DNA of 64,000 nucleotides from Acetobacterium woodii (GTDB taxonomy: Bacteria > Bacillota > Clostridia > Eubacteriales > Eubacteriaceae). Every line of letters starts with the position of its first letter. Position 1 is the first letter of the stretch. Under the pieces are notes generated by a model. That model worked only from the letters and a program-made list of their open reading frames with translations, was not told the DNA's origin and searched no databases. The stretch spans positions 62,001 through 126,000 of the forward strand of contig JACQZP010000026.1 in the NCBI GenBank assembly GCA_016213825.1, in the 5' to 3' direction. Positions 1-64,000 of the stretch are shown piece after piece. Made by a program: the position numbers and the translations under genes.

Positions 1-2
1 AG

Positions 3-413
3 CAAAATGAAGCCCTTATCTGTGCGGGTCTCCTGCATGATACCGTAGAAGATACCGATACCAGCCTGGAAACTATTCGCAACGAATTCGGTGATGAGGT
101 TGCCGATCTAGTGGCGTCTGATTCCGAAGACAAACGCTTACCCTGGGAAAAGCGCAAGCAGAATACCATTGATTTTCTAAAAAACGAGGCTACTCGGGAC
201 ATGCAGTTGCTGGCCTGTGCCGATAAACTGGCCAATCTCAGAAGCGTTAAAGAAGATTATGGCAAAATTGGCGATGATGTCTGGGATATTTTTGTCAGAG
301 GCAAAGAAAAACAAGCCTGGTATTATAAAGGTGTTCTGGATGCGCTGAAGCCGCTAAATGACTTGCCGATGTATCGGGAATTTGAGGCTTTAGTCCGGGA
401 AATTTTCGACTAA
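3..413 (+). CDS. HD-domain phosphohydrolase, RelA/SpoT-hydrolase-like, 5' end cut off
   Basis: The reading frame is open from the window edge, so the N-terminus, including the first metal-binding His of an HD fold, is missing. What remains starts with a GLLHDTVEDT segment and later has CADKLANL; both are typical of the (p)ppGpp hydrolase (SpoT/MESH1-like) HD family, where the HD residues bind Mn2+ and the ED pair is catalytic. No synthetase, TGS or ACT region follows, because the gene stops about 120 residues after the HD motif, so this is a small stand-alone hydrolase rather than a full RelA/SpoT. The in-frame ATG at 111 lies inside the domain and is not the start. A strong terminator follows. 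Substrate is inferred from family only; other nucleotides are possible. Confidence 0.8.
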   Translation, partial: QNEALICAGLLHDTVEDTDTSLETIRNEFGDEVADLVASDSEDKRLPWEKRKQNTIDFLKNEATRDMQLLACADKLANLRSVKEDYGKIGDDVWDIFVRGKEKQAWYYKGVLDALKPLNDLPMYREFEALVREIFD

Positions 414-434
414 TATAATAAGATTTTAATTTAT

Positions 435-470
435 AAAAACAGGATTCTGTAAATCGGAATCCTGTTTTTT
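435..470 (+). terminator. Intrinsic terminator after the HD-domain gene
   Basis: Inverted repeat AACAGGATTC / GAATCCTGTT with a short loop and a run of six T. It separates the HD gene from the pst operon. Confidence 0.9.
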
Positions 471-515
471 AAAATTCAGTTCTATTTAAATTCAACTTTC
501 CGCAAGATAATCTGA

Positions 516-543
516 TTTAACGCATTCTTAACAATCTCTTTAC
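516..543 (+). promoter_or_regulatory. Candidate Pho box (three 11-bp-spaced repeats) upstream of pstS
   Basis: TTTAAC (516-521), CTTAAC (527-532) and CTTTAC (538-543) recur with an exact 11-bp period, one helical turn. This matches the TTAACA-type direct repeats bound by PhoP/PhoB in Firmicutes. A possible -10 (TAAGAT, 576-581) lies downstream. A 6-bp hairpin AAAACC/GGTTTT with a T-run (550-569) sits between them. PhoP control is inferred. Confidence 0.7.
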
Positions 544-626
544 CTCCTCAAAACCTTTTGTGGTTTTTTATTTGGTAAGATAACCATGCAAACAACGAAA
601 ATTAAGGAAATTTGAAGGAGAAAAAA

Positions 627-1469
627 ATGTCTAAAAGTTTTAAAAATGTATTAGTAGCACTGCTGGTTGGTGCGACTGTGATGACCTTCGCAGGATGTAG
701 TTCATCAGGATCGACAACAAAGACTGCAGCTAAGGTTTCAGGCGAAATCAATGGTGGTGGATCAACATCGGTGCAAAAGATTATTGATGCCGCAGGATCT
801 GAGTTTACGGCTTTAAACCCAGATGTTAAATTTACCTACAGTGGTACTGGTTCTTCAGATGGTATCAAAGGAGCTACCGCAGGCACCTATTCATTTGGTT
901 GTTCATCCAGAGATTTAAAAGCCGAAGAAAAAGGAAATTTAACAGAACTTGTCTTTGCCTATGATGGTATCGCTTTAATTGTTAACCCGGCAAACAAAGT
1001 GACCAATCTTACCAAAGCGCAATTAACATCAATTTTCACTGGTGCAGTTACCAATTGGAGTGAAGTTGGTGGAGCAGATGCGCCAATTGTTGTTGTTTCT
1101 CGTGAAGATGGTTCAGGGACCAGAACTGCCATTGAAGAACTACTAGGATTCAGCGGAAAATTAAAGGCTGATGCAACTGTTAAAGAAGGTAACGGAAATG
1201 TTCAAACAACCATAGCAGGAAATGCCAATGCAATTGGTTATGTTTCCTTGACCTTTGTTGATAAAACAGTAACCGCCGTTAACGTGGATGGTGTTAAAGC
1301 GAGTGTTGACAATGTTCTAAATAAGAGCTATGCATTATCACGACCTTTCCTGGCTATCTATGACAAAACCAAAGCAGATCCAGCAACCTTGGCTTTCCTT
1401 GACTTCCTGATGAGTGCTGACGGTCAAAAAATTGTTACCGATGAAGGTGGAATCACAGTAACGAAGTAA
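627..1469 (+). CDS. pstS: Phosphate ABC transporter substrate-binding lipoprotein PstS
   Basis: High-affinity phosphate-binding component of the Pst transporter, anchored outside the membrane as a lipoprotein. The ATG at 627 has AAGGAG six bases upstream and gives a signal peptide ending in the lipobox TFAGC, with Cys24 as the lipidated residue; an upstream in-frame TTG at 612 is rejected because it would include the RBS. Phosphate-binding loops are recognisable: GGGSTSVQK near the mature N-terminus, GTGSSDGI, and SREDGSGTR in the middle. About 280 residues is normal for Firmicute PstS. It heads pstSCAB-phoU, and the hairpin right after it probably gives more PstS than permease mRNA, as is usual for this operon. 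Expected to be induced by phosphate limitation through the Pho box upstream. Confidence 0.97.
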   Translation: MSKSFKNVLVALLVGATVMTFAGCSSSGSTTKTAAKVSGEINGGGSTSVQKIIDAAGSEFTALNPDVKFTYSGTGSSDGIKGATAGTYSFGCSSRDLKAEEKGNLTELVFAYDGIALIVNPANKVTNLTKAQLTSIFTGAVTNWSEVGGADAPIVVVSREDGSGTRTAIEELLGFSGKLKADATVKEGNGNVQTTIAGNANAIGYVSLTFVDKTVTAVNVDGVKASVDNVLNKSYALSRPFLAIYDKTKADPATLAFLDFLMSADGQKIVTDEGGITVTK

Positions 1470-1487
1470 TTTTAAGAAAACAGAACC

Positions 1488-1513
1488 AGGCCCCCTTCGG
1501 GGGGCCTATTTTT
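1488..1513 (+). terminator. Hairpin between pstS and pstC (partial terminator)
   Basis: AGGCCCCC-TTC-GGGGGGCCT followed by a short T-run. Very GC-rich stem; probably attenuates read-through so that pstS mRNA is in excess, or stabilises the pstS 3' end. Confidence 0.85.
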
Positions 1514-1569
1514 GGGAAATTTACCTTCACGGTTAAATATGAATAGGAAGGTATAAAAAGGAGCTTTTT

Positions 1570-2451
1570 TTGGAAGCGATAAAACGTAAAAAAAGAAAAG
1601 AAAAAATAGTCGAAATCATTTTTCTCATCTGCGCTTCGGTAGCAGTTTTAAGTGTTTTAGCCATCACATTTTTTGTTTTTTATAATGGTCTGGCACCATT
1701 TGTAACAAATAGCTATCCACTCTGGAATTTTTTGAGCGGCGTCGAATGGCGGCCGGATTCAAATTTATATGGAATTTTTTACATGATCGTTGGTTCGGTT
1801 TTTGCAACCTTCGGAGCTATTTTGATTGGCGTTCCCATTGCCATTCTGACGGCTGTGTTTATTTCTGAAATGGCAAGTTCACGAATCGGAAAAGCAATTC
1901 GCTTTGCGGTTGAGTTATTGGCAGGGATTCCATCCGTTTTATATGGTATTTTTGGATTGGGAATCATTGTTCCATACGTGTTAAAAATATCACCTTTTGC
2001 TCAAGGCGAATCACTGTTGGCAACGATTTTTGTTTTGGCAATTATGATTTTACCAACCGTCGTCAGTATTGCAGAAACATCCATTGCGGCTGTTCCCAAA
2101 GAATATCGTGAGGGATCGTACGCATTGGGGGCATCTAAAGTTCAAACGATTTTTAGGGTAGTCTTGCCAGCTGGCCGATCTGGAATTATGACTGGCGTCA
2201 TCCTGGGGATTGGCCGGGCAATTGGTGAAACCATGGCGGTTATGCTTGTTTGTGGAAATCCAATTGCGGGGATACCAACCAGTATCTTTTCGCAAATTCG
2301 ACCACTGACAACCAATATCGCACTTGAAATGGGTTATGCTTCAGGTGTTCACCAACAACTGCTATATTCAACCGGCGTAATTTTGTTTATTTTTATTATG
2401 ATTATCAATTTTACTGTGAATAAATTAGTTAAGCAAAAGGTAGGCAGTTAA
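1570..2451 (+). CDS. pstC: Phosphate ABC transporter permease PstC
   Basis: Membrane-spanning permease of the Pst transporter, pairing with PstA to form the phosphate channel. 293 residues with about six transmembrane helices; the cytoplasmic EAA-type loop that contacts PstB is seen as EGSYALGASKVQTIFRVVLP. The start is a TTG preceded at a good distance by AAAAGGAG; no ATG fits as well. The N-terminus (EAIKRKKRKEK) is strongly positive, as expected for a cytoplasmic end before the first helix. The stop codon and the pstA start are separated by one base, pointing to translational coupling. Confidence 0.96.
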   Translation: MEAIKRKKRKEKIVEIIFLICASVAVLSVLAITFFVFYNGLAPFVTNSYPLWNFLSGVEWRPDSNLYGIFYMIVGSVFATFGAILIGVPIAILTAVFISEMASSRIGKAIRFAVELLAGIPSVLYGIFGLGIIVPYVLKISPFAQGESLLATIFVLAIMILPTVVSIAETSIAAVPKEYREGSYALGASKVQTIFRVVLPAGRSGIMTGVILGIGRAIGETMAVMLVCGNPIAGIPTSIFSQIRPLTTNIALEMGYASGVHQQLLYSTGVILFIFIMIINFTVNKLVKQKVGS

Positions 2452-2452
2452 G

Positions 2453-3658
2453 ATGAGCAGAAAAATAAAAGATAATATCGTCAAATCAATCATTTATCTG
2501 GCGACAGCGATTACCTTGAGCGTATTGCTTTTCATTCTGGGTTTTATTTTTGTCAAAGGGATTGGCTTGGTCAATTGGGATTTTTTAACAAGAGATTATA
2601 ATGAAAAGGTCTTTTACGCATTTACGCAGTCGGAAGAAATACCGATGAGTATCGACACTGATACGTTAAGTAAAAATACACCTTATGATGATCGGTACGA
2701 GACTTTGACTGAAGGACCAATTTATATTGAAAATATCGGAGCAGCAGTTTCCAAAATTTCATATAAGAATTATACCTCAGAAAAAGAACAGTTTGTAATC
2801 TCATACATTGAAAAAGGTTCCCCATTACTTAATGCGAAGGACTCAACAGGTGCAACAATTAATATAAAAACAGATTTTATTCTGGAAAGCATCAATGGTG
2901 AAAGCTTTGAAAATCTAACGTTGGATGAAGTGGTATCGATCATCAGCAGTCAATCCGGTGATCTCAAAATTAAGGTCGTCCAACCAGGTGGGGGAATCAA
3001 ATCAAATATTATTACGACCTTGTATATGGTCTTAATATCGCTGTTGGTTGCATTGCCAATTGGTATTTTTGGGGCGATTTATTTAACTGAATATGCAAAA
3101 CCGGGAAGAATTGTCAATATAATCCGTTTTGCGGCGGAAACTTTAGCGGGAATTCCTTCAATCGTTTTTGGTTTGTTCGGAATGGCGTTCTTTGTGGTCG
3201 CACTGAACTTACAAATTTCACTGATCTCCGGTAGTTTGACCGTAGCCATCATCTTGTTGCCGGTTATCATCCGAAGTACTGAAGAAGCCTTAAAAACAGT
3301 ACCCATGGCTTTCCGGGAAGGATCACTGGCGCTTGGAGCAACCAAGTTGCAAACCATCTTTAAAGTGGTACTACCATGTGCAGTTCCAGGGATTGCGACA
3401 GCGGTGTTGTTAAGTATCGGCCGGGTGGTTGGAGAATCAGCAGCGCTACTGCTAACGGCGGGAACCGTTTCACAAATTCCGGGAACGCTATTTTCACCTG
3501 GTAGCACCCTCACCGTGCAAGCTTATTATATCGCCAAAGAAGAAGGCAACATCGAATTGGCCTGTGCCATCGGGATTGTCATAATTGTAATTGTTATTGT
3601 GCTGAACATCTTGTCCCGTATCACTTCAGACAAGTTGGACGTCTTTAATAAAAAATGA
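2453..3658 (+). CDS. pstA: Phosphate ABC transporter permease PstA with extracytoplasmic PDZ-like insert
   Basis: Second permease of the Pst system. The family is usually 270-300 residues; this one is 401. The extra length lies between the first helix (about residues 12-38) and the second (about 184-210). Residues 50-180 are hydrophilic and hence probably outside the membrane. Their second half (about 114-177) reads like a PDZ domain: a strand, then ILESINGE, a helix ([11 protein letters not shown]) and a closing strand (LKIKVVQPG). The rest is ordinary PstA, including the EAA loop with [20 protein letters not shown]. The pstB start region overlaps the stop codon. The PDZ reading is by eye and needs a profile search; the PstA assignment is certain. 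Confidence 0.95.
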
Positions 3659-3666
3659 GGAGTAAT

Positions 3667-4425
3667 ATGGACAAAAAAATTAAGTTTAATACCAAAAATC
3701 TGGATTTGTTTTACGGCGATTTTCAAGCCCTTAAATCAATCAATATGGAAATTGGTGAAAAGGAGGTTACTGCTTTTATCGGACCATCCGGCTGCGGTAA
3801 ATCAACCTTCTTACGCTGTCTCAACCGGATGAATGATCTCATTGATGGGGTTACGATCAAAGGTGAAATCCTCTTTGACGAGAAAGACATCAACGGTGAT
3901 ATTGATGTCATCAATCTGCGAACTCGGGTAGGGATGGTTTTTCAAAAACCAAATCCCTTTCCCATGAGTATTTATGAAAACATTGCCTATGGCCCCAAAT
4001 GTCAGGGAATGAAAGACAAAACCCAACTGGATACCCTTGTCAAAGAGAGCCTAGTAAAAGCGGCACTTTGGGAAGAAGTCAAGGATCGCTTAAATAAATC
4101 AGCATTAGGATTATCCGGTGGTCAACAGCAACGACTTTGTATCGCCCGGACCATTGCCATGAATCCGGAAGTTATTCTGATGGATGAACCAACTTCAGCG
4201 CTGGACCCTATTGCGACGGCGAAAATTGAGGATTTGATGTCAAGTTTAAAAAAGGACTTTACCATCATTATTGTGACTCATTCTATGCAGCAAGCGGGGC
4301 GAATTTCTGATAAAACGGCTTTCTTTCTGATGGGAGAGGTGATTGAATTTAACGAAACACCCATTATTTTCACAAATCCCAATGACAAACGGACAGAGGA
4401 TTACATTACGGGACGTTTTGGTTGA
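3667..4425 (+). CDS. pstB: Phosphate ABC transporter ATP-binding protein PstB
   Basis: Cytoplasmic ATPase that powers PstCA. It has Walker A (GPSGCGKST, residues 39-47), the ABC signature LSGGQQQR, Walker B ([12 protein letters not shown]) and the switch His in VTHSM. The start at 3667 is preferred over the ATG at 3655, which overlaps the pstA stop: GAGGAG (3657-3662) then serves as the RBS, and the protein has the usual length of about 252 residues. A Gln-loop segment [11 protein letters not shown] is typical of PstB. Confidence 0.97.
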
Positions 4426-4477
4426 TAATAATAGGGAAATAGATTATGGATGTTTTGTTGATAAGGAGATATAAATA

Positions 4478-5188
4478 ATGCGAGTAGAGTTTAACGAAGA
4501 ATTAAGAATGATCAAAGACGAAATCTTGCTGATGTCAGCATTGACCGAGAAAATGTTGTCTGACTCTGTTTTAGCGCTGAAAAGCAAAGATAATGAGTTG
4601 GCAAAAGCAGTGATTGAACGGGATGATTTGGTAGATGCCAAAGAAATCGAACTTCAGCTGATTGTCAGTAAGGTGATTGCAACACAGGGACCGGTGGCGA
4701 CCGATTTGCGACGATTGGCAGCGACTTATAAAATTATCACTAATCTGGAACGAATTGCCGATTTAGCAGTGAATATTTCAAAACGGGTGTTGGAATTATC
4801 AGATGTGGTCTATATGAAACGACTGGTTGATATTCCCCGGGCTTGCGAATTGGCTCAAAAATTGCTAAAGCTGGCGATTCAGGCCTTTGTTCACGAAGAT
4901 ATCAGTCGATTACGAGAAGTGGTGGATCTAGAGGATGAGATTGACGCCCTGAACATACAAATTCACCATGACTGTCTGGCGTACATGATCGATAATACTA
5001 AAAATATCCATCAGGGATCCGTTTTCATTTTTGTGGGCAGTTATCTGGAACGGATCGGCGATCATGCCACTAATATTTTTGAAACAGTTTTCTACATTGT
5101 TACCGGCGATTATATTGATTTCAATGATCTGGATGAAGAAATAATCAGTCAAACACTGGCGCTACAGAAGAAGATCGATAGTATTTAA
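4478..5188 (+). CDS. phoU: Phosphate signalling / transport regulator PhoU
   Basis: Two three-helix bundles, each with a metal-binding signature: ERIADLAVNI in the first half and ERIGDHATNI in the second. PhoU binds metal clusters, contacts PstB and the PhoR sensor kinase, and keeps the Pho regulon off when phosphate is plentiful. 236 residues, slightly longer than the usual 215-225. It is the last gene of the operon and is followed by a strong terminator. RBS AAGGAG lies just upstream of the ATG. No phoR/phoP genes are in this window, so the two-component system must lie elsewhere. Confidence 0.95.
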   Translation: MRVEFNEELRMIKDEILLMSALTEKMLSDSVLALKSKDNELAKAVIERDDLVDAKEIELQLIVSKVIATQGPVATDLRRLAATYKIITNLERIADLAVNISKRVLELSDVVYMKRLVDIPRACELAQKLLKLAIQAFVHEDISRLREVVDLEDEIDALNIQIHHDCLAYMIDNTKNIHQGSVFIFVGSYLERIGDHATNIFETVFYIVTGDYIDFNDLDEEIISQTLALQKKIDSI

Positions 5189-5203
5189 ATAAACTACCTG
5201 ATT

Positions 5204-5240
5204 AACAAAGCCAAAGAAATTTCTGAGGCTTTGTTTTTTT
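5204..5240 (+). terminator. Intrinsic terminator of the pst operon
   Basis: AACAAAGCC / GGCTTTGTT stem followed by seven T. Confidence 0.9.
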
Positions 5241-5551
5241 ATGTGAAATTAATAAAAGTAGCGAGATGAGGAATGGTAGCAACGGATTGTCGCGAATGCA
5301 TCGTGCCGGGATAAAACAAGGATTGTTGTTTTTAAAGGTTAAGTAATGCAAAGCAAAGTGTCCGCCAGCAAAGGCAAAAGATAATAAATAGGCAGGTGCT
5401 ATTTTGGATAAAAGTGTGGTATATTTATATTAAATTCATTATAATTTATAAATACAGGAAATCGTTGCGCATTAATGAAGATAACCAAATGAAATAAAAA
5501 AGTGAAGCATCAGCAAAAGAATGGTAAGTCGTAATAAGAGAGGAAATCAAA
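5241..5551. other. Intergenic region upstream of the REC-GGDEF gene
   Basis: No ORF with codon-like structure was recognised. The last 150 bases are very A/T-rich and presumably hold the promoter; AGAGG just before 5552 is the RBS. No known riboswitch pattern was spotted. Confidence 0.5.
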
Positions 5552-7423
5552 ATGAATACGGACACAATTCAGCGCATTCTGATAGTCAGCAAGGCAGTCG
5601 AAAAGATTGAAAATTTAGTTGATCGTTTAAGAGTGAAATATACAGTGCTTTTTGCTGTTGATGAAAAAACGACGCTTGAACTATCTGATTTGGAACAGCC
5701 TGGTTTAATTCTCATTGATCTGCAGCTGCCAGAAATGAAAGACTACTCCATTTGTAAACAACTCAAGATGAAAGAACAAACTCAGCATATACCAGTGATG
5801 ATTTTTTCAGAGCGAAACGAAGTTGACATTCAAGTGAAAAGTCTGGTTTCCGGTGCGGTTGATTATTTAGTGCTGCCATTTAATGACAATGTTGTGCTGG
5901 CTAAAATCGATAATCAGTTAGCGAGATATTGTGTAATTAAGAATTTCGAAAATGAAATAAAAGATAAGCAATGTATTAATAAAATAATCCTTGAAAATGA
6001 AGCCCGGTTATTGAAAATAGTTGATATTCTGCAGCACCCTTCGGAAACCATTCAAGAATTCCTGGACTACGCCCTTAAGCAGGCCATTGAATTAACGAAT
6101 AGCAAAATCGGCTATATTTATCATTACAATGAAGAATATCAAGAATTTATTCTTAACACCTGGTCTGAAGAAGTTATGCAAGCGTGTAAAATAGAAAAGA
6201 TGCAAACAACCTATAAATTGGATAAAACTGGAATCTGGGGTGAAGCAGTTCGACAACGTCGACCGATTGTGCTGAATGATTTTAAGGCGAAAAATCCATT
6301 AAAAAAGGGTTGTCCAGAAGGTCATGTTCAACTGACTAAATTCTTAACCGTTCCCATTTTTAAAAATGAAGAAATTGTTAGCGTAGTCGGGTTGGCCAAT
6401 AAAGAAACAGATTATGATGAAACAGATATTCTTAAGATTACACTTTTGATGGAAGCTGTCTGGACCGTAACAGAGAGCAAAAAAGCAGAAGAAGCGCTTC
6501 GGGCAAGTGAAGAAAAACTGCAAACCATTATTGAAACATCACCGGATGGGATTGCCATTTCAACAATGGACGGAATGGTCGAATTTGTTACGGCAAAAAC
6601 TGTTTCAATGTGGGGATATGATTCAGCAGATGAGCTGATTGGCAGAAATATTATGGAGTTTGTTCATGAAAGCTATCATGAAAAGGCGATCTATTTCATT
6701 ACTGAAATGATCAACGGCCATTTAACCGGAGCCGCAGAATATTTGATGGTACGAAAAGATGGCAGTCAATTTTTTTGTGAAACCAATGCCAATATCCTCC
6801 GGGATAAAGATAAAAACGCAATCGGGGTTCTTCATATTGAACGCGATATTACTGAGCGTAAAGAATTGGAAAATGAATTGAAGGATTTGGCCATTAAAGA
6901 TCAGCTTACCGGACTTTATAATCGTCGCAAAATTGATGAGGTTCTCATGAAAGAGAAGCAGCAGGCTGGTCTTAGTAAACAAAATCTTGCTATTATTATG
7001 GCGGACATTGATATGTTCAAGTTGGTTAACGATCAACATGGACATTTGGTGGGGGATACGGTATTAATTGCGGTCACAAAAATTTTAAGTCAGGGTGTCC
7101 GAAAAACTGATATTGTCGGACGCTGGGGTGGCGAAGAATTTATGATTGTCTGTCCGGATACTGATCTGGTAGGGGCAACAGTACTGGCAGAAAAACTCAG
7201 GGAAATGGTAGCGGCTCGGGATTTTGAAGTGATTGGGAAGAAAACGTGTTCATTCGGTGTTGCTCAGTTGCGAAAAGAAGAAACCATTGATGAATTATTG
7301 CTTCGGTCCGATCTGGCTTTATATCGGGCTAAAGAACGGGGCAGAAATCGAGTGGAAACAGAGATCCGCAAAGATAGACCAATCAAACGAATGAATTCTT
7401 TACAAAAGAAAACAAGGGGTTAA
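5552..7423 (+). CDS. Response-regulator diguanylate cyclase (REC-GAF-PAS-GGDEF)
   Basis: Soluble multidomain signalling protein of 623 residues. Residues 1-125 form a receiver domain with the phospho-acceptor Asp56 (ILIDLQLP) and a Lys-position segment VLPFND in which the usual KP is LP, so the conserved Lys is missing. About 150-310 is a GAF domain, about 325-445 a PAS domain, and 455-610 a GGDEF domain. The active site is intact (GGEEF, 526-530) and the allosteric I-site RKTD (517-520) sits exactly five residues before it, so it should make c-di-GMP and be feedback-inhibited. No adjacent histidine kinase. The absent receiver Lys suggests that phosphorylation control may be altered. Confidence 0.93.
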   Translation: MNTDTIQRILIVSKAVEKIENLVDRLRVKYTVLFAVDEKTTLELSDLEQPGLILIDLQLPEMKDYSICKQLKMKEQTQHIPVMIFSERNEVDIQVKSLVSGAVDYLVLPFNDNVVLAKIDNQLARYCVIKNFENEIKDKQCINKIILENEARLLKIVDILQHPSETIQEFLDYALKQAIELTNSKIGYIYHYNEEYQEFILNTWSEEVMQACKIEKMQTTYKLDKTGIWGEAVRQRRPIVLNDFKAKNPLKKGCPEGHVQLTKFLTVPIFKNEEIVSVVGLANKETDYDETDILKITLLMEAVWTVTESKKAEEALRASEEKLQTIIETSPDGIAISTMDGMVEFVTAKTVSMWGYDSADELIGRNIMEFVHESYHEKAIYFITEMINGHLTGAAEYLMVRKDGSQFFCETNANILRDKDKNAIGVLHIERDITERKELENELKDLAIKDQLTGLYNRRKIDEVLMKEKQQAGLSKQNLAIIMADIDMFKLVNDQHGHLVGDTVLIAVTKILSQGVRKTDIVGRWGGEEFMIVCPDTDLVGATVLAEKLREMVAARDFEVIGKKTCSFGVAQLRKEETIDELLLRSDLALYRAKERGRNRVETEIRKDRPIKRMNSLQKKTRG

Positions 7424-7441
7424 CAAACCCCTTGCACATGT

Positions 7442-7672
7442 TTAGAGACCACGATTATTAATTTCTTCATCACATTTGGCGATGAATTCTTTAAGTTTTT
7501 TTGATTCAGAATCGAATTCTTCCATTTGAGCTACAATTTTACCACTGGATACATGCATGCCGGATTGCTTAAAGATAAAGCTACGTTCATTTTCAATATC
7601 CGCCAAATCTTCTTTCAATTTTGCCAGTTTATTCTTGAGTTCAACATCACTTAATTTACTTAATTCTTCCAT
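7442..7672 (-). CDS. Small coiled-coil protein, function unknown
   Basis: 76 residues, highly charged, almost entirely predicted helix (KLSDVELKNKLAKLKEDL, then KKLKEFIAKCDEEINN). No signal peptide or membrane segment. AGGAG lies just upstream of the ATG on the minus strand, supporting a real gene. It is convergent with the diguanylate cyclase gene, with only about 18 bases between their ends. I do not recognise the family. Confidence 0.7.
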   Translation of the reverse strand: MEELSKLSDVELKNKLAKLKEDLADIENERSFIFKQSGMHVSSGKIVAQMEEFDSESKKLKEFIAKCDEEINNRGL

Positions 7673-8005
7673 TTTTTTCTCCTGTTATTTAAAATGATTC
7701 TTTTTTTAAAGTATAACACGGTTACTTTATGAATGCAACCGATTAAACAATTGGTGTTCAGGCTGATTTAATTTAAAATCACAGATGAAATCTTTCGCTT
7801 TTTTATTGAACTGACGTTATAATAAGATAATAGAAGGGGAGATGATATCGTCTATAATTGGTCAATATTAAACCGAACTGGTAATATTGATCAGCAATTG
7901 TCTCAATGGTTTGGTATTTCTCGTATTTGGCAAAAAATAATAGCTGAAACCGAGTTGAGGATGTTCCAAAGAGGCTTCTATATTTAATTTGAAACGGAGG
8001 ATAGC
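7673..8005. other. Intergenic region with a short open frame lacking a start
   Basis: Between about 7832 and 7987 one frame is open and reads like a protein (segments YNWSILNRTGNIDQQLS and WFGISRIWQKII) ending in a stop before the next RBS. No ATG, GTG or TTG with an RBS was found. It may be a decayed N-terminal fragment (a RecJ-type N-terminus looks vaguely similar) or chance. Confidence 0.35.
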
Positions 8006-8290
8006 ATGGAAACTATTCATGAAAGTAAAAATAAATTCTACATGGGGGCCAATGAAGAGGAACCGATTGGCTTATTAAATTATCATATTGAAAATGATGT
8101 GTTTATTATTGAGCATGTCTATGTGACCAAAGAACTCAGAGGGCAGGAACTTGGCGTTAAGCTGGTGGAAAAGGCGGCGGTATTCGCCAGAGAAAACCAC
8201 TTGAGCATTATATCTTATTGCTCCTACGCTGAAAAGGTGTTAACAGAAAATCCCGTTTATCATGATGTTTTTTTTGTCTGTAATGACTAA
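8006..8290 (+). CDS. Small GNAT-type N-acetyltransferase (YjdJ-like)
   Basis: 94 residues matching the short single-domain GNAT proteins of the YjdJ/COG2388 group: a strand with EEPIGLLNYHIEND, the central strand IIEHVYVTKELRGQELG (an acetyl-CoA pyrophosphate loop like RGQELGVKL), a helix VEKAAVFARENH and a final strand with a conserved CSYAEK segment. The substrate is unknown for this family. AACGGAGG is the RBS. It is a single-gene unit with a terminator about 75 bases after the stop. Confidence 0.85.
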   Translation: METIHESKNKFYMGANEEEPIGLLNYHIENDVFIIEHVYVTKELRGQELGVKLVEKAAVFARENHLSIISYCSYAEKVLTENPVYHDVFFVCND

Positions 8291-8363
8291 TTCAGAGTCA
8301 AATATGAGGTCTCAATCGAGATATTGTTTAGCGAGATAACCAAAGTGCAAAGATGCAAATATA

Positions 8364-8395
8364 AAAAGACAGGTATTTTACCTGTCTTTTTATAT
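8364..8395 (+). terminator. Intrinsic terminator after the GNAT gene
   Basis: AAAAAGACAGGTA / TACCTGTCTTTTT, a nearly perfect symmetrical hairpin that could act in both directions. Confidence 0.9.
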
Positions 8396-8615
8396 TTAGA
8401 CCATTGTCTTTTATAGGCCTAAAGCTTATCATGGGAAAATATCGAAAAAATAACAATAAATAATGGGAACTCAGGTAAAAACGTTTATCAGTTATCCAAT
8501 AGTGGTATATTAATACCGCTAGTTTGTTTAGCTAATCATCAATAAAAATACTTCGTGAACCAATGAAGGTTGAGCGAAGCTATATTATAGAATCAGGAAA
8601 AGGAAGGAGAAATAC

Positions 8616-11540
8616 ATGAAATCAATCAGGTTACGCCTAATCACCATGTTTACTGCACTCGTTTTGGTAGTAACAGGTATTCTGGGAGTGGTGGTGGTCA
8701 ATCAGTTTACAAGCGTGCTTGAAGAGGATGCTCATCAACAACTGATGAGTATGGCAGAAGTGCAGGCAAATTATATCGAATCCAAACGAGATGCTGAGCT
8801 TCAGTACATGCAAAGTTTGGCCCAAAATTCGATTTTGCTTGATGCTGCAATTCCGCAAAATCAGCGGGTCGCTTTTTTAGAGGCCGAGGCAGCGAGGGCA
8901 GGTTATGACGCCTATGTTCTGGCAGATTTGGCAGGTAACGGCATCACCCAAAACGCTAAAGGAGATGCCGTTAATGTTGCAGATCGGAGTTATTTTAAAG
9001 GTGCAGTTGCGGGGACACCGACGGCTTCAGACATAACAATCAGCCGGGTTACTGGTGAGCCGGTTATTTTATATGCGACGCCGGTTTATCAAAATGGCGC
9101 CATTGCAGCCGTTCTTTATGGAAGAAAAGAGGGCACCTCATTAAGTGAAATTACCAAACAGGTTACCTATGGTGAAACTGGCTTTGCATCACTGATTAAT
9201 AATGATGGTGTTGCGGTTGGAAATTCCAACCTGGACCTGGTTAAACAACAGTTCAATTTTGCTAAAGCTGATGAAGAAAACCCGGATTATGTCCAACTGT
9301 CTGAACTGGTGCGTAGCAAAATGATCACCAGAGAACCTGGTTCAGGAGATTATAGCCTTGAAGGAAAAGATTTTTTAGTCGGTTTTGCACCAGTTGAAGG
9401 CAGCCCTTGGATTATGTCAGTGGCAATGGATCAGGCAGAGTTGGATGCCCAAGTTGCTGAAGTCCGAGATACGATTATAACAGTGATTGTATTGGCGATT
9501 ATTGCTGCTGCATTCGCAGTATTTTTGATTAGTGGGACAATTTCAAAACCGATTGTAGCAACCACTGAAGAATTAAATCGTCTGGCAGGATTTGACTTCA
9601 GCTATAATGAAAATTCCAATGCGGGTAAATATTCGAATCGACGAGATGAGATTGGCACCATGCTTAAAGCGGTAACTTCTATGCAGCAGAATGTTCAGGA
9701 AAATCTAATTGATAAACTTGAGCATATATCCAGGGGAAATCTGGATGATGAGATAGTCATGGTGGGCGAGAATGATCAGGTCGGCCCAGCCTTAAAAGAC
9801 ACTCAAGGTGCGATCAAAACTCTAGTTACTGATACCAATATGCTGGTAACCGCAGCAGTTGAAGGACGGCTGGATGAACGGGCTGATGCGTCCAAATACA
9901 ATGGTGATTATCAGAAAGTTATTGCCGGCGTCAACCAGACACTGGATGCGGTTATTGAACCCATCAAAGAGGCCGCCAGCGTATTGGAAGCGATGGCGAA
10001 AGGTGATCTTGAGCAAGCTATGCAGGGGCATTATAAAGGGGAGCATGCAGTCATTAAGGTATCTGTCAATAAGACATTTGACAGCATCAAAATGCTGGTT
10101 AGCGATACCAATTATCTCGTCGCGGCGGCTGTCGCCGGTGAACTGGATACCCGGGCGGATACAAGCAAACATCAGGGCGAATATGCCAAAATCATTACTG
10201 GTGTCAATGCCACCTTGGATGCTATGGCAGAACCGATCCATGAAGCAGCCGGCGTGCTTGAAGAAATGGCGCAGGGCAATCTTGATCAGGGCATGGCAGG
10301 TAGTTATAAGGGCGAATATGCTGTTATTAAAGAATCCGTCAATCGAACGTTTGACAGCATTAAAATGCTGGTAGGTGACACGAATCGTCTGGTGGAATCT
10401 GCCGTTGAGGGAGATCTCAATGCCCGGGCTGATACCTTTAAACACAGTGGTGAATATGCCAGAATTGTCGCCGGCGTCAATGCCACTCTGGATGCCATGG
10501 TCGCGCCGATTCAGGAAGCCAATACGGTTCTCAAAGAAGTGGCCAATGGCAGTCTGAAACTGAGAATGGCTGGGGAATATCAAGGCGAGCATTCAGCTAT
10601 AAAAGATTCCTTGAACAGTACCCTTGACTTTTTACAGGGCATTGTGGATGAAGTGTCTGATATTTTAGATCAGATGGCTAACTCCAATATGGCCGTTAGT
10701 ATCACCGGTGATTATAAAGGCGATTTTGAACCCATCAAAACAGCCCTGAACCATATCATTGAATCCTTTAATGGAATCTTAAAAGACATGAATGAGGCAG
10801 CCGATCAAGTATCGGCCGGGGCTTCTCAGGTTTCTGATGGCAGTCAGATGCTGGCTCAAGGATCGACCGAACAGGCAGCTGCCATCCAGCAATTGAGTTC
10901 ATCCATAGACGAAATTGCCGATAAAACCAAGGATAATGCCAAACGGGCAAGTGAAGCCAATTTGCTTTCCACCACCGCCCAGGAAAAAGCACAAAAAGGA
11001 AATGATAGTATGCGCCAGTTACAGGAATCAATGGACGAAATCAATCTGGCATCTGGAAATATTTCAAAAATTATCAAGGTTATTGATGATATTGCCTTCC
11101 AGACTAACATATTATCGCTGAATGCTGCGGTGGAAGCCGCCCGGGCAGGCCAACATGGCAAGGGCTTTGCCGTGGTTGCGGAAGAGGTGCGCTCGCTGGC
11201 TGCCAGAAGCGCCGAAGCGGCGAAAGAAACCACTGTCCTTATCGAAGGCTCGGTTAAGAAGACCGAAGGCGGAACGGCAATCGCTGATGAAACTGCCAAT
11301 GCGTTGGAAGAAATTGTGAGCGAAATAACCAAGGCCGCCCAGTTAGTTCAGGAAATTGCTGAAGCATCCAATGATCAGGCGACTAATATCACTCAGATTA
11401 ATCTGGGAGTGGATCAGGTTTCCCAGGTAGTCCAGGGAAATACGGCGACAGCCGAACAATCGGCGGCTGCCAGCGAAGAATTATCTGGACAATCACAGTT
11501 GCTTAAAGAAATGATCTCGAAGTTTAAACTAAAACGATAA
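8616..11540 (+). CDS. Methyl-accepting chemotaxis protein with tandem HAMP-like modules
   Basis: 974 residues, much larger than a typical MCP. Order: a transmembrane helix (about 7-29), an extracytoplasmic dCache-like sensor (33-280, containing [10 protein letters not shown] and [15 protein letters not shown]), a second helix (about 287-307), a first HAMP, then three consecutive 91-residue modules (400-490, 491-581, 582-672), a fourth degenerate module, and the cytoplasmic signalling hairpin whose tip reads [20 protein letters not shown]. The modules carry the DTN-LV-AAV-G-L-RAD pattern of repeated HAMP units. It ends in KFKLKR without the tail shared by the two minus-strand MCPs. The ligand cannot be predicted. 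RBS AGGAAGGAG is good; a terminator follows directly. Confidence 0.95.
9813..10631 (+). repeat. Three in-frame 273-bp tandem repeats within the MCP gene
   Basis: Units begin at 9813, 10086 and 10359, spaced exactly 273 bp (91 codons). Each starts ATCAAA/ATTAAA followed by a Leu-Val-x-Asp-Thr-Asn segment and ends with a FDS-type segment. The second and third are clearly similar at DNA level (for example TTTGACAGCAT and AAAATGCTGGT shared), suggesting recent duplication or gene conversion. Confidence 0.85.
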
Positions 11541-11549
11541 AAAACCAAT

Positions 11550-11584
11550 AAAAAAGACAAGGGAAATTTCCCCTGTCTTTTTTG
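11550..11584 (+). terminator. Intrinsic terminator after the MCP
   Basis: AAAAAGACAAGGGAAA / TTTCCCCTGTCTTTTTT; strong stem with T-run. Confidence 0.9.
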
Positions 11585-11654
11585 TACTAAGAATTTTACC
11601 GGAGGTTGAATGAGAACAATTTAAGATGGGCAATAATCCTGGACAAGATCCAGA

Positions 11655-12257
11655 TTAGTTGTCTTCCTTAGCCCAATCATCAAAGCCCTTCATAACCTTA
11701 TCATAAGTTTGTTGGGAGATGTCGGGAAGTTCCCCGCCAAAATCTTTTTTGGCGCTTTCAAACCCTTCTTTAAAGGCATTTCGTAGTGTTTCAATTTTAC
11801 TTTTATCACCGCCGGACAGCGCTTTGGCAAAATCCACAATCCGTTCTGATGTTTTATTAACGCCAAAATAGCCATCTTCTGAAATGGCTTCTTGAGCAGC
11901 TGCCTGAGTTTCAGAATCTACGGTAATTTTAACGTCTTTACCTTCAGCCAGATCTTTGAGAACCTGATTGACTTTTAGCCCCTGTTTTTCAATCATGGCG
12001 GCAACCATTTTTTTGAATGACTCAGTATTACGACCAAAGTCTTGTTTGATTTCATCTATCTTTTTACGATCGACAGTGTAGGTTCCAATGTCTTTAGAAG
12101 TTGTGGTGCCTAATTCAATGGAGTCGAGTTTTTGGACAACTGGCTGGACTTTATCTGCAGCTTCGGGATCAACTTTGACGTCAGCATTTTGGGTGATGCC
12201 TTTCGCCTGAACATTTTGATTCAGCGATTTGTTTGCATCAATTGCATTTGTATTCAT
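11655..12257 (-). CDS. Conserved-looking hypothetical protein
   Basis: 200 residues, acidic, soluble, with no signal peptide or membrane segment. The N-terminal 40 residues are low-complexity and Asn/Gln/Lys-rich; from about residue 55 it is mostly helical (IGTYTVDRKKIDEIKQDFG, later RIVDFAKALSGGD and FEGFESAKKDFG-like segments) and ends in a helix with MKGFDDWAKEDN. The RBS AAGGAGG is well placed. It stands alone between two terminators. I do not recognise the family; the compact C-terminal helical part resembles proteins seen near motility genes, but that is only an impression. Confidence 0.65.
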   Translation of the reverse strand: MNTNAIDANKSLNQNVQAKGITQNADVKVDPEAADKVQPVVQKLDSIELGTTTSKDIGTYTVDRKKIDEIKQDFGRNTESFKKMVAAMIEKQGLKVNQVLKDLAEGKDVKITVDSETQAAAQEAISEDGYFGVNKTSERIVDFAKALSGGDKSKIETLRNAFKEGFESAKKDFGGELPDISQQTYDKVMKGFDDWAKEDN

Positions 12258-12360
12258 AATATCCTCCTTATTAGATAAAAATAATTTATGGTACCTTCTT
12301 TAAACTATATCGACATAATTCAACTAAAAATAACATCAATTTTAAAATAATCACAGACAC

Positions 12361-12400
12361 AAAAATGTCCCTTCAATATTGTAATTGAAAGGACATTTTT
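12361..12400 (-). terminator. Intrinsic terminator of the 90-residue gene
   Basis: AAAAATGTCC-CTTCAATA / TTGAAAGGACATTTTT, lying immediately after the stop codon of the minus-strand gene at 12401. Confidence 0.85.
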
Positions 12401-12673
12401 TTAAATGATCTGTTTTAAGGGGGACAGCGTTCGTAATGGTTTATCAGCATGATTTAAGTTACCTTCACTGGGAGCTTCGCATGCTTTATGAGAAAGATTA
12501 TCATCGCAGGAAATAGGCTTAATTCGATCAGCCGCCATTTTTTGCAGGTAAGTCACAAAGTAGTCATTAATAGCAGCAGTTTCATCTGAATCATCAGAGG
12601 TCCTTGCTATAAATCCGGATAGAAAAGTTACCCATGGTCGGGTAGTCGTTTTTATGTCTTTAATCCACTTCAT
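12401..12673 (-). CDS. Small hypothetical protein
   Basis: 90 residues starting MKWIKDIKTT, with an N-terminal Trp/Phe-containing segment (RPWVTFLSGFIAR), an acidic middle (TSDDSDETAA) and a basic, Cys-containing C-terminal third. AACAGGAGG precedes the ATG, and a dedicated terminator directly follows the stop, so the unit is probably expressed. No family recognised. Confidence 0.55.
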   Translation of the reverse strand: MKWIKDIKTTTRPWVTFLSGFIARTSDDSDETAAINDYFVTYLQKMAADRIKPISCDDNLSHKACEAPSEGNLNHADKPLRTLSPLKQII

Positions 12674-12948
12674 TTTTATGAACCTCCTGTTTTGCAGTTA
12701 AAATTTTTGTAAAGGGAGACTTGGTTAGCCGGTAGTGGTTTTTAAAAGCAATGGTCATATTTGTTTGTATTCATTCGCTCTTATTATAATTATCGCCATT
12801 TCTATAAATTACTTTAGGTTTAATGATAAAACAATCAGCTTCTCAATGAGAACATTAAATTAATTAAGATTTTTAGTTTAAATGAGTCAATAAATTTAAA
12901 TCAGCTATTACTGAAACGATTTTGTAGATATTATATTAATAAAAGCTC

Positions 12949-13006
12949 TTGATAAAAGAATAGCAGAATGGTATACTAAAAAACGAAAGTTAGGAAGTGC
13001 TAACTT
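12949..13006 (+). promoter_or_regulatory. Sigma-70 promoter and leader hairpin for the GGDEF / HD-GYP operon
   Basis: TTGATA (12949-12954), 17-bp spacer, TATACT (12972-12977). A perfect 7-bp hairpin AAGTTAG-GAAGTG-CTAACTT (12987-13006) lies at or just after the expected transcription start and could be an operator or 5'-end structure. The rest of 12674-13061 is AT-rich with nothing recognised. Confidence 0.75.
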
Positions 13007-13061
13007 ATATTTTTGGATTTGTAGTTAGTTAAAACTAATAAAAAACAACCGGGAGTCGTTT

Positions 13062-14114
13062 ATGGAAAATACACAAAAAGATCATATCTTTACCGAAATA
13101 TATATTGGTATCCACAGCGTTATGGTATTAATGGTTTTGGTTTATTACGTCTATTCACAAACCCTTCACTGGATGATGACACTGATGCTGGTTTTCTACG
13201 GGATCTATGTTGGTTTTGAACTATACATGTTTGCCACCAAACAAATTTTTAAATTAGAAAATATGCTAGGTGGATACTTACAAAGTATGATTGATATTCT
13301 GTTTATTTCCATCTGCTGTATTTACCTGAACGATTATTATTATATGGCTCTGCCCATCCTTTGCCTGTTTATCATAATTGCGAGTTTAGCCAATCATCAA
13401 ACGAAGGGTATTATTCATGGTATAATTTCAACTTTGGGCTATTTATCCGTGGGCATATTAAATGGCTATTTTTCTCTGGGGATTGTTTTATTCCAAGGGG
13501 CACTGCTCATCGGATTCAGTTTTTTTGTCGGTGAATTGAATCAGCTTATCAGTGATGTTTACAAACGAAACCACTACGCAATGGAAGAAATTGAATATAA
13601 AAATCAGTTGCTGGAGTACCGGGCCACAACTGACTTTTTAACAGATTTATCAAATCATCAGGCATTCTACCAGTCACTGGAAGTCATTGCCGAAAAACAT
13701 GCACCAATTACCCTGATTCTCTTTGACATTGACGATTTCAAGGCGGTTAATGACATTTACGGTCACCTCTCCGGTGACTATGTTATCCGGGAAGTTTCAC
13801 AAGTTATTAAGCAACAACTCAGAACTTCAGATATTGGGGCACGTTACGGTGGAGAAGAATTTGCGGTGTTACTGCCAGGAACCGAGGAACCATTTGGACA
13901 AAGAATCGCCGAACGCATTTGCAAGTCGGTAGCGGAATATCCCTTTGAATTTGATCATCAAAAGATGAAAATAACCCTTTCTGCTGGTGTTTGTCATTCG
14001 ACAGTGGCATTGAATCAACGCGAACAGACCATGTTGGTTGATCAGGCTGATGAACTGTTGTACTGCTCAAAAAGAAATGGAAAAAACCGGGTTACCAGTG
14101 CCCAATTCAAATAA
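13062..14114 (+). CDS. Membrane diguanylate cyclase (GGDEF)
   Basis: 350 residues. The first 170 form about five or six transmembrane helices of an unclassified membrane sensor (MASE-like in layout). After a short helix comes a GGDEF domain: DIDDFKAVNDIYGH metal/substrate segment, catalytic GGEEF at 263-267, and I-site RTSD at 254-257. It should synthesise c-di-GMP with product inhibition. It is the first gene of a three-gene unit with an HD-GYP protein (27 bp downstream) and a FeoA-like protein, so synthesis and degradation of c-di-GMP are co-transcribed. Confidence 0.93.
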   Translation: MENTQKDHIFTEIYIGIHSVMVLMVLVYYVYSQTLHWMMTLMLVFYGIYVGFELYMFATKQIFKLENMLGGYLQSMIDILFISICCIYLNDYYYMALPILCLFIIIASLANHQTKGIIHGIISTLGYLSVGILNGYFSLGIVLFQGALLIGFSFFVGELNQLISDVYKRNHYAMEEIEYKNQLLEYRATTDFLTDLSNHQAFYQSLEVIAEKHAPITLILFDIDDFKAVNDIYGHLSGDYVIREVSQVIKQQLRTSDIGARYGGEEFAVLLPGTEEPFGQRIAERICKSVAEYPFEFDHQKMKITLSAGVCHSTVALNQREQTMLVDQADELLYCSKRNGKNRVTSAQFK

Positions 14115-14141
14115 TATTCAACAAGATGGAAGGATATTTAG

Positions 14142-14918
14142 ATGACTGAAAAAAAAGCAGCCCGAGATATTTATATTTTTTCGAATTATTTAAACGAAAT
14201 ATACCATATATATATGATGTCAGCTGAGCAGGAAATCTTCACCGTAAAATTCAGGATGTATCTAAAACGGATGATTGCAAAACTCATGGACACATCATTT
14301 GGGGATCTGGAAAAATACAGGAACTCAAATTGTGCCAGTAATTGTTTGCCGGGACACTCCATCCGAACTGCCTTGCTGGCCATGTGTATCGCTAAAGAGT
14401 TGGAATTAAAAAAATCTGAGATCACCGAAATTGGTATGGGGGCCTTACTTCATGATATTGGTAAGCTCTTTCTTCCCCGAGAAATCCTGGACAAACCTTG
14501 CAAGCTAAGTGAGATTGAATTCGATGTCATAAAAACCCATTCGGAAATTGGCTTTCAATTGCTCAACGAACAAGATTGGTTACCCGGACCGAGTGTACAA
14601 ATTGTACAAAATCACCACGAGCGATTAGATGGCAGCGGTTATCCCAATCATTTACTTGATGATCAGATTCATTTATATGAACGGATTGTTGGGGTAGCGG
14701 ATGTTTTTGATGCAATGACCAGTAAGCGTAACTATCGGGAGGCATTAAATTATGAATTTGCATTTCGGGAAATCAAAAAAGAATCACCGCTGTTGTTGGA
14801 TGACAGGATTGTATTAATTTTAGGTAATATTATCGAGCGATATAGCCATTCAAGAAAAGAATTAGCAGAAAGAGTAGAAATGAGGAGAAAGATATGCCGT
14901 TATCCATGTGTAGAATAG
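14142..14918 (+). CDS. HD-GYP domain protein, probable c-di-GMP phosphodiesterase
   Basis: 258 residues. An N-terminal helical segment (1-65) precedes a complete HD-GYP domain: GHSIRTALLA metal His, HDIGKL (104-109), and the signature HHERLDGSGYP (158-168), followed by RIVGVADVFDAMTSKRNYR. All metal-binding and GYP residues expected for c-di-GMP hydrolysis are present. No membrane segment or receiver domain, so localisation is cytoplasmic. RBS GGAAGG precedes the ATG. The 3' end overlaps the FeoA-like gene by 25 bases, implying translational coupling. Confidence 0.92.
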   Translation: MTEKKAARDIYIFSNYLNEIYHIYMMSAEQEIFTVKFRMYLKRMIAKLMDTSFGDLEKYRNSNCASNCLPGHSIRTALLAMCIAKELELKKSEITEIGMGALLHDIGKLFLPREILDKPCKLSEIEFDVIKTHSEIGFQLLNEQDWLPGPSVQIVQNHHERLDGSGYPNHLLDDQIHLYERIVGVADVFDAMTSKRNYREALNYEFAFREIKKESPLLLDDRIVLILGNIIERYSHSRKELAERVEMRRKICRYPCVE

Positions 14919-15124
14919 GAAGTACCGTTGTTGTGAAAGATTTAAGCGTCGATGATGCCTTGGCGAAAAGACTTTATAGTATGGGGGTGATTAAGGGCGT
15001 CTTTGTTAAAGTTGTTTCAGCTGAATACAATGGTCCGATGACCATTGAACTATTGGGAAGTCAACTGGCATTAGGTTTTGAAATCGCTTCTCAAATTCAG
15101 GTGGAAACGTCAAAATATCATTAA
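14894..15124 (+). CDS. Stand-alone FeoA-like SH3-fold protein
   Basis: 76 residues of FeoA type: a start IGSTVVVKDLSVDDALAKRL, then YSMGVIKGVFVKVVSAE and a last strand FEIASQIQVE. FeoA proteins are small SH3-like partners of the ferrous iron transporter FeoB, and the fold also occurs at the C-terminus of DtxR repressors. No feoB is nearby. The gene begins inside the HD-GYP gene, with GAGGAG seven bases before its ATG. The location suggests a role tied to c-di-GMP turnover or metal supply to the HD-GYP enzyme, which is inference. Confidence 0.8.
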   Translation: MPLSMCRIGSTVVVKDLSVDDALAKRLYSMGVIKGVFVKVVSAEYNGPMTIELLGSQLALGFEIASQIQVETSKYH

Positions 15125-15165
15125 TCGAAACTCGCTGATTTTAAAAACACAATAAACAATAAGTA

Positions 15166-15193
15166 AGAGGACTGGTTTTAAATTCAGTCCTCT
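15166..15193. terminator. Hairpin between convergent FeoA-like and MCP genes
   Basis: AGAGGACTG / CAGTCCTCT, perfect 9-bp stem, with no long T-run on either side; probable bidirectional terminator or 3'-end stabiliser. Confidence 0.65.
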
Positions 15194-15205
15194 AAACTCT
15201 GATGT

Positions 15206-18073
15206 TTAATATTTGTCCATTTCCATGTCATCCAAAATGATGCTTGGTTCAGGTATTGGTGTATCAATTGGCTTGAGGGGTTTAACGGGAGTTGCGTTAT
15301 CTGTTTTAACAGAGCCTTTTTTAGCTTTCAACTGGAACGCGTCCACCATATGTTTGAGCATTTCAGCCTGCCCTGAGAGTTCTTCACTGGCGGCAGCGCT
15401 TTCTTCGGCGGTGGCGGAATTCGTTTGAACAACCTGAGAAACCTGCTCCACTCCCTGGGTGATCTGAGCGATTTCTGAGGCCTGATCATTGGATGCTCGG
15501 GCAATGGTTCCGACCAAACCAGCAACTTTGTCGATTTGACTTAAAATCTCTCGTAGGCTTTCGGCGGTGTCATCAGCAATTTTCGTTCCGATACTGACTT
15601 TATCGATGGAACCTTCAATTAAGCCGGTGGTTTCCTTGGCCGCTTCCGCACTTCTGGCCGCCAGGGTACGAACTTCTTCAGCTACTACAGCAAATCCTTT
15701 ACCATGCTGACCGGCCCGGGCCGCTTCAACAGCGGCGTTAAGCGCTAAAATATTGGTCTGGAAAGCGATGTCATCAATAACCTTGATTATTTTGGAAATA
15801 TTGTTTGAGGAATCATTGATATCTCCCATGGCGTCAATCATCGTTGCCATTTGGCCATTACCTTTTTCAGCATTGGTACGAACGTTAACAGCCAGTTCAT
15901 TGGCCTCATTGGCGTTCATGGCATTTCGTTTGGTTTCGGCAGCCACCTCTTCAATGGAAGCCGTCAGTTCTTGAATGGCACTGGCCTGCTCAGTAGTTCC
16001 TTGGGATAAGGCCTGACCACCATCCGAGATTTGTTTAGCACCCATATCTACCTGACCAGCTGCCACGTTGATGTCAGTCATGGTGTCACTGAGATTACTG
16101 GTGATATCATTAAGGGCTGTTTTAATCGCCTGGAAATCACCCAGATAATCGGTGGTGATCTGCTGATCCAGGTTGCCCCGTCCCATTTCTTCAAGGGTAT
16201 GGGTGATTTCATCGACATAACGTTTTAAGAAGGCGACGGTCTGGTTCATATTATCTTTGATCAGCGTGTAATCACCGTTATAGTGACCAACCATACCAGT
16301 GTTCAGATTTCCTTGGGCCAGTTCTTTTAGTGTTGCAGAAGCTTCCTGCACTGGTTCGACAACGGCATCCAGAGTGGCATTGACCCCATCCACAATCCGG
16401 GCAAAATCACCTTGGTGGCGACTGGCATCAGCCCGGGTATTGAGTCGGCCAGCAATACCGGCTTCGGCCAGCATCGTGGCATCGTTGACCAGGTTATCCA
16501 CTGAATTTTTAACTTCACTCAAGGTGCTGCCAATTTCGTGGAATTGAGCACTGACTTCAGTGGTATACTCATCGGCTTCTCCAACATTCATATCGAAGTC
16601 CAGATCTCCTGCTGATAAGCGAATCAGGTTGTTACCGAGTCGGGATACTTCAGACTTGGTATAGTCACTAACCCTGATAATTGGGGTTAAATCGGTGACG
16701 ATTTCGACGAAGCCAATGCTTTCGCCCTTTTTATTTTTAAGATAAGCAGTATCCTGTTTATTGCTGCGGCCGACCCATTCGAAATAGCTGTCGTTCAAGC
16801 CCTGGTCAACCAGACGTCGGATACCACACCCTTCGGTTCGGCAAATATCGGCATTGGCATTGTAGCAGTCCATTCCGCAAGCTGAAGTTCGATCTTTGAT
16901 GACCCCATTGGCAATCATTAAATCTTCAAAGGGTTTGTTCATAAAGGTCCATTTCATATCGTTGTCAGTGACATGGAGCGGGAACGGGATGGCATCAATA
17001 ATAGCTTCATACCAGACCATTTTGTCAACAACCGTATCCAGGGTGGCGTTAACGCCATCCACGATTTCTTTAAAACCGCCATTAAACGCATCAGCATTAC
17101 CACGGGTATCCCATTTGCCAGCAATGGCTGCCTGGGACAGCATGGTTGCTTCACTAATCAGACCGCGGATGGTTTCAATGGTCAATTTAAGGGCTGGCGA
17201 AAGCTCATCCAGGGAATCTTTTGGTTCGACATCGGAGCTGACATCACCATTGGAAATCTGATTCATGGTGCCAATAACAACCGTTTGAATCTCATCAGAA
17301 AAGTTGTCCATAGACTCTGCCATTTCGCCAATTTCATCCTTCCGTTTCATGTTAAGACGCATGGTATAATGTCCCAGGCTCATTTCTTTGATCATGTGAT
17401 TGGCCTGTTGCAGTGGTTTACTAATCATCGAACGAAGGATCAAGCCAAAGATGATCGCCACAGCAAAAGCTACGAGTGTAACAATAATCATAGTGGTCAT
17501 AGCGGCGTTGGCAGTGGCGGTGTCCAGTTCTTCGGTGCGTTGGGCTTCTTCCAACTTTAAGGGTACCAGCTTATTAATGGCATCCATTTCGGCAGAAGCG
17601 GCAATTTCGTATGGGCCCGTGTCAGCCAGTAAGGCAAAGGCTTCAGTATCGCGATTTTGGATTGCCAGCGCTTTTACCTTTTCAAATTCGGTTGCCAAAA
17701 CCTTTCGGGATTCTACAAATTCGTCAAAGACGGCCTGCATTTCCGGATCAACAATGGTCTCTTGGAAAGCTTCAGCAGCCTTGTCAATTTCACCATTACG
17801 GATGACAACCTTATCCGCATTGGACTGGATTAACTCAGGACTGTTTTCAATAATCATATCTCTGACGATAACCCGCATCCGTTGGTATGATGTGGAAATC
17901 TGGCCGACGTCTGCAATTGGCAGCGTCATTTTATCGTAGAGTATTTTGTTGGAATTTTGAAGTGTTTGTAAATTCATAATGCCAACAATACCAACTACTC
18001 CGGTGATAAGGGCGACAATAATGAAACTCACAATGAGTTTCACCCCGATTTTCATGTTAAGAATCCATTGCAT
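15206..18073 (-). CDS. Methyl-accepting chemotaxis protein with Cys-cluster PAS domain
   Basis: 955 residues. A transmembrane helix (about 8-32), a four-helix-bundle type sensor (35-185), a second helix (about 187-210) and HAMP come first. An internal PAS domain (about 365-475) carries four cysteines, C399-x3-C403-x7-C411-x4-C416. Repeated HAMP-like modules follow, then the signalling hairpin with [20 protein letters not shown]. The C-terminus is a flexible linker ending in [10 protein letters not shown]. The Cys pattern suggests a metal, Fe-S or redox sensor; this is inferred from spacing only. It follows the next MCP on the same strand, with a hairpin between them. Confidence 0.94.
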
Positions 18074-18242
18074 TTTTAATTCCCCCTTTGATAAAATAAC
18101 TCCTCTTTCGAAAGATATTTACCCTAATCAAATTAACAATAACAGTAAAAGATAATAAAATGATAATTGAAAATAAATCAAAATTGTCTGAAAGCAGTAA
18201 AAAAAATAAGACATCGAAAACAAGGTATTAAACAATAGTAAG

Positions 18243-18275
18243 CCCCCTGATTGCTCGGGCTGAACAATCAGGGGG
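18243..18275. terminator. GC-rich hairpin between two MCP genes
   Basis: CCCCCTGATTG / CAATCAGGGGG, 11-bp perfect stem just after the stop of the upstream minus-strand MCP. The T-run is weak, so it may stabilise the 3' end rather than terminate. Confidence 0.65.
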
Positions 18276-18357
18276 GTGAGGTAGAATCTGAGCTAAACAA
18301 TCAGGTAAACCGCTTTTAAGTCAGCTACCTTATGAAAAGTATGAATGATGATACTGA

Positions 18358-21300
18358 TCAGTATTTGTCTATTTCCATATCATCTAATAGAATACGGGGT
18401 TCGTTGGGCAATTCTATAACAGGGGTTTCCGATTTTGAATCAATGGCGGTTTTGAAGGCAGTTTGAGTAGTGTCTTTGACTTTAAATGCACCAACCATTT
18501 CTTTAAGCATTTCCGCTTGACCGGAGAGTTCTTCACTGGCGGCGGCACTTTCTTCGGCGGTAGCGGAATTTGTCTGAACGACCTGAGAGACCTGTTCAAT
18601 GCCCTTGGTAATTTGAGCGATTTCTGAGGCTTGTTCGTTGGAGGCCTGAGCAATGTCGCCAACCAGACCAGTAACTTTCTCAATCTCATTAAGAATTTCT
18701 TCGAGACTGATTGCCGTTTCATCGGCGATTTTCGTGCCCAGGTTGACCTTATCAATGGAGCCTTCAATGAGACCGGTGGTTTCCTTAGCGGCCTCGGCGC
18801 TTCGGGCGGCCAAATTGCGTACTTCTTCGGCGACTATTGCGAAGCCTTTACCGTGCTGGCCAGCACGGGCAGCTTCAACTGCGGCATTCAGTGCCAGAAT
18901 ATTAGTTTGGAAGGCAATGTCATCAATAACCTTGATGATCTTGGAAATGTCGTGGGATGACAAGTTGATATCGCCCATAGCGGCGATCATTTTGGTCATT
19001 TGAGTATTACCGACTTCTGCATTTGATCGAACTTCAATGGCCCGTTCATTGGCTTCATTGGCTCGCATGGCGTTTTTATTGGTTTCACCAGCAACCTCTT
19101 CAATGGAGGCGGTTAATTCCTGGATCGCGCTGGCCTGTTCGGTGGTGCCCTGAGCCAGCGCCTGTCCACCGTCAGAAATCTGTTTAGCGCCGACTTCAAC
19201 TTGTCCGGCAGCTACATCAATATCAGTCATCGTCGTGCTGAGATTAGTATTGATGTCATTAAGGGCGGTTTTGATCGCCTGGAAGTCACCCAGATAATCG
19301 CTAGTGATTTCCTGATTCAAATTGCCTTGACCCATTTCTTCCAGAGTACTGGTTATTTCACCAACATATTGGCTTAGGAAGTTAATGGTTCGATTTAATG
19401 CTTCTTTAATCTGAGCATGATCACCGCGGTAGTCACCTTCCATTTTGGTGTGAAGATTACCCTGAGACAACTGGGTCAGGGTCACAGAGGCTTCTTCAAT
19501 GGGGGCGATGACCGCATCTAGGGTTTGATTAAAACCAGCGACAATCTTTCCATATTCACCAGGGAATCCGGAGACATCGCCGCGATTGCTCAAATTACCT
19601 TCAATGGCAATACGGGCCATTTTTTCGGTTTCATTTACCAGATTAATAATATTCTGAATCATTGCCACCAGGGCGGGAATCAAGGTGTCATTATCGCTAC
19701 GTTGCCCGATTTTAGAAAGGATTTCCAGGTCGCACATATCACCATTGGCGATATTGGTTGAAATTTCAACAATCCGGGTTAATCGGGTATGGACGTCATT
19801 GATGGAGTGGCCGATTTCAGCGTAAATGCCCAGATAATTAGTTGGCATTTTTTCTGAATAATCATTGAGACTCATTTTACCAAGGACACGGTTACTTTCT
19901 TCCAGAGCACCCAAGCCGTCAATACAGGCATTGATATTATTTTTCAAGGTGTTGAAATCACCGTTATAGGTGTCGGTAATTTTTTCAGGGATTTGCCCCT
20001 TGCCAATGCGGTCTACATAATCGGCGGCTACATTAAGGGGACCAACCACGGCGTCAAGCGTATCATTCACACCGACAACAATATCTTTAAATCCGCCTTT
20101 GAATGATTCAATGTCTCCTCGGGTGGAAAGCTGTCCGGCTACACCGGCATGGGCCAGCATGGTTGCTTCAGCAATTAAGCCTCGAATCGATTCAATGGTC
20201 TTTTTGAGGGCCGGTTTAATCTCATCCTGATCATCGTTGATGGCAATGTCTGCAGACACGTCGCCGTCGGAAATCTGGTTCATAACCGCGATCACCTCAA
20301 CTTGCAGATTATCGGCAAAATTGTCCATTGCCATCGCCATTTCGCCAATTTCATCATTGGTTTCCATATGAAGGCGAGCGCTTAAATGACCAAGGCCCAT
20401 TTCTCTAATCATATATTTGATTTTTTTAATGGGGTCAGTAATGCGTTTAGCAATGAAATAGCAGAAAATAATGCTGATGACCAAAACAACAATGGAAATG
20501 AGCACACTGTTTAAAATGGCACCAGGCAGGGCTGACAGAACTTCGTCAGAGTCGATGGCAAGAACCACAGTCCAATCCATGCCCTCAATTTTTGAAAAGC
20601 CCATGTAGTATTTATTATTGTCCAGCGTATAGGTAGTTGTTCCAGAATCTTTTTCCAAAGCTGATCCCATGGCGGTACCAAGTTCTTTATAATTGGCATC
20701 TGTTTGGGCCAGCATGATGGGGTTCATCTGCTTAACAACATTATCCCGCTCAGGATGAGAAATATCCGCCCCGGTCGAATCCACAATATAGGTATAGCCG
20801 GTTTCACCGAAATTCATATTGTCAGTAATGTCATTTAAGAACCAGGCATTGGCTACCGCCACCAGAACCCCGGTGATGGTTCCATTTTCATAAATGGGCA
20901 CCGAATAGGCCATGATCAAAGCACCATTGTCGTCGGGATTCACGCTGATAACCGGATTCATGGTGCCCCGTTCACCGGCGGCTGAGGCATGAAAATAATC
21001 CCGCTTCGTAATATCCACAATCTGACCCCGATCACCATAGCTGTCGGACAGGTAAAGGTTTCCACTAAGATCGGCAACTCCGATACGAATGAAACGATTA
21101 GAACTGCTGACGTCGTTTTTCAGGATCATCATTTTTTCATTCATGGGCACCGTGCTGGCGAAAATCTTATCCCGGGAGGCGATCCCTTCAAGATAAACGT
21201 AATTCTGTTCGTTGCGGCTGCTGATGATCGTTGCTGAATTTTGGGCCTGCTTTTCCAACGATTTCTCAGCTTCAGTCACCACGGCATTGGTTAATGAATT

Positions 21301-21384
21301 GATGGAAACAAAGGTAAAGATTGCACAAACAATCAGAATCAGTCCCGAAAAATAGACCATCAGTTTTGTTCGAATGCTTTTCAT
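18358..21384 (-). CDS. Methyl-accepting chemotaxis protein (dCache type)
   Basis: About 1008 residues from the ATG at 21384, which has AAGGGG eight bases upstream; an in-frame GTG nine bases earlier would overlap the RBS. A first helix (about 9-31), a dCache_1 sensor (35-285, with RDYFHASAAGERG and GMDWTVVLAIDSDE), a second helix (about 290-315), HAMP, several repeated HAMP-like modules (with EATMLAHAGVAGQLSTRGD and later RIAIEGNLSNRGD) and the signalling hairpin follow. It ends in ILLDDMEIDKY after a variable linker, nearly the same tail as the neighbouring MCP. dCache domains usually bind small organic ligands such as amino or carboxylic acids; the ligand here is unknown. Confidence 0.95.
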   Translation of the reverse strand: MKSIRTKLMVYFSGLILIVCAIFTFVSINSLTNAVVTEAEKSLEKQAQNSATIISSRNEQNYVYLEGIASRDKIFASTVPMNEKMMILKNDVSSSNRFIRIGVADLSGNLYLSDSYGDRGQIVDITKRDYFHASAAGERGTMNPVISVNPDDNGALIMAYSVPIYENGTITGVLVAVANAWFLNDITDNMNFGETGYTYIVDSTGADISHPERDNVVKQMNPIMLAQTDANYKELGTAMGSALEKDSGTTTYTLDNNKYYMGFSKIEGMDWTVVLAIDSDEVLSALPGAILNSVLISIVVLVISIIFCYFIAKRITDPIKKIKYMIREMGLGHLSARLHMETNDEIGEMAMAMDNFADNLQVEVIAVMNQISDGDVSADIAINDDQDEIKPALKKTIESIRGLIAEATMLAHAGVAGQLSTRGDIESFKGGFKDIVVGVNDTLDAVVGPLNVAADYVDRIGKGQIPEKITDTYNGDFNTLKNNINACIDGLGALEESNRVLGKMSLNDYSEKMPTNYLGIYAEIGHSINDVHTRLTRIVEISTNIANGDMCDLEILSKIGQRSDNDTLIPALVAMIQNIINLVNETEKMARIAIEGNLSNRGDVSGFPGEYGKIVAGFNQTLDAVIAPIEEASVTLTQLSQGNLHTKMEGDYRGDHAQIKEALNRTINFLSQYVGEITSTLEEMGQGNLNQEITSDYLGDFQAIKTALNDINTNLSTTMTDIDVAAGQVEVGAKQISDGGQALAQGTTEQASAIQELTASIEEVAGETNKNAMRANEANERAIEVRSNAEVGNTQMTKMIAAMGDINLSSHDISKIIKVIDDIAFQTNILALNAAVEAARAGQHGKGFAIVAEEVRNLAARSAEAAKETTGLIEGSIDKVNLGTKIADETAISLEEILNEIEKVTGLVGDIAQASNEQASEIAQITKGIEQVSQVVQTNSATAEESAAASEELSGQAEMLKEMVGAFKVKDTTQTAFKTAIDSKSETPVIELPNEPRILLDDMEIDKY

Positions 21385-21835
21385 ATTGACCACCCCTTTT
21401 GTGAATAATTATTTTCGTCTGGATTAAATTGAGATACTGGCTTTTTATTCATTTAAAAACTCCCTTTTGGCAACAAGATGCATTTTGCGTCCTTTGATTA
21501 ACTGCGAATCCTGTCATTTTAAAATATCTTCAAAAGAGAGATTCTTTAAGCTTGTATACCCATAATTATTTTTTTCATGCGCTTTTTAATTAAACAATCC
21601 ATACGAATCAATAAAAGAATTGAAATCAGTGAAATAGATCTAGCTTCATGGAAATTAAGTGGTAATAATTTACGCTTAATACAAAAAAGAAATAGACTTA
21701 TTTTCTCTGATTTGTTAAGATGAACATACAGAAAAAAGGCGATTTGAGAAGAATCCGGCGATGGTCGGAAACGGTCAATCGGCTCAGGCATTTCAAATGC
21801 CCTGAATTAAAAAAAAACAATAGCAGGAGGAAAAA
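21385..21835. other. Intergenic region between the MCP and pspA
   Basis: No convincing ORF. AT-rich; it should contain the divergent promoters of the MCP and pspA. AGGAGG just before 21836 is the pspA RBS. Confidence 0.5.
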
Positions 21836-22504
21836 ATGGCAATTTTTGAACGTCTCAGTGACTTGTTAAAGGCGAATGTAAACGACATGTTGGATAAGGC
21901 TGAAGATCCGGAAAAAATGGTAAAACAGATTATTATTGACATGGAAGCACAGGTTAACAGTGCAACCCAGGCATTGGGTGCCGCCATGGGCAGCGAAAAA
22001 CAGGCTTTAAAACAATTGGAATCCGCAAAAGCAGCTTCAGCCGACTGGACTAACAAAGCTAAAGTCGCATTAACGGCTGGTAATGAAGAGCTGGCTAAAA
22101 AAGCATTAGAGCAGAAAACAAGCGTGGATGGCGATTTAGTTCAATTCCAGGCCGCTTATGATTCCATGAGTATGCAAGTTGGCCAATTGAAAGATCAGGT
22201 GCGTCAATTAAAATCCAAGCTAGAAGAAGCCCGAATGAAACAGAACATGCTGATCGCTCGTTCTAAAATGGCTGACGCTCAAAAAAGTGTCAGCACCTCT
22301 TTAAACAGTACGGACAGTACTAGTGCCTTTACTAAACTGGACAAGATGGAACAGAAAGTTAATGCTAAAGAAGCCGAAGCTCAGGCATTTACTGAAATGG
22401 CCAGCGAAAGTAACAGTGTGGCTGACGAATTTGAAGCGCTGGAAAAAAATGCGGCCGTTGATGACGAATTGGCTAAGCTTAAAGCAGAGATGGGAATAAG
22501 CTAA
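21836..22504 (+). CDS. pspA: PspA/IM30 family membrane-stress protein
   Basis: 222 residues of nearly continuous coiled coil, starting with the characteristic amphipathic helix MAIFERLSDLLKANVNDMLDKAEDP, given here in part, followed by PEKMVKQIIIDMEAQV. PspA/Vipp1 proteins assemble on the inner face of the membrane, protecting it when the proton gradient is threatened. The heptad-rich middle (LKDQVRQLKSKLEEAR) and a short C-terminal helix (DDELAKLKAEMGIS) fit the family. The next gene starts four bases after the stop, so the two form an operon. No PspF or LiaR-type regulator is adjacent. Confidence 0.93.
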   Translation: MAIFERLSDLLKANVNDMLDKAEDPEKMVKQIIIDMEAQVNSATQALGAAMGSEKQALKQLESAKAASADWTNKAKVALTAGNEELAKKALEQKTSVDGDLVQFQAAYDSMSMQVGQLKDQVRQLKSKLEEARMKQNMLIARSKMADAQKSVSTSLNSTDSTSAFTKLDKMEQKVNAKEAEAQAFTEMASESNSVADEFEALEKNAAVDDELAKLKAEMGIS

Positions 22505-22508
22505 AACC

Positions 22509-23297
22509 ATGGCATTTATAATTGGAATACTGATTATGGTTGCAGGGATTTGCTACGCTGTTTATATGTTTCGCAAAAACACAAACAAGGTACAGGAAAT
22601 CCAGTTTCAGCAGACCACCTGCATTAAAGATGTCTTGGACATTGTTGGTGATTTATCCAGTTTGGATGAGAATTACCGGCATTACAGTGAGGTGAAGGGT
22701 CACCTTCGCAGTGTTTCTGGCGATGTGGAGGCACCGTTTTCCCAACGTCCAGTGGCCTATTATGAAAATGAAGTTTTTTCAGTTCATGAAGAAACCCGAA
22801 CGGAACGGGATGACAAGGGCAATACCCGAACGGTTACGGATAAGGTGGAAACCTCTTTATCCAGCGAAAAAAGTCCGGTGGAAGTCTATCTTACTGACAG
22901 CAGCTCAGACGAAAAAGTCTATATCGATATGGCCAGTTTTGGTAGCGATGTGGATTTAATGCCCGGTTGCAATCGGATGGAATCGGAAGATTCTGACTGG
23001 GTCAGAGATAATTTCAATTTTAGTTTTTCTAAAAATAGAGGCTCGCGTTTTTTGGGCTATCGCTTTTTTGAAGAAATTCTGCCAGAGGATCAGCCCATGT
23101 ATATTCTGGGGGAAATCCATAAGCGGGGAAACCGACTTTATGTGGGACGATCGGTTACAACCAAAAAACCATCCCATGTGACTTATAAATCAGAAGATGA
23201 GTTATTGGATGACATTAAAAATGAAAAACTGATGGCCATTGGTATTGGTATCGCCAGTATCATTGGTGGAATTGTAGTGATGTTTTTGTTTTCCTAG
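22509..23297 (+). CDS. Membrane protein with GIDE (MULAN-like) domain
   Basis: 262 residues with one transmembrane helix at each end (about 3-20 and 241-260). The region between resembles the GIDE domain of the eukaryotic mitochondrial E3 ligase MULAN: EVKGHLRSVSGDVEAPFSQRPVAYY-type entry (only part quoted), then a strand-rich section and PMYILGEIHKRGNRLYVG. There is no RING finger, as in other bacterial GIDE proteins. Location directly behind pspA suggests a partner in envelope-stress response. The molecular role is not known. Confidence 0.8.
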   Translation: MAFIIGILIMVAGICYAVYMFRKNTNKVQEIQFQQTTCIKDVLDIVGDLSSLDENYRHYSEVKGHLRSVSGDVEAPFSQRPVAYYENEVFSVHEETRTERDDKGNTRTVTDKVETSLSSEKSPVEVYLTDSSSDEKVYIDMASFGSDVDLMPGCNRMESEDSDWVRDNFNFSFSKNRGSRFLGYRFFEEILPEDQPMYILGEIHKRGNRLYVGRSVTTKKPSHVTYKSEDELLDDIKNEKLMAIGIGIASIIGGIVVMFLFS

Positions 23298-23330
23298 ACC
23301 GAATCGGTTCAGGAATCGAAAAATAAAAAG

Positions 23331-23367
23331 AGAAGACCTCGATAATCCTAGATTATCGGGGTCTTCT
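23331..23367 (-). terminator. Bidirectional terminator between GIDE and ybaK-type genes
   Basis: AGAAGACCTCGATAATC / GATTATCGGGGTCTTCT. The T-run (from AAAATAAAAAG on the plus strand) serves the minus-strand gene. Confidence 0.85.
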
Positions 23368-23389
23368 GCACAAAAAGATATAAATCAAT

Positions 23390-23869
23390 TTAAGCTTGTA
23401 GCTGCCAGTTTTTACATACATCAAACCAGGCGATGCTGTTTGAGTATTTTTCGAGCTCATCAATGGTCAGCTCAATGGCGCTGTTGCTGCTGCCACAGGC
23501 CGGAAAAACAGTTTCGAAGCGGCGGAGGGAATGGTCTAAATAGACATCCACATCGTCATTGATGGCAAAGGGGCAAACACCGCCAACGCCATGACCAACA
23601 AAGCGATCCACTTCTTCGGGAGAAAGCATTTTAGCCTTGGTTTTAAAATGAGTCTTGAATTTGGCATTGTCAATTTTGGCATCGCCAGCGGTTACCACCA
23701 GCACACATTTTTCCTCTAATTTGAAGGACAAGGTTTTGGCGATTCGCTCTGGTGCACACCCTAAAGCCTGGGCGGCCAGTTCCACCGTTGCCGAAGAGGT
23801 TTCAAATTCCTGGATCCGTGAATCCAGATTCCATTGTTTAAAATAATCCCGTACTTTTTCAATTGCCAC
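23390..23869 (-). CDS. YbaK/ProX-type aminoacyl-tRNA deacylase
   Basis: 159 residues of the YbaK/EbsC editing-domain family, which hydrolyses mischarged tRNA (for example Cys-tRNA-Pro or Ala-tRNA-Pro). Seen: AAQALGCAPERIAKTLSFK with the conserved catalytic-site Lys, LVVTAGDAKID, and the GVGGVCPFAI loop. Closely resembles the COG2606 subgroup (YbaK/YwhH-like). Soluble. Monocistronic, ending in the shared terminator. The exact editing substrate cannot be told from sequence. Confidence 0.9.
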   Translation of the reverse strand: MAIEKVRDYFKQWNLDSRIQEFETSSATVELAAQALGCAPERIAKTLSFKLEEKCVLVVTAGDAKIDNAKFKTHFKTKAKMLSPEEVDRFVGHGVGGVCPFAINDDVDVYLDHSLRRFETVFPACGSSNSAIELTIDELEKYSNSIAWFDVCKNWQLQA

Positions 23870-23989
23870 TTTATTTAGCTCCTGTTCTAATGAAATTTAT
23901 TAAAAGAAATTAAGTTTTATTAATTTTATCATATTTTATTTTCAAGAACAAATAACATCTAAAGTTGCTAGATAAATAAGCTTTCGAAA

Positions 23990-24161
23990 CAAAAAAACAG
24001 CGATCCCGAATGGATGCGCTGCTTTTTTTATATTAGGAATGAAAAGAAAAAGGGGAGATGTTTATCTCTTGAATACATAATAAACGGCTAACCTTTAGCA
24101 AAACTTGAAATTCAGTAATTTTTAAGGAAAGTCGAAATTGCCGAGAACGCATTAATTTTTA
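23990..24161. repeat. Dispersed intergenic repeat, copy A (terminator hairpin plus about 125 bp)
   Basis: Starts with a hairpin (CAGCG..TCC / GGA..GCGCTG) flanked by A- and T-runs (23991-24029), then TATATTAGGAATGAAAAGAA and a further ~115 bp that align with copy B at 34804-34971, ending at a shared TAATTTTTAT. It lies between divergent genes, where a terminator is unexpected. Confidence 0.75.
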
Positions 24162-24167
24162 TATGGA

Positions 24168-24196
24168 TTGAAAAAAATGTGACTTGAGGGTATAAT
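24168..24196 (+). promoter_or_regulatory. Sigma-70 promoter of the subtilase gene
   Basis: TTGAAA (24168-24173), 17-bp spacer, TATAAT (24191-24196), about 130 bases before the chosen start. Confidence 0.75.
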
Positions 24197-24323
24197 TTAT
24201 AATAATCAAGAAGTTAAGAATGAGCAACATTAAGATCAATGGATTCAGCTTAAAAAAGAAACAGGAGCGATCCAAAAAAACAGTCGATTAAAAATGAACA
24301 GAAAGCACAAAGAGGTAATCGCT

Positions 24324-26318
24324 ATGAAATTTAAGAAGGCAATCGTCTTCCTGCTCGCAATGGTTTTAATTGGAAGCTCATGCCCCCTTGGGGTAATGGC
24401 TGAAGGTCAGTCTATGGTCATTCAAAGTTTAGATGAAGTGGCGGATCTTGATACCAATTCGAACATCAATGATCAGATTATTGTCATTTATAAAGATCAG
24501 GCCAATGTCGGAAATCTTTCTTTAACAACTCAGGAGGTTGTCGGGGGCGAAACCTTAAGTGATCAAGTGGATATTATCCAAGTTGCTGATTCCGCCAATA
24601 CCGATGCCCTAGTCACCAAACTATCAGAAAACCCCAATGTCCTGGTAGCTGAGAAAAATAGTTTTCTCCAAACTTCGGCGCTTCCCAATGACCCGGCGTT
24701 GTCGACCGCCTGGCAGTTTGAACGGGTTGGCGCTGATGAGACCTGGAACAAGGTCAATAATGCTCAAACCGTGGTGGTCGCGGTTATTGATACTGGCATG
24801 AACACCCAACATCCGGACCTCAAAGACAATGTCGTAACGGGCTATGATTTTGTTGAAGGAACCACCAATATGGTTGATTTATCGGGACACGGAACCTTGG
24901 TCTCAGGCTGTGTGGCGGCGGTTGCCAATAATGGCATTGGCATTGCCGGCATCGCTGGCGCCGCTAACATTAAGGTGGCACCCTACCGGGTTGGCGGTCT
25001 GTCTGATGGCGATAAAAATTTGGATGTGGGCTATATCTGCGCCGCCTTGTACGAAGCAGCCGGGCGGTCGGATGTAAAAGTCATTAATATGAGTTTTGGC
25101 GGATATATGGTTTCGGCGGCACTTCGGACAGCCGTGGAAAATGCGGCTGCAGCCGGAAAAGTAATTGTGGCGGCAGCTGGTAATGAAGGTGCCGATGCCA
25201 ATTACAGCGGAGAATTGGCGATTCCGGCGTCCTACAATAATGTTATTTCAGTTGGAGCAACGGATAACACCAATAAGATCGCTTACTTTTCTCAGCACAA
25301 CAGCCTGGTGGATTTATGTGCGCCTGGTATGAAGATCTATTCCACCAGCCATGATGGCACCTATGAAGTAACCTCTGGCACCTCGTTTTCCAGCCCGATC
25401 ACAGCCGGTGCCTGTGCCGTCCTGATGGCGGCAGATCCTAATATGACCAGCACTGAGGTGGAAACCCTGCTGGAAGAAACGGCACTGGATTTTGGGGCGA
25501 AAGGCCGGGATGATTACTATGGTTATGGGATGATCCAACTGGATGCTGCCCTGGCTAAAGTGACCCCAAGTACGCCGTTGAGTATTGACAGTTTTACAGT
25601 GGATAAAGCAACCGGTCAAACTGTGGGAACACTACTCACCTTGAGTGCCAACGCTAGTGGCGGAGAAGGAGATTATCAATACGGTTTTTACTATGATTTA
25701 AATGGAAAAACAACCACTATTCAGGATTACAGCAGTGCCAGCACCGCTACTTTTACCCCGACAGAAGCCGGTATTTATACCCTTTCGGCGCAAGTCCTGG
25801 ATGGAAAAGGTAATACCGTAAAAAAATCAATTGTCAACTATGTGGTCAAAGACAAGGCGACTCCCGCCATTGAATACCGCACCCATGTCCAAAATATCGG
25901 TTGGCAGAGTGTGGTGGCGGATGGAGCGATGAGCGGAACCGAAGGGAAATCCTTACGGTTGGAGGCCATCGAAATCAACACGAATACCCAAAACTATGAT
26001 CTTGGGGTGAAATACCGAACCCATGTCCAGAATATTGGCTGGCAGAATTATGTAGCGGATGGTACTTTAAGTGGTACTTCAGGTCAATCCTTGCGTCTGG
26101 AAGCCATTCAGATTGAACTTACCGGTACTGATGCCGATCTTTTTGATGTCTACTACCAGGTTCACGCTCAAAACGTGGGCTGGATGGGGTGGGCCAAGAA
26201 TGGCGAACAATCTGGAACCGCCGGTTTTGGCTATCGACTCGAAGGCATCCGGATTGAGATTGTTCCCAAAGGCAGTGCTGCTCCGGGTTCAACGGTAAAC
26301 CCATTTATTCAAAAATAA
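24324..26318 (+). CDS. Secreted subtilisin-like serine protease with three ChW repeats
   Basis: 664 residues from the ATG at 24324 (AAGAGG upstream); an ATG at 24294 would add ten charged residues before the signal peptide. Signal peptide 1-26, an inhibitor-I9-like propeptide (about 48-115), and an S8 catalytic domain with Asp156 (VIDTG), His189 (SGHGT), oxyanion Asn287 and Ser354 (SGTSFSSP), so it should be active. A PKD/Y_Y_Y-like domain (about 425-515) and three ChW repeats (Q-N-x-GW...G..SGT...S.RLEAI) follow. ChW repeats are thought to bind surface polymers. One of four ChW proteins in this window. Confidence 0.95.
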   Translation: MKFKKAIVFLLAMVLIGSSCPLGVMAEGQSMVIQSLDEVADLDTNSNINDQIIVIYKDQANVGNLSLTTQEVVGGETLSDQVDIIQVADSANTDALVTKLSENPNVLVAEKNSFLQTSALPNDPALSTAWQFERVGADETWNKVNNAQTVVVAVIDTGMNTQHPDLKDNVVTGYDFVEGTTNMVDLSGHGTLVSGCVAAVANNGIGIAGIAGAANIKVAPYRVGGLSDGDKNLDVGYICAALYEAAGRSDVKVINMSFGGYMVSAALRTAVENAAAAGKVIVAAAGNEGADANYSGELAIPASYNNVISVGATDNTNKIAYFSQHNSLVDLCAPGMKIYSTSHDGTYEVTSGTSFSSPITAGACAVLMAADPNMTSTEVETLLEETALDFGAKGRDDYYGYGMIQLDAALAKVTPSTPLSIDSFTVDKATGQTVGTLLTLSANASGGEGDYQYGFYYDLNGKTTTIQDYSSASTATFTPTEAGIYTLSAQVLDGKGNTVKKSIVNYVVKDKATPAIEYRTHVQNIGWQSVVADGAMSGTEGKSLRLEAIEINTNTQNYDLGVKYRTHVQNIGWQNYVADGTLSGTSGQSLRLEAIQIELTGTDADLFDVYYQVHAQNVGWMGWAKNGEQSGTAGFGYRLEGIRIEIVPKGSAAPGSTVNPFIQK

Positions 26319-26390
26319 AAATACCATTACAGATAGCGGTTGAATTGATTTGGTCATGGACCGAAGAAATGCACAGAAAAATTCTAAGAC

Positions 26391-26424
26391 AAAGCTTCTT
26401 CATTAATAGTGAGGAAGCTTTTTT
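26391..26424 (+). terminator. Terminator after the subtilase gene
   Basis: AAAGCTTCTTC / GAGGAAGCTTTT with T-run. The rest of 26319-26660 is AT-rich; a TATAAT (26571-26576) may serve the next gene but no good -35 is seen. Confidence 0.85.
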
Positions 26425-26660
26425 GCTTTATAAAGGTCGTAAACTTCTAGTAACAATGATTCAAATGGTTCACACGTTATCCGTTGAGGAATGGTCGAAA
26501 AGGTAGAAACCCTGTGAAAAGTTTGAAATCAGTATGGTCATGAATTACATTTATATTTGATTGGAAAGGGTATAATAGAAGTAAATAATCAATATAAATT
26601 TTATGCGATGCTTAGATAATCATCGCAAACACTTGATAAAATGGGAAGAAAGGAGTTATG

Positions 26661-28463
26661 ATGAAATTTATTGATAAAATCAGAGAAAAATTAAGTGGAC
26701 TGGTTGAGGCTTTATCCCGCTATCCGCTGACGGTTGCTTTTCTGGTGGCGGGAGCGGTGGTTAATGCCATGGCCATCCAGCAGGATGTTGATTATACCAA
26801 ATATTTATTAACCTTTTTGGTTGGGGCGTTTCTGGGATTTACCCTCCAGGCTGGCTGGGAGCGTTTTTTCGACAGAACATCCTACCGTTTGGCTGCGATG
26901 GGTTTGTGTGTGGCACTGACCCTGAGTTATTTTTTGATCGTCAGACAATATACCAGCACCAGTATGGAAACCTGGATTCGTACCTCCGTGGCGCTTTTTG
27001 CGTTGTTGATTGCTTATATCTGGGTTCCGGTAATTAAAAGTGAGATCAGCTTCAACCAAAGTTTTATGGCGACCTTTAAAGCCTTTTTTAATGCCTTGCT
27101 TTTTTCAGGGGTACTCTTTGGAGGCATTACGTTGATTATCACCGCCATTGATCTGCTGCTGTTTAGGGTATCGGATAAATCTTATTTGCATACCTTAAAC
27201 CTTGTGGGGATGCTGTTTGCTCCGATTTACTTTCTCTCACTGATTCCCATTTATCCCGGGGTATCAGACAAAAACCAAACGCCAGAGCAATTGAAACAGA
27301 ACCGGGAAAAGGTGGAACGATCCTGTCAGTGTCCGAAATTTCTGGAGGTACTCATTTCCTATATCGTGATTCCGCTGTTGGCGGTATATACGGTTATTTT
27401 GATTATTTATATCGCCGGAAATATCACCGGTGATTTCTGGACCGACAGTCGCCTGGAACCAATGCTGGTAAGCTTTGCCATTGCGGTTATTCTGATTTAT
27501 ATTCTAGCCAGCAGCCTGGAAAATAAAGTGGCTGAATGGTTTCGTAAAATCTTTCCCAAGGTGTTGGTTCCGATTGTTTTGTTTCAAATTGTTGCCTCGG
27601 TCATGGGGATTCAGGAAACCGGAGTGACCCACGGTCGCTATTATGTGATTATTTTTGGTATCTTTGCGGCGGTTTCCGGGATCCTGATGTGTCTTATACC
27701 GGTGCGAAAAAACGGGATCATCGCGGCATTGCTGATCGGTTTTTCGCTATTTTCGATCATTCCACCGGTAGATGCCTTTACGATCAGCCGTGCTAATCAA
27801 GTGGGACGACTCACCAACACACTGGTTGAAAACAAGATGCTGGAAAATGACATCGTTAGTCCCAGTGCAACAATATCTGAGGTGGATAAAAAGATCATTT
27901 CTGACTCTGTCAGTTACTTGGCCATGATGGAATACACCAAAGCGGTTCCCTTTCTGGGTGAAAAATTTGATATTTATGAGGATTTCTACACTACTTTCGG
28001 ATTTTATCGTTACGAGGAAAACCCCTACCGTCAGGATTCCATTTATCTGAATCTGGATCAGCAGTCCCCCATTGATATTTCTGGGTATGAGACTTTTGTT
28101 GTCGCAAATTTCTATGTTGAAGATATAAAACTGGATGCTGTGATTACTGAATTTGAACAAAACGGCAAAACATATCGGCTTTCAAGAGAAAAAGAAGCAG
28201 CCCCCGGATTACTGATACTTTCGGATGAAACCGGGACAGAGTTGATCCGGATTGATATGAAAGACGTTTTTAATCATTTTGATACGTCACAAGGAGGCGA
28301 TTACCAGATCAGTAAGGACTTTATGTCGGCGGATGAAGCAACCTTCACCCAGGAGAATGACAAGGCCATCATTTCCCTGGTAGCCATGTATCTGGCCATT
28401 GAAAAATCTGGATTAGAACCGCTGTACAATGGTGATTTTTATGTATTGGTTCACATTAAATAA
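26661..28463 (+). CDS. DUF4153 multi-pass membrane protein
   Basis: 600 residues. Around a dozen transmembrane helices occupy the first 370 residues; the last 230 are a hydrophilic, probably extracytoplasmic region (from about TISRANQVGRL). The order of helices and the segments FNQSFMATFKAFFNALLFSG and IPIYPGV are typical of DUF4153. Function is unknown for this family. Two consecutive ATGs exist; the second is chosen because AGGAG lies five bases before it rather than two. A single-gene unit with its own terminator. Confidence 0.88.
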   Translation: MKFIDKIREKLSGLVEALSRYPLTVAFLVAGAVVNAMAIQQDVDYTKYLLTFLVGAFLGFTLQAGWERFFDRTSYRLAAMGLCVALTLSYFLIVRQYTSTSMETWIRTSVALFALLIAYIWVPVIKSEISFNQSFMATFKAFFNALLFSGVLFGGITLIITAIDLLLFRVSDKSYLHTLNLVGMLFAPIYFLSLIPIYPGVSDKNQTPEQLKQNREKVERSCQCPKFLEVLISYIVIPLLAVYTVILIIYIAGNITGDFWTDSRLEPMLVSFAIAVILIYILASSLENKVAEWFRKIFPKVLVPIVLFQIVASVMGIQETGVTHGRYYVIIFGIFAAVSGILMCLIPVRKNGIIAALLIGFSLFSIIPPVDAFTISRANQVGRLTNTLVENKMLENDIVSPSATISEVDKKIISDSVSYLAMMEYTKAVPFLGEKFDIYEDFYTTFGFYRYEENPYRQDSIYLNLDQQSPIDISGYETFVVANFYVEDIKLDAVITEFEQNGKTYRLSREKEAAPGLLILSDETGTELIRIDMKDVFNHFDTSQGGDYQISKDFMSADEATFTQENDKAIISLVAMYLAIEKSGLEPLYNGDFYVLVHIK

Positions 28464-28466
28464 TCT

Positions 28467-28493
28467 AAAAGCGAGGGAAACCTCGCTTTTTTT
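28467..28493 (+). terminator. Terminator after the DUF4153 gene
   Basis: AAAAGCGAGG-GAAA-CCTCGCTTTT followed by TTT. Confidence 0.92.
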
Positions 28494-28511
28494 AGGCTTC
28501 TATCCAGAGGA

Positions 28512-29189
28512 TCACTTAATCAGATAATTATGAATATTCAATAAATGGGGATATTGTTTGAGTAACACTGTCACAGATTCTTTTGCCCTGGCGATAATGT
28601 CCTGGGTACGATCAAAATCCTGGTTGTAACCTAGGCAGTAATACATCAGATTGACTGAATGGGTGATGACCTCATCATCGGTAAAGTCGAAATCAATATT
28701 TCGCTTTTTTAAAATACCATCATAAACTGAGTAGATGGTCGTAAGAAACAAACTTAAATTTTTTTCGGGACTGTAACCATTTGGTTTCATGTGGGTTATC
28801 AGTTTTGCATAGATCTGTTTTAGACCACCGGCATAAATGGCTTTGTAGGTAATGTCCTCAGTCTGGGTGGCAATAACAAAAGCCAGCTTTTCGGGATTTT
28901 CCCTTAAAATCCGGGAACAGAGCTCATAAAGACTGACAATATACAAAAAAACATCTTCCTCCGGATCAACTGAATACTTCAGATAGGTGGAGAGAATCTG
29001 ATAATCTTCTTTATAAATTTCGATGGCGATATAATGTTTATTTTTAAAATGATAGGTAATTAAGCCCTGACTAATACCGATTTCTTGAGCAATCCGGCGA
29101 AAACCTACCTGATAACCTTCGGTGAAAAAGAGGTTTTTAGCAGTGTCATAAATAAGCTGTTTGTTTGTTTTTTCTAAGATAAGGGTCAT
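28512..29189 (-). CDS. TetR-family transcriptional regulator
   Basis: 225 residues. The N-terminal helix-turn-helix is clear: LIYDTAKNLFFTEGYQ, then RRIAQEIGISQGLITYHFKNK. The C-terminal ligand domain is not assigned to a subfamily. It is divergent from the corrinoid methyltransferase genes, with 604 bases between, and so is a likely local regulator of them (inference). AAAGGA precedes the ATG on the minus strand. A candidate operator overlaps the methyltransferase promoter. Confidence 0.88.
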   Translation of the reverse strand: MTLILEKTNKQLIYDTAKNLFFTEGYQVGFRRIAQEIGISQGLITYHFKNKHYIAIEIYKEDYQILSTYLKYSVDPEEDVFLYIVSLYELCSRILRENPEKLAFVIATQTEDITYKAIYAGGLKQIYAKLITHMKPNGYSPEKNLSLFLTTIYSVYDGILKKRNIDFDFTDDEVITHSVNLMYYCLGYNQDFDRTQDIIARAKESVTVLLKQYPHLLNIHNYLIK

Positions 29190-29380
29190 AAGTGTTCCTT
29201 TGCTTTTTAGGTTTTCTTTATTTAATCACAAAACCGGAAAATGATCAACGAAAAGTCGGTGAGATAGCATTTAAAATATATTAAATGTGAACAAATAAAT
29301 TTATATTAAATACCAAAAACAAATGAAACCATAGGATTATATATAAATTTGTAAAATATTAAATACATTTAAAAAAATGA

Positions 29381-29415
29381 TTGACGTTCCTTTACAGCGG
29401 TGCTATACTATACAC
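29381..29415 (+). promoter_or_regulatory. Promoter of the methyltransferase operon with possible operator
   Basis: TTGACG (29381-29386), 17-bp spacer, TATACT (29404-29409). The imperfect palindrome GTGC-TATA-C-TATA-CAC (29400-29415) covers the -10 and could bind the divergent TetR protein. Transcription from here would leave an untranslated leader of about 375 bases. Confidence 0.75.
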
Positions 29416-29793
29416 GTACAAATGAGAGATACAGAGTACCATTATTTTTGATTTAGAATCAAAAAACTAACAGCAATGTGAATCTAAAAACGATGAAAAA
29501 ATTATTATATCAAAATAAAAATGATTAATACGCTTTTTGATACAATATAAATACTTCATACTTGAATTAAAATCGATAAAACTGTCAAATTTACGTTTAA
29601 TAAAGTGTAAAAAGGTTTTGTTTGAAAAAATGATCACTCGACCAGTTTTTTCGGATTCCTAATTTCTAAGACAGTTTTTTATCTGCAGGTAGAATCAATG
29701 CAGAAATCAAGTTTCGTAAAATTAAGTGGTTGTAAATAGTGTCAAATCAGTTTTGAAACTGAGAAAATAAAAAATTACCTGGAGGTAAAAAAT
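29416..29793 (+). other. Long untranslated leader of the methyltransferase operon
   Basis: AT-rich, no ORF with an RBS. It contains a hairpin TTTTTGATT/GAATCAAAAA near its 5' end, CTGCA/TGCAG around 29690, and TCAGTTT-TG-AAACTGA (29747-29762) just before the RBS GGAGG. No conserved B12-box or other riboswitch core was recognised. Confidence 0.5.
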
Positions 29794-30597
29794 ATGATTA
29801 TTATTGGAGAAAAAATTAACGGTGCGATTCCTTCCACTGCTAAGGCCATTGCCGCCAAAGATGGAGAATTTATCAAGAATTTGGCAAAGATTCAAACCGA
29901 AGCTGGTGTAGATTACATCGATGTTTGTGCATCGGTGGATGATGACATTGAACTGGAAACCATGAAATGGTTGATTGACCTGGTTCAGGAAGTTACCGAT
30001 ACCCCGATTGCCGTGGATAGTCCTAACGTTTATACTTGCATTGAATCCATGAAATATTGTAACAAACCTGGTTTGTTCAACTCAGTATCCTTAGAAGGCG
30101 ATAAGATTGATGCGGCTTTTAAAGCGATTGCTGATACCAAATGGGAATGTGTGGCACTGCTAAACAGCGACAAAGGGATTCCCAAAACTGCCAAGGATCG
30201 TCTCGACGTCTTTGCTGATTTAATGGCCAAAGTAAAAGAATATGGCATCGATCCATCCCGTATGCATATCGATCCATTGGTCGAAATGCTTTGTACTTCC
30301 GAAGATGGCATCGCTATGGTCGTTGAAGTGATCAAAAGTATTAAAGAACAATACCCAACCATCCATGTCACTGGTGCGGTCAGCAATATTTCGTTTAACC
30401 TGCCGGCTCGTAAAATGGTCAACATGGGTTTCACCGTCCTAGCGATGAATGCCGGTCTTGATAGTGCGATTCTTGACCCAACCAACGGTGATCTGATGGG
30501 CATTATTTTTGCCACCGAAGCATTATTAGGTGAAGACGACTATTGTATGGAATATATTGGCGCTTACCGTGAAGGCATTTTCGGTCAAAAGAAATAG
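29794..30597 (+). CDS. Methyltetrahydrofolate:corrinoid-protein methyltransferase (MtgA/MtqA/AcsE-like)
   Basis: 267 residues of the pterin-binding TIM-barrel family that moves methyl groups between a corrinoid protein and tetrahydrofolate. Landmarks: IIGEKINGAIPST at the N-terminus, AGVDYIDVCAS, the strand PIAVDSPN, SVSLEGDK, and the C-terminal TGAVSNISFNLPARKM with the conserved SN-S-F/G-LP-R run. In acetogens the enzyme delivers substrate-derived methyl groups to the Wood-Ljungdahl pathway. It is followed by the corrinoid protein and a URO-D methyltransferase, forming a complete methyl-transfer set without the reductive activase. Direction of transfer and substrate are inferred. Confidence 0.93.
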   Translation: MIIIGEKINGAIPSTAKAIAAKDGEFIKNLAKIQTEAGVDYIDVCASVDDDIELETMKWLIDLVQEVTDTPIAVDSPNVYTCIESMKYCNKPGLFNSVSLEGDKIDAAFKAIADTKWECVALLNSDKGIPKTAKDRLDVFADLMAKVKEYGIDPSRMHIDPLVEMLCTSEDGIAMVVEVIKSIKEQYPTIHVTGAVSNISFNLPARKMVNMGFTVLAMNAGLDSAILDPTNGDLMGIIFATEALLGEDDYCMEYIGAYREGIFGQKK

Positions 30598-30715
30598 TCT
30601 GTCTAGCAGTTTACAAACAACAATAAAATCGTTCCACCTATTCTGGCAATTGGTGCACACAGCTCATTGCCAGATGTAAAAATATAAAAAATAAATACTG
30701 AATAGGAGAAAAGAC

Positions 30716-31342
30716 ATGTCAAAAATTCAAGAAGTTAAAGAAAAAGTAGAAATTGGTAAAACTAAACTGGTTCCCGGATTGGTTCAAGAAGCACTAGACG
30801 AAGGCAATGCACCTGGCGAAATCCTGCAAGCGATGGTTGAATCCATGAGCGTAGTCGGCGAAAAATTCTCTTCCGGAGAAATCTTTGTTCCCGAAATGTT
30901 GATTGCTGCTAAAGCAATGTCAAAAGGCGTCGATGTTTTACGTCCCCTGATGGCTGGCGATACTTCCGCATCTTTAGGAACCTGCATTATTGGAACGGTT
31001 GCCGGCGATTTACATGATATCGGTAAAAACCTGGTCTCAATGATGATCGAAAGTGCCGGATTCACCATGGTTGATCTGGGCGTTGACGTTCCAGCCGAAA
31101 AATTTGTCGAAGCTGTTAAAGAAAACGAAAACGTTACTTTAGTTGCCTGTTCAGGTCTGTTAACAACAACCATGCCAGCTCTTAAAGAAGCAGTTGAAAC
31201 CATTAAAGCCAGCGGACTGGATGTTAAAGTTATTGTTGGTGGTGCTCCTGTAACCCCAGAATATGCCGCTGAAATCGGTGCTGATGGATTTGCTCCAGAT
31301 GCTGGTAGTGCCGCTGTTAAAGCGAAAGAATTAGTCGCATAA
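30716..31342 (+). CDS. Corrinoid (B12-binding) protein, MttC/MtgC type
   Basis: 208 residues. The N-terminal helical cap (1-85, with GEKFSSGEIFVPEMLIAAKAM) precedes a Rossmann-type B12 domain with the base-off ligand motif DLHDIG (98-103, His100 as the lower cobalt ligand), SGLLTT (146-151) and GGAPVT near the end. It shuttles the methyl group between the two flanking methyltransferases. Strong RBS TAGGAG. Encoded 118 bases after the first gene and 55 before the third, all apparently in one unit. Confidence 0.96.
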   Translation: MSKIQEVKEKVEIGKTKLVPGLVQEALDEGNAPGEILQAMVESMSVVGEKFSSGEIFVPEMLIAAKAMSKGVDVLRPLMAGDTSASLGTCIIGTVAGDLHDIGKNLVSMMIESAGFTMVDLGVDVPAEKFVEAVKENENVTLVACSGLLTTTMPALKEAVETIKASGLDVKVIVGGAPVTPEYAAEIGADGFAPDAGSAAVKAKELVA

Positions 31343-31397
31343 TTAATATTATATAATAAATAATTTCACAAATATCTAAACTCAAAGGAGACCGTGA

Positions 31398-32375
31398 ATG
31401 TTAACAAAAAGACAGAATTTAATGGAAACCATCAAGGGTGGAAAGCCAGATCGGTTTGTGAATCAGTATGAATTCATGAATTTAATCATGGAAGCACCAT
31501 TGGGCGAAATGGCTGGACCAGGCCAGACAATCAAAAATGGCTGGGGTATCACATTTAGCTGGCCAGCTGATCAATTAGGTGGATTTCCAGTGCATGATGA
31601 AGAACATAAGGTATTAAAAGATATCACTGACTGGAAAAATCAAGTTAAAGCTCCTGCTGTTGCCACCTCAGATGAAGCCTGGGCAGCTGCTGTTGCTCAC
31701 GCCAATGCGGTTGATCGGAATGAAGAATTTGTAGCTGCTTTTGTAGCACCCGGTGTTTTCGAAATGACCCATCATCTGATGAGTATGGAAGATGCGCTGA
31801 TGGCTCTTTATGAAGAACCAGAGGACATGCATGACCTAATCGACTATCTGGTTGACTATGAACTGGCTTATGCCAAAGAATTGATCAACCGAATTCATCC
31901 AGATTGTATTTTCCATCATGATGACTGGGGCAGCCAACGTTCGTCTTTTGTTTCGCCAGAAATGTTTGAAGAATTCTTTTTGCCAGCTTATAAAAAAATC
32001 TACGGTTTCTACAAAGCAAATGGCGTTGAACTGATTGTTCATCATAGCGATTCTTATGGAGTTAATCTGGTGCCATTTATGATTGAAATGGGCATCGATA
32101 TCTGGCAGGGCGTTATGACAACCAATAATGTGCCAGAACTGATCGAAAAATACGGCAAGCAAATGACATTCATGGGCGCTATCGACAGCGGCGTTGTTGA
32201 TTTCCCCGGCTGGACACCAGAAATCGTGGCTGAATATACTAAAAAAGCCTGCGAAGAATGCGGGAAATTATACTTCATTCCAAACCTGACCCAAGGCTTG
32301 AATTTCAGTTCATTCCCAGGTGTTTATGAAGAAACAACCAAGGTAATTGACCAACTAAGCAAGGAAATGTTTTAA
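31398..32375 (+). CDS. URO-D family methyltransferase (substrate:corrinoid, O-demethylase-like)
   Basis: 325 residues of the uroporphyrinogen-decarboxylase fold as used by MtaA, MtbA and bacterial vanillate O-demethylase methyltransferases. Typical features: AFVAPGVFEMTHHLM, the IFHHDDWGSQ motif and IDSGVVDFPGWTPE. In place of the His-x-Cys zinc motif of MtaA/MtbA it has HHSDS, which fits better with O-demethylase relatives. Given the MeTr and corrinoid protein beside it, it probably takes methyl from a methoxylated or other methylated compound. The substrate cannot be named from sequence. RBS AAAGGAG. Confidence 0.88.
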   Translation: MLTKRQNLMETIKGGKPDRFVNQYEFMNLIMEAPLGEMAGPGQTIKNGWGITFSWPADQLGGFPVHDEEHKVLKDITDWKNQVKAPAVATSDEAWAAAVAHANAVDRNEEFVAAFVAPGVFEMTHHLMSMEDALMALYEEPEDMHDLIDYLVDYELAYAKELINRIHPDCIFHHDDWGSQRSSFVSPEMFEEFFLPAYKKIYGFYKANGVELIVHHSDSYGVNLVPFMIEMGIDIWQGVMTTNNVPELIEKYGKQMTFMGAIDSGVVDFPGWTPEIVAEYTKKACEECGKLYFIPNLTQGLNFSSFPGVYEETTKVIDQLSKEMF

Positions 32376-32457
32376 CACCAACTGACACAACTCACTTATC
32401 TAACTCAAATAAAATAAATTAACATCTAATAAATTTGTTCTCCAATAATCATGACAT

Positions 32458-32514
32458 AAAAAAGACCGGTCCTGGCAAAAACCTCATGGGTTGATGCCGG
32501 GACCGGTCTTTTTT
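32458..32514. terminator. Strong bidirectional terminator
   Basis: AAAAAAGACCGGTCC.GGCA / TGCC.GGACCGGTCTTTTTT between the convergent URO-D and TetR genes; nearly perfect stem with A- and T-runs on either side. Confidence 0.92.
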
Positions 32515-32539
32515 GAGTCGTTTGCCTAAAGAATTGGAG

Positions 32540-33178
32540 CTATTTTTTTACCGTATCAATCAGCAACAACAGGGTTGTTTTGATAAAATCATTTTCTTTC
32601 ACATCCAGAAATTTCAAATAGGATTGACCGGTAAAAGCGAACATATAGAAAAACCCCGTTAATGTAAAGATGAAAGAGCCCATTAACTGGGGGGCGTCAA
32701 TATCGTCTCGCAAACTGCCATCCGCCTTACCCAGGATAAATATCTGGTTGATAGCTGCAAACATAGTTTTATTATGAGCATAGAACTTTTCTTGATAAGG
32801 AAGTTCGGTATCGGTGTTTTGGGACCTGACCCGACCGATTTTGCCCATTAAGGACAATAATTCTGGTTTTTGGCGATAATAGGAATAAAAAGCCGTACAG
32901 GAAAGTTCCAGTTTTTCCAGCCCGGTTTGGCCTTTTTCGCATTCAAAACTGATCTCCTGCCAGAGTTTTTGATAACCGTTTAAAATGACGGCAAAGAAAA
33001 GATCATCCTTGCTCACAAAATATTTATAAAGCGTCCGCTTGGTCAGGTTTGTCGCTTGAGCCAGGTCATTCATGGTAGTTGCTTCGTAGCCGGATAGCGA
33101 AAATAAATGATCAGCCGATTCGATGATGAAGGCCTCTTTTTTTTGCTTCTCCTGATCACGGATCGATAAATTTTCCAT
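32540..33178 (-). CDS. TetR-family regulator, probably autoregulatory
   Basis: 212 residues. Helix-turn-helix: IIESADHLFSLSGYEATTM, then LAQATNLTKRTLYKYFVSK. The C-terminal part has a hydrophobic region typical of ligand or membrane-drug sensing TetR proteins, unassigned to a subfamily. It is divergent from a small membrane-protein gene, and a perfect palindrome plus a second partial copy lie between them, so it very likely represses both. TTTCCTTT on the plus strand gives an AAAGGAAA RBS. Confidence 0.9.
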   Translation of the reverse strand: MENLSIRDQEKQKKEAFIIESADHLFSLSGYEATTMNDLAQATNLTKRTLYKYFVSKDDLFFAVILNGYQKLWQEISFECEKGQTGLEKLELSCTAFYSYYRQKPELLSLMGKIGRVRSQNTDTELPYQEKFYAHNKTMFAAINQIFILGKADGSLRDDIDAPQLMGSFIFTLTGFFYMFAFTGQSYLKFLDVKENDFIKTTLLLLIDTVKK

Positions 33179-33194
33179 AAATTTTTCCTTTCTA

Positions 33195-33251
33195 TTGACA
33201 ATAAAGTATACTGACAGTATACTTTATTGTATAACGACGGTATACTTTATT
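33195..33251. promoter_or_regulatory. TetR operator overlapping a consensus promoter
   Basis: Plus-strand promoter TTGACA (33195-33200), 17 bp, TATACT (33218-33223). A perfect palindrome with 14-bp arms centred on 33214 (33200-33228, arm AATAAAGTATACTG) covers the spacer and -10. The right half-site (GTATACTTTATT) recurs at 33240-33251, 22 bp or two helical turns away. Confidence 0.85.
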
Positions 33252-33293
33252 CTAGTGCTTTAAAGGCGCAATGTCAAGATGGAGGAAAAATTG

Positions 33294-33791
33294 ATGAATA
33301 TTTGGGTAACAGTTTTGGGGACAATCGGCTTTTTTGCAAGTCTGATCCTGATGGAATTTACCAATCTGGGAGCACGGGGCATCCAGCAATACGACCCCAG
33401 TTTTAGTCTGCTAGACATGCGTTTTAGGTATGATGCCAACACAGTGTATCAGGTCTTTGATCAAATTGGGGAGCAGGGACAACAGGTCTACAAGAATTAT
33501 CTGCTTTTGGACTATTTTTTTATTGGGTGTTTTCTGATTGTCATGCTGGCGCTGTCGTTTCGGGTTACAGCAGATCCGCTTCAACGAAATATCCTGATCG
33601 TCTTGGCCAGTGCCCGGGCGTTGTGTGATATCCTGGAAAATATCGTACTGATCGTGTTGATCAACAATTATCCGCAGCAAAATCTGGTGTTGGCGACGGT
33701 TTGTTCATGGTCGACCACCATAAAGTTTGTTTTTATGTTTTTATGGATAGGGACGCTGGTTTTTGTCTGGGGTATGAACTTTGTTAAATAA
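33294..33791 (+). CDS. Small four-helix membrane protein, function unknown
   Basis: 165 residues from the ATG at 33294, where GGAGG lies eight bases upstream; the ATG at 33279 would place the RBS inside the gene. About four transmembrane helices (near 5-22, 60-80, 92-112, 125-150). A conserved-looking YDPSFSLLDMRFRYDANTVY loop, given in part, follows the first helix. The promoter is fully covered by the TetR operator, so it should be induced when the TetR ligand is present. Possibly an efflux or detoxification protein, but I do not recognise the family. Confidence 0.75.
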   Translation: MNIWVTVLGTIGFFASLILMEFTNLGARGIQQYDPSFSLLDMRFRYDANTVYQVFDQIGEQGQQVYKNYLLLDYFFIGCFLIVMLALSFRVTADPLQRNILIVLASARALCDILENIVLIVLINNYPQQNLVLATVCSWSTTIKFVFMFLWIGTLVFVWGMNFVK

Positions 33792-34610
33792 TCAGGATTG
33801 ATTAACGAGTGCCGTATTTATTTTGCTCAGCAAATACCGTTTCTTATACTTGATCCGGGCGTACTTGCCGATTTTATTGATAAAAAAGGGATTGACCACC
33901 CCACCGATGACACCGACAATGGGCAGTCCTTGGATAAATTTGGCGGTCAGCAGGGTATTGGATAGCAGGTCGGAGGTCTCCTTCATAACAGCCTCCAAAT
34001 CAATGTTGGTGTGGCTATGGGCGTCGATATCCTGACCCAAACGCTCAACTTTCAAATCATAGGCGTTGCGCTGTTCTTCTTTGGTCATGGCAGCACAGAT
34101 TAGATAAAGCAAATAAGCTTTTTCCTCTACCGAAATATAGCGAAAACCATAGGACAGGGCGATTTCATTGATCGTTTTAACAATGAAGCCAAGAAATAGG
34201 GGGATATCCGGGAGCCCAATTCCCAACAAACCCAGAACACCGCCTTCAATAGCAGCAATGGATTCGTTAATGGCTTTGGAATGCTTTGACGATTTATCCA
34301 GCGTTTTCAGGTGTTTATGATTCATATATTTTTCAATGGCGTAATTATTCAAATCATATTCCACATCGATTTTTTCTTTATTATATGTTTTTTCGATTAA
34401 CGAACTGCATTTTTCAAAAACCAGATGAAAGCCCATATAGAAAGCCGCATCCAGGGTCGATTGTAATTTCGCGGGGATTTTATCCTGAATTTTATTGACC
34501 AAGGGGGTAAAGTTTGATTTCATAAACTGACTGTCGGTCTGATTCAAAAACTTCTGTTCCTGTTTTTCCAGTGCTGTCAGTTGTCTTAATAATAGCTGAT
34601 CTTTTTTCAT
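33792..34610 (-). CDS. EcsC-family protein
   Basis: 272 residues matching the EcsC family (named for a gene of the Bacillus ecs ABC locus): helical N-terminus, Gly-rich hydrophobic segment GGVLGLLGIGLPDIPLFLG in the middle, YGFRYISVEEKAYLLYLICAA and a second Gly-rich segment IVGVIGGVVNPFFINKIG. Function is unknown; the hydrophobic stretches imply membrane association. The stop codon abuts the end of the convergent membrane-protein gene. No ABC ecsAB genes nearby. Confidence 0.85.
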   Translation of the reverse strand: MKKDQLLLRQLTALEKQEQKFLNQTDSQFMKSNFTPLVNKIQDKIPAKLQSTLDAAFYMGFHLVFEKCSSLIEKTYNKEKIDVEYDLNNYAIEKYMNHKHLKTLDKSSKHSKAINESIAAIEGGVLGLLGIGLPDIPLFLGFIVKTINEIALSYGFRYISVEEKAYLLYLICAAMTKEEQRNAYDLKVERLGQDIDAHSHTNIDLEAVMKETSDLLSNTLLTAKFIQGLPIVGVIGGVVNPFFINKIGKYARIKYKKRYLLSKINTALVNQS

Positions 34611-34803
34611 AATCCAACTCCAGTCTGATGCGTTATTGTATCATGCTTTCTTAAAGATTGGCATAGGATACTGGCTATCCAGATGAAAAGATTGCTAGAG
34701 CGTAAACTAACTGCTGATTCCAAAAGCTGGAAATTGAAATAGCAAAAAGTTCCCGGTGATGAAGCATAAATTAACAAAGAGCTACTGTTTTAGATCGGGT
34801 AAT

Positions 34804-34971
34804 AAAAAAAGCAACGAACCCCGAAACGGTGCGTTGCCTTTTTTATATTAGGAATGAAAAGAAAAAGAAGTGATGTTTAAATCACAAGTTAAGAATAACG
34901 CGGTTACCTGTAGTGAAACTTGAAACTCAGAAAGGCTTAAGAAAATCAAACAGGCGGTGAGGTAATTTTTA
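34804..34971. repeat. Dispersed intergenic repeat, copy B
   Basis: Hairpin AGCAACG / GCGTTGC with flanking A7 and T6 (34804-34845), then TATATTAGGAATGAAAAGAA and about 110 more bases similar to copy A (23990-24161). Here the hairpin would terminate the minus-strand exporter/MerR operon whose last stop codon lies inside the repeat's far end. Confidence 0.75.
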
Positions 34972-35820
34972 TTCCACCACAATTTTGCTGACCGGAAACT
35001 GGATTTCCGTCAGCCAGTCTTCAGCGGAATCCTTGTTCCAGGCACCATCAATATAGGATTCTCGGGGATTGTCAATGATTTCATAGCCGTTGTTCTTGAC
35101 CCATTTAAGAACCGCATTGTAAGCTTTGGGGAAACCTTCATAGGGACCTTTGTGAAGCACACAGGCGGCATGCGCTACCCGGTCGATAACTTTAAACGTC
35201 AACATATCCGAATCAGCCTTTTTTTCAGTGACTGCTTCGCAGATTTCAACATCCACGTCAGTTTCCCGGTATTCGCCATCATGATAGATATTGAAGCAGT
35301 ACTCCGGAACTGCACAGACACACCCCAGTCGTTCCATTTCAGCCCCCATGGGGGGGACGACATCAAACAGGGCATCGTATCCGGGGATCACCGTTCGCAT
35401 CGAGGCCACAATCACCTGGGGAAGGTCTTTGAGGATGATATGGTATTCGCTGGTGTCCTCATCTTTTTTAGTAAGGTAGGATTCCACCTGGGCGAGGCGC
35501 AGCGTATCGGTGGCGATTTTTTTGATAATCTCCAGTTTCTTTTTTTGAAGCAATTCTTTTTCTGGGACGCCGCCCTGAACCTGTTTAATTTCGTCCAGGG
35601 TGAAGCCCATCTCCCGAAGTGCCAAAATCTGGTGAAGGATGGGAAGCTGTTCGGATGTATAATACCGATAGCCAGTGGATTTTTCGATGAAAGCTGGTGT
35701 CAGCAGCCCGATTTCGTCATAGTGGCGCAGGGCTTTGATCGTGACTCGGTTTATTTTTGAAAATAGGCCGATCTTATAATAGACGGGTTCGATTCGTTGA
35801 CATTGATAGGTTTCGTTCAT
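34969..35820 (-). CDS. MerR-family regulator with GyrI-like effector domain
   Basis: 283 residues from the ATG at 35820 (AAAGGA upstream); a longer frame would extend into the permease gene. An unusual ~16-residue leader precedes the MerR DNA-binding domain: IGLFSKINRVTIKALRHYD and YYTSEQLPILHQI with dimerisation coiled coil after. Residues about 125-283 form a GyrI-like (BmrR/SoxR-class) small-molecule binding domain. It is the last gene of an operon with an ABC-2 exporter, and the operon promoter has MerR geometry, so it is likely the drug-responsive activator of its own operon. Confidence 0.92.
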   Translation of the reverse strand: MNETYQCQRIEPVYYKIGLFSKINRVTIKALRHYDEIGLLTPAFIEKSTGYRYYTSEQLPILHQILALREMGFTLDEIKQVQGGVPEKELLQKKKLEIIKKIATDTLRLAQVESYLTKKDEDTSEYHIILKDLPQVIVASMRTVIPGYDALFDVVPPMGAEMERLGCVCAVPEYCFNIYHDGEYRETDVDVEICEAVTEKKADSDMLTFKVIDRVAHAACVLHKGPYEGFPKAYNAVLKWVKNNGYEIIDNPRESYIDGAWNKDSAEDWLTEIQFPVSKIVVE

Positions 35821-35833
35821 TTGTTTTCCTTTC

Positions 35834-36574
35834 TTATTCCCAGCGGAAGAAGCGCATCGATAGACTAATTCCGATGACCAGAGAGCCAACCAAAACAAAC
35901 AAGGGAAGCAGCAGACTGGTTTCCAGTCCCAGACTTGAGGATTTCAAAAGTTTGATGCCCTGGGTAAGCGGGAGAAAACCGGCCACGGCCTGAAGTGGTT
36001 GGGGAAAGATCTCAAAGGGAATAGTAGCACCGGATAAAAACAGCATCGGGAAGTAAACAATGCTGCAGACCACGTTGGCAGTTTTAACGGTTCGACACAG
36101 GCTGGCAATCAGCAGTCCCAGGCTGTACATGGATACCATGACCAGTAGATAAGACCCGATAAATGCCAGCTTGGAGCCGATCATTTCATATCCAAAGAAG
36201 GTTTTTGCCACGAGGTAAATCAGCAGCGCCGAAACCACTGACAATAGCATGTTGATGACGGCATGAACCCATAATAACATAGTTGGACTCACCGGTGTCA
36301 CAAAAAAATGCTTGAGAATTTTCTTGTCCCGATAGTCAGCGATGGTCAGTGGAATGCCCATAAAAGCCGTGGCGCAGATCCCGACGGTGACCAGAGCGCC
36401 GAAGGAGCTTTGAATCAGGGTGTAACCGCCATCGCTGGTGGCCGGGTTTTGCCCGGCAATCAGGCCGATTAAGATCATAATACCCACCGGCATGCAAACC
36501 CCGAAAAAGATGCTGTCAACACAACGCAAAGACAGTTTGCCTTCGATTTTTAGTAAGGTGAAAAATTTTTTCAT
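35834..36574 (-). CDS. ABC-2 type exporter permease
   Basis: 246 residues with six predicted transmembrane helices of the ABC-2 (drug/antibiotic export) type; GIPLTIADYRDKKILKHFF lies in the first cytoplasmic loop and FLSGATIPFEIFPQPLQ in the typical ABC-2 signature position. Overlaps the ATPase gene by four bases (ATGA type), so translation is coupled. Exports an unknown compound, probably a drug or lipid-like molecule, judging by its BmrR-like regulator. Confidence 0.9.
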   Translation of the reverse strand: MKKFFTLLKIEGKLSLRCVDSIFFGVCMPVGIMILIGLIAGQNPATSDGGYTLIQSSFGALVTVGICATAFMGIPLTIADYRDKKILKHFFVTPVSPTMLLWVHAVINMLLSVVSALLIYLVAKTFFGYEMIGSKLAFIGSYLLVMVSMYSLGLLIASLCRTVKTANVVCSIVYFPMLFLSGATIPFEIFPQPLQAVAGFLPLTQGIKLLKSSSLGLETSLLLPLFVLVGSLVIGISLSMRFFRWE

Positions 36575-37293
36575 ATGGCGATTTCTTCCTTCATGACCCA
36601 GAGATAGGCTTCTTCCAGTCGTTTATAAGGGCTTTTCTGAATCAGTTTTGGTACCGTGTCGGTCACCAGTACGTGTCCCCGGTTGATAATGCAGACTCGG
36701 TCACAAAGCACCTCCACCTCATCCATGTAATGCGAGGTGAGAAATAGGGTCAGTCCCTTTTCTTTCAAATCGCTTAAAACCTGCCAGACCTCCCGTCTGG
36801 CCTCGGTGTCCAGCCCGGTTGTGAGTTCATCCAGAAAGAGCACCTCAGGCTGGGGGATCAGTGCCAGCAGCACCGACAACTTTTGCTTTTCGCCTCCGGA
36901 GAGCTTGGCCACCGGCTGCTTGAGGTACTGATCCAGCTTAAACTGGGACAGTAAGTCACGGTAATCAGATGGTAAGCGGTAAAGGGCGGCGATTTCTTCA
37001 CAGACTTCACCCACTCGGATATTGCCCTGATAGCTGGAGGATTGTAGTTGCACCCCGACCCGCTCAAAAAGTTGTTTTCTTTCTTTCGTCGGATCCATAC
37101 CCAGAACCCGAACCGATCCGCTTTCAAATGACTTCAGCCCCAGGATACAGTCGATGGTGGTTGACTTCCCGGCACCGTTAGGCCCTAACAGACCAAACAC
37201 CTCGCCTTTTTTTACGGCAAGGTTTAAATTGTTCACCACCACTCGGTTGCCATATGACTTGCTTAGATTATTCACTTCAATACAATTTTTCAT
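36571..37293 (-). CDS. ABC exporter ATP-binding protein
   Basis: 240 residues from the ATG at 37293, five bases after GGAGG; a GTG twelve bases upstream would contain the RBS. Walker A GPNGAGKST, Q-loop VQLQSSS, signature LSGGEKQKL, Walker B VLFLDELTTGLD, and switch His in TSHYMDE. Belongs to the CcmA/DrrA-like group used with ABC-2 permeases. First gene of the exporter-MerR operon. Confidence 0.94.
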   Translation of the reverse strand: MKNCIEVNNLSKSYGNRVVVNNLNLAVKKGEVFGLLGPNGAGKSTTIDCILGLKSFESGSVRVLGMDPTKERKQLFERVGVQLQSSSYQGNIRVGEVCEEIAALYRLPSDYRDLLSQFKLDQYLKQPVAKLSGGEKQKLSVLLALIPQPEVLFLDELTTGLDTEARREVWQVLSDLKEKGLTLFLTSHYMDEVEVLCDRVCIINRGHVLVTDTVPKLIQKSPYKRLEEAYLWVMKEEIAI

Positions 37294-37326
37294 TTCTGCC
37301 TCCACTCTTTATTATTAACAATTTGA

Positions 37327-37357
37327 AGTATAAATGCTCCTCCACGGGGAGAGTCAA
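37327..37357 (-). promoter_or_regulatory. MerR-type promoter with 19-bp spacer
   Basis: On the minus strand TTGACT (37352-37357), then a 19-bp spacer, then TATACT (37327-37332). The spacer contains CTCTCCCC...GGAGGAG, an imperfect dyad like those bound by BmrR/Mta-class regulators that untwist an over-long spacer. Fits activation by the operon's own MerR protein. Confidence 0.85.
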
Positions 37358-37410
37358 GGGTGAAAATTATTTTTTTGCAGTGAGTAAAAATTGTTTTGGA
37401 CATTGGGGAT

Positions 37411-37435
37411 GTTTAGATTAATTTAATCAGGGTAA
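37411..37435 (+). promoter_or_regulatory. Sigma-B-like promoter upstream of csbD
   Basis: GTTTAG (37411-37416), 13-bp spacer, GGGTAA (37430-37435), close to the general stress sigma-B pattern. Whether this organism has sigma-B is not visible here. Confidence 0.45.
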
Positions 37436-37476
37436 ATATTAATCAAGATTATAAATAAAAATCTGAGGAGGAAAAA

Positions 37477-37680
37477 ATGAATAAAGACATATTAGAAGGA
37501 AAATGGGAGCAGTTAAAAGGTGAAGCTCAAAAAACCTGGGGGAAACTCACGGATGAAGATTTGGAAGTTGTTAAAGGCGATGCGAAAATTTTGGTTGGAA
37601 AACTTCAGGAAAAATACGGCATGACCAAGGAAGCTGCCGAAAAAGCGATTGAAGATTTGAAGGAAAAATTCAAGAAATAA
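37477..37680 (+). CDS. CsbD-family stress protein
   Basis: 67 residues, charged and helical, with the CsbD pattern: ILEGKWEQLKGEAQKTWG, DLEVVKGD and KYGMTKEAAEKAI. CsbD proteins are small abundant proteins induced by general stress in Bacillus and relatives; biochemical role unknown. RBS GAGGAGG is strong, consistent with high expression. Single-gene unit with promoter and terminator. Confidence 0.92.
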   Translation: MNKDILEGKWEQLKGEAQKTWGKLTDEDLEVVKGDAKILVGKLQEKYGMTKEAAEKAIEDLKEKFKK

Positions 37681-37692
37681 GTTCGTATTGAT

Positions 37693-37737
37693 GATAAAAG
37701 AGCACAAGAATCGGTTCGGTTCTTGTGCTCTTTTATC
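37693..37737 (+). terminator. Terminator after csbD
   Basis: ATAAAAGAGCACAAGAA / TTCTTGTGCTCTTTTAT, long perfect stem; could act both ways. Confidence 0.92.
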
Positions 37738-37761
37738 GTGAATGCAAAAATGATTAAGTAA

Positions 37762-37814
37762 TTGACAAATTAAGCGCAAGGGTATATATTGCTTATACTG
37801 ATTGGTCAGTATAA
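37762..37814 (+). promoter_or_regulatory. Promoter and TetR operator for the tetR-MBL operon
   Basis: TTGACA (37762-37767), 17-bp spacer, TATATT (37785-37790), followed directly by the palindrome TTATACTGA-TTGG-TCAGTATAA (37793-37814) over the expected transcription start. Typical layout for autorepression. Confidence 0.82.
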
Positions 37815-37855
37815 TTTTTGATGGTCACATGTGATCTAAGTAGGAGGTAATTGAT

Positions 37856-38470
37856 ATGGCAACAGTCTCGTTAAAAAGGGAAAGTAAAAAAGAAGTGATT
37901 CTGGAAAATGCAAAACAACTGTTTTCGGAAAAAGGTTACGATGGAACCAGTATGGATGAAATTGCTCTGCGGACGGGGGTGCCAAAATCACTCATCTATT
38001 ATCATTTTAAATGTAAAGAAGAACTATTGAATGCAATTGTCTTTAAATTTTTTGACGAGTATGACCAGCTGCTGAGAGAGGATGGGGCCGATAGCAAGGA
38101 AAGAGCAAATAGCTATTTTGATTATCTGGAGAAAAACAGTGATTTCCTGCGAATCATCCTCGTGGAATCCCTAAAAAGGGGAGACAAGAGCGTTCCTATT
38201 TTTAAGGTTCTCAAACCGCTGATGACTTATCAGGGAGAAATTGCAGGTGATTCAGATTTAGCTGACTACAAAAAGAGTCAGCCCAGATGGGTGGCTGAGT
38301 TTTTCACCAGTATTATGCCCAGCGTTCTTTTTGCCTGCTATCAGGAAGATTGGTGCAATTATTTTGGCGCTGACAAAAAGCAGGTTAAAGACGATTTTAT
38401 CGCTGCATATAATCAAACCCATGGCGAATACCATAAGCAATTATCAAAAGGAGAACAAAAAAATGACTGA
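37856..38470 (+). CDS. TetR-family regulator of the MBL operon
   Basis: 204 residues. DNA-binding part: VILENAKQLFSEKGYDGTSM, given as the typical helix 1-2, then IALRTGVPKSLIYYHFKCK. The ligand-binding C-terminal half has no recognised subfamily. The operator palindrome just upstream and the eight-base overlap with the MBL hydrolase gene suggest it represses both. RBS TAGGAGG. Confidence 0.9.
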   Translation: MATVSLKRESKKEVILENAKQLFSEKGYDGTSMDEIALRTGVPKSLIYYHFKCKEELLNAIVFKFFDEYDQLLREDGADSKERANSYFDYLEKNSDFLRIILVESLKRGDKSVPIFKVLKPLMTYQGEIAGDSDLADYKKSQPRWVAEFFTSIMPSVLFACYQEDWCNYFGADKKQVKDDFIAAYNQTHGEYHKQLSKGEQKND

Positions 38471-39092
38471 GATAATAACGATAAACTGTAACAATGCGAA
38501 TTGCTATCTAATAAGGACGGCGTCATCAATGATAATGATCGATTCATGTCACGCTGGCGATGCAGAAATGATCGAAAAACAGTTGGCAGAAAAGGGAATA
38601 ACACCTGAAGAAATCAAGCTGCTAATTTTGACCCACGGGCACATGGATCATACCGGATCAGCGGAATATTTTAAAAATAAATATCAGACGACGATTGCCA
38701 TGGATCCCATCGACTGTACGATTCTTGACATCGAAAGTAGGGGTCTGATTGGTGCCGTAATTAAATATTTATCTCGAAAAGAATTGCACAGGTCGTTAAA
38801 AATTCAACCAGATATTCATTTGGTTCATGGTCAAAGAATGGATCAATACGGTTTATCCGCACAGATTATTGCGCTGCCAGGACATACACGGGGGTCCATC
38901 GGAATTTTACTTGATGATGGTAATTTGTTAGCAGGCGATATGTTTATGAATATCATAACACCGAGTCTTGCTCACATCTATGAAAATGAAGACGTGCTAA
39001 AAAAAAGCCGTGATCGGTTAAAAACATATCCCATTACAACCGTTTATCCGGGGCACGGGAAACCGTTTCCGTTTAAAAAGGTAAATAAATAA
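38463..39092 (+). CDS. Metallo-beta-lactamase-fold hydrolase
   Basis: 209 residues of the MBL superfamily. Metal-binding residues are present: THGHMDH (HxHxDH), a later ALPGHTRGS His, the bridging Asp in LAGDMF, and a last His in YPGHGKP. Glyoxalase-II-like order; actual substrate unknown (thioester, lactone or phosphodiester are all possible). The ATG at 38463 has AAAGGAG upstream and overlaps the tetR end; an open frame further upstream is inside tetR and is rejected. Its regulation by an adjacent TetR suggests detoxification. Confidence 0.9.
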   Translation: MTEIITINCNNANCYLIRTASSMIMIDSCHAGDAEMIEKQLAEKGITPEEIKLLILTHGHMDHTGSAEYFKNKYQTTIAMDPIDCTILDIESRGLIGAVIKYLSRKELHRSLKIQPDIHLVHGQRMDQYGLSAQIIALPGHTRGSIGILLDDGNLLAGDMFMNIITPSLAHIYENEDVLKKSRDRLKTYPITTVYPGHGKPFPFKKVNK

Positions 39093-39324
39093 GGGCTTGT
39101 ACGCATAAGAGAGATCCGAAGCGTCAATAAGACTCAAGATGAGAAAAGATCAGCGCTGGTGATCCGGTTTGGATCATCTAAAAACGCATATCTTTAAAAT
39201 CTTTGGATGGTGCTGCATCGTGCTTGGCAGTATCGTTTTATTCAGTATCTGGATTTCATAGAGCATTATTAGAAAAATATGAACTTAGACGATAGTGAGT
39301 GAAATTGTAAGGCAATATGACCAA

Positions 39325-39355
39325 CAAAAAAAGCACTCCATTTAGAAGTGCTTTT
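39325..39355 (-). terminator. Terminator of the CHAP-ChW gene
   Basis: AAAAAAGCACT / AGTGCTTTT; on the minus strand the stem is followed by seven T, just after the stop codon. Confidence 0.88.
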
Positions 39356-39361
39356 CCGAGA

Positions 39362-40792
39362 TCAATTATTGCTTTCAAAGGCCCGTAAGGTGGAACCTGG
39401 TGCCGGGGAACCGACTGGAACAACGATAATTTCAATGGCTTCCAAGCGGTAGCCGAAGCCTACGGTACCGGAATTGCCACCGTTTTTAGCCCAGTCCAGC
39501 CAGCCGATGTTTTCGGCATGAACCCGGTAATAAATATCATAGCGGGAAGCATCAGCACCGGTTAATCGAACCTGGATGGCTTCTAAACGAAGTCCCTGAT
39601 TGGAAGTGCCACTGATTTCATTATCGCTTTTCCAATCCTGCCAGCCGATGTTTTGAATTTGTGTGCGATAAGCAACACCCAGATCATAGCCTTTGTTATC
39701 AACCTGGATTTGAATTGCTTCCAGTCGTTTGGACTCACCAGAGGTCCCGCTGAGTTCACCATTTGACTTCCATAGTTGCCAGCCGATATCCTGAACATGA
39801 GTATGATAAGAACAGATGATGCTTTTCTGCGCTGAGACGCTTAAAGCTGTGGCAGCCGTATTGCCAGCATTATCATAAGCGTAAATATGAACGGTGTAGC
39901 TGCCCAGTTCATTATTGTGCTGGTTGTAAGAAACCCGATAGCTGGCGGTATTACCGCTGATCGTCGCTGGATGCCAGACCAGATCGTCCTGACCATTTGC
40001 ATCAGTCCAGGTGGGGAAAAGAACCGATGAAATGCCCGAATCCGCATCAGACACTTGGCAAGACACCGTAAAACCCTCATCATTCACATCCGTTATTTGG
40101 GTATTCGAGATCGTTGGTGGGGTGGTGTCCCGGGCTGGTTCCGGATCAAAGTCGCCAAGATAGATATACCCCTGGAATCCGCCCACTGAAACAGCGTCTT
40201 CTGAACCAGCTGTAAAGGTGGTGGTATAAAAGTAGGAACCACTCCAGGATGATTCAGAAACAGTTACTTTATTTCCATCAATTTTTTCGACAACCGCAAC
40301 ATGTCCGCAGGAACTACCATTCCAACAGAGAATTGCTCCAACCTTAGGCGTGCTACCATGGGAATAAGCACCGCTATTCAGGTTATAGTCCCAAAACTCA
40401 TTGGCGTTGCCATTGCTTAAATTGGGCTTGCTGCCCAGAATTTCGTAAGCTCGACCCCAGGCATAGGCGGTACAGTTCGGCATGCCATAGCCAGCCAGAT
40501 AGAAAATATTTTTAGCGAAGTAATAATCGTTGTCCGATGTGGGGGCGGTGAGTCGTGGTGAGAAAACCGACGCCGTATTCATGGTATTATTTTGATAGGC
40601 TTCGTCGGGCCAACCGGGATCAGTTGCAACATCACCGGGAAGCATCTCCCGGGTTTCCACGAGTGGTTGGGCATCAATGGCGGTCACCACCGTTCCATTG
40701 CCGTCGTTTTCTTGTGCCAGTGCAGCAGCTGGATAAATTCCCAAGGCCAGAATCAAGACAAAACAGATTAATGTCCCTCGATAAAACTTCAT
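39362..40792 (-). CDS. Secreted CHAP-domain hydrolase with three ChW repeats
   Basis: 476 residues. Signal peptide 1-26 (ending AALAQ), CHAP amidase/endopeptidase domain about 90-210 with catalytic Cys107 (MPNCTAYAWGRA) and His164 (CGHVAVVEKI), an Ig-like or GBS-Bsp domain about 225-320 (ISNTQITDVNDEGFTVSCQV, in part), then three ChW repeats to the end. CHAP enzymes cut peptidoglycan peptides, so this is probably a cell-wall hydrolase targeted by ChW binding. Related in its ChW part to the subtilase at 24324. RBS GGGAGGATC. Monocistronic. Confidence 0.94.
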   Translation of the reverse strand: MKFYRGTLICFVLILALGIYPAAALAQENDGNGTVVTAIDAQPLVETREMLPGDVATDPGWPDEAYQNNTMNTASVFSPRLTAPTSDNDYYFAKNIFYLAGYGMPNCTAYAWGRAYEILGSKPNLSNGNANEFWDYNLNSGAYSHGSTPKVGAILCWNGSSCGHVAVVEKIDGNKVTVSESSWSGSYFYTTTFTAGSEDAVSVGGFQGYIYLGDFDPEPARDTTPPTISNTQITDVNDEGFTVSCQVSDADSGISSVLFPTWTDANGQDDLVWHPATISGNTASYRVSYNQHNNELGSYTVHIYAYDNAGNTAATALSVSAQKSIICSYHTHVQDIGWQLWKSNGELSGTSGESKRLEAIQIQVDNKGYDLGVAYRTQIQNIGWQDWKSDNEISGTSNQGLRLEAIQVRLTGADASRYDIYYRVHAENIGWLDWAKNGGNSGTVGFGYRLEAIEIIVVPVGSPAPGSTLRAFESNN

Positions 40793-41103
40793 TTCTATTG
40801 ATCCTCCCGTATCTCATTTCTGCCGTTTGCAGAAGTTAGTAATTTTTATATTTAAACTGGATGATATACGCTCAAATTCATTCAGCTTACACGTACTTGA
40901 ATAAATGTTTGAATAATTATTTCCGATACAAATCGTTACGTAAATTTTACACCTTGTCGAAGAATTTTGCAATGGTTAACTTGATTTATTTGAAGATTAT
41001 TCGTTGAACACATGAAAAACACAAAAAAAACATAAAAAATTCTGTCAAAACACATTTACTTGTATTAAAATAGTTACAGGTCAACAGGAAAAGAGCATTT
41101 GCA

Positions 41104-41131
41104 TTAAAAGTTTGTTAAATCTTTGTTAAAT
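41104..41131. promoter_or_regulatory. Candidate Pho box upstream of the PiT gene
   Basis: TTAAA occurs at 41104, 41115 and 41126, exactly 11 bp apart; the last two are in identical 10-mers TTTGTTAAAT. On the minus strand it reads TTTAACA repeats like those before pstS. A TAGAAT (41157-41162) could be the -10 for the plus-strand PiT gene. Orientation is opposite to the pstS box, so the target could also be the divergent CHAP gene. The rest of 40793-41253 is AT-rich with no ORF. Confidence 0.55.
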
Positions 41132-41253
41132 GAGTTTTATTTCGGGTGCTTATGGTGTAGAATGAGTACGGCAAAAAAACAGCAAAATTGACGTTCAAAA
41201 ACTATCTGAATATTTTTTGAATGTGTAGAGAGAAAAGGGGTATTCTTAGAAAT

Positions 41254-42303
41254 ATGACAATCACTTTATCGGATTTTGTCAGTAGCATCGTCGGTAATCC
41301 GGCGCTACTGATCATCGTCGTATTAACCCTAGGGGTAATCTTGGTTAACGGCTGGACAGATGCGCCAAATGCCATTGCCACCTGTGTATCCACCCGTTCG
41401 ATGGCACCCAGAAAAGCAATTGTTATGGCGGCTATCTTTAATTTTCTTGGCGTTTTTGTCATGACATCCATTAATGCGACGGTTGCTCAAACTGTGGCCA
41501 ATATGGTTAATTTCAGTGGCTCAGATGATGCTCTCGTCGCGCTGTGTGCGGCTCTCTTTGCGATTGTGATATGGGCGACAGCAGCTTGGTATTTCGGAAT
41601 TCCAACCAGTGAGAGTCACGCTTTAATCGCCGGGATTTCCGGTGCGGCCATCGCCCTCCAAGGGGGGATTGCCGGAATCAACGGAGATGCTTGGATTAAA
41701 GTCATCTATGGGCTTGGTACATCTACGATTCTAGGATTTGGATTGGGTTTCCTGGTGGTCAAAATTGTTATGCAGATCTGCAAAAACATGTCACGTCAAC
41801 AAACCAATAGCTTCTTTAAAAAGGGTCAGATTGGTGCGGGAGCAGCCATGGCCTTTATGCATGGTGCCCAGGACGGACAAAAGTTCATGGGGATTTTTAT
41901 GCTGGGGATTTTTCTGGCACAAGGCAATGCTGACGCCACTAATTTTGTCATTCCCGTGTGGATGATGGTACTCTGTTCATTGGTAATGGCTTTGGGGACG
42001 TCCATTGGGGGGATGAAAATTATTAAGACCGTCGGTATGGATATGGTTAAGCTGGAATCCTTCCAGGGTTTTAGTGCCGATCTTGCAGCAGCCATGTGTT
42101 TGCTGGTTTCATCTGTTTTTGGGCTACCGGTCAGTACCACCCATACCAAAACAACTGCTATTATGGGAGTTGGCGCAGCCAAACGATTTTCTTCGGTTAA
42201 CTGGTCAACAGTTGGTGAAATGATTTTAGCCTGGGTACTTACATTCCCGGGATGTGGATTGGTCGGATTTATCATGGCCTGGATTTTTATGCAAATATTC
42301 TAA
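41254..42303 (+). CDS. PiT-family inorganic phosphate permease
   Basis: 349 residues with about ten transmembrane helices. The two PiT signature repeats are visible: NGWTDAPNAIATCVSTRSM near the start and LPVSTTHTKTTAIMGVG near the end. These transporters take up metal-phosphate with protons or sodium. The ATG at 41254 begins the hydrophobic part; the RBS AAAAGGGG is rather far (13 bases), and the longer frame from 41221 lacks an RBS. It is followed 13 bases later by its PhoU-like partner. With pst at the left end, the window holds both high-affinity and PiT-type phosphate uptake. Confidence 0.94.
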   Translation: MTITLSDFVSSIVGNPALLIIVVLTLGVILVNGWTDAPNAIATCVSTRSMAPRKAIVMAAIFNFLGVFVMTSINATVAQTVANMVNFSGSDDALVALCAALFAIVIWATAAWYFGIPTSESHALIAGISGAAIALQGGIAGINGDAWIKVIYGLGTSTILGFGLGFLVVKIVMQICKNMSRQQTNSFFKKGQIGAGAAMAFMHGAQDGQKFMGIFMLGIFLAQGNADATNFVIPVWMMVLCSLVMALGTSIGGMKIIKTVGMDMVKLESFQGFSADLAAAMCLLVSSVFGLPVSTTHTKTTAIMGVGAAKRFSSVNWSTVGEMILAWVLTFPGCGLVGFIMAWIFMQIF

Positions 42304-42316
42304 AAAGGGAGACATT

Positions 42317-42949
42317 ATGTCAAAAAAAGTTAAAACAAAAGGGTATAACTATTACAAAGAATTTATCGCTGTTTCTAATTTGATCGTTAAAGCATCAGGT
42401 ATGCTTAACGAAACCCTACAGGATTACGATCTCAAAAGTTTAGAGAAGAAGCTTGTCAAACTTCATGAAGTGGAACGAACCGCAGATAATCTCAAATATG
42501 AGATGATGGAATTTATGTACAGCGATTTTCTGCCACCGATTGAACGGGAAGATATCATTAATTTAGCCTGTGCGCTGGATACAATCATCGATTTGATTGA
42601 AGATATTCTGAAATACATTGACATGTTCCAGATTGAAAAAATTACGCCGGAAATGATTAAATTCATGGAGCTGATTGAAAAAAGTGCGACCTGTATCCAG
42701 GATGCCATCAAGGAATTAAAGTCCTTTAAAAAACCAAAAGCGTTAAATGACGCTATCATTGCCATTAATCGACTGGAAAATGAAGGCGATGAACTGTATG
42801 TCAAAGCGGTTAAACAACTCTTTATTGATAAACGGGATCACATTGAAACCATTGCGCTAATCCGAATTTATGATTATTTTGAAGAAAGTTGCGATTCGTT
42901 TGAGGATGCGGCCGATATTATCTCAAGTATTATCCTGAAAAACTCCTAA
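42317..42949 (+). CDS. DUF47 / PhoU-like Pit accessory protein
   Basis: 210 residues, all helical, distantly PhoU-like. Characteristic segments: LVKLHEVERTADNLKYEMM, LACALDTIIDLIEDILKY and IRIYDYFEESCDSFEDAADI. DUF47 proteins are regularly encoded beside PiT permeases and are thought to control them. Start at 42317 follows AAAGGGAG; the longer frame overlaps the PiT gene and is rejected. Confidence 0.93.
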   Translation: MSKKVKTKGYNYYKEFIAVSNLIVKASGMLNETLQDYDLKSLEKKLVKLHEVERTADNLKYEMMEFMYSDFLPPIEREDIINLACALDTIIDLIEDILKYIDMFQIEKITPEMIKFMELIEKSATCIQDAIKELKSFKKPKALNDAIIAINRLENEGDELYVKAVKQLFIDKRDHIETIALIRIYDYFEESCDSFEDAADIISSIILKNS

Positions 42950-42979
42950 ACCAGACAGGATTCTTTAATGGATTATTAG

Positions 42980-43027
42980 AAATACACCACCGTCTTGCTG
43001 TGACAAACCGGGTTGGTGTATTTTTTT
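42980..43027 (+). terminator. Terminator of the PiT operon
   Basis: AAATACACCA / TTGGTGTATTT followed by six T. Confidence 0.9.
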
Positions 43028-43103
43028 GATTGGATTGGCGACTCCTTTTACAAGCCTGATGCGAACGGACACAAAAGTTATACAAATATTTACAGCTTAT
43101 CTA

Positions 43104-43131
43104 TTTACATATTATAATAATGTGATATAAT
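43104..43131 (+). promoter_or_regulatory. Promoter of candidate RNA unit R1
   Basis: TTTACA (43104-43109), 16-bp spacer, TATAAT (43126-43131). The same arrangement is found at the homologous position of unit R2. Confidence 0.75.
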
Positions 43132-43137
43132 AAATTT

Positions 43138-43620
43138 AAATCAAAGATAAACTCAATCCTTTTCTGAATTGAATGATTACGATCATTGAAAAGTAAACAA
43201 TCGCACAGCTCACCAATAAAAGAATAATTACTTGGCTTAAAGTAAAACGTTGGCCAATGGAAAATTGATTCATTTTAAAGGTAGTGGGAAAAATTTGAAT
43301 GAGAAAACAGATTGCTCCGAAATGAAGAGCGGAAGAAACCTCAAATAAATCAAACGGGGATAGTCAAAGATCATTGGGTATCAAGAAAAACCATTCGGTG
43401 AAAATGATGACGTAAAGATCCCAGAATGATGCAGATGAGTTAAAACGAATCCAATCTAAAGAGTAAGATGATTCCAAAAAGTTGGCGTGTTTATGAAGAG
43501 AAGTGAAAAAGAAGATTTTTGATAAAATCAAAAGAAGGAGTCCAAACAGGATGACAACAGAGATTTTAGACTGAGCCGGTTTTGCAGATAGAAATGTAAA
43601 ATCGGCTCTAGTCTTTTTTT
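43138..43620 (+). ncRNA. Candidate large noncoding RNA R1 (about 480 nt)
   Basis: A transcription unit bounded by the promoter at 43104-43131 and the terminator GACTGAGCCG...CGGCTCTAGTC-T7 (43569-43620). No ORF over about 25 codons with an RBS. It aligns along its length with R2 (45880-46391): shared TCAAAGAT at the 5' end, then GATCATT.AAAAGTAAA, CAGCT..CCA.TAAAA, and a strongly conserved ~75-base 3' block with GAAAAAGAAGATTTTTG and GGATGACAACAGAGATTTT. Within the block a seven-codon frame (43551-43574) has AAGGAG upstream. It does not look like RNase P, tmRNA, 6S or any riboswitch I know. Not part of the next gene, which has its own promoter. Confidence 0.65.
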
Positions 43621-43650
43621 GCAGCTGTGTGCAGTTATTAAAATAAAGGA

Positions 43651-43679
43651 TTGCACCTTTTGCGAACAAAAGTTATAAT
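43651..43679 (+). promoter_or_regulatory. Sigma-70 promoter of the PD-(D/E)XK-like gene
   Basis: TTGCAC (43651-43656), 17-bp spacer, TATAAT (43674-43679), downstream of the R1 terminator. Confidence 0.75.
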
Positions 43680-43788
43680 AAAAGTTAATTGTAAAATTTA
43701 GAATCCGTCGAGACAGCACTTCATAATTGTTGAAAACTCATGGACTTTCAATGCAATTATGTACACTAAAATATCGGAGGAAATTTAT

Positions 43789-45060
43789 TTGTCAAGAGGA
43801 AACATCGAAAATCTTTTAAAGGTTCCGGAAGTGGAAGCCTTTTTAAAAAATAGGGTTATTCAGAATAAAGAGTTATTTTTAAGCATCCGGGATGAAAGCA
43901 TTATCATTTATTACTGGGGGAAAAATATGATGGAGCTGGTTTATGCTGAAGACCAGAAATGCCAGGTTAGGATCAGTAAATTCTTTATTGATCGAACCGC
44001 GTTCTGCGGCCTGAAGTTTAGCCAAAAATCGGATACAATGATTTTTCCATTTAATTCGGAATTTGTTCAGGCGTTTGTGGAATCCTATCCCGAATTCAAG
44101 GAAAATGTTGAAAATGCACTGGTTGAAAGTGCCCCCATTGAAGCAAAAGCAGGGCCGCTGGGACAAAAATACCAGGGCATCATAGCTTGCAATAACAATG
44201 CCAGTGTCGATTCGGACTGGTATTGTGTGGATTTGAACTACGCACCAGATGGAACACCTTTGGGGCGAATGGATATGGTAGCCATTTCCAAAGCGAAGCA
44301 CAATGGCAAGCACCGCATGGTTCTGATTGAATGCAAGTATTCGTGGCAGGCATACAAATCGGGATATCGCAAAAATCTTTATAATAATAAGAAGAATAAG
44401 GGCTACTATATTGAAGCCAATGGTCTGAAAACCAAGGCAACCGCCAAGGGTGAGCAGCATCGTCGCCGCTTCGGCTGTAAATATGACGAAAAAAAACAAC
44501 AGATTATCGCCTATGAATTCGGTTCCGGCATCACTGGTGATTTTTACAACTATTCCCAATTCCTCTTTACGGAAGACGGCAAACTGGTTGCGGGTTTAAA
44601 AGAAGAATGTTTTGATAGTTTAAACGCCCGAAAACGGATCGGCTGTTTTGAAAGAAATGATAAAATCGGTGATGAGTTGCTTCAGCTGTTGGAGGGCTCC
44701 AGAGAAGCCTTTGTCGAAGCCTTGGGAGAGAATCCAGAGTGTGTTTTTCTGACCGTTGGTTGTGGCGATACCACCGAAAAAGCCAAACAGGCGATGACCG
44801 CCTATCTTACCCCGGGACCAACCAACACCGCCGATGTGCTGAGTATTACCCAGGACAAGTGGGTGCTGTGTTACAATAATGGCAAGGGCCGAAGTCGGGC
44901 CATTGCCCGGGATCTCAGCTTGGCAGAAGCTTTTCCGGCAGCATTTGAAGAACGGGTACGTTATTTATTTACCAGAAAAATTGCCCTGGAAAATTTAAAT
45001 ATCATTGATCAACTGGATCCTGCCAGTGCCGATGAGTTAAAAATAAAGATATTTGAATAG
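43789..45060 (+). CDS. Hypothetical protein with possible PD-(D/E)XK nuclease core
   Basis: 423 residues from a TTG at 43789, eight bases after GGAGG; an ATG at 43759 would lie upstream of that RBS. Soluble. Residues 155-185 fit a PD-(D/E)XK site: GRMDMVAIS with Asp162, then strand RMVLIECKY with Glu181 and Lys183. The C-terminal 150 residues are separate (FLTVGCGDTTEKAKQAM, KWVLCYNNGKGRSRAIARD). No helicase, methylase or phage gene adjoins it. Known family not recognised; a nuclease role is a guess from the motif. It follows RNA unit R1 by 168 bases and ends in a strong terminator. Confidence 0.7.
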   Translation: MSRGNIENLLKVPEVEAFLKNRVIQNKELFLSIRDESIIIYYWGKNMMELVYAEDQKCQVRISKFFIDRTAFCGLKFSQKSDTMIFPFNSEFVQAFVESYPEFKENVENALVESAPIEAKAGPLGQKYQGIIACNNNASVDSDWYCVDLNYAPDGTPLGRMDMVAISKAKHNGKHRMVLIECKYSWQAYKSGYRKNLYNNKKNKGYYIEANGLKTKATAKGEQHRRRFGCKYDEKKQQIIAYEFGSGITGDFYNYSQFLFTEDGKLVAGLKEECFDSLNARKRIGCFERNDKIGDELLQLLEGSREAFVEALGENPECVFLTVGCGDTTEKAKQAMTAYLTPGPTNTADVLSITQDKWVLCYNNGKGRSRAIARDLSLAEAFPAAFEERVRYLFTRKIALENLNIIDQLDPASADELKIKIFE

Positions 45061-45077
45061 AAGTGAAGATTTAGTAG

Positions 45078-45114
45078 AACAGCTGGATGATTTGAAAATC
45101 ATCCAGCTGTTTTT
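45078..45114 (+). terminator. Terminator after the nuclease-like gene
   Basis: AACAGCTGGATGAT / ATCATCCAGCTGTT with TTTT; long perfect stem. Confidence 0.92.
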
Positions 45115-45143
45115 GAATTACGGCAACCTTTTATAAATGGATT

Positions 45144-45183
45144 GTTTCAGTTAATTGAAAAAAGGGTATAAGAAAAATATCAT
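45144..45183 (+). promoter_or_regulatory. Promoter of the usp gene (sigma-B-like or sigma-70)
   Basis: Two readings overlap: GTTTCA (45144-45149), 14 bp, GGGTAT (45164-45169), sigma-B-like; or TTGAAA (45155-45160), 17 bp, TATCAT (45178-45183), sigma-70. The sequence alone does not decide. Confidence 0.4.
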
Positions 45184-45249
45184 AATTGATGAATTACCTA
45201 AGCTATAAAAGCAGACACCCTGATAATTAAGAAAACAGAGGTTACGAAT

Positions 45250-45726
45250 ATGAAATTACTGGTACCTATCGATGGTTCTAAGGCATCTATCAATGCCCTT
45301 AAAAAAGCCCTGGAGATTGCAAAAAAATACAATTTTTCAATGAAACTTGTTACCGTTGTAGAAGAGAATCATGTTACCGGTTATGGCAGAAACCAGAACT
45401 TCTGGCATCAGGTGGATGGCTCTATCATCTCTGCCGGCGGTGTGGAACTGGAGATTATGTCACAATTAGAAGAAAGAGCGGCTGAATTACTGGATCAGAT
45501 TGTGTCATCTTTTGATTTTTCCGGGATTGATCTGGAAAAAATAGTGGTGACCGGGGAACCTTCCATCGAGATTTTAGAAATTGCCAAAGATGAAGCCTTC
45601 GATTTGATTGTCATGGGAAACCGAGGAATGTCAAAAATCAAGCGTTTTTTTACTGGTTCGGTAACCCAACGGGTGATTTCAGAGGCCCCCTGTCCAGTAT
45701 TGTCAATTCATGAAGATCTTAAATAA
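45250..45726 (+). CDS. UspA-family universal stress protein
   Basis: 158 residues, single Usp domain. N-terminal MKLLVPIDGSKAS, and the ATP-binding motif G-x2-G-x9-G-S is complete (GNRGMSKIKRFFTGS), so the protein should bind ATP. A ~25-residue insert with Trp and Tyr (GYGRNQNFWHQVDG) follows the second strand. Usp proteins accumulate in starvation and stress. RBS CAGAGG is moderate. Located between the two R-type RNA units. A GC-rich hairpin (AACGGC/GCCGTT, 45771-45790) without a T-run follows. Confidence 0.93.
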   Translation: MKLLVPIDGSKASINALKKALEIAKKYNFSMKLVTVVEENHVTGYGRNQNFWHQVDGSIISAGGVELEIMSQLEERAAELLDQIVSSFDFSGIDLEKIVVTGEPSIEILEIAKDEAFDLIVMGNRGMSKIKRFFTGSVTQRVISEAPCPVLSIHEDLK

Positions 45727-45845
45727 TACTTAAAAAAGGAAACTGACTGCATCTGGATCAATTTGAGGAGAACGGCATTTAAGCGCCGTTACAAAGCTGT
45801 TTAAATAAATAATAAAATTTTATACAAACGTTTACAAAAAAGTTA

Positions 45846-45873
45846 TTTACTTATTTCAAAAAGGTGTTATAAT
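45846..45873 (+). promoter_or_regulatory. Promoter of candidate RNA unit R2
   Basis: TTTACT (45846-45851), 16-bp spacer, TATAAT (45868-45873), the same spacing as in R1. Confidence 0.75.
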
Positions 45874-45879
45874 ACAATT

Positions 45880-46391
45880 AATCAAAGATCACCTGATCAT
45901 TTAAAAGTAAATAAAAACCAGCTTGCCAGTAAAATAAAAGAAATAATCAGTGTCAACCTAAAAAATTGTACAACGATTAAATCAATTAAATTAAAGGCAC
46001 AGGAAAATTTGTGTAAAGCAGATTGGAATGAAATTAAGACAAGAAGGTAACCTCACAACGAATTAAATGAACGATGAATGAAAGTATGAATGAAAAAAAG
46101 AAAAGTTCTCACGGTTTCTGCAAACCATGTCCGATTAATAATTGGAAACGAGAAAATGTTCTTAAATCAAAAATATCAAGTAAAGAATCCAGTAAATAAT
46201 AATCCAGTGAGTATCAAACAAATCGAATCTTAAAAGTAAGAAAACCTAAAAAGTTGGTAAAGTTTACAAAAAATGAAAAAGAAGATTTTTGGTAAAAAAA
46301 TCATAGGAGGAATCCAAACGGATGACAACAGAGATTTTGGACTAGGCCGATTCAACAGGTAAAAGCGTGGAATCGGTCTTAGTCTTTTTTT
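45880..46391 (+). ncRNA. Candidate large noncoding RNA R2 (about 510 nt)
   Basis: Homologue of R1 (43138-43620). Bounded by its own promoter and by the terminator GACTAGGCCGATT...AATCGGTCTTAGTC-T7 (46340-46391), whose stem pairs although both arms differ from R1. The conserved 3' block holds AGGAGG and a seven-codon frame (46322-46345) encoding the same MTTEILD as R1. Since the next gene is convergent, R2 cannot be a leader of a downstream gene. A possible 29-codon frame from 46273 lacks an RBS and is not kept in R1. Confidence 0.65.
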
Positions 46392-46552
46392 GTGGCTATT
46401 TTGGATTTCTGAAAAAATAGTATTTAATAGGGGACCATTACTCATATAGAGTAAAATCAGAAACAGTAAAAGGTGCTTCTGGTTTTATTAATAATTGGTT
46501 GTACAGGCCCGTTAATCTACAACCACAATCGTTGTGGCAATGCAGGACAAGA

Positions 46553-47617
46553 TCAGGACGCACATTGAATCTGATTGCGGCCATTTTCTTTGGCAGCGTA
46601 CAGGCTGGCATCAGCAGCTTCAAATAAGTCGGTTTTACTCATCAACGGGGTAAAGGGTGTAAAGCCAATACTCATGGTAACCACTTCTTCAGGCATTGTT
46701 TCAAAAACGGCGGTTTCCAGATCCCGTCTGATCTTCTCCAAAATTTCTAGACAGGCATCTGGTGATTTTTCAGTAAAGATCACCGCAAATTCTTCACCAC
46801 CGTAGCGGGCGGCAAAATCATTAGCTTCCAGGTTATCCAGAATAATGGTCGCAGCGGTGGAGATCACCACATCCCCGTTACAATGGCCCTGGCGGTCATT
46901 AATTCCTTTGAAAAGATCCAGATCCATTAACCCCAGGGATAAATCAAAAGGCTGGCTTTTGCACTGGGTCACCAGTTCTTCCAGATATTCATGAAAGGTT
47001 TTATGGTTGTATAAATTAGTCGCTAAATCCATTTTTGTTAGCTTTTCCATATAGATATTGCGATACAGCAGTTCTTTTTCTTTTTCCACGGAAAGAACCA
47101 TATCACTATATACCCCCGAAAAGCGTTTAGTTAATTCCCGGGCCAGTAAATAGGTGCAGGTAAGAATAGCTAAAAAAGTAGTAAATTCAATCGCAGTCAT
47201 GACAGTTAAAGGTGGAAACAAAAATTTCATAATAATAAATACGGTCAGGGTTAGAATAAAAGTAAAATGGATCAGTCGCTGATCGATAAAAAAAATGGAA
47301 ATCAACACTGGCATAAAAAATAGTGGGAGCATAATAAAGATAACCGGATAATGAACCATCATTAAAATTGATACGATAGTTAGTGTTCCTAACACAATAT
47401 AATAGGGGGTAACATTATTGTGGATTCGGATGAGATGTTTAAGAATCAGGATAATAGTAATCTCTAGCAGGAGAGGCAACAAAAAACGTTCCAATAGGAA
47501 AGTTTGGGGATCTAACTGGGAGAAGTTAAGGTTAATTAGTGTCACAATGGAAGAGACCCCAATGGCAATCCATAAATAAACAATAATATGGGAGTACCAG
47601 TTTTTATTTGAATACAA
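46553..47617 (-). CDS. Membrane diguanylate cyclase (GGDEF) with degenerate I-site
   Basis: 354 residues from a TTG at 47617, eight bases after AGGAGG; the longer frame has no RBS. About six transmembrane helices (20-190), a short linker (EKEKELLYRNIYMEKL) and a GGDEF domain with DLDLFKGINDRQGH and active GGEEF (273-277). At the I-site position the sequence is EAND instead of RxxD, so product inhibition is probably lost. This is the third GGDEF protein in the window. Confidence 0.92.
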   Translation of the reverse strand: MYSNKNWYSHIIVYLWIAIGVSSIVTLINLNFSQLDPQTFLLERFLLPLLLEITIILILKHLIRIHNNVTPYYIVLGTLTIVSILMMVHYPVIFIMLPLFFMPVLISIFFIDQRLIHFTFILTLTVFIIMKFLFPPLTVMTAIEFTTFLAILTCTYLLARELTKRFSGVYSDMVLSVEKEKELLYRNIYMEKLTKMDLATNLYNHKTFHEYLEELVTQCKSQPFDLSLGLMDLDLFKGINDRQGHCNGDVVISTAATIILDNLEANDFAARYGGEEFAVIFTEKSPDACLEILEKIRRDLETAVFETMPEEVVTMSIGFTPFTPLMSKTDLFEAADASLYAAKENGRNQIQCAS

Positions 47618-48143
47618 AATGTCCACCTCCTTTATGTACTGATTAACGATCTTTTTTTGTTTTAACAATGAACGAATAATGATGATGCCTACGGGCAAGA
47701 AAACAAAATGATATGGCTCATATTGTACATTTAAATGGCCCGATTTTCAAGGTAATTGATAAAAAATATCGTGATAAATAAAAAATAGCAATTAATGGAT
47801 CGTTTTTTTTAAAACCAGAGGAAATATCTGCATCAAACAGCAATTTAAACTGGTATTTCCCGCTCTAAAATGACAAATTTGGGAATTTGAAAATAATACT
47901 GGGCAAGGATTTAATATTGTTAGTATATTTGGGTAAATATATGACAATGCGCAGTTCAAAACTGAATTGAATTAAAAATCGGAAAATAAGAAACCAAGCT
48001 ATAATTATCCGAATGTTTTGACAAATAATTACGCAAGCATCGTAAGTTTTGTTGATGGTTTGCCCAACCACTATCAAAGGCTTTTTATTCGATGTGCTCG
48101 AACTTTAACAAACGTCTGATATTGATTACAAGAAGGAGATTCC
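47618..48143. other. Intergenic region upstream of the first DUF4391 gene
   Basis: AT-rich, divergent promoter region. No ORF with RBS, no clear terminator and no homology to R1/R2 noticed. AGAAGGAG just before 48144 is the RBS of the next gene. Confidence 0.5.
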
Positions 48144-48950
48144 ATGTTTGATTTGCCGGAAACCACCAAAGTCTACAGGTTCATGCCCAAAGAGCTGTTT
48201 TATAAATATTTAAATAACAGCGCCTCCTTAAAAAAGACATTTGTTGATGAAATCGGAAGCATTATCTGGACCAATACCCTTTCACCGGAAACAATAGCCA
48301 TTGCAGCTGGGCAGGATGTTAAAGAAATTGCCATTGTTGAGATTGTTCTGAAGCGACAGGCGATTGGCCCCCAACTCATGGAAATTGTTAATCGTGAAAT
48401 GGATCAATATACCTTATTCATCACTCGCTATGAAGATTGGGGACAATACTGGTGCTGTGATCATCAGAATTTGAAAGAACAGCTGGGACAGTTTTACTGT
48501 CAGAATTATTACCAGTCCAATTGGATGATCGCAAAAGAACTATCATTGCAGATTGAAGGCGAAAACCTGGATCAGCTTTATGCGAACTTTTTTATGCAGA
48601 TTACCGGAAAACCCCTACCAGAGAAACACTGGCCGGTTAAAACTGAAAGGTCCGAACAAGTGGTTAAGGTGGAGCCAACGGATGATCAGCAAAAGTTGAA
48701 AGAATTGGAAGTTACGATTAAAGAACTTGAAGATCAGATCAATAAAGAAGTTGAGTTTGGGCGTCAGCTAAAGTTAACATCGGAACTGGAAAAAGCAAAA
48801 AATGAAAAGCAGCGTCTGGGCTCTTCCCGATCTGGTCATATAGAACTCATCCGATTAGAAAACAAGGAAAATGACCAGAATACCGCTGAAACCATCCGGC
48901 CTTTTTTCCCAAATATGACTACCAAAATGAAGGAGTGGTCAGAAAACTGA
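48144..48950 (+). CDS. DUF4391 protein, first copy
   Basis: 268 residues. The first 160 match DUF4391: MPKELFYKYL, IIWTNTLSPETIAI, an EIAIVEIVLKRQ strand, and YQSNWMIAKELSLQIEG. A charged linker, a coiled coil (about 185-225) and a short C-terminal FFPNMTTKMKEW segment follow. From memory, DUF4391 genes often lie in loci with a helicase and DNA methyltransferase (type III restriction-like or other defence); none is present here. Function unknown. Own RBS and own terminator. Confidence 0.82.
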   Translation: MFDLPETTKVYRFMPKELFYKYLNNSASLKKTFVDEIGSIIWTNTLSPETIAIAAGQDVKEIAIVEIVLKRQAIGPQLMEIVNREMDQYTLFITRYEDWGQYWCCDHQNLKEQLGQFYCQNYYQSNWMIAKELSLQIEGENLDQLYANFFMQITGKPLPEKHWPVKTERSEQVVKVEPTDDQQKLKELEVTIKELEDQINKEVEFGRQLKLTSELEKAKNEKQRLGSSRSGHIELIRLENKENDQNTAETIRPFFPNMTTKMKEWSEN

Positions 48951-48973
48951 GTTAATACATTTGTGTAAAAGAT

Positions 48974-49004
48974 AAAAAACAGCGACGGGCGTCGCTGTTT
49001 TTTA
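48974..49004. terminator. Bidirectional terminator after the first DUF4391 gene
   Basis: AAAAAACAGCGAC-GGG-CGTCGCTGTTTTTT, a near-perfect symmetrical hairpin that can also serve the convergent gene. Confidence 0.93.
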
Positions 49005-49064
49005 ATGTACAAAGGCAGATATAAAAACCTGGATGAACACTGTTTTTGAAATAAAACTCGATAA

Positions 49065-49376
49065 CTACCAGGTTTGAACCAGATATGCAGCAGTGAAAAG
49101 GGCACCGGCTGCAATTCCCAAAATTGCCGAGACTTTGGTTTGAGCTGTCTTTGTAACCCGATGCATAAGCAGATTGTTCAATCCCCAAAATAACCAGAAG
49201 ACTGCAAGCAGATCGTAAATTGGCAAACCCTTGAAGAAATTATAAAGCATAAAGGCGAATAATAAACCGCAGACACCCATTTCTACGTATTGCTGGGCTT
49301 TATCTTTCCCAGGGGTAATATTCTCTGTTTTAGATTGACCTGTATTGACAGGTTTTGATGATTTTTTTGATCCCAT
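49065..49376 (-). CDS. Small membrane protein, function unknown
   Basis: 103 residues. A hydrophilic Lys/Ser/Thr-rich N-terminus (1-28) is followed by three predicted helices (about 30-50, 53-70, 80-100) with KGLPIYDLLAVFWLFWG in the middle. AGGAGG lies properly before the ATG. It interrupts the two DUF4391 genes on the opposite strand. No family recognised. Confidence 0.65.
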   Translation of the reverse strand: MGSKKSSKPVNTGQSKTENITPGKDKAQQYVEMGVCGLLFAFMLYNFFKGLPIYDLLAVFWLFWGLNNLLMHRVTKTAQTKVSAILGIAAGALFTAAYLVQTW

Positions 49377-49574
49377 TTAAAAACCTCCTAGATTTATGGG
49401 TCTATTATACCAGCAAGCTGCCTAAAGAGTCAAAAGATAGATTATCTGGGATAAAAAAATATCAATTGGTCGCCAATTTGAAGAGTTTAAATTAAGAGAT
49501 CCTGAGATGAAGAAGTACTGATAAGTGACTAACAATTTGTCGCATCGTTTTAAATAAACTATTGGCCGACAGCT

Positions 49575-49602
49575 AAAACAACGAGTAAAATCGTTGTTTT
49601 TT
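49575..49602 (+). terminator. Orphan terminator-like hairpin before the second DUF4391 gene
   Basis: AAAACAACGA-GTAAAA-TCGTTGTTTTTT. No plus-strand gene ends just upstream, so it may end a short RNA or attenuate the following gene. The remainder of 49377-49750 shows nothing else. Confidence 0.6.
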
Positions 49603-49750
49603 AATTTGATTTTATGAAGTGGTCATAAAAAAACTCAGTATTTCTGGGGTTTGGTCGATATTAATAATAGCAAACCAATACTGAAATGACGGTTAAATTG
49701 ACCATCTTTTCAGCCGAAAAAATTCAGCAAGAAATTGAGAAGGAGATGCC

Positions 49751-50569
49751 ATGATAGACTTACTAAGCAGCACCAACGTATACCGACAAATGCCCAAAGA
49801 ATTGTTTTTCAAATATTTAAATTGTGCCGATACGTTAAAAAAGAAATTCACTGACGATATCGAAAGCATTATCTGGGTGAATCGATTATCGCCAGATACC
49901 CTGTCCGTCTGGCCCGGGAAAATTCTCTCTGAAATTGCGGTGGTGGAAATTGTTCTGAAACGACAGGCAATCAGCCAGGATTTGATTGAAATTATTAACC
50001 GGGAAACCAACCAATATACGGTTTTTGTGATCCGCTATGAAGAATGGGGTCAAATCTGGTGTGGGAACAATGAATCCGGTAATCATCCGGCTGATAAATT
50101 GCGATTTGACACCTATTACCAAACAAATTGGCAGTCCTATTCGGCTCTGGAACTCAAGGTGGAAGGATTCGACCTGGATCACATCTACGAAAGTATTTTA
50201 ATGCAGGTCGCCGGAAAAGCCATTACCATCGAAAACGGCAGAATTCCTCAGGAAACCGTTGCAAAAAAACAAATCCAAGATGATCGAGCCAACATCAAGA
50301 ATCAGGAAGAGGCGATTAAGAAATTACAAGTCCAGATTGATCATGAAAAAATGTTCAGCAAACAATTAAAACTCATGGGCGAACTGAAAAAAGCTAAAGA
50401 AGAATTAAAAAAAATAAGCACATCTCCATTAACCTCAAATGAAAACCAAAAGTCCGAAGAAGGACAAGCGCCTGCTAATAATATTGAAAACATCCGAGCT
50501 TTTTTCCCAAATGTTTTTATAAACATGAAAGACGGTGCCGGAAACCGATTTGATGCGAGATCATTCTAA
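49751..50569 (+). CDS. DUF4391 protein, second copy
   Basis: 272 residues, clearly paralogous to the protein at 48144: YRQMPKELFFKYL, IIWVNRLSPDTLSV, EIAVVEIVLKRQA, EEWGQIWC, then a coiled coil (about 175-215) and an AFFPNVFINMKD tail. The same domain order in both argues for duplication, yet they are divergent in sequence and separated by an opposite-strand gene. RBS AGAAGGAG. Followed 21 bases later by a small gene, probably co-transcribed. Function unknown. Confidence 0.82.
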   Translation: MIDLLSSTNVYRQMPKELFFKYLNCADTLKKKFTDDIESIIWVNRLSPDTLSVWPGKILSEIAVVEIVLKRQAISQDLIEIINRETNQYTVFVIRYEEWGQIWCGNNESGNHPADKLRFDTYYQTNWQSYSALELKVEGFDLDHIYESILMQVAGKAITIENGRIPQETVAKKQIQDDRANIKNQEEAIKKLQVQIDHEKMFSKQLKLMGELKKAKEELKKISTSPLTSNENQKSEEGQAPANNIENIRAFFPNVFINMKDGAGNRFDARSF

Positions 50570-50590
50570 GAGATCAAAATAGGAGTAGTG

Positions 50591-50914
50591 ATGTTAAAAC
50601 GGATTAAAAATATCAAAGGCATTGGCAAGCGGGTTAAAGATATTAATGGTTTACTGAACGATGAAGGGTTCTATCTCCCCTGGAACGACAAGCAGATTGA
50701 ATTGTTCTTCCGGAGTTTAAAACCGGAAATGACGACTGCTGACTGGAATGATGAAGAGGGCAATAAAATAAGATTGGTTTTTACACCTCAGTTTGTCAAA
50801 GCAGATGGCTTTGAAACCACCCTCAATGTCATTGAGGTGGAGTATTACACCATTGAACAAATTGTTGAGCAGATCCGCAGACACTTACATGCTCAAAAAA
50901 ATAATTCAAACTAA
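50591..50914 (+). CDS. Small hypothetical protein downstream of DUF4391
   Basis: 107 residues from the ATG at 50591 (AGGAG five bases upstream). Basic N-terminus (MLKRIKNIKGIGKRVKD), then a mixed alpha/beta region with IELFFRSLKPEM and LVFTPQF and a C-terminal helix EQIVEQIRRHLHAQ. Soluble. Same direction and only 21 bases behind the second DUF4391 gene. No family recognised. Confidence 0.65.
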   Translation: MLKRIKNIKGIGKRVKDINGLLNDEGFYLPWNDKQIELFFRSLKPEMTTADWNDEEGNKIRLVFTPQFVKADGFETTLNVIEVEYYTIEQIVEQIRRHLHAQKNNSN

Positions 50915-50934
50915 AAATGTCAATAAAATCATGC

Positions 50935-51032
50935 AAAAAAAGCGAACCTCTGTAATGCTGATGTGACCCCCAAAAGTTAGACTAAAAATCTAACGATTGG
51001 AGGTCGGTTCACGCAGAGGTTCGCTTTTTTAA
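50935..51032. repeat. 98-bp imperfect palindrome: terminator with IS3-like ends inside
   Basis: Outer arms AGCGAACCTCTG / CAGAGGTTCGCT with A7 and T6 flanks form a bidirectional terminator for convergent genes. The inner part starts GTGACCCCCAAAAGTTAGA and ends, inverted, as GTGAACCGACCTCC plus GTTAGA; both resemble ends of IS3-family (IS150-type) elements with nothing but about 7 bases between. Perhaps a remnant or MITE. Confidence 0.6.
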
Positions 51033-51039
51033 AAATAAA

Positions 51040-51786
51040 TTAGATTTTATTAAACCCAAGTGACTTGACCGCCAGGAACAGGCTGACAATCAGGATAACC
51101 AACAACACCCCCACACTGGCAAGCCAACCCGAGGCATCTATAGAGCAGCCACTGCGCAACCCGCTGATAAACCATTGGAAAGGATTGAAATAACTAAGGA
51201 TCTGAATCCATCGGGGCGCCCCGTCCAGGGCATAAAATGCACTGCTGCATAAAAGAAGGGGTAGGGTAATCAGGTTGGTGGTTATGCTGGCTTGAGATTC
51301 GGATTTGCATAAACCGGAGATAAAGAAACTGAAAAACACATAGCCACAGGCTCCCAGGATACAGACAATCCCGATCATAACCACCGCGAGGGGCGATAAA
51401 CTAAAACCAAAAACAATGGCCCCCACCGACAGTACCAGCATCCCACATAATAGGGAAATCAGAATCCAGGCCGATGAAACACTGAGGATGTACTGCCACA
51501 AGGGCATCGGAGTTACCCTTAAAAGTTTGTAGACTCCCCGTTTGCGTTGGGCCAAAACCGAAAAAACAGTAGTGGTGAACGCATAAAACAAAATCCCCAT
51601 GGCCATCATCCCGGTGGTAATCTGGACGCTGTAGCCTGGCTGATTAATCAACAGTCCCAGACCAATGGTTCCGCCAATCGGCATGGTGATTGACCAAAAC
51701 AGCAGAAATGGCTCCCGGGCTGCCGCTTTAAGTGAAAGACTAAAAACAGTATTCATAAAAGTTGTATTTAAAAAGTTAGTATTCAT
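51040..51786 (-). CDS. ABC-2 type exporter permease
   Basis: 248 residues with six predicted helices, ABC-2 family. The first loop contains QRKRGVYKLLRVTPMPLWQ, and the family signature region is near YALDGAPRWIQILSYFNPFQW. The N-terminus (MNTNFLNTTFMNTVF) is an unusual near-repeat of short segments. The start codon overlaps the ATPase stop by one base, so it is coupled to that gene. Together they form a two-gene exporter regulated, by location, by a PadR protein. Confidence 0.9.
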   Translation of the reverse strand: MNTNFLNTTFMNTVFSLSLKAAAREPFLLFWSITMPIGGTIGLGLLINQPGYSVQITTGMMAMGILFYAFTTTVFSVLAQRKRGVYKLLRVTPMPLWQYILSVSSAWILISLLCGMLVLSVGAIVFGFSLSPLAVVMIGIVCILGACGYVFFSFFISGLCKSESQASITTNLITLPLLLCSSAFYALDGAPRWIQILSYFNPFQWFISGLRSGCSIDASGWLASVGVLLVILIVSLFLAVKSLGFNKI

Positions 51787-52499
51787 TAGTATTCTCCTCT
51801 AAATTGTGATGGGGTTAGTTTTAAATATAAAGCTTCCAGATTGCTGACCTCATACTTTTCCATTAGTTCTTCCGGTTTGCCGGCATCGACAATGCGACCG
51901 TCATTCATGAAAATCAGGCGATCGGCAATTTGCTCAACCTCATCCATATCGTGGGATGAAAACAAAACCGTCTGCCTATTTTTGGCCATGGTTTGAATCA
52001 TCGCGCGGATTTCATGTCGGGCGCGGGGATCCAGACCGGCAGAAGGTTCGTCCAACACAACTAACTCCGGATGATGGACATTGGTCACCCCGATGGCCAG
52101 CCGTTTTTGTTGCCCCAGTGACAGTTTGACCGCCGGTGTTTTGGCTGCTTCGGATAAATGGCAGTTATCCAGCTCCACCCGGATCTGATCTTTAGTCAAT
52201 TTGGTATGGTAGAGCGCCGCAAACAGTTTCAGATTTTCTTCAGCGGTATACCCTTCAAAAAAGGGGGTGGACTGCAGCTGAGCCCCCACGTAGTCACGGT
52301 AGTCGGGGCGCCAGTAGATGATGCTTCCTTGATCCGGTTTTAGAATACCCAGCAGCATGGCAATGGTGGTGGATTTTCCCACCCCGTTTGGCCCGATCAA
52401 AGCCAGAATTTCGCCCTGTTCAATCTCAAAATCAATGCCATTGATGACATTTTTCTGATGAAACTTTTTAACCAGGCTCTTAGCAGAAATAAGATGCAT
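51786..52499 (-). CDS. ABC exporter ATP-binding protein
   Basis: 237 residues. Walker A GPNGVGKST, signature LSLGQQKRL (Leu for the second Gly position of LSGGQ), Walker B LVVLDEPSAGLD, and switch His in SSHDMDE. Fits the ABC-2 drug-exporter ATPases. RBS AAGGAGG on the minus strand. The promoter region holds a palindrome probably bound by the nearby PadR regulator. Confidence 0.93.
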   Translation of the reverse strand: MHLISAKSLVKKFHQKNVINGIDFEIEQGEILALIGPNGVGKSTTIAMLLGILKPDQGSIIYWRPDYRDYVGAQLQSTPFFEGYTAEENLKLFAALYHTKLTKDQIRVELDNCHLSEAAKTPAVKLSLGQQKRLAIGVTNVHHPELVVLDEPSAGLDPRARHEIRAMIQTMAKNRQTVLFSSHDMDEVEQIADRLIFMNDGRIVDAGKPEELMEKYEVSNLEALYLKLTPSQFRGEY

Positions 52500-52519
52500 T
52501 TTAAATTCCTCCTTATTTT

Positions 52520-52537
52520 ACGTTGTTTACACAACGT
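52520..52537. promoter_or_regulatory. Candidate PadR operator
   Basis: ACGTTGT-TTAC-ACAACGT, perfect 7-bp inverted repeat directly upstream of the ABC ATPase gene. A related half-site (CTACGTTGAG, then TGTACAT) lies at about 53151-53171, upstream of the padR gene itself. Confidence 0.65.
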
Positions 52538-52591
52538 TGACTATATGATTATTTTTTTCTCCCTCCGGTGACAGAGGGAGAATCGGGTGGT

Positions 52592-53131
52592 TTATTTTTC
52601 TGATTCCAGCAATTGGATGGCATTTTCCACAAATGATTGCTGTTGTTTAACGATGGCAAACATATTATCAAAAATAAGCAGTTGCATCGGGGGAATATAA
52701 TTATTCATGGCGGCGTTTTTCAACCGCAACCCGCTCTTCAGCTCATCATACTCTTTTTCCAATGCGTCACGCTGATGATAAAGCGCCTTTAAGGCATCCT
52801 CATTGGAAATCTTCCCGATAAAAGACATCCCCGAATATAAGGTCGACGGATAATTTACCGAAGATAGTCTAAGTGATTCATCTACCAGTTGCTTTAAATG
52901 TTCCTGGCCTGTGGCGGTAATTTTATAAATGGCCTTTTGGCGATGACCAGTCTGTTCAATGCTGTCGACCGTAACCAGTCCTTCTTTTTCCATTTTTTTG
53001 AGGGCATGATAAATGGAACCAATTAGAACGCCGCCCCATCGTTCGGCGTCGGACAGTCGCAGCATCTGCTGAATGTCATATCCGGACATGGGCTGGACAT
53101 CAAGAATTCCCAGTACAAGTACGCGTGTCAA
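52592..53131 (-). CDS. PadR-family transcriptional regulator
   Basis: 179 residues, PadR with winged-helix N-terminus (LVLGILDVQPMSGYDIQ, SIYHALKKMEKEGLV, KAIYKITATGQEHL) and a helical C-terminal dimerisation part (VirR-type). The start is a TTG, ten bases after GGAGG; no ATG fits. PadR proteins commonly repress adjacent ABC-2 exporters and respond to the exported drug. It is encoded upstream of the exporter on the same strand. Confidence 0.9.
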   Translation of the reverse strand: MTRVLVLGILDVQPMSGYDIQQMLRLSDAERWGGVLIGSIYHALKKMEKEGLVTVDSIEQTGHRQKAIYKITATGQEHLKQLVDESLRLSSVNYPSTLYSGMSFIGKISNEDALKALYHQRDALEKEYDELKSGLRLKNAAMNNYIPPMQLLIFDNMFAIVKQQQSFVENAIQLLESEK

Positions 53132-53199
53132 ATGTTTGTCACCTCCAATGCTCTACGTTGAGTATTGTACATTGATTAAAAAAGAATGTCAACTATAAT

Positions 53200-53988
53200 T
53201 TAGTGATGATGATGCTCACCGTGATCATGGTTACACTGATGGGTATGAACATGGGCTTCCTTGGATTTGTTGGTAATAAAATCGTTGTAGGTTTCGCAAA
53301 TTGCTTCATAGTTTTCAAAAATACTGACGTTAGTAATGTTTGTTTTCAGCTGAGCCAGTAAATCATGAATGGCATGGCGATTGAGATAGTCGGGCAAGCT
53401 GACCTCAAAATTGACATAGGCACTAATGGCCAGAGCCTGTCCATAATATTCGGCCAATGAGATCATGTGCGTTGGTAGATCGCGACTCAGCACTTTTTCA
53501 TAATCCGGCACCATGCCGCATAGATAGGAGAACAGCACCGCCTTGTTTTCAACACTCGTTAGGTTGTAATAAAGGTTAAATCCGCGGAAACATGACCGGG
53601 CTTCGGAAAGAAATAAAAAACAGGCCGAGTCGGGAAATTGGGCTGCCCGCAGATTTTTTATGCCATATTTATTCTGAATATCGGCATAATCGATGAGACG
53701 GGTGTATTCATAGGCGATGACTTGCCCATAGAGTTGGGATTCATCAAAAAGCTCTTCATGGAGCAACAGATAAAAATTACTGTCCTGCTCATCCGGCAGC
53801 ACTAAAAGTTGGCGACAGTCACTGAGATCCTGCTTTGAGGCTTCGACAATGGCTTGGTCACATTTTGTATTACTCAGCTTTAGCCGTTCATTATAGATTT
53901 CCGTGGTTACAATGATTTCAAGGGGGTAATCCTTTTCGACCTGGTAGACGAGTTTATATGTTTCGATCATATTCTGAATAATGGACAT
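53200..53988 (-). CDS. Hypothetical protein with His-rich C-terminal tail
   Basis: 262 residues from the ATG at 53988 (AGAGGAGG seven bases upstream); a longer frame begins before the RBS. Soluble, mostly helical, with YNERLKLSNTKCDQAIVEA and a central Cys (RSCFRGFNLYYN). The last ~20 residues are His-rich: HVHTHQCNHDHGEHHHH, suggesting metal (Ni/Zn/Co) binding or storage. Main body not recognised. It lies just upstream of padR on the same strand, about 70 bases away, so may be in the same unit. Confidence 0.7.
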   Translation of the reverse strand: MSIIQNMIETYKLVYQVEKDYPLEIIVTTEIYNERLKLSNTKCDQAIVEASKQDLSDCRQLLVLPDEQDSNFYLLLHEELFDESQLYGQVIAYEYTRLIDYADIQNKYGIKNLRAAQFPDSACFLFLSEARSCFRGFNLYYNLTSVENKAVLFSYLCGMVPDYEKVLSRDLPTHMISLAEYYGQALAISAYVNFEVSLPDYLNRHAIHDLLAQLKTNITNVSIFENYEAICETYNDFITNKSKEAHVHTHQCNHDHGEHHHH

Positions 53989-54216
53989 TGGTAATTCCTC
54001 CTCTGATGCATGTAAATTTAGCATGCTGAGACAAGTATACTCCTAAAGCAGTAAGGTGTAAATAGCAAGTTTGATGGTGTTATTTTTTGATGTGTGGGTT
54101 TGACGACTTCGTGAAATGGCTGTTTTACTCGTGAATATTCTTTGATTTAAGCTATAACAATTGCTAACATTGAACCTTAGTAGAGAAGCGATAAGAAAAA
54201 AATAAGTGAGGAAAAA

Positions 54217-55866
54217 ATGAAAAAAGACAAATTATTAAAATACATGACACTGTTTGTGGTATGGTTGAGTTTTACATTGGTTTTTGGGACCGGGGTTATG
54301 GCTCAGGAAAAAGAAAGCAGTGTTGTCGGGGTACAGTACCGAGGACATGTCCAGGATTATGGCTGGTCTCAGGGGTGGAAAGCCGACGGCGACATTGCCG
54401 GCACTTCGGGCGAAAGCAAACGCTTGGAAGCGATCAAGATCAAAATTGTCAAAACGGAGACCGAACCAATCCTCTATGATAAAGCCGGCACTTACGGCTC
54501 GGCAACCGACACGCAGACCATCGCCGGGGATGTGACCGTTGTAGCCGACGGCGTGATTCTCCAGAATCTGGTGATTCAGGGCGATCTGAACATCAGTGAG
54601 GCCGTCGGCGATGGCAACGTTACGTTAAACAATGTCACCGTGGCTGGCGATACCTTTATCCGCGGCGGCGGGGCGAACAGCATCCACATTAACGGTGGCA
54701 GCTATCAAAATGTTGTGATGGAAAAAACATCCACCGGAGCAGTGCGGATTGTAGCTACCGGCATAGACGGACTGACAGTGGTGATCTCGGAGGATGCCAC
54801 TGGAGAAACGATCATCCTAGAAGGCACCTTTGATAGCGTAGCCGTCAATGCCCCCAATATGACGATAACCACGCAAGGAGATACCACCATCATCGGCAAG
54901 ATGACGGTCGGCGCCGAGGCAGTGGGGAGTGCAATTACCCTGAACGCCGGGACAACCGTGTCGGATATGGTGCTGGATGCCAAGACTGAGGTCAAAGGCC
55001 AGGGCACCGTGACCAAAGCCGAGGTTAAAGCGGATGGCGTGTCCTTTGAAAAAGCGCCGACGCAGCAGATTGTGGCGCCTGAGGTGACGGTGCCACCAGT
55101 GGTAACACCGGCTGTGCCGCCAATGACGCCACCCACACCCGGCGGTGGGGGCGGTTATAACCCGCCGAGTAAAATCGCCCTGACGATTAGCGATCCCACT
55201 GTCACCTTAAACCGGGTTTATGATGGCTCCAGGAATGCCACCGTTACAGCCATCGGCACATTAACCGGTGTTGAGACCGGCGATGATGTGCAGGTTACGG
55301 CCACGGCCGTTTATGACACCAAAACCGCCGGTACCGGTAAGATCACCCCAAAACAGCTGACCGTCACCTTGAATTCATTGACCACCGCAAAAGTCTATGA
55401 CGGTGGTCCCTATGCCATTGCAAACTGCGGAGACATCGAGGGGGTACTGGACGGTGATATAGTAGGCAGAGACATGCAAGCTGTTTATGATTCGAAAAAT
55501 GTTGGCGACACTAAAACCATTACGATTAGCTACTTCATAAATGGGCCAGCTACAGCTAATTACCTGGCGCCAGAACCGGAAACTCGGGCCGGCGGCAAGA
55601 TTACCGCCAAACAATTAACCGTCGCCAGCCAGAATTTGACCACCACCAAGGGGTATGATAGCACCACGACTGCGGCGGTGACCGATGTGGTCCTGGGCGG
55701 TGTGGCCGCTGGGGAAACGCTTATGGTCACAGCTACGGCCAACTATCGCGACAGTGCGAGCGGCATCAACAAACCCATTGATGTGGTCTACTCAATCGCC
55801 GGTACTAATGCCGATAATTATATTGCACCGGCCAGTATGACCGATACCACCGGCGTGATTCAATAA
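54217..55866 (+). CDS. Secreted ChW / beta-helix / YDG-repeat protein
   Basis: 549 residues. Signal peptide 1-29 (ending GVMAQ), one ChW repeat (YRGHVQDYGWSQGW, then GTSGESKRLEAI), a right-handed beta-helix-like region rich in Val/Thr/Gly (about 85-285), a Pro/Gly linker (about 290-318, with GGGGGY), and three YDG/MBG-type repeats (VYDGSRNATV, KVYDGGPYA, KGYDSTTTA). No anchor motif at the C-terminus. Probably a surface adhesin or binding protein; ligand unknown. RBS GAGG before the ATG. Higher GC than most of the window, as for the next large gene. Followed by LRR debris. Confidence 0.88.
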   Translation: MKKDKLLKYMTLFVVWLSFTLVFGTGVMAQEKESSVVGVQYRGHVQDYGWSQGWKADGDIAGTSGESKRLEAIKIKIVKTETEPILYDKAGTYGSATDTQTIAGDVTVVADGVILQNLVIQGDLNISEAVGDGNVTLNNVTVAGDTFIRGGGANSIHINGGSYQNVVMEKTSTGAVRIVATGIDGLTVVISEDATGETIILEGTFDSVAVNAPNMTITTQGDTTIIGKMTVGAEAVGSAITLNAGTTVSDMVLDAKTEVKGQGTVTKAEVKADGVSFEKAPTQQIVAPEVTVPPVVTPAVPPMTPPTPGGGGGYNPPSKIALTISDPTVTLNRVYDGSRNATVTAIGTLTGVETGDDVQVTATAVYDTKTAGTGKITPKQLTVTLNSLTTAKVYDGGPYAIANCGDIEGVLDGDIVGRDMQAVYDSKNVGDTKTITISYFINGPATANYLAPEPETRAGGKITAKQLTVASQNLTTTKGYDSTTTAAVTDVVLGGVAAGETLMVTATANYRDSASGINKPIDVVYSIAGTNADNYIAPASMTDTTGVIQ

Positions 55867-56027
55867 GATATTCTGGTTTACAGCTATGACACCAGCAGCC
55901 TGGCATGGTGCATTTAGTAATACCGGCGTACTGTCAAGTTTCAAATTTGCTTGGTCTTTATCAACGAAAAATGCTGAACGATTTTGAGACATTAATTAGT
56001 GGTAATCAATTTAATAATGTTAACTCA

Positions 56028-56051
56028 AGCCAGCCACGTGCTGGCTTTTTT
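56028..56051 (+). terminator. Terminator downstream of the YDG-repeat gene
   Basis: AGCCAGC-CACGT-GCTGGCT followed by T-run. Confidence 0.88.
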
Positions 56052-56063
56052 CGTTGGATTACT

Positions 56064-56448
56064 TTTGAGTGCATTGCGGAGCGTACTTCATTGGAGACGG
56101 TGACCTTTGCGATCGACGTTAAAAATTAGCAACATCGGTTTTTCGGTCTTTGATGGATGCAGCAAGCTTTCCGCGTGACCCTCTGACGCCGAGCTTGACG
56201 ACGATTCTCAACAATACCTTTTTAAATTGTACATCGTTGCCAGTATGACAATTCCGGAAACGGTTACCAGTATTGGGGCGATGGCCTTTAAAAACCACCC
56301 CTTCACTACCATTACCATGCCTGCCAACGTGTCAATCGGTGCTGATTCCGAGACCATGGGCACGAATGGTACGGGCTTTCAGGCAGCCTATATGGCAGGT
56401 AGTAGCGGCACCTATACCTTTCAAATGGTTGGAGCAAGTAGTATCTAG
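56064..56448 (+). pseudogene. Decayed BspA-type leucine-rich-repeat gene (3' part)
   Basis: Translating across frames gives pieces of LRR_5 (BspA) repeats: AERTSLETVTFAI, IGFSVFDGCSKLSA, LTTILNNTFLNCTSLP, then IPETVTSIGAMAF and TTITMPANVSIG up to a C-terminus ending MVGASSI. At least two frame changes (near 56130 and 56245) and stop codons separate the pieces. No intact start. The same C-terminal sequence occurs at 62097-62177. Likely remnant of a surface LRR protein that once followed, or was fused to, the upstream gene. Confidence 0.8.
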
Positions 56449-56559
56449 GGTGTTGCCGGCTTCCTGCCGGAACTATATTTAAACATAGTGAACTAATAAC
56501 AGGTTTCGATACGACCAAATTCCCTGGTTGCACCTTTGAAACATTCGCCACTTGATTTT

Positions 56560-56586
56560 CACCTCCGCTTCGGTGGGGGTTTTTGT
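56560..56586 (+). terminator. Terminator after the LRR remnant
   Basis: ACCTCCGC-TTCG-GTGGGGGT with T5. The remainder of 56449-56903 holds no ORF with RBS except the RBS (AGAGGG) of the next gene. Confidence 0.75.
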
Positions 56587-56903
56587 TTGGCAAATTTGCT
56601 GAAAATTACGCCGTTTTGAGCGCAATCTACGCCTTTTTGACGATAGACAGAGGGTGGCTTCCATGATAGGATGTGTTTAATGAGACAATGTGACAGGATT
56701 AGGAAATTTTTCAATTGCTGATGAAAACAAAGCAAAAAAATTCTGATAGTCAAAGTATCTCTAAAAGGGTACAATGGGCGCAAGATTAGTTAGCAGAAAT
56801 AAATTAAATCAATGTCATAGAATTAACTTAAATCATAAAAATGATCAATAATGATCGCAACAGTACCCAAGCGCAAACAAAATAATATTGAAAGAGGGAA
56901 AAA

Positions 56904-59900
56904 ATGAACATATCGATTGAAAGTTGGATCCGGAGGATGGTCAGAGCTCTGGTCATCGCGGCGCTACTGTTTCTAGGATGGGGGGTGGCTCCGGTCAATG
57001 CGGCGGTTTATCAGGTGACCACCACTGCCAGTCCAGCGGCAACGATGAGGTATATCTGTGAAGATCCAAACAACTTAACCAGCGGCTATTACGCCATCAG
57101 CACTGCCCAGGAGCTTCAGACCTTGGCCAGAATTATTAACAAGACGGTTACGCCGGCAGGGGTTACAGTTATGCTGGATACCGGTGATGCGGTAGCATTT
57201 CCAGCACCAGCTAACCTATCCACCAATGTCAAACTGACCAGTGACATTGATTTAAGCGGTGTCTGTGGTAATGGAACGGGCAACTGGACGCCGATTGGCA
57301 GTGAATATAATAAAAGTTATACCGGAACTTTTGACGGACAGGGATATACGGTTAATCATCTCTACATCAGCGCAGCAACTGATAATCTAGGGCTGTTTGG
57401 AGTCGTAACGAATGCCACTATCAAAAATCTGACCGTTGACGGCAGCATTTCGGTGACTTCATCAACTTCTTATATTGGCGGCATTGTCGGACGGATGTGG
57501 TCAGATTCAGCCATTGTTGAAAACTGCTGCAGTCAGGTAACACTGAGCGGCAGTTTACAAGATGCCGGGGGTATAGCAGGTGAAGCAAAGGGGACAATAA
57601 AAAATTGCCGCAATCAGGGTGTGATTATGGGAACATCTTCAACTAATGGCACTATTGGCGGCATCGTAGGATGGATTGAAAACGCTGCAGTCATTGATTG
57701 TGAAAACAGCGCAGCTATCACCGGCAGCACAAGAGTCGGGGGAATCGCAGGTGCCTGCAGTGTAACAGGTTCGATTACAAACACTGCCAATACGGCTGAT
57801 GTTACTGCGGTTGGCACTGGTGTCGGGGGTATCTGTGCGCATTCACTTGGCAGCACAAAAATTTCCAATTGCCGGAATACCGGGAATTTAAAAGAAGGCG
57901 GCAGCCCCTCCAGCAGCAGCGCTAGCAGCCTTTTTGGATCTTATGCCGGAGGGATTGTGGGTTATGCCTATAATAACAACTACTATGTTAATAATCCGAC
58001 GATCGTCAGTAATTGCTACACGACCGGTAGTATAGAAGCCAATACAACCGGTGCCGCAACCACAGCTAATATCGGACTGGTTGGTAAAATTGGGGTTGAT
58101 ACTTCCGGTAGTAATCCTGATAAAGGCGTAGTGGCTGTTTCGGCGTGTTATTGGCTGGATTCTCTGACCCTGACAAATTATGGCGCTCCAGCTGGACAAA
58201 AAGCGGTGGGAAGCGATATCGCTTCCGAGCCGACAATAACGGTCACTGTGTGTAGTCCCTTTAAGGTGGAGCAGGGACAGGCGGCGATGGGATCATTATT
58301 AACGCCGGCAATTAATGTTGAAACCGGTAAGTATGCCCTGGCGGATGCTTTGAATGTCGGGTTGACTGGCAATCCAACTTATTCATCCTGGACGGTCGAT
58401 CCCCTCAAAAACAGCGGCTACCCAATATTTGAATCCGATGGTTATAAGACGGTATCACCGCCGACAATATCGGCTCAGCCCACGGATCTGACACCCAACC
58501 CCGGTGCCGACTATACCCTCAGCCTGACGGCAACTGGGAATAACCTGTCTTATCAGTGGTATCGACTGGAAACGAACAGCGCTAACCTGGGCGGGACGGT
58601 AATTGCCACAGCTACCAGCGCAAGCTTTACAACTTCACAGACGGCACTGGGAGACTATTATTACTGCCTGGTTACGGCGACAAACCCCAACGGCATCACT
58701 GCAACCACCAGAAGCAACACCGTCACTGTGACGGTTAAACCGGAAGCCAGCTGGGTATTATCTGGCAGTACACAAGCAAGTGGAACGCTGGCAGAGGCCG
58801 TGGCCGCCTGTAATGGGGACATCACCGGCGGCACCATTACCCTGCTTAAAAACCTGACGCTAATAGCACCAATCGCCATCAGCAAAGACATTACCTTGCT
58901 TTCAGAGGGCATTAATCAAATCACCCGGGGGAGTGGTCTGACTGGTAGTGATATGTTTACCGTTACAGATGTTGGCAAACTGACCCTTGGTAAAACCAGT
59001 GGTATGGATGGCAACACCCTGACTCTGAATGGCGGGGCAGTATGGTCAGGCACTGTTGATCCCATACTTGGCCGGGGAACCACGAATACTGGGATTGCAA
59101 CCAGCGGCTCGGTAATCAATAATCAGGGGGTGCTTACCATGCACAGCGGCGTTACCATTGAGAATAATGCCGGCAATGGCACAGCTGCTTCCAGTCCGGC
59201 GGCGATCATTAATCATGCGGTGGCGGCAGACAAACCGGCAAAGTTCACGATGGCTGGTGGGGATATCACTGGCAATTACGGCTGGGAAGCCGGGGCGATT
59301 TTTAATAACAGCTCCACTGTCACTGACCTTATTGACATCACCATTTTGTCTATTTCGGGTGGTAAAATTTATGGTAATCAGAATGCCTTCGATTACGTGA
59401 TTGGAGCCGGCGGAATCGAAAACAATGCAACCTTTACTTTATCCGGCAATGCGGTGATCTCGGCTAATAAAGGTTATTTTTCAGGTGGGGTCGACGCCGG
59501 TTTGAAAATGACCATGACTGGGGGAACCATTACCGGCAATCAAGGTATTTATTGTGGGGGGATGGGTCAATGGACAGCCTCAATGAACCAACTGGAACTA
59601 ACTGGTGGCACCATCACCGGTAATAATGCCACCGGCTTAATTACAGATGGGATTGCCGGAGGGATTTTTCCAAGTCATGCCCTTGATAGAACCTTCAACA
59701 TCAGCGGCAACCCGGTCGTCACCGGCAATACTGTCGGTGGAACCATCAGTTATGCCAATGGATCTTATACGGCTTCCGGCGGGACTCCTTCCAATGTGGG
59801 ACTGTTAAACACGGACAGTTACAAAAAACCGCTTGTAGTCACTGGTGTGTTAACCAGCGGCGCCGCCATCGGACTTTCATTATTGACAGATGCTGGAAGT

Positions 59901-61880
59901 ACCAATGTGGTGCCCACCCCAGGGAGTCCGGTGTCTGTGGCTGTTCCGGGAGCAGCGGTCACGGATGCATCACCCTATCTGGCTTATTTTTCATCCGACA
60001 GCAGCAGTTATGACATGGCCAAGGACGGGAATAATCTGGTTCTGAAGGTCAAAACCCCGGTTACGATCAGCGACAGCATCACCAACAGAGAATATAATGG
60101 CCAGCCAGTCGCACTGACTGCCGACCCGGTGATTAAAAAAGCCGGAACGGCTGATCTGGTCACTATCGCCAAGGAGAATCTAACTTATCTCTATACCAGC
60201 ACCGACAGCAACGGTTACAACAGTGCGGCGGCACCGACATCTGCCGGGGCTTACCAACTGGTGATTTCCGTGCCAGACACCAATACCGATTATACCGGCA
60301 GCTCGGCGATTCCATTCACCATCAGTAAGAAACCAGTAACCGTTACGGCACAAAACTGTACTATCAGCGTAGGTGCGGATGCGCCGGGTTATCAGGCTAT
60401 CGCGCCTGGGTTGGTTTCGGGTGAGACCCTAGCCAATGTGACATTTAACTGCACCTATGTCAAAAACGACGCGATCAATGGGATTGCCGGAACCTATCCG
60501 ATTACCCCAGTTGGCGGCAGCATCAGCAGCAACGCCAATTATACCATCACCTATGTGCCGGGAGCGCTGACAGTCAGCCCGGCCAGTGGTGGAGGTGGAG
60601 GTTATACTCCTCCCAGTATGCCGGGGGTTGTGGTCACCCCGCACAACATCACCTATGATGCGACCGGAAAACCAACCGTAGATATCACCGGAGCGCCGGC
60701 CGGGTCGATAGTGTATTACAGCACCGATGGCATCAATTATACCACTACGTTGCCAGCGATGACCCAGGCCGGAAACTATACCGTCTACATCAAGATTACC
60801 TGCCCTAATTATGCGGATTACATCACCACGACGCCAGTCACCGTGAACAAGGCGGTAACGCTGCCAATACCGGATGTATTTAATCGATTCAATCCGAACC
60901 AGATGTCCGGTTCACCTGGGACAAACATTTCAGAATTTTTACCGGCTGGTTGTGGAGCGACAACCTTCGGGGTTGGTATTGTCAATGATCCCCACGGAAT
61001 ATTAAGTGGCCCACCGACCATTTCAGGCAGTGGCGTGTTGCATTATCAGTTGCGACCCAGTGCCCCTGTTTCAGACATCGTCGATGCGGTTCTGACCAAC
61101 GGAACAACGGATGTAATTGCGACCGAAAACACGGCTCTGACGGCCACTATCCCGGTGCTGGTCACCATGGCCAACTACAAGGATACCACCATCAACATCG
61201 TGGTGGAGCTTTCTGATCAGGTTCATCAGCTCACGGTTTCCGGAGGGAGCGGAAGTGGCGGTTATGAAGCGGGCAATCCGGTCACGATCACTGCCGGCGA
61301 ACCAACGGCGGGACAACGGTTTGTCAACTGGACCGTTGACAGCGGTGACATCATCCTGGCTGACCCGACCAGTAAAACCACGACCCTGACGATGCCGGGA
61401 ACTGATGCTAAAGTTATCGCCAATTATGCGGAAAACGATAGCGCCGTCGGCATTCGTTATCAAACCCATATCCAGGACATCGGCTGGGAAACCGACTGGA
61501 AAACTGATGGGGTACTGTCCGGAACCAGCGGGCAGTCTAAACGGCTGGAAGCCCTGAAGGTGGAACTCACCGGTGATGTCCCGGTCGGCGCAACCATCGA
61601 AACTTCGGTACATGTCCAGAATTACGGCAATCTGGGACCCTTTGCCATGGGCACTGCCGCTGGCACCAGTGGACTGAGTCTGCGGCTGGAAAATATCTGC
61701 CTGACCATGAATAATCTGCCTGGCTACAGCCTGCGCTACAACGTCCATGTCCAGAATCAGGGCTGGCTGCGGAACGAAAACGACAGCAGCAACTGGTTTA
61801 AATCCGGCGAAACTGCCGGGACTGCCGGACTGAGCCTGCGGCTGGAAGGGATCCTGATTAAGTTGGTGAAGGACGAATAA
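56904..61880 (+). CDS. Very large secreted surface protein (GLUG, MBG, InlB-B-like, three ChW repeats)
   Basis: 1658 residues. Signal peptide about 1-33 (ending PVNAA). GLUG-type repeats about 165-390 (IGGIVGRM, AGGIAGEA, IGGIVGWI, VGGIAGAC), Ig-like region with QPTDLTPNPGADYTLSL (about 525-610), a parallel beta-helix with repeated TGG-ITGN motifs (about 690-960), MBG/YDG region (NREYNGQPVALTADP and after), a GGGGGY linker (about 1231), a divergent InlB B-repeat (SGGYEAGNPVTIT... ANYAEND) and three ChW repeats at the end. Likely an adhesin anchored by ChW. Single gene with terminator. GC content and Thr/Ser/Gly bias are unlike the neighbours. Confidence 0.93.
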   Translation: MNISIESWIRRMVRALVIAALLFLGWGVAPVNAAVYQVTTTASPAATMRYICEDPNNLTSGYYAISTAQELQTLARIINKTVTPAGVTVMLDTGDAVAFPAPANLSTNVKLTSDIDLSGVCGNGTGNWTPIGSEYNKSYTGTFDGQGYTVNHLYISAATDNLGLFGVVTNATIKNLTVDGSISVTSSTSYIGGIVGRMWSDSAIVENCCSQVTLSGSLQDAGGIAGEAKGTIKNCRNQGVIMGTSSTNGTIGGIVGWIENAAVIDCENSAAITGSTRVGGIAGACSVTGSITNTANTADVTAVGTGVGGICAHSLGSTKISNCRNTGNLKEGGSPSSSSASSLFGSYAGGIVGYAYNNNYYVNNPTIVSNCYTTGSIEANTTGAATTANIGLVGKIGVDTSGSNPDKGVVAVSACYWLDSLTLTNYGAPAGQKAVGSDIASEPTITVTVCSPFKVEQGQAAMGSLLTPAINVETGKYALADALNVGLTGNPTYSSWTVDPLKNSGYPIFESDGYKTVSPPTISAQPTDLTPNPGADYTLSLTATGNNLSYQWYRLETNSANLGGTVIATATSASFTTSQTALGDYYYCLVTATNPNGITATTRSNTVTVTVKPEASWVLSGSTQASGTLAEAVAACNGDITGGTITLLKNLTLIAPIAISKDITLLSEGINQITRGSGLTGSDMFTVTDVGKLTLGKTSGMDGNTLTLNGGAVWSGTVDPILGRGTTNTGIATSGSVINNQGVLTMHSGVTIENNAGNGTAASSPAAIINHAVAADKPAKFTMAGGDITGNYGWEAGAIFNNSSTVTDLIDITILSISGGKIYGNQNAFDYVIGAGGIENNATFTLSGNAVISANKGYFSGGVDAGLKMTMTGGTITGNQGIYCGGMGQWTASMNQLELTGGTITGNNATGLITDGIAGGIFPSHALDRTFNISGNPVVTGNTVGGTISYANGSYTASGGTPSNVGLLNTDSYKKPLVVTGVLTSGAAIGLSLLTDAGSTNVVPTPGSPVSVAVPGAAVTDASPYLAYFSSDSSSYDMAKDGNNLVLKVKTPVTISDSITNREYNGQPVALTADPVIKKAGTADLVTIAKENLTYLYTSTDSNGYNSAAAPTSAGAYQLVISVPDTNTDYTGSSAIPFTISKKPVTVTAQNCTISVGADAPGYQAIAPGLVSGETLANVTFNCTYVKNDAINGIAGTYPITPVGGSISSNANYTITYVPGALTVSPASGGGGGYTPPSMPGVVVTPHNITYDATGKPTVDITGAPAGSIVYYSTDGINYTTTLPAMTQAGNYTVYIKITCPNYADYITTTPVTVNKAVTLPIPDVFNRFNPNQMSGSPGTNISEFLPAGCGATTFGVGIVNDPHGILSGPPTISGSGVLHYQLRPSAPVSDIVDAVLTNGTTDVIATENTALTATIPVLVTMANYKDTTINIVVELSDQVHQLTVSGGSGSGGYEAGNPVTITAGEPTAGQRFVNWTVDSGDIILADPTSKTTTLTMPGTDAKVIANYAENDSAVGIRYQTHIQDIGWETDWKTDGVLSGTSGQSKRLEALKVELTGDVPVGATIETSVHVQNYGNLGPFAMGTAAGTSGLSLRLENICLTMNNLPGYSLRYNVHVQNQGWLRNENDSSNWFKSGETAGTAGLSLRLEGILIKLVKDE

Positions 61881-61900
61881 AGTTTATAAAGTGGACAAAA

Positions 61901-61945
61901 TAAAAAGTCTTTCAGCGGTTAATAGACTATCTGTAAGGCTTTTTA
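61901..61945 (+). terminator. Terminator of the large surface protein gene
   Basis: TAAAAAGTCTTTCAG / CTGTAAGGCTTTTTA, imperfect stem with T-run. Confidence 0.75.
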
Positions 61946-62066
61946 TGTATATCTACTCCTTTTTGCATGCAAATATACGCCATTAAATGGTTAGACACCA
62001 AATAACTGCTTATGTTATGATAAATTTCTGTAAAACTAACTATTTTTGAAAATTGGAGAAAGAATC

Positions 62067-62177
62067 ATGAAAAGCAAATTATTTTAATCGATTGGCTTAG
62101 ACTTTCAGACAGCCTATACAGCGGGCGGATTTGGAACATACTGTTTACAATCGGTTGGATCAAGTAGCATCCACTAA
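62067..62177 (+). pseudogene. Second LRR-gene remnant: start codon fused to C-terminus
   Basis: GGAGAAAGAATC-ATG at 62067 begins MKSKLF and then a stop. In another frame from 62097 the DNA reads LDFQTAYTAGGFGTYCLQ and VGSSSIH plus a stop, matching the end of the LRR remnant at 56448 (GFQAAYMAGSSGTYTF, MVGASSI). It looks like an LRR gene with its whole middle deleted. Confidence 0.7.
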
Positions 62178-62219
62178 AAAAACCTCTTTTCCAGCTTGGT
62201 ACCGGGATGGGGGGCTAGG

Positions 62220-62240
62220 GCGGCCTTAGGCCGCTTTTTT
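62220..62240 (+). terminator. Terminator after the second LRR remnant
   Basis: GCGGCC-TTA-GGCCGC followed by six T, nested within a larger pair AAACCTCTTTTCCAG / CTGGAAAGAGTTT (62178-62260). From 62260 to 62542 only AT-rich sequence and the RBS AGGAGG of the next gene are seen. Confidence 0.85.
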
Positions 62241-62542
62241 GCGTTCTGGAAAGAGTTTTTATTTACAAATTGATTATCGCTCTCTGTCAATACGTAAATA
62301 CTTCCTTAAAAAGGCGGAAAAACCGATTATGAAAGCAAAACGAGTAATTTTGTAGATGAGAGGGAAATTAATATCTTGACCTTGAGTAAAATAACACTTA
62401 CTATTATAAAAATATGCGTAATTTCAAGCGCTTGTTTCAAGGTTAGAAATAGGAAGTTAAAATAACTGCTTGATAAATTATAAATAATGCAAAGGAGAGA
62501 AAGTTTGCAAACGGTTACACTAAATATAGGAGGAGATTTATT

Positions 62543-64000
62543 ATGAAATGGTTTTATAATATGAAGATCACAGCTAAGATTTTAAGCGGTTTTATAATTG
62601 TCGCTCGATTGTCAGCATTGTGGGATATATGGGGATCACAAACCTTAAAGCAATGAGCAAATCGGACACGGTGCTTTTTGAAAACATGACTGTGCCGCTG
62701 GCTCAGATTGGGGATATTTCTACTGCTTTTCAGCGCTTATGGGTAAATGCCCGGGACATGATTACGGCCAACGATGCCGAGACGATTAAAGTCAATGTCG
62801 ATAAAATCAACGAGCGTAAAGCTGAAATTGACAGCCTTTCCAATGATTTTGAACAGCGCATTATTTCCGATGAGATGAAAACGGCCTTCCAGACATTTCA
62901 AGATGCCCGTAAGGACTATGAGTCCCAACTTGACTCGATTATCACGCTGGCCACCGAAAATCGGGATGCCGAAGCCATTGCACTGATGGCTGAGACCCGT
63001 CCGGCGGGAATTGCTTCCCGGGCGGAACAGGATGCCATCACGAAAATCGTCGCCATGAAGGTAGATGGTGCCAAAGCCCAGGAAACTGCCAATAGCGACC
63101 TGGCCAATAGCGTCATTACTACCATGACAATGCTCATGATTGGCGGCACAGTTTTTGCCATCGCGCTGGGTCTTTTCCTGAGTATGGTCATCAGTCGGCC
63201 GCTTAAAAAAGCAGCCCATATGATTAAGGAAATCCGGTTGGGTCATCTGGGCGAACGTCTGAATATGGATACCCGGGATGAAATCGGCGAAATGTCCATT
63301 GCCATGGACGAGATGGCAGATGATCTGCAAAACAAAGTCATCGGAACGATGAATATGATCTCTGAAGGGGATGTTTCAGCCGACATCGAAATAGCCGATG
63401 ATCAAGATGAAATCACGCCAGCCATTAAAAAGACCATTGAAACCATCCAGAACTTAATTGCCGAAGCGACTATGCTGTCCCAGGCTGCTGTGGCCGGTCA
63501 ATTAGATGCCAGAGGTCATGCCGATGCCTTTAACGGCGGTTTTAAAGAAATTGTTCAGGGGGTTAATCAGACCCTGGATGCCGTCGTCGGACCGCTGAAT
63601 GTGGCGGCAGAATATGTGGAACGGATCAGCCAGGGGGATATCCCGGCAAAAATTACGGACAATTATAACGGCGATTTTAATGCGATCAAGAACAACCTCA
63701 ATACCTGTATCGACGCAGTGAATGCGCTGGTGGCCGATGCCGGGATGCTGGAACAGGCCGGGGTGGCAGGCCGATTAAGCACCCGGGCGGATGCCAGCCG
63801 CCACCATGGCGATTTTGCCCGGATCGTAAACGGGGTCAATGCCACTTTGGATGCCGTGGTCGCACCGGTGCAGGAAGCTTCAGCCACCTTAAATGAACTG
63901 GCGAAAGGGAACCTCAATACCGGGATGGTCAGTCAGTATCAGGGTGATTACACCGTCATCAAAGACGACATGAACCAGACAGTGGCCTTCCTTAAACGCT
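62543..64000 (+). pseudogene. Methyl-accepting chemotaxis protein with early frameshift, runs off the window
   Basis: An AGGAGG RBS leads to an ATG at 62543 and MKWFYNMKITAKILSGFIIVA, which matches the MCP at 15206 ([18 protein letters not shown]). At about 62603-62608 the frame breaks: the frame from 62543 stops at 62654, while homology (IVSIVGYMGITNLKAMSKSD) continues in the -1 frame, open to the window end. A one-base loss in GCTCGATT is the simplest cause. The rest is a normal MCP: 4HB-type sensor, second helix near 63120-63190, HAMP, repeated modules; the signalling domain lies beyond 64000. If real, the first membrane helix is lost; a restart ATG at 62653 lacks an RBS. Could be a sequencing or assembly error. 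Confidence 0.85.

Follow-up and report, generated by a model that had tools for sequence, protein, structure and literature searches.

End-paired RNAs with a seven-codon open reading frame before the terminator: a multi-copy family in Acetobacterium and related genera

Two intergenic units on the plus strand of the 64,000-nt stretch of Acetobacterium woodii DNA analyzed here (the window), R1 (positions 43139 to 43620) and R2 (45880 to 46391), are paralogues of an undescribed family of stand-alone structured RNAs, the existence of which is well supported by sequence comparison. We propose, with a probability of about 0.45, that this new family carries a ribosome-clamping 3' module in which a heptacodon open reading frame (ORF) would be translated repeatedly. 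The first-pass annotation had interpreted R1 and R2 as duplicated promoter-to-terminator units of a new RNA family with covariation, and this part of the interpretation stands; the suggested kinship to OLE, GOLLD and ROOL RNAs is not supported. With a strong ribosome-binding site and a seven-codon ORF in almost all intact copies, the RNA cannot be called purely non-coding.

The homology of the two units along their length, as originally claimed, was recovered by blastn, which aligned the 3' ~200 nt at 77% identity (E = 4e-24) and the promoter regions at 76% identity (E = 5e-4). The similarity is far beyond chance: of the 19 genomes of the genus that were searched, 18 contain the 3' block. This block, where similarity had been noted to be highest, is also the most conserved DNA of the whole family. 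Both units have the sigma-70-type promoter layout TTTAC[A/T]-N16-TATAAT that had been described, with TTTACA (43104 to 43109) and TATAAT (43126 to 43131) at R1 (promoter, 43104 to 43131) and TTTACT (45846 to 45851) and TATAAT (45868 to 45873) at R2 (promoter, 45846 to 45873), a layout conserved in the family. Each ends in an intrinsic terminator (R1, 43568 to 43620, with the stem at 43568 to 43614 followed by the U-run; R2, 46339 to 46391, with the stem extending to 46384). The terminator arms differ between the copies and still pair, as reported, with fold energies of -27.6 kcal/mol for R1 and -24.2 kcal/mol for R2. On the basis of sequence and of homology to ca. 90 units, the RNA is predicted to start at AAUCAAAG (ca. 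43138/43139 in R1) and to end at the U-run. No tRNA or tmRNA was found in the 64-kb window.

In nearly all Acetobacterium copies, the 3' block is preceded by the module ATACAAACGTTTACA-N7-CTATTTACTT-N15-GGTGYTATAAT, then AAUCAAAGAUC. The promoter module was matched in 73 of 76 copies, including one spurious match (L103); in a further copy, on contig C10, the promoter lies ca. 1.1 kb upstream of the 3' block. A palindromic box precedes the promoter of R1 (TACAAATATTTACA, 43081 to 43094) and that of R2, where it takes the family consensus form TACAAACGTTTACA (45823 to 45836). This exact 14-mer occurs four times in the source genome, every time at such an RNA, and sites with two mismatches occur there at background level. 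The box resembles a cre/LacI-family operator and may be a CcpA site; the source genome encodes one ccpA-like protein, which scores below the curated cut-off. The promoters of the Eubacterium-like groups EA and EB do not have this exact palindrome.

A search with the 3' block identified five intact copies in the source genome, and most Acetobacterium genomes have ca. 4 to 7, with unit lengths across the family of ca. 270 to 1100 nt; some degenerate copies retain the terminator alone. One genome, a single contig of 4,044,777 bases, has four copies, at ca. 2715471 to 2715584, 2713158 to 2713275, 2379703 to 2379817 and 538914 to 539026, all on the minus strand. BLAST with the 3' block found no copies in other genera of the taxonomic family. 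Covariance models, the first built from 30 non-redundant 3' blocks and a later one wider, detected diverged copies in another five genera of this taxonomic family (g3 to g6 and g8). A phylum-wide sample yielded no further members at E<=1e-4, and weak covariance-model matches at four loci (L189, L191, L192 and L193) were judged on reading by eye to be due to chance. One sequence from another family of the same order (L188) has a Shine-Dalgarno sequence, the seven-codon ORF MTSEIKN and a terminator, with no recognizable promoter or end-to-end helix; we regard it as a weak candidate member, the sole one outside the family. Thus, as far as searched, the RNAs appear confined to the taxonomic family of Acetobacterium and the Eubacterium-like genera. 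The earlier failure to match R1 and R2 to known RNAs held up in Rfam, where no family reached threshold for either unit and nothing credible appeared even at E<=10; membership in a known RNA family was therefore rejected. For A. bakii, A. woodii and E. limosum, start sites within intergenic regions and putative ncRNAs have been published, and some of the RNAs described here may already be among these unnamed intergenic transcripts.

The 5' end of the RNA (AAUCAAAGAUC) pairs with a strand immediately before the 3' block and upstream of the Shine-Dalgarno sequence, forming an end-to-end helix that we call P1. In R1 the strands are AUCAAAGAUA (43140 to 43149) and GAUUUUUGAU (43514 to 43523), and in R2 they are AUCAAAGAUC (45881 to 45890) and GAUUUUUGGU (46284 to 46293). 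P1 pairs with a mean probability of 0.79 in individual full-length folds (0.87 for R1 and 0.98 for R2). Over 91 copies, 91% of P1 cells are paired, versus 37 to 56% when the partner is slid, and when partners were shuffled among the 56 distinct pairs, the observed value was reached in none of 5000 trials; both counts are uncorrected for relatedness. The replacement of the helix between lineages is stronger evidence for P1 than these pair counts. Next to cdaA, P1 reads AUCAAUU/AAUUGAU in the Eubacterium-like genomes, and genus g4 has UUAAUUGAAU/AUUCAAUUAA at its cdaA locus; other versions in the family are UCAAACAG/CUGUUUGA, ACCAAA/UUUGGU, AUCAAC/GUUGAU and a 14-bp form in L151. Compared across genera, P1 is evidently kept by compensatory changes, one complete replacement included, and the covariation in the family is genuine.

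Between its paired ends, the RNA is A-rich and very variable in length, with a central sequence that differs between paralogues and is conserved among orthologues. Orthologues differ here by small insertions and deletions, which speaks against this region holding a long ORF. A 39-nt central motif, located at 43286 to 43324 in R1 and common to other paralogues, recurs in 33 of 93 units (E<0.01). Near the 5' end, R1 has a hairpin (43159 to 43193; CUUUUC...AAUGAU-UACG-AUCAUUGAAAAG) that is visible in alignments; its closing pair is U-A in 26 units and C-G in eight, in a count made with a simple pattern that fails to match 52 units. Structure in the central domain is suggested by modest fold z-scores, all of them negative (ca. 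-1 to -6.4) relative to dinucleotide shuffles.

The 3' block consists of a strong Shine-Dalgarno sequence, an AUG and a seven-codon ORF whose stop lies inside the 5' arm of the terminator, which corrects the initial view that the units hold no ORF of note. R1 has AAGGAG at 43535 to 43540 and the ORF MTTEILD at 43551 to 43574, ending in TGA; R2 has AGGAGG at 46305 to 46310 and encodes the same peptide at 46322 to 46345, ending in TAG. Across the family, P1 is followed by AAGGAG, AGGAGG or AAAGGGGUGA, the last of which is complementary to the 16S tail over an extended stretch, interrupted by a single bulge. An automatic rule scored seven codons in 91 of 92 copies, and reading by eye gave eight codons in three copies: L022 and L101 (MTTEEILD) and L190 (MISEDVSA). 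The rule was misled by an upstream ATG in L022, mis-scored L005 (actual ORF MLAENES) and possibly used the second ATG in L156 to L158, near cdaA, where the ORF is MQTEPKN. Among 59 distinct ORFs, the stop is TAG in 21, TGA in 20 and TAA in 18; TGG never occurs at that place. The consensus in Acetobacterium is M-T-T-E-I, the majority of copies have E as their fourth residue, and the peptides in other genera include MLTEIER, MLTESER, MLTESEN, MKPESER, MKPESEH, MVIEQHC, MTKESQD, MQTEPKN and MQTQTEK. Single changes placed on a minimum spanning tree comprise 24 synonymous and 46 non-synonymous, with 17 synonymous expected without constraint, a rough estimate that may include a few mis-called ORFs and that suggests weak amino-acid constraint. 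In these comparisons, ORF length and stop are conserved while the peptide drifts, and what fixes residue 7 seems to be the terminator stem (NNC codons) and not the peptide. The constancy of ORF length reflects in part common ancestry, as copies within one genus are not independent. The 3' strand of P1 ends mostly 26 to 28 nt before the AUG, and the terminator stem begins mostly at +18 to +20 from it, leaving an interval of ca. 44 nt, which approximately matches an initiating ribosome in size. In predicted folds, the ribosome-binding site is only about as accessible as other parts of the RNA.

The nearest downstream ORF lies on the same strand in 46 of 72 copies (median distance ca. 147 nt) and is convergent in the other 26. 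R2 is among the latter; its convergent neighbor, noted at first pass, occupies 46553 to 47698 on the minus strand. The genes flanking the copies are unrelated and mostly housekeeping. The original conclusion that these RNAs are not leaders thus applies as a general rule, and the diversity of the flanks, together with the convergent neighbors, favors an RNA that acts in trans. One position recurs: a copy lies 3' of a radical-SAM and/or DUF2344 gene (the radical-SAM assignment being read from sequence) in Acetobacterium, in the Eubacterium-like genomes and in g5, g6 and g8, with a related arrangement at this locus in g4. Its presence there across genera indicates vertical descent.

The ca. 44-nt interval and the precedent of mccA, the microcin C gene, lead us to infer ribosome clamping at the RNA tail. 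A ribosome would load in this interval and re-translate the heptacodon ORF without leaving, as occurs with mccA in vitro. In doing so it would clamp the tail of the RNA, favor clean termination and shield the 3' end. The RNA would build up in the form of ribosome-associated particles. The P1-closed central domain, distinct in each paralogue, would do the specific regulatory work, and selection would keep translation itself more than the peptide. More tentatively, these RNAs could represent a ribosome-anchored regulatory class, end-paired and with interchangeable central domains, in which the reiteratively translated heptacodon ORF serves as a lasting docking site and the act of translation, not its product, is the working part. 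If the clamping reading holds, acetogens used in gas fermentation (Acetobacterium and the Eubacterium limosum group) would have a multi-copy RNA regulator that annotation has missed. The clamping claim is testable at once, because dRNA-seq and Ribo-seq data have been published for these species.

A bifunctional messenger, whose heptapeptide would act as a signal without a leader or undergo RiPP-like modification and whose structured part would control translation or stability, would account for the strong Shine-Dalgarno sequence and the conserved start and stop. The Acetobacterium consensus and the frequent E at position 4 imply some constraint on the peptide, and the several related but distinct peptides per genome are reminiscent of peptide signaling. 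We nevertheless think it rather unlikely, given that the peptide changes almost freely between genera under weak purifying selection, that residue 7 is seemingly dictated by the terminator stem, and that no common neighboring enzyme, exporter or receptor was found in the flanks. The opposite reading, a trans-acting structured ncRNA whose mini-ORF is not translated and whose Shine-Dalgarno sequence, AUG and stop are kept because of what they do as RNA, for instance in pairing with targets, draws on the exceptional conservation of the 3' block, parts of which could be a pairing region. It is an unlikely explanation for the use of all three stop codons, and never TGG, at a single position, for length changes by whole codons only, and for Shine-Dalgarno variants that preserve complementarity to the anti-Shine-Dalgarno sequence rather than the sequence itself.

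The position of the stop also brings to mind a cis-acting attenuator, since a ribosome translating the mini-ORF would mask the 5' arm of the terminator and could allow read-through into the next gene, which is co-directional in the majority of copies. The convergent neighbors, that of R2 included, and the lack of any conserved co-directional downstream gene led us to reject a leader or attenuator as a general rule, and hundreds of nucleotides with an end-to-end helix would be superfluous for a simple attenuator; we hold this reading to be quite improbable. Dispersed multiple copies, some of them degenerate remnants, would also be expected if the units were mobile elements or repeats that serve the cell in no way, but compensated P1 pairs, middles conserved in an orthologue-specific manner and syntenic inheritance across genera make this scarcely plausible. 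A mobile or phage origin was rejected, there being no match in viral contigs (exact-pattern search) or in plasmids and phages (blastn).

Among known systems, OLE, GOLLD and ROOL are likewise long, structured, stand-alone RNAs, but the family of R1 and R2 is shorter, A-rich and multi-copy and has a translated-looking 3' micro-ORF; kinship to them, as once suggested, found no support in a covariance-model match in Rfam. Dual-function RNAs, such as Staphylococcus aureus RNAIII/hld and Escherichia coli SgrS/SgrT, combine a structured RNA with a small ORF. The present family also joins a structured RNA to an ORF under selection, but the ORF has only seven codons, encodes a drifting peptide and is fixed against the terminator. 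Leader-peptide attenuators of the trp, tna and erm type couple a short ORF to a terminator; unlike them, the RNAs described here have no consistent downstream gene. The closest likeness is to mccA of the microcin C clusters of E. coli and others, which has a seven-codon ORF, a strong Shine-Dalgarno sequence and an intrinsic terminator directly behind it, and in which ORF length is conserved and peptide sequence is not (PMC6495379). Ribosome binding to mccA induces termination, giving a short ribosome-bound RNA from which ca. 71 peptides per ribosome are made in vitro before release, versus 30 with 11 codons and six with 15 (PMC6495379). Extending mccA from seven to 15 codons left termination undisturbed (PMC6495379), and thus termination alone would not explain a fixed ORF length. 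Membership in the mccA/microcin C group was rejected because both its C-terminal Asn and an adjacent mccB-like (ThiF family) gene are absent: an Asn codon (AAC or AAT) occupies position 7 in 10 of the 59 distinct ORFs, and the four ThiF-family proteins above cut-off in the source genome are all encoded outside these loci. The ORF here also differs in its location, at the tail of a long RNA whose ends pair, and in having several dispersed copies per genome. If our reading is correct, the retention of ORF length and stop while the peptide drifts would make the ribosome's demand for seven codons separable from the enzyme's demand that confounds it in mccA.

The central domain, the variable part of each RNA enclosed by the end-to-end helix P1, carries in R1 a 39-nt motif, GGGAAAAATTTGAAYGARARAACAGATTGYTCHGAAATK, at positions 43286-43324. 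In all, 33 units out of 93 share this motif, which sits at different places within their central domains. The gene located 3' of R1 (43759-45060) encodes a 433-amino acid protein that matches no Pfam family at E<=0.001; the gene is conserved beside R1 orthologues. Elsewhere in the window, two similar plus-strand genes are neighbors (48144-48950 and 49751-50569), the first of which matches DUF4391, and the product of a minus-strand gene (39362-40792) is predicted to be secreted and contains CHAP, GBS_Bsp-like and ChW repeats.

Among the searched genomes of the genus, only G007 was found to have no copy of the family; at 2.2 Mb, it is also the smallest of them. Several loci from Acetobacterium (L160, L161, L163, L167 and L170) are degenerate relatives, in which the terminator is retained and the start codon or the ORF is gone. 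A short version of the family, ca. 230-280 nt in length, occurs in two genera (L155-L158 and L194), divergently oriented from the diadenylate cyclase gene cdaA, and the P1 sequences of these short RNAs are wholly different. The copy adjoining ndk in the genome that holds the window (L199; G000:C10:26600-28400) is ca. 1.1 kb long. Imperfect repeats of ca. 22 nt lie inside its central domain, suggesting that this copy grew by repeat expansion.
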